Below are positions 1 through 37,483 of a stretch of DNA of 37,483 nucleotides, piece after piece. The position numbers were made by a program, and so were the translations under genes. The DNA lies in contig JALWVU010000071.1 of the NCBI GenBank assembly GCA_027079305.1, positions 1-37,483 of the forward strand, written 5' to 3'. The first letter of the stretch is position 1. Every line of letters starts with the position of its first letter. The notes under the pieces are model-generated. The model was not told where the DNA came from. It was given only the letters and a program-made list of their open reading frames with translations, and did no database searches. This DNA comes from Aquificaceae bacterium (GTDB lineage: Bacteria > Aquificota > Aquificia > Aquificales > Aquificaceae).

Positions 1-380
1 GGACAATAGTGGACGCGGACTTCCTCTCCTCCCTATCCTACAAGCAGGTCCTGGAGGGCGTTCACCTTCACTTCCCCGTGGAGGTGGGTTACGAGTCAAA
101 GCGCAGAAGGGTGGAATCCCTCAAGGACATATACGAGACACTCATGGAGCTGGTAAAGCAGGGCATAGAAGTTCAGAGATACAAGGGTCTCGGTGAGATG
201 AACCCGGAACAACTCTGGGAAACCACGATGGATCCCAAGACCAGGAGGCTCGTCAGGATAACCATAGAGGACGCGGTCGAGGCGGACAGGATCTTCACCA
301 TACTGATGGGAGAGCAGGTAGAACCCAGAAGGGAGTTCATAGAGACCTACGCGAAAGAGGTGAGGAACTTGGATGTTTAA
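1..380 (+). CDS. gyrB: DNA gyrase subunit B, C-terminal end (partial)
   Basis: The reading frame enters from the left edge (frame from base 3) and stops with TAA at 378-380, so only the last ~125 codons are present. They carry the end of the TOPRIM/tail region of GyrB: the conserved block [15 protein letters not shown], then [29 protein letters not shown] and FIETYA. GyrB is the ATPase and TOPRIM subunit of the A2B2 gyrase that supercoils DNA. The [11 protein letters not shown] block is found in both GyrB and ParE, but the EDAVEAD/VEPRR tail fits GyrB. The stop overlaps the start of the next gene by 8 bases, so the two are probably co-transcribed. The GTG at 9 is an internal Val codon, not a start. 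Confidence 0.93.
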
Positions 381-1209
381 AAGGATAATCGTCGGAGTGG
401 ATGGCTCTCCAGCCTCTATAAACGCGTCGAAGATAGCCTTCAGGCTGGGAAACTTCTACGACATCCCCGTGGTGGGTATCTACGTCGTGGATGTAAGACT
501 CTTAGAGGAGAGCTTCCTCGCCGATCTTGCAGGAGTTCTGGGCTTTACCTACTATGAGGGAATCTCCGCGAAGGTAAAGGAATTTCTGGAGAAACAGGGG
601 GACGCGGTGCTTACGGAGTTCTCCGCACTCGGGAGAGAGTTCGGGGCCAAGGTCTCCGTTGTCCAAAGCATGGGGGTTCCCTACAGGGAGATAGCATCCC
701 AGGCGGATCCGGAGGACCTGATAGTGATCGGTAAGGTTGGAAGGAAGCCGGTCAAAGGTATTCTGATAGGGTCCAACTCGGAGAAGGTGGCAAAGCACGC
801 AAAGTCTCCCGTCCTGATGGTTCCTCAGGAAGAGAGGAGTATAAGAAAAGCCCTACTTGCCTACGATGGAAGCGGGAACGCGAAGCTTGCCCTCAAAATA
901 TGCGGATCCTTCAAGGAGGTCTTCGGATACAGCGTAAAGGTCATCCACGTGGAAGAGGAAGAGGAGGGGGCAAAAGGGGTTAAGGAAGAGGTGCGGGAGC
1001 TGTTCGGTGAGGACTTTGAGTTTATATCAACGACCGGATTTCCTGAAGAAAGGATAATTCAGGTTGTTAGAGAGGAAGATATAGACCTCCTCTTTCTGGG
1101 TGCGTACGGAAAAGGGAGGTTTAGAGAACTCTTCGTGGGAAGTGTTACCTCCTTCCTCATACACCACCTTGATATTCCTATGCTCCTGGCGAAGGCCCCT
1201 AAGGACTGA
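373..1209 (+). CDS. Tandem universal stress protein (two UspA domains)
   Basis: A 278-residue cytosolic protein with two Usp domains in a row (about 1-152 and 155-275). Each starts with a strand followed by an Asp (VGVDGS at 8-12; LLAYDGSGN in the second half). Each ends with an ATP-type loop: GKVG...GSNS in the first copy and GAYGKG...GSVTS in the second. Usp proteins bind ATP or other nucleotides and are linked to survival under stress; the exact role is unknown. The ATG overlaps the gyrB stop by 8 bases, suggesting translational coupling. The 3' end overlaps the convergent PBP1A gene by 11 bases. Fused pairs of this length are common in the family. Confidence 0.9.
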
Positions 1210-3382
1210 TTATATTGCTTAGGTCCGAGCAGGTGAGTCTCGGCTGAGTCCCTTCCACAAAGACCATATCCACTCCCGGACAGGTTTCGTCCGCTATGAC
1301 GTAGTCCTTAGGATTTATTGGAACAACTATGGTCCCCTCTGGAAGGGGGAAGTCGTCGTTGGGATACTTGGCGGCCGCCACGGTCATAAAGTCCTTCCAG
1401 ATAGGTAAGGCAGCCCTTGCTCCGGACATTCCGGGACCGAGGCTCTGCTTTATGTCGTAGCCCACCCAAACGCCTGCCACTATATAAGGTGAAAATCCTA
1501 TGAACCAGGCGTCCATGTATTCGTCCGTAGTTCCGGTCTTACCCGCCACTATCCTCGGTATGAATCTGGCGGATCTCCCGGTTCCCTCCAGGATCACCGC
1601 CCTGAGCATGTCCACCAGAACTCTCGTTTCCTGAGGAGGCAGGACCTCCTCGCACTGCGGAGAGTTCTCCTCTATGATGTTTCCACTCCTGTCCACCACC
1701 TTCTTTATCAGGAATGGTTTACACCTCTTCCCCAGGTTTGCAAATACCTGGTAAGCGGAGGTCAGCTGTAGCGGTGTGACCTCCACGGTTCCGAGAGCAA
1801 GGGAGTAGTAAGGCTTCAGATCTCTGAGACCCACCTTATCGCCCACACTGAGGACTATTTCAAAGCCGAGTTTGTCGAGGAGGTTCACGGTGGCGGTGTT
1901 TATGCTCTTTGCAAGGGCTTCCCTCAGGGTAACAACGGTGTATTCCTCATCTCCGTAATTCTTAGGGGTCCACTCCTGACCTGTAGCGGGGTCGTAGAAG
2001 GTCCTCGGTCTCGCGTCTATGGAGGATATTTGGGTTTCACCCTTTAAAAGTGCTGCCAGGTATATTACTGGCTTTATGGCTGATCCAGGCTGTCTCCTTG
2101 CTCTCACCGCCCTGTTGAAAGAGCTGTAGCTGTATGAACGCCCGCCGACTATAGCTCTTATGGCTCCTGTGTGAACATCCAGACTAACCAAGGCTCCCTC
2201 CAGATCGGGAACAAGCCGGGCGGACCACCCGTTAAAGTCCCTGTGAAGTCTTACGAACACATACTTTCTGCCCTCCAGGTTCAACCCCTTCAAGTCCACG
2301 CTAAAGCGCTTCTTTCCTATAAGGACAGCCGCCTCCCCGTCCTTTACCTCCTCTATCTTGGCTACGTATATCTTTCCGTCCACAAGGACGTTCCTCTGGG
2401 CCTTGTAGTATCTCTCCATGTCCTCTTCACTCTCGGGCAGGAAAGGTATTCCGTTTATCCTCGCAAGCCTCTCGAGGCCTTTCTTAAGAGACTTTACCGC
2501 GAGAACCTGAAGATCCCTGTCGATGGTGGTGTATATCTTCAACCCGCCCTGGAGAGCTATGTCGCCGTATTTTTCGGAAAGATACTCCTTTATCATATCA
2601 AGAACGTAGTCGGATACCCTGTATTTACTGCTCTCGCTTACCACCACCGGTTTGTTTATGGCGGTCTCGTATTCCTCCTGAGTTATGTATCCCTCCTCGA
2701 GCATCCTTCTTAGGACATAGTTCCTCCTCGTCTTTGCAAGCTCCGGATTTACGAGGGGATTGAACTTGGAAGGAGCTTTCGGAAGACCTGCGAGAAGGGC
2801 TGCCTCCTCGAGGGTCAGATCCTCCACGTGCTTTCCGAAGTATACCCTGGACGCCGCTTCAACCCCGTAAGCGCCGTTACCCAGGTATATCTGGTTGAGG
2901 TAAAGCTCAAGGATTTTCTCCTTGCTGAAGGTCCTCTCTATCTTTATTGCCAGAAGTGCTTCCCTTATCTTCCTACCTATGGTCCTCTCCCGCGTCAGAA
3001 ACAGGTTCTTGGCAAGTTGCTGAGTTATAGTGCTACCTCCCTGGACTACCCTGCCCGCCTTCAGGTTGGCTATCATGGCCCTGATTATGGCCCCTATGTC
3101 CACACCGAAGTGCTTGAAGAAGTTCCGGTCCTCCGCTGCCACAAAGGCATAGATGACCTTCTTAGGGATTCTGTCTATGCTTACGTAGTATCTCCTCTGA
3201 ACACCTATGTCCCCGTAATACCTACCCCTGTAGTCGTAAACTACCGAAGCTTGAGGGGGCTTCCATCCTTCCAAAAGTCTTACGTCCGGCAGTGTCGTGT
3301 AGAGAACCGCAAGATATATAATCAAAATCAGAAACAGGACGCCAAAAAAAATGGAGAGAGATATCAATATCTTTTTTAGCAT
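1199..3382 (-). CDS. mrcA: Penicillin-binding protein 1A (glycosyltransferase/transpeptidase)
   Basis: A 727-residue class A PBP that polymerises and cross-links peptidoglycan outside the inner membrane. A single membrane anchor lies at about 4-28. The GT51 domain shows EDRNF (84-88) with its catalytic Glu, GGSTITQQL (115-123) and the KIERTFSKEKILELYLN block. After a linker with an OB-like insertion, the transpeptidase domain has SxxK with Ser434 and Lys437, SIN at 493-495 and KTGTT at 615-619. All catalytic motifs are intact and the length is typical of PBP1A. It is divergent from the DksA-like gene across 60 bases. No clear Shine-Dalgarno precedes its ATG. It could equally be called ponA; no second class A PBP is visible for comparison. 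Confidence 0.94.
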   Translation of the reverse strand: MLKKILISLSIFFGVLFLILIIYLAVLYTTLPDVRLLEGWKPPQASVVYDYRGRYYGDIGVQRRYYVSIDRIPKKVIYAFVAAEDRNFFKHFGVDIGAIIRAMIANLKAGRVVQGGSTITQQLAKNLFLTRERTIGRKIREALLAIKIERTFSKEKILELYLNQIYLGNGAYGVEAASRVYFGKHVEDLTLEEAALLAGLPKAPSKFNPLVNPELAKTRRNYVLRRMLEEGYITQEEYETAINKPVVVSESSKYRVSDYVLDMIKEYLSEKYGDIALQGGLKIYTTIDRDLQVLAVKSLKKGLERLARINGIPFLPESEEDMERYYKAQRNVLVDGKIYVAKIEEVKDGEAAVLIGKKRFSVDLKGLNLEGRKYVFVRLHRDFNGWSARLVPDLEGALVSLDVHTGAIRAIVGGRSYSYSSFNRAVRARRQPGSAIKPVIYLAALLKGETQISSIDARPRTFYDPATGQEWTPKNYGDEEYTVVTLREALAKSINTATVNLLDKLGFEIVLSVGDKVGLRDLKPYYSLALGTVEVTPLQLTSAYQVFANLGKRCKPFLIKKVVDRSGNIIEENSPQCEEVLPPQETRVLVDMLRAVILEGTGRSARFIPRIVAGKTGTTDEYMDAWFIGFSPYIVAGVWVGYDIKQSLGPGMSGARAALPIWKDFMTVAAAKYPNDDFPLPEGTIVVPINPKDYVIADETCPGVDMVFVEGTQPRLTCSDLSNIISP

Positions 3383-3402
3383 GACAAACTGCAGTCGATA
3401 AC

Positions 3403-3414
3403 TATAATATTATA
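3403..3414. promoter_or_regulatory. Paired divergent -10 boxes, PBP1A / DksA-like gene
   Basis: TATAAT reads on the plus strand at 3403-3408 and on the minus strand at 3409-3414, directly next to each other; TATACT (3411-3416) is a second plus-strand option. They sit between the divergent mrcA and DksA-like genes. The plus-strand leader then contains a strong AAGGAGGAGG at 3431-3440. No convincing -35 was found. Confidence 0.5.
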
Positions 3415-3442
3415 CTTTCAACAACAAAATAAGGAGGAGGTT

Positions 3443-3880
3443 ATGGAGAAGGAAAAGCTTGAGGAATGCAGGAAGAGGCTCTTAGAGGAAAAGTCAAAGA
3501 TCCTCGAAAGGTATCTGGCAAAGGAAGAGACCCAGCAGAGACTCGAGGAGGAATCTAAGGAGCCGAGAGACTGGGAAGACATAGGCCAGATGACTTACAC
3601 AGAAGAGCTTCTTGACAACCTCTCTCAGATAGAGATAAACACCCTTAAAGAAATAGACTACGCTCTCAAGAAGATAGAAAACGGCGCATACGGGGTCTGT
3701 GAGAACTGCGGTGAGGAGATAAACTTCGAACGTCTCTGCGCAATACCCTGGACGAGATACTGCGCCAAATGCGCTGAAGAGGTAGAGAGGGAGTCGGGCA
3801 CATTCATGCCCTCCTACGGTTTTGAACCTATCCTGACAGAGGATATAGAGATAGAGAGGGAGGACATAGGGGAGGCCTGA
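3443..3880 (+). CDS. DksA/TraR-family zinc-finger protein
   Basis: A 145-residue protein with a helical coiled-coil N-terminal half (about 3-80, Glu/Lys-rich) and a C4 zinc finger C86-x2-C89-x17-C107-x2-C110, the DksA/TraR fold. DksA proteins enter the RNA polymerase secondary channel and, usually with ppGpp, change promoter output. The acidic stretch at about 41-46 (PRDWED) lies where the coiled-coil tip would be and supplies candidate tip acids. The start is fixed by AAGGAGGAGG ending two bases before ATG, which is very strong but closely spaced. It could be a YteA-like or TraR-like variant rather than true DksA; function is inferred from family only. Confidence 0.85.
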   Translation: MEKEKLEECRKRLLEEKSKILERYLAKEETQQRLEEESKEPRDWEDIGQMTYTEELLDNLSQIEINTLKEIDYALKKIENGAYGVCENCGEEINFERLCAIPWTRYCAKCAEEVERESGTFMPSYGFEPILTEDIEIEREDIGEA

Positions 3881-3885
3881 AGCTT

Positions 3886-3891
3886 TATAAT
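3886..3891 (+). promoter_or_regulatory. -10 box of the HMA protein (leaderless type)
   Basis: TATAAT lies 7 bases before the ATG at 3899, within the 18-base gap after the DksA-like gene. No Shine-Dalgarno precedes the ATG, so transcription would start at or next to the start codon. Confidence 0.55.
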
Positions 3892-3898
3892 AAATTCC

Positions 3899-4105
3899 AT
3901 GAAGGAAATAGAGCTTAATATCCAGGGTATGACCTGCCAGCACTGTGTCAGGACCGTCACCAACGCCCTTTCCTCGGTGGAAGGGGTTTCCAAAGTAGAG
4001 GTTTCTCTCCAGGATGGCAAGGCCCGGGTAGAACTCGAGAGAGATGTCCCCTTCGAAGAACTGAAGAAGGCTGTTGAGGAGTGGGGCTATAAAGTAGTGG
4101 ACTGA
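3899..4105 (+). CDS. copZ: Heavy-metal-associated (HMA) domain protein, CopZ-like
   Basis: A 68-residue single-domain protein with the ferredoxin-like HMA fold. The metal site GMTCxxC is present with Cys13 and Cys16 (GMTCQHC), followed by the SxxGVxxVEVSL pattern and a C-terminal WGY motif. Such proteins carry Cu(I) to P-type ATPases or copper repressors. No ATPase or copper regulator is visible nearby, but an exported multicopper oxidase follows at 5382 after prfB, so copper handling is a reasonable inference. The His between the two cysteines fits a copper chaperone. Metal specificity cannot be read from sequence alone. Confidence 0.87.
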   Translation: MKEIELNIQGMTCQHCVRTVTNALSSVEGVSKVEVSLQDGKARVELERDVPFEELKKAVEEWGYKVVD

Positions 4106-4143
4106 TTGTAGCCTCTTACTGCCGGAAGTAAATTAAGATAACG

Positions 4144-5247
4144 ATGGTAGAACTCAAAAGCAGGCTCGAGGATCTCAAAGAGAGGTTTGAAAACGTAAAG
4201 TCTGTTCTCAATCCTGAAAAGCTCGAAGAAGAGCTGAGGAAAATAGACGAGATTATGTCCTCCCAAGGGTTCTGGGAGGATCAGGAGAAGGCAAAGCAAA
4301 CCGTCCAGAGGAGAAAGTGGCTCGAAGAAACTATAGACCACCTGAAAACTATAGAGACCTCCCTTAGAGACGTGGAAGAGCTTTCGGAGACCACGCCCGA
4401 GGAGGATACAGAAACATGGGCGATCCTCGGAGACGAGATAGAAGAAGTGGAGAAGAGGATAAAGGACCTGGAACTCAAGACCTATCTCTCGGACGAGATG
4501 GATTCCAAGAACGCTTACCTGACCGTTCAGGCCGGTGCGGGCGGGACGGAAGCCTGTGACTGGGCGGAAATGCTCCTGAGGATGTATAGAAGATGGGCTG
4601 AAAGGAAGGGATACGAGATCGAGGTGGTGGACGTGACACCGGACGATGTGGCGGGTATCAAGAGTGCCACACTTCTGATAAAAGGCCCCTACGCCTACGG
4701 CTACCTGAAAGGCGAGCAGGGTGTTCACAGACTTGTAAGGATATCTCCTTTCGACGCCAACGCAAGAAGACACACCTCCTTTGCTGCGGTCTCCGTCATG
4801 CCCCAGATAGACGAAAACATAAAGGTGGATATAAAGGATGAGGATTTGAAGATAGAGACCTTCAGGGCCTCGGGAGCTGGAGGACAGTATGTCAACAAGA
4901 CCGATACCGCGGTCAGGATAACTCACATACCCACCGGCATAGTGGTTTCCTGTCAGCAGGAGAGATCCCAGTTCCAGAACAAGAGGAAGGCTCTCGAACT
5001 TCTAAAGGCCAAGCTCTACCAGCTCGAACGCCAAAAGCTTCTGGAAAAGAAAAAGCAGTATGAGGGAGAGAAGACGGATATAGGTTGGGGACACCAGATA
5101 AGGTCTTACATATTCCACCCCTACAAGCTCGTTAAAGATCTGAGAACCGGCTACGAAACGGGGAATGTGGAGGCTGTTATGGACGGTGAGATAGATGAGT
5201 TTATAGAAAATTACCTAAGGTGGAACGCTGAGAGCAGGAAAAATTAG
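4144..5247 (+). CDS. prfB: Peptide chain release factor 2
   Basis: A 367-residue class I release factor that reads UGA and UAA and triggers peptide release. The anticodon-like tripeptide SPF is at 201-203 and the hydrolysis motif GGQ at 246-248, within [15 protein letters not shown]. An N-terminal coiled coil spans about 1-110. Unlike prfB of many bacteria, the gene is one continuous frame: the place where the programmed +1 shift normally lies (about codon 22-26, after VKSVL) has no in-frame stop and no CTTTGA slippery site. The start has no good Shine-Dalgarno; a weak TAAATT box lies at 4129-4134, 9 bases before ATG. It follows the HMA gene by 38 bases. Confidence 0.95.
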
Positions 5248-5381
5248 CAAATCTGAATATTACAATATATTTAAATAAGCACATTAATACATATTAAGAT
5301 TAGCTTAAAAAGTTTTAATTATTCATTTAAAAACCTTATATAAACTTGAAAACTATCAACAAGACTCAGGAGGGAAGAGCT
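5248..5381 (+). promoter_or_regulatory. AT-rich promoter region of the multicopper oxidase
   Basis: 134 bases with very high A+T between prfB and the oxidase gene and no credible coding frame. A possible -10 (TATATA, 5337-5342) lies near the end, and AGGAGGGAAG at 5368-5377 is the ribosome site for the ATG at 5382. The long A/T tracts would suit an UP element. No clear -35 hexamer and no terminator-like hairpin after prfB was found. Confidence 0.4.
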
Positions 5382-6890
5382 ATGGCGAACATGGACCGCA
5401 GGCAGTTTCTCGCCATGCTTGGAATCGGAGCGGCGGCAGGCCTTATGCAGGCCTGTGGGGGTGGCTCGGGAGCCCCTGTCGCAGGTATGATGAGATTTGG
5501 AAGCGGAAGCGGGGGAAGCGGTTCCGCTACTCAGACGGGAGAACTCTTCAGGGATCCCCCCCTTGCACAGCTAACCAGGAACGGCAACCTGGTAGAGACA
5601 AGCATAACCACATCGAGGGCACAGGCCACCATAGCGGGTCAAACGGTTACCATGATGCTCTACAACGGTTCTTACCCTGCACCCACCATAAGGGTAAAGT
5701 CCGGGGACATTTTGAGGGTTAACTTTACCAACGACCTTCCTCCCAACGCGGACATCACCGGTATAAACGTCCTTGGATACGACATGAGCGTAACCAACCT
5801 TCACACCCACGGATGGCACGTTTCCCCTGCGGGGAACGCGGACAACATATTCCTCCACTTCAACCCGGGAGATACCTTTACCTTCGAGTACGACCTCTCC
5901 AAGCAGTGGGGAGGAATGATGGGCTTCTATCATCCCCACAATCACGGAACCGTGGGTGAGCAGTTCTGGAGAGGTCTGGCAGGTGGTGCACTTATAGTGG
6001 AGGATGACGTCCCCGATCTTCAGGATTACGAAGAGCACATCATGATAATCACGGACATCTCTATAGCCAACGGACTTCCTACAGAGTGGACGAGGATGAA
6101 TTACATGAGAAATCTTGGGGACATAGTTATGGTGAACGGTCAGGTGAATCCTGTCCTCAACATCCAGCCCGGGCAGGTTCAGAGGTGGAGGATCCTAAAC
6201 GCCTGCGTCTACAGGTATCTCAGGGTTTCTCTCCAGAACCATACCATGTATCTGGTAGGTGTGGATGATAACCTCCTCGACCAGCCCGTTCCCATAAACG
6301 ACATACTCCTCGCTCCTGCGGAGAGGATAGACGTCCTCGTGAAGGCGGATCAAGCCCCCGGAACTTACACCCTCCAGGATCTCAACTCGAACACTCCTCT
6401 TCTGACTATCGAATACAGCGGTGCCCAGACGAATGATCAGATACCGACCTCGATAAACTCTGAAATAGCTCAGTGGGTAGCAAGCTTGAGACAGATGGAC
6501 ACTTCCAACCTCAGACAGGTTTCCATGACTCTCAGCTTCGTGAGAGGTCAGGGTGCAATAAACGGGGGTGTGTTCGGTCAGAATACCTACATACTCGAAT
6601 CTCCCGTTGGAACCTACGAGGTCTGGACCATATTCAACCGCTCCGGAATGGATCACCCCTTCCACCAGCACGTGGATGGAGCGGTGATACTGGACATTCA
6701 AGGAGGAGATCCGGCTTACGCCCAGCTTTACACGAGCATAAACGGCCTAAAGGACACTATAAACGTTCCTCCCATGGGATCGGTTACCATGCTCGTTCCC
6801 GTCCTCGATTACACGGGAGATACAGTCTTCCACTGCCACATCCTCGGCCACGAGGATATAGGAATGATGGGGATATGGAGGAGGGTCTGA
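5382..6890 (+). CDS. Exported multicopper oxidase (SufI/CueO/laccase type)
   Basis: A 502-residue three-cupredoxin-domain oxidase that couples oxidation of a metal ion or phenol to reduction of O2 to water. All four copper-binding segments are present: HTHGWH (141-146), HPHNH (184-188), HPFHQH (425-430) and HCH...H..GM (484-495), with Cys485 as type 1 ligand and Met495 as likely axial ligand. The N-terminus has a twin-arginine motif (DRRQFL) then a hydrophobic stretch ending MQAC, so it looks Tat-exported and may be lipid-anchored. A Gly/Ser linker follows. The ATG at 5382 is chosen over an upstream TTG (5346) because AGGAGGGAAG precedes it at the right distance. Family knowledge suggests Cu(I) or Fe(II) oxidation; the substrate is unknown. 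Confidence 0.92.
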   Translation: MANMDRRQFLAMLGIGAAAGLMQACGGGSGAPVAGMMRFGSGSGGSGSATQTGELFRDPPLAQLTRNGNLVETSITTSRAQATIAGQTVTMMLYNGSYPAPTIRVKSGDILRVNFTNDLPPNADITGINVLGYDMSVTNLHTHGWHVSPAGNADNIFLHFNPGDTFTFEYDLSKQWGGMMGFYHPHNHGTVGEQFWRGLAGGALIVEDDVPDLQDYEEHIMIITDISIANGLPTEWTRMNYMRNLGDIVMVNGQVNPVLNIQPGQVQRWRILNACVYRYLRVSLQNHTMYLVGVDDNLLDQPVPINDILLAPAERIDVLVKADQAPGTYTLQDLNSNTPLLTIEYSGAQTNDQIPTSINSEIAQWVASLRQMDTSNLRQVSMTLSFVRGQGAINGGVFGQNTYILESPVGTYEVWTIFNRSGMDHPFHQHVDGAVILDIQGGDPAYAQLYTSINGLKDTINVPPMGSVTMLVPVLDYTGDTVFHCHILGHEDIGMMGIWRRV

Positions 6891-6897
6891 TGTCTTC

Positions 6898-6919
6898 CGG
6901 GGCTCCGTGCCCCGCTTTT
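6898..6919 (+). terminator. Rho-independent terminator after the multicopper oxidase
   Basis: Stem CGGGGC (6898-6903) and GCCCCG (6909-6914) with loop TCCGT, followed by CTTTT. It starts 7 bases after the oxidase stop and its T run touches the stop codon of the convergent gene. Confidence 0.8.
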
Positions 6920-7628
6920 AGAACTCTATTCCAAATCTGAGACCGTATAGTTCCCTTACCGAGGTTGGCTGGAGGACATAGTAAGTCCCCGCTCTCTTTA
7001 TGTCAGACTGACGAAACTTAAGGTAAGAGTAGTAGAACTCTAAGGAGAACTTCCCTTTTTTGAATCCCGCTCCAACCTCGTAAGCTGTGTCCCTCTTGGG
7101 CTCGAGCTGAGGCACTCCGTATACGTTGGCCTGCATACGCGCACCGAGGACGAACCTGTATAGAGAGTAGAGGTAAAAGTTGGACACCTCAAGTGTAATA
7201 TTCGGGTCAAGTGAGTGGTAGAGCCAGTCCTCCGAGTAGCCTATCGCGTAGAAGGTGGACCTTATGTTTCTCCTCCAGACCTCGAGTCTGTAAGACAGCC
7301 CTACATTCAGGAACTCGGTAATATCTATATTAGGACCGAGATAAACCTGAAGACCGGCGTAGTCGGTCTTGGTTTCCACAGGGTCTCCTGCCTGGGTCTG
7401 ACCGTCGTAGTTCAGCCTTCCTCCGTAAAGCTCAGCTCCAGTTCGAATATACCTGCCTTCATGCCTTAAGCCGAGCCCCAGAATCCATCCATCCTCCCTG
7501 AGGAGTTTGGAACCCTGGTAGAACTCCTCCCATACCATATACTTGGGAGAAAGATAGAGCTCTAACGGGAAGGCCAGAGCGCTGAATAACTTAAGAAGTC
7601 CCAGCCCGCGGGCGAACCTAACCGTCAC
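6918..7628 (-). CDS. Probable outer-membrane beta-barrel protein, unknown function
   Basis: I do not recognise a named family. The 236-residue product is rich in alternating polar/hydrophobic strands with many Tyr, Trp and Phe (for example GLQVYLGPNID, GLSYRLEVWRR, FSLEFYYSYLKF). It ends in GLRFGIEF, a C-terminal Phe typical of proteins inserted by the Bam complex. The first 19 residues look like a short signal peptide (VRFAR, then GLGLLKLFSALA, cleavage after ALA). A GTG start at 7628 is chosen because TATAAT sits 8 bases upstream on the minus strand, in the same leaderless layout as its neighbours. It is divergent from gapA and convergent with the oxidase. Confidence 0.62.
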   Translation of the reverse strand: MTVRFARGLGLLKLFSALAFPLELYLSPKYMVWEEFYQGSKLLREDGWILGLGLRHEGRYIRTGAELYGGRLNYDGQTQAGDPVETKTDYAGLQVYLGPNIDITEFLNVGLSYRLEVWRRNIRSTFYAIGYSEDWLYHSLDPNITLEVSNFYLYSLYRFVLGARMQANVYGVPQLEPKRDTAYEVGAGFKKGKFSLEFYYSYLKFRQSDIKRAGTYYVLQPTSVRELYGLRFGIEF

Positions 7629-7636
7629 AGGATTGC

Positions 7637-7644
7637 ATTATAAT
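7637..7644. promoter_or_regulatory. Palindromic -10 shared by gapA and the barrel gene
   Basis: ATTATAAT contains TATAAT on the plus strand (7639-7644, 9 bases before the gapA ATG) and on the minus strand (7637-7642, 8 bases before the barrel-gene GTG). The intergenic space is only 25 bases, so both transcripts would be nearly leaderless. Confidence 0.6.
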
Positions 7645-7647
7645 TAA

Positions 7648-8682
<1,035 letters not shown>

Positions 8683-8687
8683 AAGTA

Positions 8688-9905
8688 ATGTCTAAGGAGT
8701 TTCAGGCCCCGAGGGGCTTCCACGACATCTTAGGCTCCGATCTCAGAAAGTTCAGAAGGATAACCTCTACTGTAAGAGATATCCTGAAAAGATACAACTA
8801 CGAGGAGATAATCACGCCCGTGGTAGAGTTCGCTGAGGTTTTTGAGAGGAGCATAGGGGAGACGACAGACATAGTCCAAAAGGAGATGTTCGTCTTTACG
8901 GACAGAAAAGGAAGAAGGCTTGCCTTAAGGCCCGAGGGAACCGCAGGAGTGGTGAGGGCTTACATCCAGAACAGGCTCTACACACAGAAACCTTATCACA
9001 AGCTCTTCTACGAGGGTCCCATGTTCCGCTACGAGAGACCCCAGGCGGGCAGATACAGGCAGTTCCACCAGATAGGTGTTGAGGTGTTCGGTGTGGCGGA
9101 ACCCCACGCGGACGCGGAGCTTCTCAAACTTGCGGACGACATCCTCAAGGCCCTGAACGTTCGGGCCACCCTCGAGATAAACTCCCTCGGTTGCAGAGTG
9201 TGCAGGCCGGCCTACAGGGAAGCCCTCGTAGAGTATCTCAATCGGGTTTCCGATCAGCTCTGCAAGGTCTGCGTGGACAGGAAGGACAGGAATCCCCTGA
9301 GGGTTTTGGATTGTAAGGTGGAGACCTGCAAAGAAGCCGTGAAAGAAGCTACCAAGATGGTGGACTTTCTGTGCGAGGAGTGCAGAGAACACTACGAGAA
9401 GGTGAAGGCATACCTGACAAACCTTGGTGTGAGCTTTAGAGAGAATCACAATTTGGTAAGGGGCCTTGATTACTATACGAGGACGGTCTTCGAAGCGGTG
9501 TCCGAAGAATTGGATGTGGCGGTCGTAGCGGGCGGTAGATACGACTACCTGGTGGAAGAGTTTGGGGGTCCCCCTACACCCGCTCTCGGTTTTGCTGTGG
9601 GTGTAGAGAGGCTTATGCTCCTTGTGGAAGAGCCTGAGAGGGATTATGAGCTCTACTTTGTTATTCCATTCGGGGACGTTCACGCTTACGCCCTTAAGGT
9701 GGTGGACGTTCTCAGGAAGAAGGGGAAGGTGGTAGAGCTCTCTTACAGGAAAGGCGGGCTCAGGAAACAGCTTGAGCTTGCCAACAGGCTATCAGCGGAC
9801 TACGCGGTCATAGTGGGAGAGGAGGAAATGAAGGAGGGCGTGGTATCCCTGAAGGATATGAGAACCGGTGAGCAGAGGAAGGTAAAACCGGAAGAGATAG
9901 ATTAA
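8688..9905 (+). CDS. hisS: Histidyl-tRNA synthetase
   Basis: A 405-residue class II synthetase that charges tRNA-His. Visible blocks: RPEGTA (81-86), motif 2 FRYERPQAGRYRQFHQIG (113-130), the histidine-binding segment RGLDYYTRTVFE (about 258-269) and a C-terminal anticodon-binding domain from about 320. Residues about 163-236 carry several CxxC pairs (CRVC, CKVC, CEEC) plus DCKVETC, more cysteine than usual, which could bind zinc or stabilise the insertion. HisZ-type paralogs lack the histidine-binding loop, which is present here, so this is the true synthetase. Its end overlaps the convergent TusA-fusion gene by 4 bases. Confidence 0.95.
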   Translation: MSKEFQAPRGFHDILGSDLRKFRRITSTVRDILKRYNYEEIITPVVEFAEVFERSIGETTDIVQKEMFVFTDRKGRRLALRPEGTAGVVRAYIQNRLYTQKPYHKLFYEGPMFRYERPQAGRYRQFHQIGVEVFGVAEPHADAELLKLADDILKALNVRATLEINSLGCRVCRPAYREALVEYLNRVSDQLCKVCVDRKDRNPLRVLDCKVETCKEAVKEATKMVDFLCEECREHYEKVKAYLTNLGVSFRENHNLVRGLDYYTRTVFEAVSEELDVAVVAGGRYDYLVEEFGGPPTPALGFAVGVERLMLLVEEPERDYELYFVIPFGDVHAYALKVVDVLRKKGKVVELSYRKGGLRKQLELANRLSADYAVIVGEEEMKEGVVSLKDMRTGEQRKVKPEEID

Positions 9906-10498
9906 GGGTAGATCTTTTCGTAGGCCTTGTTCCTCTTCCTGTATATAGCCTCTACACCGAAACCTTCCTTTAATAGAAGCTCATACAGCTCCCTCGCCTT
10001 ATCTTCTCCTCTCACCGCAAGGACCACACCGCACCTGGGATCTATCTCGTCCGGAATCGGGATCAGAACAGAGCCGAACCTGCCCCTTAGGAACTTCTCC
10101 GCCCTCGTTCCTTCCGATATGGCGGTGAAGGTTATGAAGTGGTCGGGCTTCTTCTTAAAGGGGTTTATCATCAAGAAGAAAAGGCGGGCGTGGAGCTTAA
10201 CACCGAGGGCGTGGAACCTTATCCAGTATCCTAAGGACGGCTCCTTACCTTCCGAGGTTTTTCTTACGTAAGCCACGGTCTTTCCGTCTTCCTTCTCCAC
10301 CTTTATGAGCTCGTTCCCCGTTTGTTTGCTCCAGTTCCATATATCCCTCTCGAAGCCCGGATCTGTAGCGATAACCTTCAGAACCTCGCCCTCCTTCATC
10401 TTTTTCACCGTTTCGGAGGTCATCACTATGGGAACGGGACAGACGAGACCCTCCAAATTCAGTTCCCTGTCGAATTTGATCTCCTTGATCGTCTCCAT
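9902..10498 (-). CDS. TusA/SirA-like sulfurtransferase fused to a DUF3343 (Se/S-carrier-like) domain
   Basis: A 198-residue two-domain protein. Residues 8-80 form a TusA/SirA/YedF domain with the persulfide motif LVCPVP (Cys20) and ATDPGFERDIWNW. A linker (about 85-118) leads to a C-terminal domain FITFTAISEGTRAEKFL...PIPDEIDPRCGVVLAV that matches the DUF3343 pattern, with Cys156 in the usual place. TusA proteins relay sulfane sulfur in tRNA thiolation or sulfur oxidation; DUF3343 proteins are proposed sulfur or selenium carriers. Having both cysteines in one chain suggests internal sulfur transfer, which is inference. It lies 4 bases after the membrane-sensor gene in a minus-strand pair and overlaps the hisS end by 4 bases. 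Confidence 0.8.
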   Translation of the reverse strand: METIKEIKFDRELNLEGLVCPVPIVMTSETVKKMKEGEVLKVIATDPGFERDIWNWSKQTGNELIKVEKEDGKTVAYVRKTSEGKEPSLGYWIRFHALGVKLHARLFFLMINPFKKKPDHFITFTAISEGTRAEKFLRGRFGSVLIPIPDEIDPRCGVVLAVRGEDKARELYELLLKEGFGVEAIYRKRNKAYEKIYP

Positions 10499-10502
10499 GC
10501 TT

Positions 10503-11384
10503 CTAACCTATGTTGATGGCTTTCCCGAGGGAGGAGCTGTCCTCAAAACCGGCGACAAAGAGACTCACCATCCTGCCTGCCTTCTCCAGGGAACGGACCA
10601 CAAGGTCGTCGTTCAGCTGGAAGGGACTCTCCATCTCGAAGATAACCACAGCGTTTCCCTCCTCGAGCTTAACCGGAACTGAAAGCAGTCCCTTTTCCCT
10701 GTCCATCATGAGTTCGTAGCTATCTATCTCTCCCTTCGGTATCATGTGAACCTTCTTGACCTTGAACCTTTCCTTCACGGTTCTGAGGAACTCCCTGACA
10801 TCCTGGCTCGAGGTGGAGGTTTCTATAAGGAATCTCATGTGATCAAGCTCTCTCCGGTCCCTTTCCCATCTTGCGAAGTCCTGTAAAAGCCTTCTGTAGG
10901 CTTTCCTAAGCTCCTTTATTGAGTCTCTGTCCTTTTTGATCGTTCCGATAAAGTCGGGCACAAGAGCGGATATGGGAGCGGAGGTCAGGAGTATTAGAGT
11001 AGAGAAGAGGAAGAGAGGTTCCTGAGCAAAGCTGTAAACAGTAAGGAGGATACCCGATATCAAAAGAATACCCGCGGTTATAGCGTTCCTGTTGGTGTGG
11101 ACAACTATAAGAGGTATGAGAGAGAATATAGCCTTCGGCTCACCGGACAGGAACGCTATGGGTGGAACGAAGACCACATCAACGAGCTTATTCATCCACC
11201 TGACCTGGTCAAACTTCAAGTAAGAGAGGAGGCTGAAAGAGAAATAAAGAGCGGTCAGGATTATAACCGTGCTTTTGGAGTCGGTGTCTATACCAAGGGA
11301 AACCAGCAGAAAGTAAAGAGAGACAAGGAACCTAACCCCCAGGAAGACTTCCTTTATCATCTTTCTCATCTGTGTAGATATCAT
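10503..11384 (-). CDS. Membrane protein with C-terminal GAF-like domain, unknown function
   Basis: I do not recognise a named family. The first ~150 of 293 residues are hydrophobic with about five or six membrane segments. Then comes a charged helical stretch (about 150-190, [19 protein letters not shown]), then about 100 residues with a GAF-like pattern ([59 protein letters not shown]). There is no kinase, cyclase, GGDEF or DNA-binding output domain, so it would be a sensor acting through a partner. A second Met at 11369 is an alternative start: TATGAT (11380-11385, minus strand) lies 10 bases before it. It precedes the TusA-fusion gene in a likely operon and is divergent from cysS. Confidence 0.6.
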
Positions 11385-11389
11385 ATAAT
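11384..11389 (+). promoter_or_regulatory. -10 box of cysS (leaderless type)
   Basis: TATAAT ends 6 bases before the cysS ATG, with the bases AAATCC between them and no Shine-Dalgarno. Confidence 0.6.
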
Positions 11390-11395
11390 AAATCC

Positions 11396-12871
11396 ATGAG
11401 TTTGAAGATACACAACACCCTCACGGGGAAAGTTGAGGAGTTCGTTCCCATAGATCCTCCGAGAGTCCTCATATACACCTGCGGTGTTACCGTCTACGAT
11501 GACTCCCACGTGGGGCACGGAAGGAGCCTGATAGTCTTCGACACCTTCAGGAGGTTCTTAGAGCACCTCGGATACGATGTTAAGTTTGTCAGGAACTTCA
11601 CGGATGTGGACGACAAGATCATAAACAGAGCCAAAGATGAGTGCACAGACTTCATGACCATAGCCAACAGATACATAGCCAGCTACTACAGGGATATGGA
11701 AGCGATAAGGGTGAGACCCGCGGACGTGGAACCGAGGGTGACCGAGCACATTCAGGAGATAATAGAAGTGATCCGGAAGCTCATAGAGAAAGGGTACGCT
11801 TACGAATCTGAAGGGGACGTATACTTTTCGGTGAGATCTTTCAAAGACTACGGAAAGCTCTCCAAAAGGAGCCCCGAGGAGATGGAGGCGGGAGCGAGGG
11901 TGGAGCCTTCGGAGAAGAAAAGGGATCCGCTGGACTTTGCACTCTGGAAGGCCGCAAAGGCAGGAGAACCCGCCTGGGACTCGCCCTGGGGCAAGGGAAG
12001 GCCCGGATGGCATACCGAGTGTGTGGCTATGATCTTCAAGCATCTGGGTGAGACCATAGACATCCATGGGGGAGGACTGGACCTCGTGTTTCCCCACCAC
12101 GAGAACGAGATAGCCCAAGCGGAGGCCATTACAGGGAGGCCATTCGCCAGATATTGGATGCACAACGGCCTCGTTACGGTGGGCGGTCAGAAGATGTCCA
12201 AGTCTCTGGGAAACTACGTAACACTAAAAGAGATATACACGAAGTATCATCCAGATGTCCTTAGGCTTCTGGTTCTATTCACCCACTACAGGAGTCCTCT
12301 GGACTTTTCCTGGGATAAGATGGAGGAAACTCAGAGGGCCTACGAGAGGCTCAGAACCGCCATAGAAGACTACGAGGTTTTAAAGAAGCTGGAGGTGGTC
12401 CCCGGAAAAGGAGGAACACACCCACTCTACGACAAGGTTAAGGAGACAGAGGAAGCCTTCTTCGGAGCTCTGAGCGATGACTTCAACACGCCCGAAGCCC
12501 TCTCTCACGTATTTTCGCTCGTGAGCGAGCTTGGTAAGATAAAGAACAGGACTTACTCCGAAGGAAAGATAACTCAGGAAGAGCTTTCCGCTTACGAGTT
12601 TGCCTCCAGATCTCTGCTGGGGCTAATGAAGAAGATGTTCGGACTCCTTGAGGACCTCTATCCGGAGTGTGAAGTCAGAAGGGTGGTGGAGAAGGAGCTT
12701 GAACCCGGAGAGGTGCTCGATACGAGGCTCGTGGACCTCCTTGTGGAGGTTAGAACTATAGCCCGCCAGGAAAAGCAGTTCAAAATAGCGGATCTTATAA
12801 GGGACAGACTTAAAGAGCTTAGAATAGAACTCGAGGACACACCCGCGGGGACAAGGTGGAAGAGAAGATGA
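11396..12871 (+). CDS. cysS: Cysteinyl-tRNA synthetase
   Basis: A 491-residue class I synthetase charging tRNA-Cys. The active-site signature HVGHG (38-42) is the HIGH motif and KMSKS is at 266-270. Zinc and cysteine-selection residues are visible: Cys29 in [10 protein letters not shown], the Cys of WHTECVAM and the His pair of [10 protein letters not shown]. The C-terminal helical anticodon-binding region runs from about 320, including a DDFNTPEAL block. Length is normal. The stop overlaps the folD start as ATGA, so folD is translationally coupled. There is no leader: a TATAAT box lies 6 bases before ATG. Confidence 0.96.
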
Positions 12872-13752
12872 ACGATCCTCTGATCCTGAGCGGTAAGGAG
12901 CCCTCCCAGAAAATAAGGGGGGAGATAAGGAAGGAGATAGAAGAGCTTACCTCCTCGGGACTCAGGAGGCCCGGCCTGGCTGTCATCTTGGTGGGGGACG
13001 ATCCAGCGAGTCAGATATACGTCAACAACAAGATAAAGGCCTGTAAGAAGGTAGGGATAGAGTCTTTCTTCTACAAGCTCAGCTCGAACATAACGACCGA
13101 GGAGCTTCTGGAAACTGTAGCGGAGCTGAACTCCAGAGAAGAGGTGGATGGGATACTTGTCCAGCTTCCTCTTCCGGAACACATAGACCAGGAGGAGGTA
13201 ATTCTCTCTATACACCCCGACAAGGATGTGGACGGCTTCCATCCCCAGAACATGGGAAAGTTGGTGGCGAGGATGGAGAACGGTTTTATTCCCTGCACAC
13301 CCTTGGGAATAGATCTGCTCCTAAAACACTACCGTATAGATCCCAAAGGAAAGGACGTTGTGATCGTGGGTGCGGGCTTCATAGTGGGAAGACCCCTCTC
13401 CTTACTGATGCTCTGGAGGGACGCCACCGTAACCGTGTGCCACATACACACGAGGGATCTTAAGAAGCACACTCTGGGAGCGGACATACTCATCTCCGCC
13501 ACGGGAGTTCCCCACTTGATAAAGGAAGATATGATCAAGGAGGGAGCGGTGGTTATAGACGTGGGAATATCTAAGGTGGACGGGAAGATAGTGGGGGACG
13601 TGGATTTTGAGAATGTTAAGCACAAAGCCTCAGCAATAACACCGGTTCCCGGGGGAGTGGGGCCCATGACCGTTACGGGGCTCCTTTTGAATACGCTGAA
13701 GGCTTATAAAAAGAGAATCAAGGCTCACTCCACCTCAACTATGAAGCCGTAG
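12868..13752 (+). CDS. folD: Bifunctional methylenetetrahydrofolate dehydrogenase/cyclohydrolase
   Basis: A 294-residue FolD converting 5,10-methylene-THF to 5,10-methenyl-THF and then 10-formyl-THF, supplying C1 units. Diagnostic parts: [30 protein letters not shown] with the catalytic Lys, [22 protein letters not shown], the nucleotide-binding [15 protein letters not shown] (usual sequence GRSxIVGxP, here GAGFIVGRP) and the terminal PGGVGPMT. The start is taken at ATG 12868, where ATGA overlaps the cysS stop and AGGTGG lies about 9 bases upstream. An in-frame GTG at 12856 is less likely. The 3' end overlaps the convergent TPR lipoprotein gene by 28 bases. Confidence 0.94.
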
Positions 13753-14771
13753 ATGTTGAACTTTTTGAGTCTCTCTATCTCTCTTTTTGCCTCTTTTCTG
13801 GAAGTGAACCTTCCGTAGACGACCTTGTATATGCCGGAGGACTCGATTATGCTCAGGTCCTCTATCCCCTTCCTCTTCAGCTCTCTTATGAGCTTCTTGG
13901 CCCTGTCCAGCGTAGAGAAGGCGGCTATCTGAATTCCGAACCTCTTGCTATTTTCCCTCTGTTTAGGTTTCTCGGGTGTCCTTCTGACCACCGCCCTTTT
14001 CCTGAGGGTTCTCCTCTGCTCCTCTACAAGTATCTTGCTCAGTATCTCGTAGGCTTGGGTCCTGTGTAGGTTGCTCGCCTGTTTGTCCTCGAGAACTAAC
14101 CTAACCGCCTCCTTGGCCTTCCCGAACCTTCCGGTTTCGTAGTAGACCTTCGCAAGGCTGAGGTATATCTCCGGATTCTTAAAGTTGTTGGCGAGCAGAG
14201 ACATATACAGCTTCTCCGCATCCTCGTATCTCTTCTCGTCCATGTAGGCGCTTCCCAGCTCCAGCTGGGCTTCTAAGAAAAGGGGGTTGTATGCGGTCGC
14301 CTTTTTAAGGTTCCTTATGTATGCCTCTTTTTCTCCCATCTCCTTGTATACCTTTGCCAGGTGGAAGAAGGCAAGGTGCTTTTTGTCAAAGGTTTCGTCC
14401 GAAACCGCCTCCTTAAGATACTTAACCGCTTCCCTGTAGTTCTTCATCTTGCGGTAGAGAACTCCGAGGTTCATTTTGGCTTCGGTAAAGCTGGGATCAC
14501 TCTCCAAAGCCTTCTTGAAAGCTTCCTCCGCCTTCTTATACTCACCCACCTCCATGTAGGTTATGCCCAAAGCATTCCATATCTTCGGCTCCTTGGGAGC
14601 TATTTTGGAGGCCTTGTATAGGTAGGCTATGGCTTCTGAGTAGTTCTTGGCGTAAAAGGAGGACATACCGAGGTCGTATAGATATCTCCACTCCTCCTCC
14701 TTCGCCTTGTCCTGTTTTGCGGAACAGGAGACGAGGGTTAGCAGTATAAGGAAGGAAAGCAGTTTTCTCAT
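13725..14771 (-). CDS. TPR lipoprotein with C-terminal SPOR domain
   Basis: A 348-residue exported protein. A lipoprotein signal peptide (MRKLLSFLILLTLVSC) has lipobox LVSC with the acylated Cys at 16. Residues about 28-250 hold five or six TPR-like helical repeats (for example EPKIWNALGITYMEVGEYKKAEEAFKKAL begins a canonical repeat). A basic Arg/Lys linker (about 252-275) leads to a SPOR domain (RFGIQIAAFSTLDRAKKLIRELK to the end), a fold that binds glycan strands lacking stem peptides at division sites. This suggests an envelope scaffold in cell division or peptidoglycan turnover. Its ATG overlaps the stop of the upstream SPOR gene (ATGA). The exact partner is unknown. Confidence 0.83.
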   Translation of the reverse strand: MRKLLSFLILLTLVSCSAKQDKAKEEEWRYLYDLGMSSFYAKNYSEAIAYLYKASKIAPKEPKIWNALGITYMEVGEYKKAEEAFKKALESDPSFTEAKMNLGVLYRKMKNYREAVKYLKEAVSDETFDKKHLAFFHLAKVYKEMGEKEAYIRNLKKATAYNPLFLEAQLELGSAYMDEKRYEDAEKLYMSLLANNFKNPEIYLSLAKVYYETGRFGKAKEAVRLVLEDKQASNLHRTQAYEILSKILVEEQRRTLRKRAVVRRTPEKPKQRENSKRFGIQIAAFSTLDRAKKLIRELKRKGIEDLSIIESSGIYKVVYGRFTSRKEAKREIERLKKFNIYGFIVEVE

Positions 14772-15418
14772 CTTACGATGAAGGCGTTTCTGAACTCACC
14801 CCTGACCTCCCTCAGCGCGGAGAGGAGGTTCCTGGCCTTTACCCTCACCCTAACCTTATACAGGCCGTCCTCTTCTATGATGAAGGCATCGAAGCCCTTA
14901 TTCTTTGCAAGTTCCAGCCTCTTGCGAGCGTTTTCCCTGTTTTTGAAAGCCCCTATCTGGACCACATAGTCCCTGAGAACCTCATCGGTCTTTTTCTGCA
15001 TCTTCTCCTTTCTGGGCTTGGGCTTTTCCTCCTTCTTGGATACCTCTACCTTCTTTTTCTCTTTGGGCTGTTCAGCTTTTGCAGGAGCGGGAGGCTTCTC
15101 CTCAGGCTTTGCCTGGGGTTTTTCCTCCTTGGGCTCCTCACGCTTTGGCTCTATCTTCTCAGGCTCGGGAGGAGCAAGCTTGACAACTTTGGGTTTGGGT
15201 GTCTCCTCTTCTTCAGCGGAGCTTGGCTGAGTGGGTTGTGGAGTAGCAGGTCTAACCGGCTCAGCGGGAGGCTTTATCTGAACCGGGGGTTTGGCTCTCA
15301 CTACCGGGGGTGGTGTGGATTGCTGTTCCTGAGAGGCCATCCATGTGTTCAGGCCCAAATAGAAGAACACAAGGGCAACGAGGATACCCACTAAGAGAAC
15401 GAGTCTATGCTTCTTCAT
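14768..15418 (-). CDS. SPOR-domain membrane protein with Pro-rich linker (FtsN-like layout)
   Basis: A 216-residue protein laid out like FtsN: a short basic N-terminus, one membrane segment (about 6-24, LVLLVGILVALVFFYLGL), a long low-complexity periplasmic linker rich in Pro, Glu, Lys and Ala (about 35-145), and a C-terminal SPOR domain (YVVQIGAFKNRENARKRLE to the end). This indicates a septal or cell-wall-associated role; true orthology to FtsN cannot be shown because linkers do not align. It lies 11 bases after argS and overlaps the TPR-SPOR gene by 4 bases, so two peptidoglycan-binding proteins are probably made from the argS transcript. Confidence 0.82.
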   Translation of the reverse strand: MKKHRLVLLVGILVALVFFYLGLNTWMASQEQQSTPPPVVRAKPPVQIKPPAEPVRPATPQPTQPSSAEEEETPKPKVVKLAPPEPEKIEPKREEPKEEKPQAKPEEKPPAPAKAEQPKEKKKVEVSKKEEKPKPRKEKMQKKTDEVLRDYVVQIGAFKNRENARKRLELAKNKGFDAFIIEEDGLYKVRVRVKARNLLSALREVRGEFRNAFIVR

Positions 15419-15429
15419 ACTTCTCCCCC

Positions 15430-17178
15430 TTACATCCTTTCAGGAGCGGATACACCTATTAATTTTAAACTAAGTCTCAAGGCGGTCCTTATACCTTTTA
15501 GAAGAGCGAGCCTTCCCTTCATGATCCTCTTCTCGCTCCCTATTATCCTGTGATGATTGTAGTAGTGATGAAACAGGCCCGCCAGATCTATCAGGAAGTA
15601 AGTGATAAGGTGCGGATCCCTCCTAAGAGTTATGTCTATAAGCTCATCCTTTATCATCAGTGTCTTCTTCATAAGCTTAAGCTCTATATCCTCTTCGAGA
15701 GACTCGAGGAACGGGGAAAGATCCTCCTTTTCCGGATCCAGGTTGAACCTCTCTTTTACCTCCCTGAAAACTCCCGATATCCTTGCATGGGCATACTGAA
15801 CGTAGAAAACGGGATTGTCCGAACTTTTCTCTTTGGCCTTGTCCACGTCGAAGTCAAGGGGTGTGTCGCTTCTCTTTGTGAGGAACAAGAACCTGACCGC
15901 GTCCGGACCCACCTCGTTCAGGGCCTCTCTCAGCGGAACGAAGGTCCCCGCCCTCTTGGACATCTTGACCTCTTTACCTTCTCTGAAGAACTTGACCATC
16001 TGGATCAGGTAGACTTCAAGCCAATCCTCGGGAATGCGGAGCATCTTCAGAGAGGCCTTAACCCTCGGGATGTATCCGTGGTGATCCGCTCCCCAGAGAT
16101 CTATGACCTTGTCAAAGCCCCTTTTGAACTTGTCCCAGTGGTAAGCTATGTCCGAGGCAAAGTAGGTATACGTTCCATCCGACTTCCTCAGAACCCTGTC
16201 CTTATCATCTCCGAACTGGGAGGTTTTCAGCCACAAGGCTCCTTCCGCCTCGTAAACGTATCCCCTTTCTCTCAGTTCCTCTATCAGCTTATCTACCAGA
16301 CCCCTCTCGTAGAGGCTTCTTTCGCTGAACCATACATCGAAATCAACACACATGGACCCAAGGTCTTCCCTTATCTCCTCCATCATCATGTCCAGGCCGA
16401 AGGCACTGCAAAGTTCTACCTCCGGCTCCCTAACGGGTTTGAAAGCGGAAGTGTAGCTCAGAGGAAAGTCAAATCCATAGGATAGGATTCTCTCTTTCGC
16501 CTCCGGCACCCCGTCCCGGCTCAGCAGTAGATCTCCTACCGCACCCTTTAAAGCCTTCGCTATCTCTATAACGTATTCTCCCTTGTAGCCTTCCTCTTCA
16601 AAGAGCTTCTTTATACCGGGCCTTTCTCCCTCCTTACCGAACAACTCCAGGTATCTGTAGAAGACCGATACTCCAAGTATGTAAACCTGCCTCCCCGCAT
16701 CGTTTATGTAATACTCCCTCGTTATGTTGAACCCATAGAATTCAAAGAGCCTGGCGAGCGCATCTCCCACTACAGCCCCCCTTCCGTGCCCCAGATGGAG
16801 AGGTCCTGTGGGATTGGCACTGACGAACTCGAGTTGAACCTTTAAGCCCCTTCCGATATCCTCCTTGAAGTAGTCCTCACCTTCAGATAGGAGCCTCCGA
16901 AACTCGGAGAGTATGAAATTTCTCGATAGCCTCAGATTTATGAATCCCCTCACAGCTTCAACAGCTTCAAACATATCCTCCTGAGAGAGCTTTTCAGACA
17001 GCTCCTTTGCTATCTCGTTAGGATTTTTTCTTAAGGCCTTAGAGAGTAAGAAAGCTACGTTGGTGGCAAGATCTCCCAGCTCTTCATCTTTCGGCTTCTC
17101 CACCTTGAACTCGGGAGGATCGATTTTGTATAACTCCCCGAGGGCTTGCTCAATTCGGGAACGGACGATTTCCTTCAT
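15430..17178 (-). CDS. argS: Arginyl-tRNA synthetase
   Basis: A 582-residue class I synthetase charging tRNA-Arg. Visible features: an N-terminal Add1-type domain (about 1-100), FVSANPTGPLHLGHGRG with the HIGH-type HLGHG at 128-132, KMSKR at 405-409 and a DALR anticodon-binding helical domain at the C-terminus. The start is set at ATG 17178 (MKEIVRSRIEQAL), where the conserved protein begins. An open frame runs 31 codons further upstream without homology to ArgRS and crosses the promoter box (17188-17193), so it is not part of the protein. The two SPOR genes follow on the same strand. Confidence 0.95.
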   Translation of the reverse strand: MKEIVRSRIEQALGELYKIDPPEFKVEKPKDEELGDLATNVAFLLSKALRKNPNEIAKELSEKLSQEDMFEAVEAVRGFINLRLSRNFILSEFRRLLSEGEDYFKEDIGRGLKVQLEFVSANPTGPLHLGHGRGAVVGDALARLFEFYGFNITREYYINDAGRQVYILGVSVFYRYLELFGKEGERPGIKKLFEEEGYKGEYVIEIAKALKGAVGDLLLSRDGVPEAKERILSYGFDFPLSYTSAFKPVREPEVELCSAFGLDMMMEEIREDLGSMCVDFDVWFSERSLYERGLVDKLIEELRERGYVYEAEGALWLKTSQFGDDKDRVLRKSDGTYTYFASDIAYHWDKFKRGFDKVIDLWGADHHGYIPRVKASLKMLRIPEDWLEVYLIQMVKFFREGKEVKMSKRAGTFVPLREALNEVGPDAVRFLFLTKRSDTPLDFDVDKAKEKSSDNPVFYVQYAHARISGVFREVKERFNLDPEKEDLSPFLESLEEDIELKLMKKTLMIKDELIDITLRRDPHLITYFLIDLAGLFHHYYNHHRIIGSEKRIMKGRLALLKGIRTALRLSLKLIGVSAPERM

Positions 17179-17187
17179 AGGGATAAG

Positions 17188-17193
17188 ATTATA
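17188..17193 (-). promoter_or_regulatory. -10 box of argS (leaderless type)
   Basis: TATAAT on the minus strand lies 9 bases before the argS ATG at 17178, with no Shine-Dalgarno. No good -35 is visible; TCGAAG at 17 bases spacing is weak. Confidence 0.5.
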
Positions 17194-17239
17194 CTTTACC
17201 TCCCATCCCGCTTCGACAGGCGGTGTAATAGGTGCTATA

Positions 17240-17292
17240 CTATTCTCCCGGCGGGACGTAAGAGCCCGCACGGCTCCTTGGCAAGAGAATAG
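17240..17292. other. Strongly folded 53-base non-coding element
   Basis: Outer arm CTATTCTC (17240-17247) pairs with GAGAATAG (17285-17292). Directly inside, CCGGCGGG (17248-17255) pairs with CCCGC plus CGG (17265-17269, 17271-17273) with one bulged A at 17270. The apical loop is 9 bases and an 11-base strand (17274-17284) is unpaired on one side, giving a 16-bp stacked helix. It lies between the argS promoter and the CRISPR leader. The strand transcribed, if any, is unknown. The core TCCCGCCGGGAG (minus-strand reading of 17245-17256) recurs at 25630-25641. It has no T tract, so a simple terminator is unlikely. Confidence 0.45.
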
Positions 17293-17296
17293 GTGA

Positions 17297-17502
17297 GAGG
17301 ATTTTAATGTGCATCAAAATGCCTTGATGTTTTGATGCTTTGATGATACTGTTCTGGGCAGGTTGATATGCAAGGTTTTAAGTGGGCTAAATTTTAATGT
17401 CTTTTGCAGGACCGGCGGTTTTCGGAAATTAACTTCACTTGCGGAGACAGGGAGTTGTATAAGTTATTGAATTGGCTTATATTATTAAACGGCTCGTTTG
17501 GG
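17297..17502 (+). promoter_or_regulatory. Probable CRISPR leader
   Basis: About 205 A/T-rich bases before the first repeat without a credible gene. It contains a perfect 9-bp inverted repeat GCATCAAAA (17311-17319) / TTTTGATGC (17330-17338), three copies of TTGATG at an exact 8-base period (17324, 17332, 17340), and the decamer ATTTTAATGT twice (17301-17310 and 17391-17400). The leader side is inferred because the degenerate repeat lies at the other end of the array. Confidence 0.6.
17455..17483 (+). promoter_or_regulatory. Putative promoter of the CRISPR array
   Basis: TTGTAT (17455-17460), a 17-base spacer and TATATT (17478-17483) match a sigma-70-type layout, ending 19 bases before the first repeat, so a pre-crRNA would start at about 17490. 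Confidence 0.5.
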
Positions 17503-18062
17503 GCTCCTAATGTGCCGTGTGGAGTTGAAAGATTTAATACCATGTTTAACAAGACAGTAATGATAATTGCGCTCCTAATGTGCCGTGTGGAGTTGAAAGT
17601 TCATTCAGTTTATAGTGGAAGGCGTATCTCGTATAAGCTCCTAATGTGCCGTGTGGAGTTGAAAGTGGCACAGGTCAATTGACAATCAATATAACTAAAA
17701 CAGGGCTCCTAATGTGCCGTGTGGAGTTGAAAGTGGAAAGCATTTGAAGAAAGGATTGAATATTGGTATGAGCTCCTAATGTGCCGTGTGGAGTTGAAAG
17801 TCAATATCCTTTTCCATAAATCAAAAGCGTTAATCTGCTCCTAATGTGCCGTGTGGAGTTGAAAGATTCTTCGCATAATCATAGTAATCTATACGTGGAT
17901 TGCTCCTAATGTGCCGTGTGGAGTTGAAAGCAATCATAAGCCTTTTTGATATAATTACCTTCTCTAGCTCCTAATGTGCCGTGTGGAGTTGAAAGGTAAC
18001 CATCCTTCGTAAAGATCCTCCTCCTTATTGAAAGTTCCTAATGTGCCGGGTGGGGCTAAGAC
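17503..18062 (+). CRISPR. CRISPR array, nine 29-bp repeats and eight spacers, no cas genes in window
   Basis: Repeats start at 17503, 17571, 17637, 17705, 17772, 17837, 17902, 17967 and 18034. The first eight are identical: they begin GCTCCTAATGTG, continue CCGT and end GTGGAGTTGAAAG. The ninth (18034-18062) keeps the first half but its 3' half has decayed (GGGTGGGGCTAAGAC), marking the leader-distal end. CTCC near the start can pair with GGAG near the end, and the 3' GTTGAAAG would be the crRNA 5' handle. Spacers are 36-39 bases and visibly A/T-rich compared with flanking genes. From memory the repeat resembles those of Aquifex aeolicus, usually tied to type I-B/III systems; this needs a database check. 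Confidence 0.97.
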
Positions 18063-18204
18063 AGAGACAAGGGATTTAAAACCTTTATCTACAGTTTTGA
18101 TCTAACTTAATCCTCCTGCAACCACCTCTTGCAGTCCGCCTATCGTTATAGTTTAGATTTGAGTTATACTTTATAGCCCGGAGATCTCTGCTGGAGGAAG
18201 GAAG
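18063..18204 (+). promoter_or_regulatory. Spacer between CRISPR array and ccsA, with ccsA promoter candidate
   Basis: Non-coding. A hairpin CTGCAA (18116-18121) / TTGCAG (18129-18134) with a 7-base loop lies mid-way and has no T tract. TATACT (18165-18170) is the best -10 for ccsA, with no convincing -35. The gene has a good ribosome site, GGAGGAAGG, ending 5-6 bases before its ATG, so this transcript would have a normal leader. Confidence 0.4.
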
Positions 18205-19506
18205 ATGGACCTGTATGAGTACGAAGCCTACGATAAGATCTTCAAGAAATACGGTATTCCCACGCTCAGGTATATGTTCGTTGATCACATCACCGAAGAG
18301 GTTGAGAACTTCGTAAACCAGCTGGGAGAGTGTGTTGTAAAATCTCAGGTCCTCGTAGGTAAAAGGGGAAAGGCGGGAGCTGTAAGGCTGTGCTCCTCCC
18401 CCGAAGAGGCCATCGAAGAGATCAAAACTCTCCTCGAGTACCCCGTCTACGGTGAGATGCCCGTGGGCGTCCTCGTAGTGGAGAAGGCCAACATCGTAAA
18501 AGAGCTCTACGCCTCCATAACCTACTCAACCGAGACGAGAGGTCCAGTCCTTACCCTCTCCCTCGAGGGGGGAGTAGACATAGAGGAGGTCCCGCCCGAG
18601 AAGATAGGCATATTCCCGATAGATCCTCTCAAAGGCCTTTATCCCCACATGGTCAGGAACTACCTCCTGGAGATGGGCTTTCCCCACGAATACATGTCTG
18701 TCCTGAGAGAGCTTTCGGAAGTTGTGGCCAACATGTACAAGGCCTTCTGGGAGGCGGAGGCGAGGCTCTTAGAGATAAATCCCCTTGCAATAGTGGACGT
18801 TGGAGGAAAGCTGAGGGTTAGGGCCCTCGATGCGGTGGTCAAGATCGACGACGACGCCTCCGTTCCCCCTGCCAAGATCTACGGTGTCAGGACAGCACTC
18901 AAGAGACCTCCTACCGAGAGGGAGATAGCGGCCGCGGAGATCGACAAGGACGACCACAGGGGAAAGGCTGGATCCTACGTGGAGATGGACGGGGACATAG
19001 CCATGATGACCTTCGGGGGAGGAGGTTCGACCGTTACCATAGAGACCACCTACGCAATAGGTATGAAGCCCGCCAACTTCACCGACATAGGCGGTAACCC
19101 TCCCGCGGAGAAGATGTACAAGATAACGAGGATAATCCTCTCCAAGCCTGGTATAAGGGGGGTTCTCGTCTGCGGAGGGACCGCCAACAACACCAGAATT
19201 GACGTTACCCTCGGCGAGGGAGTTGCCAACGCCATAAGGGATCTAAAGAAGGAGGGCAAGCTCGACCCCAACTGGATATGGGTCGTGAGAAGGAACGGAC
19301 CAGAGGCTGAGAAAGGTCTCAGGATGCTCTACGAGGCCTTCAAGGAGTGCGGTGTTAAAGGCGAGATCTACGACTCTTCCCTCCCTCTCACCGAAGCTCC
19401 TGTGAGACTCAAGGAACTCCTCGACAGGTGTGAGTCCAAGGCTGAAGAGGCAAAGGATCAAGAGAGGGTCCTCACCGACGAGCAGGCGAGCGACATGGGG
19501 GTGTGA
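18205..19506 (+). CDS. ccsA: Citryl-CoA synthetase large subunit (ATP-citrate lyase/SucC-like)
   Basis: A 433-residue ATP-grasp acyl-CoA synthetase subunit. In Hydrogenobacter-type reductive TCA cycles, citryl-CoA synthetase (CcsAB) makes citryl-CoA from citrate, ATP and CoA, and a separate lyase then cleaves it. Visible: VVKSQVLVGKRGKAGAV (45-60), matching the ATP-grasp lysine loop of SucC; ARLLEINPLA (187-195), the metal-binding Glu/Asn; MDGDIAMMTFGGGGSTVT (261-278); DIGGN (294-298); VCGGTANNTRIDVT (322-335). The length is above SucC (~390) and close to CcsA (~430). No small subunit (ccsB) is adjacent. The alternative is the N-terminal part of a split ATP-citrate lyase; SucC itself is less likely because the central loops differ. 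Confidence 0.85.
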   Translation: MDLYEYEAYDKIFKKYGIPTLRYMFVDHITEEVENFVNQLGECVVKSQVLVGKRGKAGAVRLCSSPEEAIEEIKTLLEYPVYGEMPVGVLVVEKANIVKELYASITYSTETRGPVLTLSLEGGVDIEEVPPEKIGIFPIDPLKGLYPHMVRNYLLEMGFPHEYMSVLRELSEVVANMYKAFWEAEARLLEINPLAIVDVGGKLRVRALDAVVKIDDDASVPPAKIYGVRTALKRPPTEREIAAAEIDKDDHRGKAGSYVEMDGDIAMMTFGGGGSTVTIETTYAIGMKPANFTDIGGNPPAEKMYKITRIILSKPGIRGVLVCGGTANNTRIDVTLGEGVANAIRDLKKEGKLDPNWIWVVRRNGPEAEKGLRMLYEAFKECGVKGEIYDSSLPLTEAPVRLKELLDRCESKAEEAKDQERVLTDEQASDMGV

Positions 19507-19517
19507 TATAAAAAGCT

Positions 19518-21314
19518 ATGGAAGTCCCGACCGGGAAGGTAAGGTGTTATATTACGGGTAAACTTAGAAGGGACACTCCGGAGGAGAGAGTAAGGCAAAG
19601 CGTTGCGAAAGCCTTAGTTGAAGAATACGGATACAGAAAAGAAGACATAGGGATAGAGTTTCCTATAAAGGTGGGCAGTTCTAAAAAGAGAGTCGATATA
19701 GCGGTATTTGAGGAGGGCAAGCCCCATACTCAGGAAAATATATACATCATAGTTGAAACTAAGAAGGAAGACGTTAAGCCATCGAATAAAAAGGAGGGTG
19801 TTGAGCAGTTAAAAAGCTACATGGCTTCCTGTATAAACTGTAAGTATGGTCTCTGGATAGGTAGTGAGAGGATAGCCCTTGAGAAAGTGAAGAAACTGGA
19901 TGTTTACGATTTTGAGGATATTCCGGACATCCCCCACGCTGGAGAGGCGAAACTTATCCGCCCCACAAGGAAAACTCTGAAAAGAGCGGTCAATCTCAAA
20001 CATGTTTTCAGAAGGATTCACAACTATATCTATGTCAATCAGGGGCTGCCTAAGGATAAGGCTTTTGAGGAGTTCCTCAAAATAATATTCGTAAAGGTCT
20101 ATGACGAGCAGTGGAGTGTAGGGAACTTGAAATTTTACATACTCCCGAACGAAGATATTTCAGATGTAAGGAAAAGGCTTGAGGATTTATTTGAAAGAGT
20201 TAAAGAAAACTATAGAGAGATTTTTAGACCTCACGAGAGGATTGAGCTTAACGATAGAGTTCTTAAATACGTGGTTTCGGAACTTCAAAGGTTCAGTTTT
20301 CTCGATACGGATACGGATATAAAGGGAGAAGCGTATGAGGAAATCGTTGGAGCTAACTTAAGAGGGGATAGAGGTGAATTCTTCACACCGAGAAATGTCT
20401 GTAACATGGCTGTAGAAATGGCTTTTGCTCTTTTCCCTCTTGAAAGACTTTTACAACCTGGGGGAATCAAAATCCTCGATCCTGCGGTAGGAACGGGAGG
20501 CTTCCTTATAGCCGGTTTGAATAAAATTAAGCAATTACTAAAAGAACACCTAAACCTCAAATACGATGAGCTAAGGGATAGATTAAGGCAGATAGCGGAT
20601 AGGAATTTTTACGGCATAGACTTTAATCCGTTTTTAGTGAAAGCTTCACAGATGAACATGGTAATGCATGGGGACGGCTACTCCAACATAGTTCATGCAA
20701 ACTCTTTGGAAAATCCTAAAGACTGGTCTGAGGAGGTTAAAAAGAAAATCCAATTAGAGAGCTTTGATCTTGTCATTACCAACCCGCCGTTCGGCAGTAA
20801 AGCCAGAATAGACGACCCGGAAATCTTAGCTCAGTATGAGATAGCACAAGGGAGCACGGGGCTACCTCCGGAACAACTTTTTATAGAGCGGTGCTATCAA
20901 TTTCTAAAGCCCGGCGGTATCATGGTAATAGTTCTTCCAGATAGCATACTGAGCAATCCCGGACTTAGAAAGATAAGAGAGTGGGTTCTTAGCAAGATGC
21001 AGATAATAGCCAGTATAGACCTTCCTACGGAAACCTTTGAGCCTTTTACAGGAACTCAGACGAGCATCCTTATAATGAGGAAGAAAACTCCAGAAGAAAT
21101 AAAATACGGAATCGGAAACTACGAAATTTTTATGACTATACCGCAGAAAGTGGGGCACGATAGGAGGGGAAATCCCTTATACAAGATGACACCTGAAGGA
21201 AACGTTATCTTGGATGAAAAGGGAAACCCGATCATAGACGACCAACTTTCCACAGTGGCGGAGCTTTTTAAGGAATGGTTAAGGAAAACGGGAGAGTTCT
21301 CCTATGCGGAGTGA
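19518..21314 (+). CDS. HsdR_N-type nuclease domain fused to type I-like N6-adenine DNA methyltransferase
   Basis: A 598-residue restriction-modification subunit. Residues about 20-150 match the N-terminal nuclease domain of type I HsdR: RVDIAVF with Asp60, then IIVETKKE with Glu80 and Lys82, the D...ExK spacing of PD-(D/E)xK enzymes, plus VEQLKSYMAS. From about 165 it is HsdM-like: a helical N-domain, EFFTPRNV (287-294), SAM motif DPAVGTGGF (321-329) and catalytic NPPF (422-425). No helicase motor domain is present. The layout predicts methylation and, if the nuclease is active, cleavage by one protein guided by the S subunit encoded next, which overlaps by 11 bases. Base composition is clearly more A/T-rich than ccsA and metE, indicating acquisition by transfer. 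Confidence 0.85.
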   Translation: MEVPTGKVRCYITGKLRRDTPEERVRQSVAKALVEEYGYRKEDIGIEFPIKVGSSKKRVDIAVFEEGKPHTQENIYIIVETKKEDVKPSNKKEGVEQLKSYMASCINCKYGLWIGSERIALEKVKKLDVYDFEDIPDIPHAGEAKLIRPTRKTLKRAVNLKHVFRRIHNYIYVNQGLPKDKAFEEFLKIIFVKVYDEQWSVGNLKFYILPNEDISDVRKRLEDLFERVKENYREIFRPHERIELNDRVLKYVVSELQRFSFLDTDTDIKGEAYEEIVGANLRGDRGEFFTPRNVCNMAVEMAFALFPLERLLQPGGIKILDPAVGTGGFLIAGLNKIKQLLKEHLNLKYDELRDRLRQIADRNFYGIDFNPFLVKASQMNMVMHGDGYSNIVHANSLENPKDWSEEVKKKIQLESFDLVITNPPFGSKARIDDPEILAQYEIAQGSTGLPPEQLFIERCYQFLKPGGIMVIVLPDSILSNPGLRKIREWVLSKMQIIASIDLPTETFEPFTGTQTSILIMRKKTPEEIKYGIGNYEIFMTIPQKVGHDRRGNPLYKMTPEGNVILDEKGNPIIDDQLSTVAELFKEWLRKTGEFSYAE

Positions 21315-22758
21315 ACATTTAACAAAAACCGATACAGAAGGTTTAAAATGGGTTTCAATACCGCTAAAGTTTATTCTTGAAGATAAGGAACTGAGATTAA
21401 ACGCTGGTTCTTATTCCCTTGAGTATATTGAAGCTGTGAGTGTAATTGAGAGTTTGAGAAATAAAGGATATGTGATAGAAAAGTTAGGAAAGTTAGCAGA
21501 AAAAGTTTTCGTTGGTGTGAGAAGTAAGAGATTATTCACTAACTCAAAAGAAGGAATTCCCTACTTAATGCCAGTGGATATCTTCAATTTTTTCCTACGT
21601 CCGCGCAAGTGGGTTAAAGTGCAAACGAGGGACTTAAATAATTGGTTCGTAGAACCTTATACAATTTTAATTACTCAATCTGGGGCTGTTGGCAGAACGC
21701 TAATAGCGAATGAATTATTTAAGGGAAAATCTTTATCTCCTAATCTAATCCGTTTCATCCCGAAGAAGGAACACCTAAACATCCTCGGATACATATACGC
21801 GTGGCTCAATACCAAATACTGTCAGGCTATGCTCACGAAAAATCTTTACGGTGCTACTGTAAAACATATAGAGCCTCACCACGTTGCGGAGCTTCCTATT
21901 CCGAGAATACATGAAGATAAAGAGCGTGAAATTCATGAATCCATTATGAAAGCTCATAAGTTAAGAGAATCCGCTCAGAAGATGCTGATGGAAGCGGAAG
22001 AGCTGTTTTATAAGGAGTTAAAACTCCCCAGATTGGATGAGGAACAGGTTGAATACTTTGGAGGTGAGAAAGGAAGAGAGGTTAAAGCCTTTACCATAAA
22101 ATCTTCCGAACTTGAGGATAGGCTTGATGCGGGGTATTATGTGCCATTAGCGAGAAAGTGTATAGAGATATTGAGGAATAATAGCTTAGGCAAAATAAGG
22201 TTGCTACATGAAGTTGCGGATGCTTTTGTTCCCCCGCGATTCAAGAGGCCTTACGTTGAAAATAAGGATGAGGGCGTAGCTCTAATTCAAGGAAAATACA
22301 TCCCCTTGGTAAGACTCTTGGAAGTCAAATACATTTGGAAAAGAATGAAAAACATAGAAAAATACAGAGTTAGAAAAGGATGGATATTGATAACACGTTC
22401 GGGAACTATAGGTCAGATTAGCTTGGTAAGTAGTTTGTTAGATAAACTTATAGGTTCAGACCATCTAATTAGAGTAATCCCCAAACAGATAAATCCCGGC
22501 TATTTAACCCTATTTCTTCTTAGCGATTACGGTCAGGTTCAATTTAAAAAACTGATTTACGGTGGAGTTGTGGATGAAATAGGAGAAGCGGGAGAGCTAT
22601 TTAAATATATTCAAATTCTCAAACCTAAAGACGAAAACTTAGAAAAAGACCTCGGCTCACTCGTCCTCTCCGCCTACGAAAAGAAAGACTTGGCAAATAA
22701 GATTGAGCAAGAAGCGGTAGAGAAGTTGGAATATTATATGAAGGAGGTTCTGATATGA
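21304..22758 (+). CDS. hsdS: Type I-like specificity (S) subunit with two target-recognition halves
   Basis: A 484-residue HsdS-like protein that would set the DNA target of the methyltransferase/nuclease. It is a tandem duplication: each half starts with RLxAGxY (RLNAGSY 31-37, RLDAGYY 273-279, 242 residues apart). Each contains ILITxSG ([11 protein letters not shown] at 121-131; [11 protein letters not shown] in the second half) and a [10 protein letters not shown] or [10 protein letters not shown] strand. Helical spacers follow (about 203-240 and 445-480). Two recognition domains imply a bipartite target. It overlaps the upstream gene by 11 bases, and its stop overlaps the metE start (ATGA). 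G+C is low (19 of 60 bases at 21421-21480). Confidence 0.9.
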
Positions 22759-25034
22759 AAGCTATCGCCTTCGGGTTTCCCAAGCTGGGAGAGAAGAGAG
22801 AGTTTAAAAAGTTGTTGGAAGACTTCTGGAAGGGAAAGATAAGCGAGGAGGAGCTCCACGCGGGAATGAGAGATCTCGCCCTCTGGAGGGCTGAGCTTTA
22901 TAAAGAGAGCGTGGATGTAATACCTTCCAACGAACTCTCCTACTACGACTTCATGCTCGACACAGCCCTAATGGTGGGGGCCATCCCCCAGAGGTTCGGC
23001 GAATACAGGGGAATGGAAACCTACTTCGAGATGGCCAGAGGCAAGAACGCCCTCGAGATGACCAAGTGGTTCAACACCAACTACCACTACTTAGTCCCCG
23101 AGATAGAGAGGGAAGAGTTCAGACTATTCATAAACAAGCCCCTCAACGACTACGAGTTCTACAAAAAGAAGGGCTACGAGACCGTCCCCCAGATAATAGG
23201 CCCCTATACCTTCCTCAGGCTCTCCAAAGCTTTAAGAAAAAAAGAGGGAGAGCTCCCCATCTACGAAATAGAGAAGATAGAGAGCAAAGAGCAGTTCGAG
23301 AGGCTAACCGAAAAGCTGATACCAGTATACAGAGAAGTTCTCGAGTCCCTCAAAAAGGCTGGCTGTAAAAGAGTCCACATAGAGGAGCCCGCCCTCGTCC
23401 TCGACACCGAAGACTGGCAGTGGGATCTGGTTGAGAGGATCTACGGAGAGCTTTCCAAGGTAGGGATAGAGATAGCCCTCTTTACTTACTACGACAGCGT
23501 CTCAGACTACGAGAGGTATATCTCCCTTCCCGTTCAGGCACTTCACCTTGACCTCGTCTCCAACAGGGAGAACCTCCAGAACATCAGGGAAAAGGGCTTT
23601 CCCAAAGAGAAGGAGCTCATAGCTGGAATCATAAACGGGAGACAGCCCTGGAGGGCGGACCTCTCTGAAAAGCTCAAGCTCCTGGAGGAGCTCTCAAAGA
23701 TCACGGAAAACCTCTCCGTCTCCAACTCATGCCCCCTCTACCACCTTCCCGTGAGCGTGGAGCCAGAAGAAGACCTCCCCGAAGGCCTAAAGGAGAGGCT
23801 CTCCTTCGCAAAGGAGAAGCTCAGAGAACTTAAAACCTTAAAGACCGCCTTCGGCGGTGATAAAGAAGCTCTGAAGGAGGTCGAAAAGACCAGAAAGCTC
23901 TTAGAGATCAGCTTCGGCGAGAACGCGGAGGTCAGGAGGAGGATAACGGCCCTCAAGGAGGAGGACTTCAGGAGGGAGCTCCCTTACGGGGAGAGGGACA
24001 AGATCCAGAGGGAGATACTCAAGCTTCCCCTCTTCCCGACGACTACCATAGGCTCATACCCCCAGACGGAAGAAGTCAGGAAGATGAGAACCGCCTACAG
24101 AACGGGGAAGATAAGCGAGGCCCAATACAAGGAGTTCATCAAGAAGCAGATAGAGCACGTGATAGCCTTCCAGGAGGAGGTGGGGCTCGACGTCCTCGTC
24201 CACGGGGAGTTCGAGAGGACGGACATGGTCGAGTTCTTCGCCTTCAAGCTCGACGGCGTTGCCACCACCAAGCACGGCTGGGTCCTCTCTTATGGATCAA
24301 GAGTCTACAGGCCTCCCATAATCTACGGAGACGTTTCGAGGCCAAAGCCCATGACCCTCGAGGAGATCACCTACGCCCAGTCTCTGACAGAGAAGCCCGT
24401 TAAGGGAATGCTCACGGGCCCCGTAACCATCCTCAACTGGAGCTACTACAGGGAGGATGTTCCCAAGAGGGTCATAGCCTACCAGATAGCCCTCGCCCTT
24501 CTGGATGAGGTTAGGGATCTCGAAAAGGCGGGAATAAAGGTAATCCAGATAGACGAGCCCGCCTTCAGGGAGGGCGTTCCCCTAAAGAGAAAGGACTGGG
24601 CGGAATACTTCGACTGGGCGGTCAAGGCCTTCAGACTCTGCTCCAGAGCCAAGCCCGAGACCCAGATCCACACCCACATGTGTTATTCGGAGTTCAACGA
24701 GATTATCGAATACATCTACCAGATGGACTTCGATGTCATCTCCATAGAAGCCTCCAGGAGCAAAGGGGAGATAATATCCGCCTTCGAAAGGTTCAAGGGC
24801 TGGGACAGGCAGATAGGTATAGGCGTTTACGACATCCACTCGCCCGCTGTCCCTTCCAAAGAGGAGATGAAGATGGTCATGGAGAGGGCGATGAAGGTCC
24901 TTCCCAAAGAACTTCTCTGGGTGAACCCCGACTGCGGACTGAAAACGAGAAGATGGGAAGAGGTAGAACCCGCCCTCAAGAACATGGTGGAGATGGCTAA
25001 AGAACTGAGAGAGGAGGTGATGGCTGGGGTTTAA
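22755..25034 (+). CDS. metE: Cobalamin-independent methionine synthase
   Basis: A 759-residue MetE transferring a methyl group from 5-methyl-tetrahydropteroyl-polyglutamate to homocysteine. It has the two-barrel layout: N-terminal domain to about 390, then the C-terminal catalytic domain from [12 protein letters not shown]. Zinc ligands are in place: His641 and Cys643 in HTHMCYSEF, and Cys727 in [22 protein letters not shown] and [11 protein letters not shown] are the substrate-binding blocks. AAGGAGG (22741-22747) lies inside the end of hsdS and ATGA joins the two genes. G+C is high (38 of 60 bases at 24181-24240), like the chromosome and unlike the preceding restriction genes, so metE is probably resident and the pair upstream inserted. 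Confidence 0.96.
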
Positions 25035-25049
25035 AAGGTCCTCGGTTAA

Positions 25050-25526
25050 TCAACCCCCAAAAGTCGGAGCTTTGTTGATCTTGTAATAGAGAGCCTTTGT
25101 GTCTATCAAGGTTGAATTTTTGTAAACCTTAAAATCCAATCTCTGCCGTCCTCTGCCTGTGTCAGCGTTATCCAAGATATAGGAGTGGTTCAGACTATTA
25201 CAGGTATAGCTACTTTGATAGACCATGGTGCTGTTTTTGTATATTTCAATTTTGCAACTGTCTGATGTTCCGTCGTTGAAAGCTATCTGTATGCTGTGGG
25301 TGTATGGTGGATCTGTCCCTTGAGTGGGATCCGTGAATACGCATTCATCTCCATCATTGACTTGCCATACATTTCCTGTCTTTCCATCACTGCAGTAGAT
25401 TTTCAACTCCGCCTTGAAATTGTCTGTATTCTCTACGTTGTTATTCGCGGAAGAGCTACCACCATTTCCACCGCAGGCAGTTAAAATCAGTAATCCGACA
25501 AGGAAAGTGTGCATGCACCTTCCCAT
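25050..25526 (-). CDS. Small cysteine-containing lipoprotein, unknown function
   Basis: I do not recognise a family. The 158-residue product has a lipoprotein signal (FLVGLLILTAC; lipid Cys18) followed by a Gly/Ser/Asn tether (19-36). The mature part looks like a small beta-sandwich with four cysteines (45, 62, 91, 109), enough for two disulfides. The strand motif YKNST occurs twice (EIYKNSTMVYQ and KVYKNSTLIDT), suggesting an internal repeat. The start at 25526 is chosen because TATAAT lies 8 bases upstream; Met5 (25514) is an alternative. Base composition is A/T-richer than metE, so it may belong to the acquired stretch. The protein would sit on the outer or inner membrane surface. Confidence 0.6.
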   Translation of the reverse strand: MGRCMHTFLVGLLILTACGGNGGSSSANNNVENTDNFKAELKIYCSDGKTGNVWQVNDGDECVFTDPTQGTDPPYTHSIQIAFNDGTSDSCKIEIYKNSTMVYQSSYTCNSLNHSYILDNADTGRGRQRLDFKVYKNSTLIDTKALYYKINKAPTFGG

Positions 25527-25534
25527 TTCTGGTA

Positions 25535-25560
25535 ATTATAGCGCTGATCGAGTATGTCAA
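25535..25560 (-). promoter_or_regulatory. Promoter of the small lipoprotein
   Basis: Minus-strand TATAAT (25535-25540) lies 8 bases before the start at 25526. A perfect TTGACA (25555-25560) lies only 14 bases upstream of it, shorter than the usual 16-18, so the -35 may be fortuitous. Confidence 0.45.
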
Positions 25561-26002
25561 GATAAAGGAGTAATGAAACAGTAAAGAGGGAAAAACAGTA
25601 TATAAGCAAAGTATACCGCGGGAACAAAATCCCGCCGGGAGTAAAAGCTAATATACCACTGGGGAGTGGCTCTGAGGAAAGCGGAAAGATTCATAACTAA
25701 AGTTTTGCAAAAGATGAATCAGCCATTATAAAATTTATGGATTTGTAGATACATCAATGACTTAAGTTGTTCAGCCTTATTGAGAACAAATATCGTGTAA
25801 TATCTTATAGCAAACCCTTCGATCCGCTCCTGGTTAGCAAAGCTCAAGGTTTTTATCCGCCTCCAAGTCTAATTCAACCGGTAGAATCTACCTAAACTTT
25901 GAGTACCAAGCACTAAAGTCTTGCAAAACTTTAGATATTAACCTCTATAACCACACAGGTTGCGATTTTGTGATTTAGGCGTTATCTTACTCGCTTTGAT
26001 AT
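25561..26002. other. Long intergenic region with hairpins and repeated palindromic motif
   Basis: No gene is supported here. It contains a hairpin GCGGGA/TCCCGC (25618-25635) running into CGGGAG, and a second CCACT-GGGG-AGTGG (25656-25669). A 17-base motif ACTAAAGTTTTGCAAAA (25696-25712) recurs with one change at 25912-25928. The first copy is framed by GATTCAT/ATGAATC (25688-25720); the second is a near-perfect 22-base palindrome (25913-25934). A 44-codon open frame without a start (25761-25895, plus strand) ends QPVEST. The mix looks like decayed mobile or regulatory DNA, but no transposase is recognisable. Confidence 0.35.
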
Positions 26003-26008
26003 TAAAAT
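26003..26008 (+). promoter_or_regulatory. -10 box of the symporter gene (leaderless type)
   Basis: TAAAAT ends 9 bases before the ATG at 26018, and no Shine-Dalgarno is present. It is a weaker match than the TATAAT boxes elsewhere. Confidence 0.35.
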
Positions 26009-26017
26009 TTAGCCTAC

Positions 26018-27208
26018 ATGAGGAAACTGCTCAGTTTGGAGAACCTTACCCTCGTTGCCATACTGCTCGGGGCTGTTTCCGGAGTATACATTCCGGAGCT
26101 GATGCTTAAGCTGAAACTTCTCGGAGAAGTCTTTCTGAGTCTTCTTAAGATGATAATCGTTCCTCTTGTGTTTACCTCCGTGTTCGTGGCCATGCTCGGT
26201 TTGGGAGAGGTGTCCAGGTTTAGAGACATGGGTCTCAAGACCATCGCCTACTATATGACCACAACCGCCCTTGCGGTCCTCGTAGGACTTTTACTGGTAA
26301 ACTTGATCGGGCCTGGTAAGGGGGAGGAGATAGTCCACAGGAGCACAGAGGTTCCAGATGTGAAGGAGCTTACATTCGAAGACGTGGTGTGGAACATAAT
26401 CCCCTCAAACCCGATCAAGAGCTTCGTTGAGGGTAAGGTTCTACAGATAATCTTCTTTGCGGTTCTCTTTGGCCTCGCTACCCTTGCTGTTTCCAAAGAA
26501 AAGAAGGGGCATGTCTTTAACCTCTTTGACGGGCTCAACGAAGGCCTGATAAACCTTACAAAGTGGATCATAAAGCTCACGCCGATAGGTGTCTTTTCCC
26601 TCGTGGGCTTTATAGTGGCTGACATGGGTGTGGAGGTTCTGCTCTCGCTTTGGAAGTATGCCCTTACTGTGGTTCTGGGCCTTCTAATCCATGCTTTTAT
26701 AACCCTTCCTCTCCTTGCCTTCTTATTGGGAAGGTATAACCCTTACAGATACTTTCTGAAGGTCAGAGAGGCTCCCCTTCTTGCCTTTTCGACCGCTTCG
26801 AGCGCAGCAACCTTGCCCGTTTCCATGCAGGTCGCTGAGGAGAAGGGAGGTGTCAGGAAGGAAACTGCCGGATTTGTTCTCCCCCTTGGGGCAACCATAA
26901 ACATGGATGGAACCGCTCTATACGAATCGGTCGCGGCGGTCTTCATAGCCAACGTCTATGGCGTAGATCTCGGTATACCCCAGATGGTAATGATATTCCT
27001 GACCGCCACCCTCGCCTCCATCGGTGCCGCGGCCATACCTGGAGCGGGTCTCGTGATGCTTACACTCGTCCTCAGCTCTGTGGGAGTTCCCCTTGAAGGA
27101 ATAGGGCTCATAATAGCGGTGGACAGGTTTCTGGACATGCTCAGGACCGCTGTGAACGTATGGGGAGACCTGAACGGTGCCAAGATAATAGACAGGTTCG
27201 TAAAATAG
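26018..27208 (+). CDS. Dicarboxylate/amino acid:cation symporter (DAACS family)
   Basis: A 396-residue integral membrane transporter of the GltP/DctA/GltPh family that moves glutamate, aspartate or C4-dicarboxylates with Na+ or H+. Family signatures in order: KMIIVPLVFTSVF in the early transmembrane region, the serine-rich hairpin STASSAATLP (about 255-264), the NMDGTALY motif of TM7, and the second re-entrant loop GAAAIPGAG followed by VDRFLDMLRTAVNVWGD, which carries the substrate-binding Asp, Arg and Asn. The Arg in DMLRTA points to an acidic substrate. Which substrate is used cannot be decided. The ROK kinase gene follows after 7 bases. Confidence 0.92.
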   Translation: MRKLLSLENLTLVAILLGAVSGVYIPELMLKLKLLGEVFLSLLKMIIVPLVFTSVFVAMLGLGEVSRFRDMGLKTIAYYMTTTALAVLVGLLLVNLIGPGKGEEIVHRSTEVPDVKELTFEDVVWNIIPSNPIKSFVEGKVLQIIFFAVLFGLATLAVSKEKKGHVFNLFDGLNEGLINLTKWIIKLTPIGVFSLVGFIVADMGVEVLLSLWKYALTVVLGLLIHAFITLPLLAFLLGRYNPYRYFLKVREAPLLAFSTASSAATLPVSMQVAEEKGGVRKETAGFVLPLGATINMDGTALYESVAAVFIANVYGVDLGIPQMVMIFLTATLASIGAAAIPGAGLVMLTLVLSSVGVPLEGIGLIIAVDRFLDMLRTAVNVWGDLNGAKIIDRFVK

Positions 27209-27215
27209 AAGAGCT

Positions 27216-28091
27216 GTGCTGAAGGGCGTGGACATAGGCGGTTCCTTCGTGAAGGTCCTGTGGGAGGACGGAAGAAGGGAGAAGCATCCCATAAGGGATC
27301 TGAAGGGGGACAGGGAGAGGCTCTTAAGAAGGATAAAGGAGGTAGTTCTCGAGGGTAATCCCGAGGGCGTGGGGGTTGCGGTGGCGGGCTTTACTTCCAG
27401 GGAGGGGAAGGTATACAGATCTCCTAACATCCCCGTCCTCGACGGGATGGACTTCGGGGAGCTCCTCGGGGATTCCGGAGTTAGGTTCGTGGTGGGGAAC
27501 GATGTAAGCGTGGGGGCATACGGAGAGTGGTTCTTCGACCACAGGGAGAGCAGGGTTCTCGTCCTTGTGGCTGTGGGGACCGGCCTCGGCGGGGGTCTGG
27601 TGGTCGATGGGAGGCCCTTCTTCGGTGTCTGCGGTTCCGCCATGGAGCTCGGGCACCACGTGGTAGAGAAGAACGGGAGCCTCTGTAACTGCGGAAGGAG
27701 GGGATGCTGGGAGGCCTACTGCTCCTCTTACGGGCTGGAGAGGATCTACAGAAGGCTGGGAGGTAAGGATATAAGGGACCACGAGATAATAGGTCGGGCA
27801 AAGGAGGGGGAGGGGAAGGCCCTGAGAGCTGTCGAGATCTTCAAGGAATACCTCTCCCTGGGTCTGATGAACGTGGTCCACCTATTCGATCCAGACCGCA
27901 TAGTCCTCGGGGGAGGCGTCATAGAGGGGATGAGGGAGCTTCTGGGAGACCTTGAGGAGAGGGTAAGGGAGCTTTCGGAGGACCTTCCGGGCTCCTGCGT
28001 GAGGGTGTCCTTATCCGAGGCGGGAGAGTTCCTGGTGGCGAGGGGTGCCCTGGCTTTCATTCGGGCAAGTGGGACCGATATTAGAGTTTAA
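27216..28091 (+). CDS. ROK-family sugar kinase
   Basis: A 291-residue ROK protein, probably a glucokinase or related hexose kinase. Visible: phosphate-binding DIGGS (6-10), the catalytic Asp96 in VGNDVS, the second phosphate loop GTGLGGG (121-127), ELGH (144-147) and the zinc-binding ROK motif C157NCGRRGC164WE. No DNA-binding N-terminal domain is present, so it is an enzyme rather than a ROK repressor. The GTG start (27216) has only a weak ribosome site and lies 7 bases after the symporter. The stop overlaps the next start by 1 base (TAATG). ROK kinases differ in substrate (glucose, fructose, N-acetylmannosamine), so no gene symbol is given. Confidence 0.9.
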   Translation: MLKGVDIGGSFVKVLWEDGRREKHPIRDLKGDRERLLRRIKEVVLEGNPEGVGVAVAGFTSREGKVYRSPNIPVLDGMDFGELLGDSGVRFVVGNDVSVGAYGEWFFDHRESRVLVLVAVGTGLGGGLVVDGRPFFGVCGSAMELGHHVVEKNGSLCNCGRRGCWEAYCSSYGLERIYRRLGGKDIRDHEIIGRAKEGEGKALRAVEIFKEYLSLGLMNVVHLFDPDRIVLGGGVIEGMRELLGDLEERVRELSEDLPGSCVRVSLSEAGEFLVARGALAFIRASGTDIRV

Positions 28092-29644
28092 TGGAAGGCA
28101 GAAGGGTAGAGGGCGTCTTCTTAGACACCGCCATACTCAGGAACAGGGCCTACGAGGCCTACGAGACCGCAAGGGTCCTTGAGATAAGGGTTCTCTCGAG
28201 TGTTCCCCAGGCTCTCCTTGCTTCACTCGGGGATCTGGGGTCCAGACTCAGGGCAACGGTGAGATCTTACGACCAGAACAGGGTGGTCCTTCAGCTGGAG
28301 AACGGCTTCGAGGTGGAGGCGGAAAACAGGCTCTCGGTGATGGTGGAGCCCGGTGAGGAGCTCTCCCTTGTGGTGGAGTCCAAGAATCCCCTCATCCTCA
28401 GGGTGGAGGGAGGCTTTTACGGGATAAGGGGCATAAGGGACCTGCTGGGCAGGGTCCTCGAGCTCGGTGTGAGGCTCATCCCCCAGAGGCTCGAGGAGAG
28501 CCTCAAAGACTCGGGCCTAATTTATGAGAGGAAGGTCTGGGACTTTCTGAGAGGAAAGATAGACCTCGAAGATCTCTCCAGGGACCAGAAGTTCGTGCTC
28601 CTCAAAACCCTGGAGAATCTGGACACGGGGCCAATAGAGAGGACCCTGAGGTCGGCCCGCTTTCCTGAGGATCTGAGGCCTCTCGTCAGGTCCATCTTGG
28701 AGAGGCTCGAGGCGGGGGACAGACTCGGTTTCTTCAAAGGCCTTGTGGAGCTCGAAAACGGCCTCGAGAGGGCCATCTCCTTCAGGGAGCAGAGGCTCAC
28801 TCTCATAAGGGAGACCATAGGAAGCGTTGTCAGGAGCCTTGTGGAGAACCTGATAAAGGTCTTCCGCTCCGCAGAAATAGAAGTCCAGCTAAAGGAGGAG
28901 GTCTTCTCCTCACTCAGGGAGAGTCCCAGATTCCTGGACATCCTCAGGGAGGCCTTCAGAAGCCTGGAGGAAGGGAGGTTCTCCGAGTTTTCGAGGAGGC
29001 TCGAGCTTGCGGGCCTGAAGATACTCAACGAGGAAGCCCTTCCGAAGGAGGCCCAGAGGATCCTCAGATCCCTCGGGGAGCTCATAAGGGGTGCGGAAGT
29101 TTCCATAAGGTCCAAGCTCGAGGCTGAGAACCTCCAGGATCTCATATCCAGGCAGAGGGAGATCTCCAAAGAGCTCGAGGAGCTGAGGGAGATAAGGGGT
29201 AGGATAGAGGAGCTTCCGAAGCAGATAAAAGAGAGCCTGAAGGGCCTCGAAACTCTCGGCATGCTCCAGGCCTACATGGTTATGAACCAGGCGAAGAGGT
29301 TCTTAGTTCCCTTCAGGTTCGAGGAGGAAAGGGGGATAATTGGCTTCTCTTTAAGGGACTCCTACCGCATATTCGTCAGGCTCGAGCTGGAGGGGGGCTT
29401 TCTCGGCATCCTGATGGAGGCCCCGAGGAAGGAGAGTCCGGACTTCATCTCCGTCCTCTTCAGAACTGACCTGGAGGATCTTGCAAGAAAGCTGAGCAGG
29501 CACGGGGAGGAGCTCAGGAAGGATCTGGTCTCACTTGGACTCGAGGTTAGGAGACTTGAGGTTTTCGAAGACAGGGAGGGAGAGTTCGAGAGGGAGATGG
29601 CGGAAGAGTTCGGGGGGGCGGGGACCTTCAACCTGAGGGTGTAG
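28091..29644 (+). CDS. FliK-like hook-length-control-type protein
   Basis: A 517-residue, mostly helical, charged protein. Residues about 60-110 form a small beta-rich segment (VRSYDQNRVVLQLENG, VMVEPGEELSLVVES). About 130-385 is long helical repeats with Leu/Arg/Glu heptads. About 395-485 resembles the C-terminal Flg_hook domain of FliK (RIFVRLELEGGFLGILMEAP, then ELRKDLVSLGLEVRRLEV). FliK measures hook length and switches export specificity through the FlhB C-domain. The next gene encodes a lone FlhB C-domain homolog, the same pairing as ylqG-ylqH of Bacillus (from memory), which supports the call. Homology is weak by eye and no other flagellar gene is near. The start overlaps the ROK stop by 1 base. 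Confidence 0.6.
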   Translation: MEGRRVEGVFLDTAILRNRAYEAYETARVLEIRVLSSVPQALLASLGDLGSRLRATVRSYDQNRVVLQLENGFEVEAENRLSVMVEPGEELSLVVESKNPLILRVEGGFYGIRGIRDLLGRVLELGVRLIPQRLEESLKDSGLIYERKVWDFLRGKIDLEDLSRDQKFVLLKTLENLDTGPIERTLRSARFPEDLRPLVRSILERLEAGDRLGFFKGLVELENGLERAISFREQRLTLIRETIGSVVRSLVENLIKVFRSAEIEVQLKEEVFSSLRESPRFLDILREAFRSLEEGRFSEFSRRLELAGLKILNEEALPKEAQRILRSLGELIRGAEVSIRSKLEAENLQDLISRQREISKELEELREIRGRIEELPKQIKESLKGLETLGMLQAYMVMNQAKRFLVPFRFEEERGIIGFSLRDSYRIFVRLELEGGFLGILMEAPRKESPDFISVLFRTDLEDLARKLSRHGEELRKDLVSLGLEVRRLEVFEDREGEFEREMAEEFGGAGTFNLRV

Positions 29645-29646
29645 CC

Positions 29647-29910
29647 ATGGAGGAGAAGAAGAAGGCGGTCGCTCTCAGATACGATCCTCAGAAGGACAGG
29701 GCACCCGTTGTGGTGGCCAAGGGAAGAGGTGAGCTTGCGGAGAAGATCATAGAGCTTGCGAAGAAGGAGGGCATCCCCGTGGTGGAGGACAGGAACCTGG
29801 TAGAGGCCCTTCTGAGGATAGAGGTCTTCGAGGAGATCCCTCCCGTCCTGTATGAGGCGGTTGCCCGGGTCCTGGTTTTCGTTCAGGAGGTCAGGAAGAG
29901 ACCTTTCTGA
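29647..29910 (+). CDS. Free-standing FlhB C-terminal domain homolog (FhlB/YlqH type)
   Basis: An 87-residue protein matching only the cytoplasmic C-terminal part of FlhB/YscU. It begins with KKKAVALRYDPQKDRAPVVVAKG, which in FlhB directly follows the self-cleaving NPTH site, and continues with ELAKKEGIPVVEDRNLVEALLRI and IPPVLYEAVARVLVFV. It lacks the membrane domain and NPTH, so it equals the cleaved FlhB-CC fragment. Such proteins can partly replace FlhB-CC in some bacteria (family knowledge). It follows the FliK-like gene by 2 bases and overlaps the convergent NfeD gene by 20 bases. Confidence 0.85.
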   Translation: MEEKKKAVALRYDPQKDRAPVVVAKGRGELAEKIIELAKKEGIPVVEDRNLVEALLRIEVFEEIPPVLYEAVARVLVFVQEVRKRPF

Positions 29911-31183
29911 CCCTGAGTTTAAGACCCCTCACCTCCAAAACCTCTACCCTGTCCCCCTTCTTTATCTCCTCCTCCCCGAGGGCATCCCAGATCTCGCCGT
30001 GGACGAGGACCTTCCCCTTTCCCTTTTTAAAGTCCGTTATAGCCTCTCCCTCCTCACCCACCATTCCCTCAGCTCCCGTGAGCTTCCTCCTCCTCTGGGC
30101 CTTCAGGCCGAACCTCCCCGCCACGAGGAAGAAGAGGACGCTCGCAAAGACGACGGTCGCTATAATGGTCTTGGGGAGCTCCCCGTAGGGGGACTCGGGG
30201 TCTATCAAAAATAGGGACCCCAGAGCCAGAGAGATTATCCCTCCCACCGCCAGCGCCCCGAAGGTGGGCGTTATAAGCTCTAAAACGAAGAGAAGTATCC
30301 CCAGTATTATCAGCAGAAGCCCCAGCCAGTTCATGGAGATCAGAGATAGACCGTAGAGTCCCAGGAGCAGGCATATGGCCCCCACAACTCCGGGAACCAC
30401 CGCGCCGGGGTTGTAGAGCTCGAAGAAGATCCCGTAAAAGCCAAGCATGAGGAGGAGGTAGGCCACGGTAGGATTGGTGATTATCTTTAGAAGTTCCTCC
30501 TTAAGGTTTTCCTCCAGAAACACCACCTCCTCCCCTTCCGTCTCTATCTCCAGCTCCCTCCCCAGCTTCTTCACCTTCCTCCCGTCTATCTTCTTCAGGA
30601 GGTCCTTCAGATCCACCGCTATAAGGTCTATCACGCCCTCCTCGAGGGCCTCCTCCGCGGAGAGGGAGAGGCTCTCTTTGACCATCCTCTCCACCACCTC
30701 CACGTTCCTCCCCTTCTCCTTGGCTATGCTCCTGACGAAGGCGAGCATGTCCTGGAGGATCTTCTTCTCCATGACGTCCTTCCCTTCCCTCTTTGAGTCC
30801 CTCCTCTCGCCGGAAACACCGCCCACCCGGACGGGGTGCGCCGCGCCTATGTTGGTTCCCGGCGCCATGACTGCCACGTCCGCGGAGATGGTGATTATGG
30901 CTCCCGCGGAGGCCGCCCTACCTCCGGAAGGATAGACGAACACCACCACGGGTAAAGAGGACCCCTGAAACCTCTGGACTATCTTCCTCATGGACTCCGC
31001 GAGCCCCCCGGGAGTGTTGAGTTCGAGGACATAGAGTGTTCCCCCTTCCCTCTCCGCCTTGGTAAGGGTCCTGTCAATGTAATCCGCGGTTATAGGCGTT
31101 ATGGGGCCGTCCCACTTGGCGGTGAAGACCTTGGAGAAGGAGAGGCTTAAGAGCACCAAGAAAACCGTCAGGGCGGTCAACAT
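29891..31183 (-). CDS. NfeD-family membrane-bound serine protease (ClpP/SppA-like)
   Basis: A roughly 430-residue membrane protein of the long NfeD class. A signal/anchor (about 1-22) is followed by a ClpP-like protease domain with GPITPITADYI, LELNTPGGL and the nucleophile in RAASAG (Ser93 counted from GTG 31186). Lys142 in KKILQD is the probable general base by comparison with the archaeal PH1510 dyad. Four to five membrane helices (about 235-345) and a C-terminal OB-fold NfeD domain (about 370-430) follow. Archaeal homologs cleave stomatin-like proteins; no stomatin gene is adjacent here. ATG 31183 is preferred over GTG 31186 because it lies 7 bases from the -10 box. It shares its promoter region with rimI. 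Confidence 0.88.
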   Translation of the reverse strand: MLTALTVFLVLLSLSFSKVFTAKWDGPITPITADYIDRTLTKAEREGGTLYVLELNTPGGLAESMRKIVQRFQGSSLPVVVFVYPSGGRAASAGAIITISADVAVMAPGTNIGAAHPVRVGGVSGERRDSKREGKDVMEKKILQDMLAFVRSIAKEKGRNVEVVERMVKESLSLSAEEALEEGVIDLIAVDLKDLLKKIDGRKVKKLGRELEIETEGEEVVFLEENLKEELLKIITNPTVAYLLLMLGFYGIFFELYNPGAVVPGVVGAICLLLGLYGLSLISMNWLGLLLIILGILLFVLELITPTFGALAVGGIISLALGSLFLIDPESPYGELPKTIIATVVFASVLFFLVAGRFGLKAQRRRKLTGAEGMVGEEGEAITDFKKGKGKVLVHGEIWDALGEEEIKKGDRVEVLEVRGLKLRVRKVSS

Positions 31184-31190
31184 CACCTTA

Positions 31191-31198
31191 ATTATAAT
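31191..31198. promoter_or_regulatory. Palindromic -10 shared by nfeD-type gene and rimI
   Basis: ATTATAAT holds TATAAT on both strands: plus 31193-31198, 8 bases before the rimI ATG; minus 31191-31196, 7 bases before ATG 31183. The whole intergenic space is about 20 bases. Confidence 0.6.
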
Positions 31199-31206
31199 TT
31201 GGAGCG

Positions 31207-31767
31207 ATGGGGCTTACTCTCAGGGAGATGAGAGAGGAAGATCTGGACAGGGTATACGAGATAAACAGAAGGTCCTTTACCACGGACGCCTGGAGCAGGG
31301 AGGCTCTCGAGAGAGAGTTTTCACTCCCCTATTCGATCAGATACGTCCTGGAGGATAAGGGTGAGATAGTGGGCTACTCGGTGGTCTGGGTGATAAAGGG
31401 GGAGGCCTTCATCATGGTTTTTGCGGTTGCACCGGAGCACAGAGGTAGAGGAGTGGGCAGGGAGTTTTTGAGGATGCTACTGGAAGACCTGAAGGGTAAG
31501 GCAGAGGTTGTCCAGCTTGATGTTAGGAAGTCCAACCTCCCCGCCATAAGGTTATACCGTTCCATGGGCTTCCGGATAGTGAAGGAAAGGAAGAAGTTCT
31601 ACTCGGACGGAGAGAACGCCCTTACGATGGAGCTTGAGCTTGGTAAAATACACCGAGATGAAGGAGATAAGGGAAAAGAAGCTCTCCCTGCTGATAAAAG
31701 AGGAGGACATAAGGAGAAGGGTGAAAGAGCTGGGGAAGGAGATAGAGAGGGACTTCGAGGGCTCTGA
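31207..31767 (+). CDS. rimI: GNAT N-acetyltransferase, RimI-like, with out-of-frame C-terminal extension
   Basis: A 186-residue ORF. Residues 1-145 form a complete GNAT domain of RimI type: acetyl-CoA motif VAPEHRGRGVG (74-84), LDVRKSNLPAIRLYRSMGF (104-122) and KKFYSDGENALTMEL near its end. RimI acetylates protein N-termini (ribosomal S18 in E. coli). Family members normally end about there. Here the frame continues for about 40 highly charged residues (HRDEGDKGKEALP...), 110 bases of which overlap the hpt gene in another frame. The tail may be an unselected read-on or a sequencing or mutation effect at the original stop. TATAAT lies 8 bases before ATG. Confidence 0.82.
   Translation: MGLTLREMREEDLDRVYEINRRSFTTDAWSREALEREFSLPYSIRYVLEDKGEIVGYSVVWVIKGEAFIMVFAVAPEHRGRGVGREFLRMLLEDLKGKAEVVQLDVRKSNLPAIRLYRSMGFRIVKERKKFYSDGENALTMELELGKIHRDEGDKGKEALPADKRGGHKEKGERAGEGDREGLRGL
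31644..31649 (+). promoter_or_regulatory. Possible internal -10 box of hpt
   Basis: TAAAAT inside the end of the GNAT gene ends 8 bases before the hpt ATG at 31658, the same spacing as the leaderless starts in this window. No ribosome site is visible for hpt. Confidence 0.3.
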
Positions 31768-32194
31768 GGATTTCATAGTGGTGGGCCTCCTGAAAGGGGC
31801 CTTCGTCTTCGTGGCGGACCTTATAAGGGAGATCGAGATCCCTTTGAAGGTGGACTTTCTCTGGGTCTCCAGCTACGGCCAGTCTATGGAGAGTTCGGGA
31901 AGCATAAAGGTTCTTAAAGATCTCGACACCGACATAGAGGGAAGGGATGTCCTGCTTGTAGACGACATACTCGACACAGGTCTGACGTTGAAGGAGATAT
32001 ACGAGTTTCTCAAACTCAAGAATCCTGCAAAACTCAAAACCTGCGTTTTCTTAGACAAGAAGGGAAGGAGGATGGTGGACTTCGAGGCGGACTACGTGGG
32101 CTTCGAGGTTCCCAACAAGTTTTTGGTAGGATACGGCCTCGACTGGGGTGAGATGGGAAGGAACCTGCCCGGCATCTACTCGGTGGAGGACTGA
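31658..32194 (+). CDS. hpt: Hypoxanthine phosphoribosyltransferase
   Basis: A 178-residue purine-salvage enzyme joining hypoxanthine or guanine to PRPP. The PRPP loop VLLVDDILDTGLTL (98-111) is intact; VGLLKGAFVFVADLIR (42-57) and the SSYGQSMESSG flexible loop (71-81) are typical. Near the C-terminus VGYGLDWGEMGRNLPGIYSVE matches the family end (VGYGLDYAEKYRNLPYIG-like). ATG 31658 is preferred to an upstream TTG (31634), since the family starts around here. The gene overlaps the rimI frame by 110 bases and is followed 2 bases later by the MDR dehydrogenase. Confidence 0.93.
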   Translation: MKEIREKKLSLLIKEEDIRRRVKELGKEIERDFEGSEDFIVVGLLKGAFVFVADLIREIEIPLKVDFLWVSSYGQSMESSGSIKVLKDLDTDIEGRDVLLVDDILDTGLTLKEIYEFLKLKNPAKLKTCVFLDKKGRRMVDFEADYVGFEVPNKFLVGYGLDWGEMGRNLPGIYSVED

Positions 32195-32196
32195 GC

Positions 32197-33228
32197 ATGA
32201 GAGCGGTGATTCTGGAAAACTTCGGGGGAGTTGAAAATCTCAAGTTCGTGGAAGACTTCCCCGATCCCGAGCCAAGAGAAGACGATGTCCTTATAAGGGT
32301 AAAGGCGGTGGCCCTGAACCACCTTGACATATGGGTCAGGAAGGGTGCCCTTGCGGTAAAACCGGACCTTCCTCACATACTCGGTTCGGACGTCTCGGGA
32401 GTGGTGGAGAGGGTGGGAAAGCTCGTGAGAAACGTTAGCGTGGGAGATGAGGTCATAGTCGCTCCAGGCCTCTCCTGCGGGATATGTTACGACTGCCAGA
32501 ACGGTAAGGACAACCTCTGCAGGCACTTCGACATACTCGGCTTGAAAAGCAAAGGGGGATACGCGGATTACGTGGTGGTGCCGGCGAGGAACGTTATAAG
32601 GAAACCTGAGAACCTCAGTTTTGAAGAGTCCGCAAGCTATCCTCTAACCTTTCTGACCGTCTGGAACGCTTTGGTGGAGAAAGGAAATGTAAGGCCCTAC
32701 TCGAAGGTTCTCATATGGGGAGGATCCTCCGGAGTGGGAGTTGCAGGTATCCAGATAGCCAAGCTCTTCGGAGCCTTCGTGATAGCTACCGCAGGGAACG
32801 AGGAAAAGATGAAAAGGTGCAGGGATCTCGGAGCGGACATCGTCATCAACCACTACGAGGAGGACGTGGTAAAGAAGGTCAGGGAAGTCTTCAGAGAGGG
32901 TGTGGACATAGTGATGGATCACGTGGGGAGTGCTACCTTCTGGAAGAGCGTCGAATGCCTGAAAAAGGGAGGGAAGCTCCTCTTCTTCGGAACGACTACC
33001 GGAGACAAGGCGGAGATAGACATAAGGTATGTATTCGTGAGGGAGATAGGTCTCGAAGGTGTCTACATGGGAAGGAAGGCGACTCTCTTCAAAATAACGG
33101 AGCTCTTCGAGAGGGGCCTCCTCAGGCCAGTGGTGGACTCCGTATTTCCCTTAGAAGAAGCGCACAGGGCCCACGAACGCTTGGAAAGGTCCGAGCACTT
33201 CGGGAAGATAGTTCTGAAAGTCAGCTGA
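32197..33228 (+). CDS. Zinc-containing MDR alcohol dehydrogenase/quinone oxidoreductase-like protein
   Basis: A 343-residue medium-chain dehydrogenase/reductase. The GroES-like N-domain has the structural-zinc cluster Cys94, Cys97, Cys100 and Cys108 (CGICYDCQNGKDNLC). The Rossmann loop GGSSGVGVAGIQIAK starts at about 175. The usual catalytic-zinc Cys is replaced by Asn41 (LNHLDIWVR) and the GHE motif by GSDVSG, so the catalytic zinc is probably absent. It may reduce enals or quinones using NAD(P)H rather than act as a classic alcohol dehydrogenase. The substrate is unknown. It lies 2 bases after hpt and its end overlaps the convergent NifU-like gene by 8 bases. Confidence 0.86.
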   Translation: MRAVILENFGGVENLKFVEDFPDPEPREDDVLIRVKAVALNHLDIWVRKGALAVKPDLPHILGSDVSGVVERVGKLVRNVSVGDEVIVAPGLSCGICYDCQNGKDNLCRHFDILGLKSKGGYADYVVVPARNVIRKPENLSFEESASYPLTFLTVWNALVEKGNVRPYSKVLIWGGSSGVGVAGIQIAKLFGAFVIATAGNEEKMKRCRDLGADIVINHYEEDVVKKVREVFREGVDIVMDHVGSATFWKSVECLKKGGKLLFFGTTTGDKAEIDIRYVFVREIGLEGVYMGRKATLFKITELFERGLLRPVVDSVFPLEEAHRAHERLERSEHFGKIVLKVS

Positions 33229-33553
33229 GGGCCTTTTCGAGGGCTTTAAGGGCTATGCTCACCCTGTTTTCCATCTTGTCCTTTTCCTTCTCCTCCTGGA
33301 AGTTGGACAGTATCTCCTCCTTGGTTGGAACGCTCCCCTTTTTCTTTGCGAGCTCGCACATGTAGTCGGTAACCGCCAGAAGCTTCTTGCACCTTTTGGT
33401 GGAGTTGAACTTGCAGTCCACTATCTTCCCATCCTCCAGCTTCACGAAGACGCTTACCCTGTGAACACCTTCCGAGTGGGTCCCTACCTTACCTTCCGCC
33501 TCTCCCTCGACGAAGTTCTTGAGGCCCTTCTTTACGTATTCCCCGACCTTCAT
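33221..33553 (-). CDS. Small NifU/IscU N-domain-like protein
   Basis: A 110-residue protein recalling the Fe-S scaffold IscU/NifU-N: EDGKIVDCKFNSTKRCKKLLAVTDYMCELAKKKG follows the pattern of a strand with Cys, a helix starting at Cys, then a variable segment. Cys47, Cys55 and Cys66 are present, but the spacing (8 and 11 residues) differs from classical IscU, and the third ligand near the C-terminus is missing. It may be a divergent scaffold, a carrier, or a structural relative without cluster function. No isc, suf or nif gene is nearby. TATAAT lies 7 bases before the ATG on the minus strand, divergent from dapA. Confidence 0.55.
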   Translation of the reverse strand: MKVGEYVKKGLKNFVEGEAEGKVGTHSEGVHRVSVFVKLEDGKIVDCKFNSTKRCKKLLAVTDYMCELAKKKGSVPTKEEILSNFQEEKEKDKMENRVSIALKALEKALS

Positions 33554-33560
33554 GGAAAGT

Positions 33561-33570
33561 ATTATAAAAT
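33561..33570. promoter_or_regulatory. Shared -10 region, NifU-like gene / dapA
   Basis: Minus-strand TATAAT (33561-33566) is 7 bases before the NifU-like ATG. Plus-strand TATAAA (33563-33568) or TAAAAT (33565-33570) is 9 or 7 bases before the dapA ATG at 33578. The boxes overlap, and neither gene has a Shine-Dalgarno. Confidence 0.55.
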
Positions 33571-33577
33571 TATCCCC

Positions 33578-34462
33578 ATGTTCGAAGGCTCCATAGTTGC
33601 CCTAATAACACCCTTCAAGGACGGAGAGGTAGACTACGATGCCCTCGGAAAACTCATAGACTTCCACATCGACAACGGAACCGACGCTATCCTCGTCTGC
33701 GGAACTACCGGAGAGTCTCCGACCCTTACCTTCGAGGAGCACGACAGGGTGGTAGAGTTCGCTGTAAAGCACTCCGCGGGTAGGATAAAGGTCATAGCGG
33801 GAACGGGAGCGAACGCCACCCACGAGGCTGTCCATCTGACCGCCCACGCCAAAGAGGTGGGAGCGGACGCGGCGCTTTTGGTGGTCCCCTACTACAACAA
33901 GCCCACCCAAGAGGGACTCTACAGGCACTTTGCCACGGTTGCGGAGGAGGTGGACATTCCCATAATCCTCTACAACATACCTTCCAGAACGGGTGTGGAG
34001 ATCGCGGTAGATACCATCTACAGACTGGTCTCCGAGTATCCCAACATCGTTGGATCCAAAGAATCCACCCCCAACATGGACAGGATCTCAGAGATGAGAA
34101 AAAGGCTCGGGGACAACTTCTCTATACTCTCTGGGGACGACTCCCTGACCCTGCCCATGATGGCTCTGGGAGCTAAGGGAGTGATCTCTGTGGCAAACAA
34201 CATAGTTCCCAAAGAGATAAAGGCCCTTACCACCTTCGCGCTCGAGGGCAGGCTCGACAAGGCCAGAGAGCTCCACTACTACCTCTACGATCTCTTCAAG
34301 GTTCTGTTCATAGAGACGAACCCGATTCCCGTAAAGACCGCCTGCTGGATGATGGGAATGTGCGAGAAAGAGTTCAGATTGCCCATGTGCGAGATGAAGC
34401 CCGAGAACGAGAGGAAGCTGAGAGAGGTTCTCCAGAGATACAACCTACCCCTGAAAAACTAA
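33578..34462 (+). CDS. dapA: 4-hydroxy-tetrahydrodipicolinate synthase
   Basis: A 294-residue TIM-barrel aldolase condensing pyruvate with aspartate semialdehyde, the first committed step of lysine/diaminopimelate synthesis. Schiff-base Lys161 lies in VGSKEST; the Thr pair is in CGTTGESPT (41-49); Tyr132 and Arg137 are in LYNIPSRTG; VPYYNKPTQEG is typical. The start is ATG 33578 (MFEGSIVALITPF), the normal family N-terminus, rather than an open frame extending upstream. It heads a run of six plus-strand genes ending with recR, and supplies diaminopimelate for the peptidoglycan built by the PBP1A encoded elsewhere in the window. Confidence 0.96.
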   Translation: MFEGSIVALITPFKDGEVDYDALGKLIDFHIDNGTDAILVCGTTGESPTLTFEEHDRVVEFAVKHSAGRIKVIAGTGANATHEAVHLTAHAKEVGADAALLVVPYYNKPTQEGLYRHFATVAEEVDIPIILYNIPSRTGVEIAVDTIYRLVSEYPNIVGSKESTPNMDRISEMRKRLGDNFSILSGDDSLTLPMMALGAKGVISVANNIVPKEIKALTTFALEGRLDKARELHYYLYDLFKVLFIETNPIPVKTACWMMGMCEKEFRLPMCEMKPENERKLREVLQRYNLPLKN

Positions 34463-34473
34463 ATTATCTTCCC

Positions 34474-35301
34474 ATGGAAGAGTCCGGAGCGAAGTTCAAG
34501 GAAGGGGACATAGTCCTCGGATACTATCAGGTCCTCGGGATAATAGGAAGGGGGGACTTCGGTGTAGTCTATAAGGTAAAAGGTATAAAGGGAAGATATA
34601 GAGGGAAGATCCTCGCCCTCAAGGTCGCCTCCAATCCCTACGGGGTTGAATACCTATGGAAGGAAGCCCAGACCTTGATACTCCTGAACCACCCCAACAT
34701 AATCTCACTCCAGAGTTACCTCTACAAGAAGGACAGGGGAGAGCTCTACGTGCTCTACGAGCTTATGGACGTGGGGGACTTGAAGGACTACGTCCTCTCC
34801 AAGGGAGGTCTTTCGGAGGAGGAGGCTCTGAAGGTTCTCTGGAACATAACCAACGGCCTTGCCTTCCTCCACAGCAGAGGGTATATCCACAGCGATATAA
34901 AACCCGAGAACATATTCGGTAAGAAGGTCCTCAGAAGCATCGTCTGGAAGCTGGGAGACTTCGGACTCCTGAAGATAAGGGGGTCCGTTTCCGTCCTTGA
35001 TGTCAAGGGGACTCTCGGATACATAGCTCCGGAGGTCTTCAGGGGTGAGATACACAGAAGTAGCGACATATTCTCCTTAGGCTGTCTTTTCTACTTTACC
35101 CTATTCCAGAGGGACCCTTTCCACTCTGAGGACAGGAAGGAGAAGTTGAAAAGAAACAAGGAGTGCGTATACGAGGTTCCGAAGGGCTTTTCCCCCAAGG
35201 TGGAGGAGCTGATCAGAAGGATGCTGGAACCCGACTACAGAAAGAGGTTCAGGACCGCTGTTGAGCTTAAGGAATATCTCGTTTCGGAGGGACTCGTTTG
35301 A
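34474..35301 (+). CDS. Hanks-type Ser/Thr protein kinase (soluble, kinase domain only)
   Basis: A 275-residue cytosolic kinase. The glycine loop GRGDFG is at 25-30 (preceded by LGII), ATP-anchoring Lys50 in LALKVAS, helix-C Glu64, catalytic HSDIKPEN (139-146; Asp141, Lys143, Asn146), DFG (162-164), APE (185-187) and D198 in SSDIFSLG. The catalytic loop has Ser in place of the Arg of HRD, a non-RD kinase. There is no membrane segment, PASTA or sensor domain. The TTG start of the PP2C gene overlaps its stop (TTGA), so kinase and phosphatase are made as a matched pair. A weak TAAATT box ends 8 bases before ATG 34474. Confidence 0.92.
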   Translation: MEESGAKFKEGDIVLGYYQVLGIIGRGDFGVVYKVKGIKGRYRGKILALKVASNPYGVEYLWKEAQTLILLNHPNIISLQSYLYKKDRGELYVLYELMDVGDLKDYVLSKGGLSEEEALKVLWNITNGLAFLHSRGYIHSDIKPENIFGKKVLRSIVWKLGDFGLLKIRGSVSVLDVKGTLGYIAPEVFRGEIHRSSDIFSLGCLFYFTLFQRDPFHSEDRKEKLKRNKECVYEVPKGFSPKVEELIRRMLEPDYRKRFRTAVELKEYLVSEGLV

Positions 35302-35930
35302 GATACGTCTACGGGGAGCTGTGCAAAAACAGAGAGAGCTTCGCGGACAGGATCTACACATCGGAGGATACCTTCGCGGTCGCGGACGGTATGGGAACCG
35401 GACCAGGAGGTAGACTCGCCGCTGAGAAGGCCATATCGCTGGTGGATCGTAGCAGACCCTTTAAATCCTTGGACGAGATAAGAGGCTTTTTTGAGGAGGC
35501 CAACAGGGAAATAATGAAGGAGATAGCGAGGCTCGGAGACAGGCACGTGGCGGGAACTACCCTGAGCCTTCTTAGCTTTACTGACGATACTTTCCTGGTG
35601 GGGCATGTGGGAGACTCAAGAATATACCTGTTCAGGAACGGCAAATTAAAACTGCTGACACAGGATCAAATCACTTACAGGAATGGAAAGAAGTACGTGA
35701 AAGCCCTCGGAATAGAGTGGAGGCCGGAGGTCTACACTCTCGAGGATACCTTCCGGGAGGGAGATGTGTTCCTGCTCGTATCGGACGGCGTGGTGGACAG
35801 TCTCTCCGATCCGGAGATAGAATCGCTCCTCTGTCCAGATATAGAGCGGAGTGCGGAAAGGATACTGAGCCTTTACAGGGAGAACTGTCCTGAGGAGGAC
35901 CTCTCCTTCATCATAGTGGGTGTGGACTGA
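35298..35930 (+). CDS. PP2C-family Ser/Thr protein phosphatase
   Basis: A 210-residue PPM phosphatase, expected to reverse the partner kinase. Metal-binding and core motifs: VADGMG (28-33), AGTTLSLL (85-92), VGDSRIYLF (104-112), LVSDGVVDSLSD in the second half and a final EEDLSFIIV where family members have DNxT. It is slightly short compared with typical PP2C (about 230-250), because the N-terminal TRxxNED-type segment is abbreviated to KNRESFAD. The start is a TTG overlapping the kinase stop, with GGAGGG (35286-35291) in place. The family needs Mn2+ or Mg2+. Confidence 0.9.
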   Translation: MRYVYGELCKNRESFADRIYTSEDTFAVADGMGTGPGGRLAAEKAISLVDRSRPFKSLDEIRGFFEEANREIMKEIARLGDRHVAGTTLSLLSFTDDTFLVGHVGDSRIYLFRNGKLKLLTQDQITYRNGKKYVKALGIEWRPEVYTLEDTFREGDVFLLVSDGVVDSLSDPEIESLLCPDIERSAERILSLYRENCPEEDLSFIIVGVD

Positions 35931-35958
35931 GGATTTTCAAATATACTATTCTGTGATC

Positions 35959-36552
35959 ATGAGCTTCGTCAGCAGAGGAGTAAAACCCTACTTTGAAAAA
36001 TCGGTAGAGCCCATCGTGGACTTTATCTCCCAGAGGGGGATACATCCAAATCTCATAACGCTGAGCGGTTTGATTCTGGTTGCGCTCGGTTCTCTCGCCC
36101 TTTACTCGGAGCTGAACGTCCTTGCCCTCCTTTTCCTCGGTGCGGGGGCACTCTTGGACGCGGTGGACGGCGCTGTGGCAAGGAGGATGGAGCTTCAGTC
36201 GGACTTCGGAGCCTTTCTGGACTCCACCGTGGACAGGTTCTCGGACTCTCTTCCCTTTATAGCCCTCGGGGCCCTTTACGCCCAGATGGGTGAAGTTGCG
36301 GGAGTTCTGCTGGCCTTCCTCTCGCTCGTAGGGTCATACGGGGTCAGCTACACAAGGGCCAGAGCGGAGTCCTTAGGAGTCTTCGGTATAGGTGGCCTTT
36401 TTGAGAGGACCGAGAGGTGGATAGTTCTTCTGGTGGGCATAGCGGTGGATCTGATACCTCTCGCACTGCTCATAATAGCGGTCGGGAGCTTTGCAACCAC
36501 CTTACAGAGGGTATACGAGGTCAAGAAGGCCCTCGAGGGGAGGTTCCTGTGA
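35959..36552 (+). CDS. CDP-alcohol phosphatidyltransferase
   Basis: A 197-residue membrane enzyme of phospholipid synthesis. The signature D67-x2-D70-G-x2-A-R75-x8-G84-x3-D88-x3-D92 is complete, and about six membrane helices surround it. YTRARAESLGVFGIGGLFERTERW resembles the archaeal/actinobacterial inositol-phosphate branch more than PgsA or PssA, so phosphatidylinositol(-phosphate) synthesis is a reasonable guess, not a certainty. ATG 35959 is chosen over 35920, since the conserved protein starts there and the upstream codons lie across the PP2C end. TATACT (35942-35947) lies 11 bases before it. It overlaps ebfC (GTGA). Confidence 0.86.
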   Translation: MSFVSRGVKPYFEKSVEPIVDFISQRGIHPNLITLSGLILVALGSLALYSELNVLALLFLGAGALLDAVDGAVARRMELQSDFGAFLDSTVDRFSDSLPFIALGALYAQMGEVAGVLLAFLSLVGSYGVSYTRARAESLGVFGIGGLFERTERWIVLLVGIAVDLIPLALLIIAVGSFATTLQRVYEVKKALEGRFL

Positions 36553-36854
36553 ACATCTACGATATGATGAAACAGCTGAAGAACCTTCAGCGGAGCTTCG
36601 AGGAGGTCAAGAAGGAGCTTCGTCTCAGGAAGGAGGTGGTGGAAGAGAGCGGGGTTGAGATAATCTTCAACGGCCTTGGGGAGATAGTGGACATAGAGAT
36701 CAAGGATGAAAGTCTGAAAGGAGACTGGGAAAAGCTCAGGCCCATCCTCATGGATCTCATAAACAGGGCCCAGGACATCTCGAGGGACATGGCCAAGGAG
36801 GAGTTCGGCAAGAGGTTCGGAGGTCTTCTGGGAGGCCTGGGACTTGGCTTTTGA
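36549..36854 (+). CDS. ebfC: YbaB/EbfC nucleoid-associated protein
   Basis: A 101-residue YbaB/EbfC protein, a small dimeric tweezer-like DNA-binding protein. NIYDMMKQLKNLQRSFEEVKKEL is the N-terminal helix, then VEIIFNGLGEIVDIEI, KLRPILMDLINRAQDISRDMAKEEF and the Gly/Leu-rich tail GGLLGGLGLGF. The start is a GTG at 36549 overlapping the preceding stop (GTGA), with AGGGGAGG a few bases upstream. An in-frame ATG at 36417 inside the previous gene would add 44 unrelated residues. It sits directly before recR with an 11-base overlap, the standard ybaB-recR arrangement, which confirms the call. Confidence 0.92.
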   Translation: MNIYDMMKQLKNLQRSFEEVKKELRLRKEVVEESGVEIIFNGLGEIVDIEIKDESLKGDWEKLRPILMDLINRAQDISRDMAKEEFGKRFGGLLGGLGLGF

Positions 36855-37452
36855 AGATGTCTTCCCCGAACCTTTGAAGAAGGCCCTGGAGAACATAACC
36901 AGGATCCCCACCTACGGCGAGAGGGGGGCAAACAGACTCCTTTACAACCTCCTCAAGCTCGAGCCTCAGGAGAGGAGAGAGGTAGTAGAGAGCATCCTGG
37001 ATGCTGTGGAGAAGCTCAGGCCTTGCAGGGAATGCTTCCTCGTGACGGACGGTGATCTCTGCAGGATATGCTCCGATCCAAAAAGGAGCAAGAGGTTTAT
37101 CTGCGTGGTGGAGGAGTCCCAGGATGCCTACGCGGTGGAGAGGCTCGAGAGATACAAGGGGGTCTACCACGTCCTCCAGGGGAGGATAGCTCCCTTGGAG
37201 GGTATCTCTCCCCAGGACCTTACCATAGACAGGCTCTTAGAGAGGATAGAGAAGAACAGGGTAAAGGAGGTCATAATAGCCACCAACCCCAACGCGGAGG
37301 GTGAGGCTACCGCCAACTACCTGATAAGGCTGATAGGGGATCGCTTTAAAAATGTAAAGACGAGCAGGATCTCCTACGGCCTTCAGTTCGGATCACTGCT
37401 GGAGTTCGTGGACGAGCTCTCCCTCGAGAAGTCCTTCGAAAACAGGAAGTAA
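36844..37452 (+). CDS. recR: Recombination mediator RecR
   Basis: A 202-residue RecR, which with RecO and RecF helps load RecA on gapped DNA. Order of parts: helix-hairpin-helix LENITRIPTYGERGANRLLYNLL, a C4 zinc site CRECFLVTDGDLCRIC (about 61-76), and a TOPRIM domain starting ICVVEESQDAYAVER with EVIIATNPNAEGEATANYL. The last strand and SRISYGL motif are present, so the gene is complete (usual length about 200). The start is TTG 36844, in the end of ebfC, with GGAGG (36831-36835) 8 bases before it. The gene ends 31 bases before the window edge; nothing can be called in that remainder. Confidence 0.95.
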   Translation: MAFEDVFPEPLKKALENITRIPTYGERGANRLLYNLLKLEPQERREVVESILDAVEKLRPCRECFLVTDGDLCRICSDPKRSKRFICVVEESQDAYAVERLERYKGVYHVLQGRIAPLEGISPQDLTIDRLLERIEKNRVKEVIIATNPNAEGEATANYLIRLIGDRFKNVKTSRISYGLQFGSLLEFVDELSLEKSFENRK

Positions 37453-37483
37453 ACCTCGTCTTCGTCCACGTAGAGGACCGCCT

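Follow-up and report, generated by a model that had tools for sequence, protein, structure and literature searches.

Can a DNA methyltransferase that carries its own nuclease domain, paired with a specificity subunit, restrict DNA without a translocating motor? The question is raised by two adjoining genes in the window (the whole 37,483-nucleotide stretch analysed, contig C71 of a 2.01-Mb Aquificaceae genome in 75 contigs). Like classical Type I restriction-modification (R-M) systems they specify an HSDR_N-type nuclease, an HsdM-type methyltransferase, and an HsdS, but the cassette has neither the SWI2/SNF2 motor nor the separate HsdR of those systems. We judge the cassette likely to be a self-contained Type IIB-like R-M system, predicted to cut at a short fixed distance without ATP or translocation.

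The cassette and its insertion site

The RM subunit gene (19518..21314, + strand) encodes 598 aa comprising a nuclease domain, a helical connector, and a gamma-class adenine methyltransferase, and overlaps by 11 bp the S subunit gene (21304..22758, + strand; 484 aa), in which a TRD-CR unit occurs twice (about residues 20-245 and 262-475). The PD-(D/E)xK nuclease domain (residues 21-139; 19578..19934, + strand) matched Pfam HSDR_N_2 (E=1e-22, 80.8 bits, cut-off 25), and the N6-adenine methyltransferase domain (residues 265-526; 20310..21095, + strand) matched N6_Mtase PF02384 (E=1e-34). The methyltransferase motifs DPAVGTGGF (20478-20504, + strand) and NPPF (20781-20792, + strand) were intact in RM. 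The first-pass annotation had described a 598-residue fusion of an HsdR_N-type nuclease to HsdM and had named Asp60, Glu80-x-Lys82, and both methyltransferase motifs; the domain searches bore out the fusion, and all of these residues were found at the positions it gave. It had also called the next gene a two-half HsdS. That gene matched Pfam Methylase_S (E=1e-11), and its halves share 28% identity (E=2e-15), a homology that makes it a two-TRD subunit.

By Pfam annotation, the cassette is flanked upstream by a ccs-like ATP-grasp gene and downstream by metE; argS lies still farther upstream. In at least eight sister genomes metE directly follows the ccs-like gene and the cassette is absent. The empty site of the sister genome G016 has GTGTGATATGAAAGC at the junction. 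Against this reference, the insert carries an imperfect copy of the metE start at its left edge (19504..19519, TGATATAAAAAGCTAT), and at its right edge (22751..22765, TGATATGAAAGCTAT) the stop of S and the start codon of metE overlap (ATGA). The two edges form an imperfect 15-16 bp duplication. The insertion is exact, both cassette genes are intact, and no integrase gene was found at the insert edges. The cassette has a GC content of 40.3%, against 55.0% for ccs and 53.0% for metE. A close copy of the cassette occurred in 2/136 genomes of the phylum; within the genus, the 16 other genomes all lacked one. Given the empty sister sites, the low GC, and this rarity, the cassette reads as a recent horizontal acquisition. 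A CRISPR-like array (17490-18064; nine copies of ~29 nt, GCTCCTAATGTGCCGTGTGGAGTTGAAAG, at 65-68 nt spacing) lies just upstream of ccs and the cassette.

Nuclease fold and comparison with Type IIB enzymes

Searching the PDB with the nuclease domain by sequence only returned nothing significant, just chance matches such as chitinases, so a fold comparison was needed. An AlphaFold2 model of residues 1-170, built from an alignment of 27 relatives, was confident (pLDDT 88.9) and consisted of a helix (21-35), three strands (44-52, 55-64, 75-81), a second helix (95-104), and a fourth strand (110-114). This alpha-beta-beta-beta-alpha-beta order is that of the PD-(D/E)xK core. BsaXI ranked first among PDB structures in Foldseek (E=1e-4, probability 1.00); the HsdR fragment 3h1t came second (0.98) and the Card1 nuclease fifth (0.85). 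TM-scores were modest (0.37-0.43). The fold expected for the N-terminal residues was thereby recovered. With the whole RM chain (AlphaFold2 pLDDT 87.8), BsaXI was again the top PDB fold match (E=8e-28 over 634 columns; best HsdM 8e-16).

The profile of the family placed D60/E80/K82 on BsaXI D90/E105/K107, in an alignment whose nuclease part by itself scores just 10 bits. Identity to BsaXI is low, at about 20%. All three BsaXI residues are essential by alanine mutation (PMC11997821). Asp60 (19695..19697, + strand) is thus the predicted catalytic Asp, and Glu80-Thr81-Lys82 (19755..19763, + strand) supplies the (D/E)xK pair. Glu47 (19656..19658, + strand), the acidic residue ahead of the catalytic Asp, adjoins BsaXI E73/E75 in the alignment; its exact partner of the two is uncertain, and only E73 is essential in BsaXI (PMC11997821).

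The layout is that of the Type IIB RM+S enzymes, with nuclease and methyltransferase in one chain, a separate two-TRD S, no translocase, and an N-terminal PD-(D/E)xK site homologous to that of BsaXI. BsaXI itself (Type IIB, RM+S; 8w0p) shares the PD-(D/E)xK domain, helical connector, and gamma methyltransferase in one chain, together with a two-TRD S chain. However, BsaXI is 916 aa long with a C-terminal knob and paddle, and the window RM, ending at 598 aa, is too short for a BsaXI-type paddle, residues of which are required for BsaXI cutting (PMC11997821). BcgI, the Type IIB archetype (A2B), was compared by its published description and likewise combines an RM subunit with an HsdS-like subunit (PMC3874165) and lacks a translocase, its A chain being R fused to M (PMC4027205). 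The BcgI-like arrangement suggested by the first-pass annotation was therefore upheld. The contrast that it drew with BcgI-type enzymes, on the strength of an HsdR-family nuclease, did not survive, since the best solved match was the N-terminal domain of a Type IIB enzyme, BsaXI. AlphaFold models place the BcgI nuclease apart from other Type IIB nucleases (PMC11997821).

Because BcgI is already an R-M fusion and 8/16 sequenced Type IIB enzymes have the RM+S arrangement (PMC11997821), pairing a nuclease with HsdM is not new. The two-gene cassettes are best described as a coherent new family within a known, Type IIB-like kind. Less ordinary are its sister relation to MADS and the sharp division of nuclease sites into intact and dead ones.

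The two-gene family and its relation to MADS

A scan of 84,980 species genomes yielded eight relatives of RM at 57-67% identity, hosted by Aquificales, Bacillota, Thermococcaceae, Borrarchaeum, Methanobrevibacter, and one unclassified archaeon. The nearest named relative of the RM gene lies in an Aquificales MAG, and apparently that same locus, with identical proteins, is found in a genome (G027) of the window's own family. Viral-contig, plasmid, and phage searches added further relatives at about 42-54% identity. Altogether the cassette is spread over Aquificota, Bacillota, Actinobacteria, Alphaproteobacteria, three archaeal lineages, plasmids, and prophages. The S gene directly follows RM in nearly all loci, nearly always overlapping it, and the flanking genes vary by locus. 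E47, D60, E80, K82, and Q97 were kept in 30/30 two-gene RM proteins of the final tree. The first TRD of the window S is closest to that of locus L035 and the second to those of L036/L038 (up to 92% identity in a 24-residue block); different nearest relatives are expected if TRDs are exchanged.

Individual copies varied. In the Methanobrevibacter copy (L041, 10340-10460) a frameshift, either a real mutation or a sequencing error, parts the nuclease domain from the methyltransferase, and the S gene of L037 is broken in the available data. The two-gene copy on an Arthrobacter plasmid (L126, 7962-10543) has an annotated methyltransferase that begins past the nuclease domain, and the 860 bp checked upstream on the same strand showed no such domain. 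Encoded directly upstream of an archaeal copy (L039, 159-4505), a 1448-aa protein weakly matches NACHT/STAND NTPases and may represent another defence gene.

The best NCBIfam families for the window proteins were MAD2 for RM and MAD5 for S, with scores under both cut-offs (558 < 720 and 334 < 400 bits). As gene roles in MADS we used the NCBIfam names. A scan for MADS MAD2 with a single-protein query matched nothing, and one with an alignment query succeeded. MADS MAD2/MAD5 resemble the window pair in being its closest curated families, in domain order, and in having adjoining M and S genes in most loci. They differ in that the MADS copies are without the nuclease site that the window RM keeps, and the window cassette, flanked by ccs and metE, has no MAD3, MAD6 kinase, MAD7, or MAD8 as a neighbour.

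Every MADS-locus MAD2 examined had lost E80 and K82, and Glu47 was changed in most. Five of the site-lost copies (L053, L054, L078, L131, L134) adjoin genes that NCBIfam assigns to MADS (MAD3, MAD5, MAD6, MAD7, or MAD8); L121 is accompanied by annotated S and kinase genes, and its plasmid also carries a MAD7 match; L129 (on a short contig) and L123 (interrupted, unannotated) look like other site-lost MAD2 copies. A solitary MAD2-like protein on a Streptomyces plasmid (L122, 11842-14058) has also lost the nuclease site, with neither an annotated S gene nor MADS neighbours. More distantly related enzymes that likewise have the nuclease ahead of the methyltransferase retain the site (L016-L018, L055-L058, L138); among them L124 has Gln in place of Glu47. 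Nuclease site and gene context agreed with zero exceptions (30 intact, 7 lost; Fisher p=1e-7, a value that treats related sequences as more independent than they are).

In a tree built on methyltransferase columns only, MAD2/MAD5 of MADS formed a sister branch of the two-gene family, and the window RM fell inside the starred two-gene clade, apart from MADS. The state of the nuclease site requires two changes on this tree; a single origin of MADS was not rejected (AU p=0.33), though MADS copies may have had several origins. As the outgroup has an intact site, loss is the direction of change, and MADS apparently derived from a nuclease-competent enzyme of the two-gene type. We did not find the sister relation to MADS or the split between intact and dead sites stated in the literature covered, with the original MADS paper outside that coverage. 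With slight preference, we read the two-gene cassettes as an undescribed, widespread, nuclease-competent Type IIB-like family ancestral to the MADS modification module, in which the nuclease would have been switched off when kinase and ATPase genes joined and restriction passed to other subunits.

The same relationship provides the strongest alternative for the cassette, that of a methylation-only module in which the nuclease domain clamps DNA or has a structural role, with the pair marking DNA as MAD2 and MAD5 probably do in MADS. The family matches fit such a module, and a non-catalytic role is conceivable in that MADS keeps the nuclease fold without its active site. Yet the catalytic residues are invariant in all intact two-gene copies and lost in all MADS copies, which argues for selection on catalysis when other effectors are absent, and MAD7 was absent from the window's genome in a search that detected its positive controls. 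We regard marking alone as unlikely; the clamp-only role that the first-pass annotation had offered as an alternative is disfavoured by the same invariance. The window RM+S is probably a nuclease-active enzyme.

Source of restriction activity and proposed mechanism

No match to hsdR was found on the window's contig, in keeping with the annotation's statement that none lay nearby. Its picture needs one correction, in that hsdR is present elsewhere in the genome, in a separate, apparently decayed classical Type I locus (genome G000, C37:9644-15495 and C55:1-2227; L043, L044). The recurrence of the cassette in other lineages, the relation to MADS, the signs of foreign insertion, and this Type I locus were not noticed in that annotation. 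This locus, the sole other Type I system in the genome, has its own hsdM-hsdS. Aligned with a related HsdM, its HsdM covers residues 12-328 and then resumes at 473-510, so that ~145 codons are missing, and its hsdR, which runs across the contig break, shifts reading frame twice. It also contains an ORF after hsdM that looks HEPN-like by eye and a 581-aa ORF without a Pfam match.

Could the window pair nonetheless be a Type I M/S pair that borrows this HsdR for ATP-dependent restriction? The presence of hsdR here and in some other hosts would allow it. Against it, the RM protein already carries its own nuclease domain, hsdR was absent from three host assemblies (all drafts), and the deletion in hsdM and the frameshifts in hsdR make it unlikely that the C37/C55 locus could supply a working HsdR, with assembly error at the contig ends a possible source of the damage. 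We found no motor-bearing HsdR partner for the window HsdM/HsdS and rejected completion of the system by an unlinked HsdR, an arrangement that we consider very improbable. Least probable of all, if by little, is that the pair is what is left of a MADS or Type I locus after decay and loss of its other genes: homology to MAD2/MAD5 with a score under the MAD2 cut-off and a decaying Type I locus in the same genome would suit this reading, but the cassette keeps the nuclease site that MADS copies lack, falls in the two-gene clade apart from MADS, recurs as the same two genes alone in distant hosts, and is an exact insertion with both genes intact.

For a self-contained Type IIB-like system, we infer catalysis, a 2:1 assembly, the cut positions, and the site as follows. 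By the stoichiometry of Type I and Type IIB systems, one S chain would hold two RM chains on a bipartite site, and the methyltransferase would add one 6mA per half-site. At an unmethylated site the N-terminal PD-(D/E)xK domains would cleave DNA a short, fixed distance away, probably to either side of the site, with nuclease domains of several site-bound complexes probably acting in pairs. Neither ATP nor translocation would be required, and cleavage is expected close to the target. Most likely, then, the cassette marks the DNA of its host and, free of a motor, cuts DNA that lacks the mark.

The host bacterium is heat-loving. The cassette specifies a compact enzyme that is probably heat-stable and should need no ATP to cut at a new bipartite site; the S halves, with their different nearest relatives, look exchangeable. 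Through the family, simple Type IIB enzymes also gain a concrete connection to MADS, a multi-gene phage-defence system whose marking subunit resembles a restriction enzyme with disabled scissors.

Follow-up and report, generated by a model that had tools for sequence, protein, structure and literature searches.

The window analysed here, a stretch of 37,483 nucleotides that makes up one entire contig (C71) of an Aquificaceae bacterium, encodes a FliK-like protein of 517 amino acids followed by FlhX, a free FlhB C-terminal domain of 87 amino acids. Judged from sequence, this pair probably forms a translation-coupled bicistron that serves the flagellar type III export apparatus as an accessory module for switching specificity. 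FliK signals the growing flagellum to change from hook to filament, and the C-terminal domain of FlhB is its target; the mode by which FliK flips FlhB is still disputed.

The first-pass annotation had proposed two open reading frames between 28091 and 29910, and both were confirmed on the forward strand: the FliK-like gene, of the FlhX-paired (ylqG-type) subfamily, comes first (28091..29644), and the FlhX gene (29647..29910) follows after 2 nt. The start of the FliK-like gene shares one base with the stop of a ROK-family sugar kinase gene on the same strand (27216..28091), a neighbour outside the module that is itself preceded by an SDF symporter gene (26018-27208). The placement outside any flagellar cluster also holds, given that the window is a complete contig and the flagellar genes detected lie on C45, C52, C73 and C75. 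A functional tie to the sugar kinase was ruled out because the upstream neighbours change between genera; in family f2, for example, the gene upstream of the pair is one that we take to encode peptide deformylase.

Against the FlhB profile PF01312, the 87-residue protein scored 84.1 bits (cut-off 24.4) and covered only positions 262-335 of 335. It shares 43 of 82 residues (52%) with the C-terminal domain of the genome's own FlhB, a protein of 351 residues that carries the NPTH site within NPTHIAIALRY. FlhX had been equated with the fragment left after NPTH cleavage; the restriction to the C-terminal domain stands, but the protein lacks the string PTH and starts with MEEKKKAVALRY, so that it corresponds to that fragment without the initial residues. 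The AlphaFold2 model of FlhX (pLDDT 69.7) matched the cytoplasmic domain of Aquifex aeolicus FlhB (3b1s; Foldseek E 1.7e-6). The best NCBIfam family by score was TIGR00789 (flhB_rel), with residues 4-84 aligned on positions 2-82 of 84, and because its 106.5 bits fall under the curated cut-off of 117.35, we file the protein as FlhX type by anatomy and not as a formal TIGR00789 member. All the traits of a free FlhB C-terminal domain are present, namely homology confined to that domain, a length of about 80-100 residues and absence of the NPTH autocleavage site, and the protein has no membrane part.

The FliK-like region that had been noticed in the 517-residue protein corresponds to a T3S4-type domain at about residues 384-517 (29240..29641; AlphaFold2 model pLDDT 87.5). 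Alone, the protein reached 15.0 bits against Flg_hook (PF02120; E 0.021, residues 451-497), under the gathering cut-off of 29.8, so that the match proposed earlier fails for the single sequence but is borne out by its family. Flg_hook matches at E <= 0.05 were obtained in 14 of 17 Aquificota relatives, one of which exceeded the cut-off (G072, 32.3 bits). The profile of the window-type family (A3, 19 rows) aligned by hhalign with that of canonical FliK (A5, 19 rows) over 66 columns, with a probability of 91.8 and a score of 40.8, whereas 60 column shuffles never exceeded 14.2; its alignment with the paired type from other phyla (A6) scored 108.9 over 108 columns (60 shuffles, at most 13.3). The FlhX profile A1, used as an unrelated control, gave scores of 8.7-12.7, within its own shuffles. 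Chance similarity to FliK was thus ruled out by these comparisons with 60 column shuffles per pair, and profile similarity places the domain in the FliK superfamily. The earlier description of the locus as the FliK and cleaved FlhB pair repeated in miniature is supported.

The protein also ends in a FliK-type pentapeptide, F-N-L-R-V (29627..29641). It fits the pattern hydrophobic-x-hydrophobic-x-[VIALT], which was formulated after inspecting the tails and was found in 84 of 89 FliK-type proteins (15/17, 31/31, 17/19 and 21/22 in four sets) versus 20 of 783 background proteins. According to a passage of PMC10965912, switching by Salmonella FliK requires its last five residues. A Foldseek search with the model of the C-terminal domain returned no match at E <= 0.001. 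A further fold comparison, with middling Z scores, ranked the SS domain of PscP (5cuk; Z 5.5, rmsd 3.2, 73 residues aligned) first, tied with actin-capping proteins, and placed FliK (2rrl; Z 4.2, 69 aligned) at rank 43.

Ahead of this domain, the protein carries a conserved N-terminal motif that marks the paired subfamily, D-S-G-L-I-Y-E-R-K ... D-x-K, at about residues 140-167 (28508..28591). A loose form of the pattern occurred in 40 of 70 upstream proteins, chance occurrences included, and in 3 of 19 canonical FliKs, none of which had the subsequent E-x-K context by eye. FoldIndex was negative over 14% of the residues, against medians of 40% in the 19 canonical FliKs and 65% in 22 members of a family from contig C45. 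The N-terminal part is therefore predicted to be largely folded and non-ruler, as FoldIndex revealed no long disordered N-terminal ruler of the kind that characterizes hook-length FliK. In genus g20, what looked like premature stops within the FliK-like match proved to be natural ends of shorter proteins.

One could instead suppose that the 517-residue protein is the hook-length ruler of this organism, a FliK whose gene has relocated from the flagellar operons, and that FlhX is a bystander duplicate. Profile A3 indeed gave a single match in the window genome, and a PF02120 survey of 13 Aquificota genomes yielded eight matches, six of them directly upstream of FlhX, with no protein besides FliK-like ones. 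The idea that this protein is the genome's only FliK was nevertheless dropped once a 574-residue open reading frame was found on C45 (42258-43979), two genes ahead of flgB and near flgB/flgC, among flagellar loci of this genome that presumably include FliF, FliG and FliI. This protein is predicted to be disordered (FoldIndex negative over 76% of residues), has 8% proline and ends in GLNLLL. Its relatives are present in 45 of 136 genomes (profile A4 takes in 26 of 30 loci), and by profile the family aligned with canonical FliK with a probability of 86.9 and a score of 36.9 (60 shuffles, at most 19.4). A Pfam search with the C45 protein matched no family, so its FliK identity draws on the profile comparison, the tail and the position, which make it a candidate for a separate, ruler-like FliK. 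The probability between its family and the window type was just 10.4, and the two are therefore not close paralogues. This candidate, together with the predicted folding of the 517-residue protein and the far closer similarity of A3 to the paired subfamily than to canonical FliK, renders the relocated-ruler explanation rather unlikely. With a separate disordered FliK candidate lying beside the rod genes, an accessory role in switching is the most likely one for the pair, rather than that of the ruler.

Conservation of the arrangement extends well beyond this genome. The two genes are adjacent in two Aquificota families, and a scan of 25 Aquificota loci placed the end of the FliK-like gene -4 to +2 nt from the start of FlhX in 20; three more carry FlhX with no adjoining FliK-like gene, and in the last two the stretch contained no FlhX. 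Spacing was measurable at 71 of a further 81 loci: the distance from FlhX to the closest long open reading frame upstream was within 20 nt at 62 of these, and exactly -4 at 22. Fifty pair-bearing genomes, mostly from phyla other than Aquificota, were sampled non-randomly as 50 of 80 loci found by similarity to Aquificota FlhX; the 30 left out comprised 29 with Aquificota names and L147, a near-copy of L145, and two of those retained (G136 and G141) are Aquificota, with FlhB coordinates identical to those of G039 and G033, respectively. A PF02120 match lay directly upstream of the free FlhB domain in 37 of the 50 genomes, over the Pfam cut-off in 28, and 30 of the 50 had a second Flg_hook match elsewhere. 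The presence of that second protein, with the C45 candidate, makes a second specificity-switch module, as already suggested in the first-pass annotation, the best reading. Profile A6 was built from 31 of 47 non-Aquificota upstream proteins, after exclusion of four that were not FliK-like (L140, L143, L149 and L161) and 12 judged by eye to be near-copies or poorly aligned. Genes that we take to be flgK in L085 and fliR in L212 were named by eye.

Could FlhX be no more than a passive spare, a copy of the FlhB C-fragment retained through drift or as insurance, whose position beside a FliK-like gene carries no functional significance? Some lineages do carry FlhX with no adjoining FliK-like gene (G107, G114, G129 and Thermodesulfatator-type genomes), and Wand et al. 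(2006), by its title, reportedly called Helicobacter pylori HP1575 a 'spare part'. The recurrence of adjacency and near-zero spacing across phyla argues against a meaningless arrangement, as do the sequences of the paired FliK-like proteins, which mark them as a recognizable subfamily, and we regard the passive-spare explanation as distinctly improbable.

The pair goes with flagella, yet one or two drafts retain it although flagellar genes are missing from them. Among 88 good Aquificota genomes, FlhB was present in 76, of which 72 also had FlhX, and 10 had neither protein (for some genomes of family f1, a second match was deduced from the match number). As the four remaining flagellated genomes (G113, G123, G124 and G125) lack it, FlhX is dispensable. 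G078 has broken copies of flhB, of both pair genes and, by eye, of fliR, and in G105 and G106 flhX lies directly behind flhB. The refuting case named in the first-pass annotation, a pair in genomes with no flagellar genes, does arise in a small minority, G037 (99% complete) and G100 (89%), in which the pair is intact and no FlhB, FlhA, FliP or rod proteins were found. Selection on the FliK-like gene is not relaxed along the branch to G037, where dN/dS is about 0.15, against 0.13 for the sister G035. The G037 contig with the pair is 90.3% identical to G035, against 94.9% for the sampled rest, so contamination is possible. These two drafts and the metabolic neighbours in the window could suggest that the pair has abandoned flagellar export for another role in the cell; however, the neighbours differ between genera and hence say little, and the strong co-occurrence with FlhB, the joint decay in G078 and the position of flhX behind flhB make such a change of role highly improbable. 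For the same co-occurrence, the earlier suggestion of something unrelated to export is unlikely.

A 2026 proposal for Salmonella (PMC13344023) holds that the last residues of FliK eject the cleaved FlhB C-fragment. Under the preferred reading of an accessory switch module, FlhX would be a stand-in for this fragment and the co-produced FliK-like protein its cognate partner, whose T3S4-type domain and last five residues may bind FlhX in the cytosol. The complex would then act at the export gate beside FlhB and FlhA. Most likely it would provide a substitute C-fragment there, or keep the tail of FliK away from the gate for as long as it is not required, and so could tune the timing or occurrence of the change from early (rod and hook) to late (filament) export. 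More tentatively, the pair might work to re-arm or oppose the switch, FlhX capping the pentapeptide of the non-ruler FliK or refilling the place of the ejected fragment, so that switching is delayed, reset or repaired; we consider this possible but doubtful. If true, the supposedly irreversible hook-to-filament switch would be resettable in many pair-bearing bacteria. The pair may also be a decoy that tunes hook length, as initially proposed. A second, non-ruler FliK translationally coupled to a free copy of the C-fragment is present in many bacteria. It amounts to a small, soluble form of the switch, made by nature in two components and suited to testing the ejection idea, and it suggests an accessory layer of switching that work in Salmonella may not reveal.

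Several known systems resemble the window pair. With canonical FliK, the 517-residue protein has in common the T3S4-type domain and the C-terminal pentapeptide; it differs in the additional conserved segment ahead of the domain, the mostly folded N-terminal part predicted for it, the lack of a PPELG-type motif and a gene outside the flagellar operon. HP1575 (FlhX/FlhB2) of H. pylori and YlqH of Bacillus are, like FlhX of the window, free FlhB C-terminal domains, of 80-95 residues and with no membrane part; such domains are able to work in trans according to a citing passage and, reportedly, the title of Wand et al. (2006). In Bacillus velezensis, the FlhX copy is annotated as 'FlhB-like flagellar biosynthesis protein' and is overlapped by 4 nt by a long open reading frame, whose ylqG-type product ends in KVDVKI and scored 5.0 bits with canonical A5, 2.1 with Aquificota A3 and 33.7 with A6, a profile to which it does not itself contribute and which alone cannot separate paired from canonical FliK because several canonical FliKs reach up to 35.1 bits. 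That upstream gene is labelled 'glycosyl transferase' in this Bacillus record, an annotation corrected here, and by sequence Bacillus ylqG-ylqH has the same arrangement as the window pair. One open-access library yielded no publication that presents these two genes as an additional FliK module, which is weak as absence. Passages of PMC9321776 name an 'flhX-fliK' combination in Nitratiruptor, outside the large flagellar cluster of a flagellar set derived from Aquificota, and give it neither second-FliK status nor a role; it is the same two-gene combination as in the window, likewise outside the flagellar cluster. The pair is thus an already named, barely studied accessory in many flagellated bacteria, of which the window pair is a new instance.

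The 87-aa product of flhX (29647-29910, + strand) is a free FlhB C-domain, encoded 2 bases after the ORF of a 517-aa FliK-like protein (28091-29644, + strand), which lies directly upstream. It matched the FlhB family PF01312 at 84.1 bits (positions 262-335 of 335) and scored 106.5 bits against TIGR00789, 'FlhB-like flagellar biosynthesis protein', without reaching that model's cut-off of 117.35. It shares 43 of 82 residues with the corresponding domain of the full-length FlhB encoded in the same genome (contig C73), and the top structure match of its AF2 model (pLDDT 69.7) was the cytoplasmic domain of Aquifex aeolicus FlhB. Both the membrane part and the NPTH autocleavage site are absent from its sequence. 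A gene for an NfeD/ClpP-type membrane protein (29891-31186, - strand) is convergent with flhX, the ORFs overlapping by 20 bases.

Elsewhere in the window, a 598-aa protein (19518-21314, + strand) joins an N-terminal domain of HsdR type (80.8 bits with HSDR_N_2) to an N6 DNA methylase, and its gene overlaps the following one, for a type I specificity subunit (21304-22758, + strand). PADLOC matches of these genes include the MTase_II, MTase_I, mads_2 and mads_5 models, and no separate restriction subunit was noticed in the ORF lists. Overlapping genes for a Ser/Thr protein kinase (34360-35301) and a PP2C phosphatase (35298-35930), both on the + strand, form a kinase-phosphatase couple.

As a single sequence, the 517-aa protein scored 15.0 bits against Flg_hook (PF02120), below the cut-off of 29.8. 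Because 14 of its 17 Aquificota relatives matched Flg_hook at E <= 0.05, and because the profile of its C-domain (19 rows) scored 40.8 against 19 canonical FliK domains, compared with 14.2 for the best of 60 column shuffles, the FliK-type assignment is firm at the family level. Its C-terminal pentapeptide, FNLRV, fits a FliK-type tail pattern, defined post hoc once tails had been inspected, that is present in 15/17, 31/31, 17/19 and 21/22 FliK-type proteins of four sets versus 20 of 783 others. In Salmonella FliK, switching is reported to require the last five residues (PMC10965912). Fold comparison ranked the PscP SS domain first (Z 5.5), with FliK 2rrl at Z 4.2, values tied by unrelated proteins. 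The protein is predicted to be mostly folded (14% below zero in FoldIndex), which would make it unlike a ruler, that is, a hook-length FliK with a disordered N-terminal part.

The candidate ruler of this genome, based on profile, disorder, tail and position, is a 574-aa ORF on contig C45 (42258-43979, corresponding to 4259-5980 of extracted locus L089). A Pfam search returned no match for it; 76% of its length is predicted to be disordered, proline makes up 8%, and the C-terminus is GLNLLL. Downstream lie a TPR protein gene and then both Flg_bb_rod-marked genes (flgB/flgC vicinity). Its relatives occur in 45 of 136 genomes, and the family profile scored 36.9 against canonical FliK (best of 60 shuffles, 19.4). 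Judged from sequence, it is likely a diverged ruler FliK invisible to Pfam.

FlhB-family matches were found in 114 of 136 Aquificota genomes, and FliK-like C-domain matches in 101, usually one each. Among the 88 good genomes (>=90% complete, <=5% contaminated), 76 carried FlhB, with a broken copy in G078 and a cut one in G114 and G033. The free C-domain accompanied FlhB in 72 of the 76 (in G078 only as a remnant), and 10 good genomes had neither. The free C-domain occurred without FlhB in two, G037 and G041, the latter retaining FlhA and rod genes. Of 25 Aquificota loci scanned, 20 had the pair genes next to each other, with spacings between -4 and +2 nt; in a second scan of 20 loci, both profiles matched in 12, and the ORFs adjoined in all 12. 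FlhX is solitary in G107, G114 and G129, and flhX immediately follows flhB in G105 (L214 2865-4222) and G106 (L215 2203-3564). In G110, of the same genus, flhX follows the FliK-like gene, and an ORF resembling FlgK by eye lies about 1.6 kb away. Genome G078 (99% complete; L212, L213) is in ongoing flagellar decay: flhB, both genes of the pair and a gene read by eye as fliR are broken; in its congener G077, flhB and the pair are intact.

Two sets of genomes count against the reading of the pair as a flagellar specificity-switch module: those with FlhB and no FlhX (G113, G123, G124 and G125), and those with the pair and no match to the flagellar families searched for. In G037 (99% complete), where the FliK-like ORF is open at a contig edge, profile searches found no FlhA, FlhB, FliP, rod or C45-type FliK; FlhA, FlhB, FliP and rod matches were likewise absent from G100 (89% complete). 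No relaxation was seen in the FliK-like gene of G037. The pair contig of G037 is 90.3% identical to G035, versus 94.9% for the sampled rest of the genome (63.7 kb), and therefore either a recent loss of the flagellum or a foreign contig is possible.

A scan across 84,980 species genomes gave 80 loci, many outside Aquificota. Fifty of the genomes behind these loci were examined: all encode the free C-domain, and 49 a full FlhB (the exception being G175). In 37 of the 50, a PF02120 match lies immediately 5' of the free C-domain (above the Pfam cut-off in 28), and 30 have this upstream match plus a second Flg_hook match elsewhere. The window-type profile scored 108.9 over 108 columns against the paired profile of other phyla, far exceeding its match to canonical FliK. 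The ylqG-ylqH genes of Bacillus velezensis have the same arrangement as the window pair: the ylqG-type gene (L211 2280-3983) scored 33.7 bits with the paired profile, its protein ends in KVDVKI, and its last 4 nt are shared with the FlhB-like gene. It is annotated as a 'glycosyl transferase' despite this match. In Thermodesulfatator-type genomes (L140, L143, L149, L161), a long upstream ORF that is not FliK-like overlaps flhX. Locus L124 comes from the MAG 'Acidobacteria bacterium isolate J001' (G136), whose FlhB has the same coordinates and score as that of Aquificaceae G039, so the Acidobacteria label looks wrong.

According to a 2026 Salmonella model, the cleaved FlhB C-fragment maintains the early mode of the gate and is ejected by the final FliK residues (PMC13344023). 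In Xanthomonas and H. pylori, a free FlhB C-domain is described as able to work in trans (PMC3040844). Gene coupling, domain identity and the C-terminal tail suggest binding between FlhX and the FliK-like protein. FlhX may be the partner, in the cytosol, of the FliK-like protein encoded next to it, and the pair would supply or withhold an FlhB C-fragment at the export gate.

The window pair belongs to a combination that already has a name: in Nitratiruptor, the same genes have been called 'flhX-fliK' (PMC9321776). FlhX also appears in lists of flagellar export proteins (PMC10746217), and a paper title describes HP1575 as a 'spare part'.
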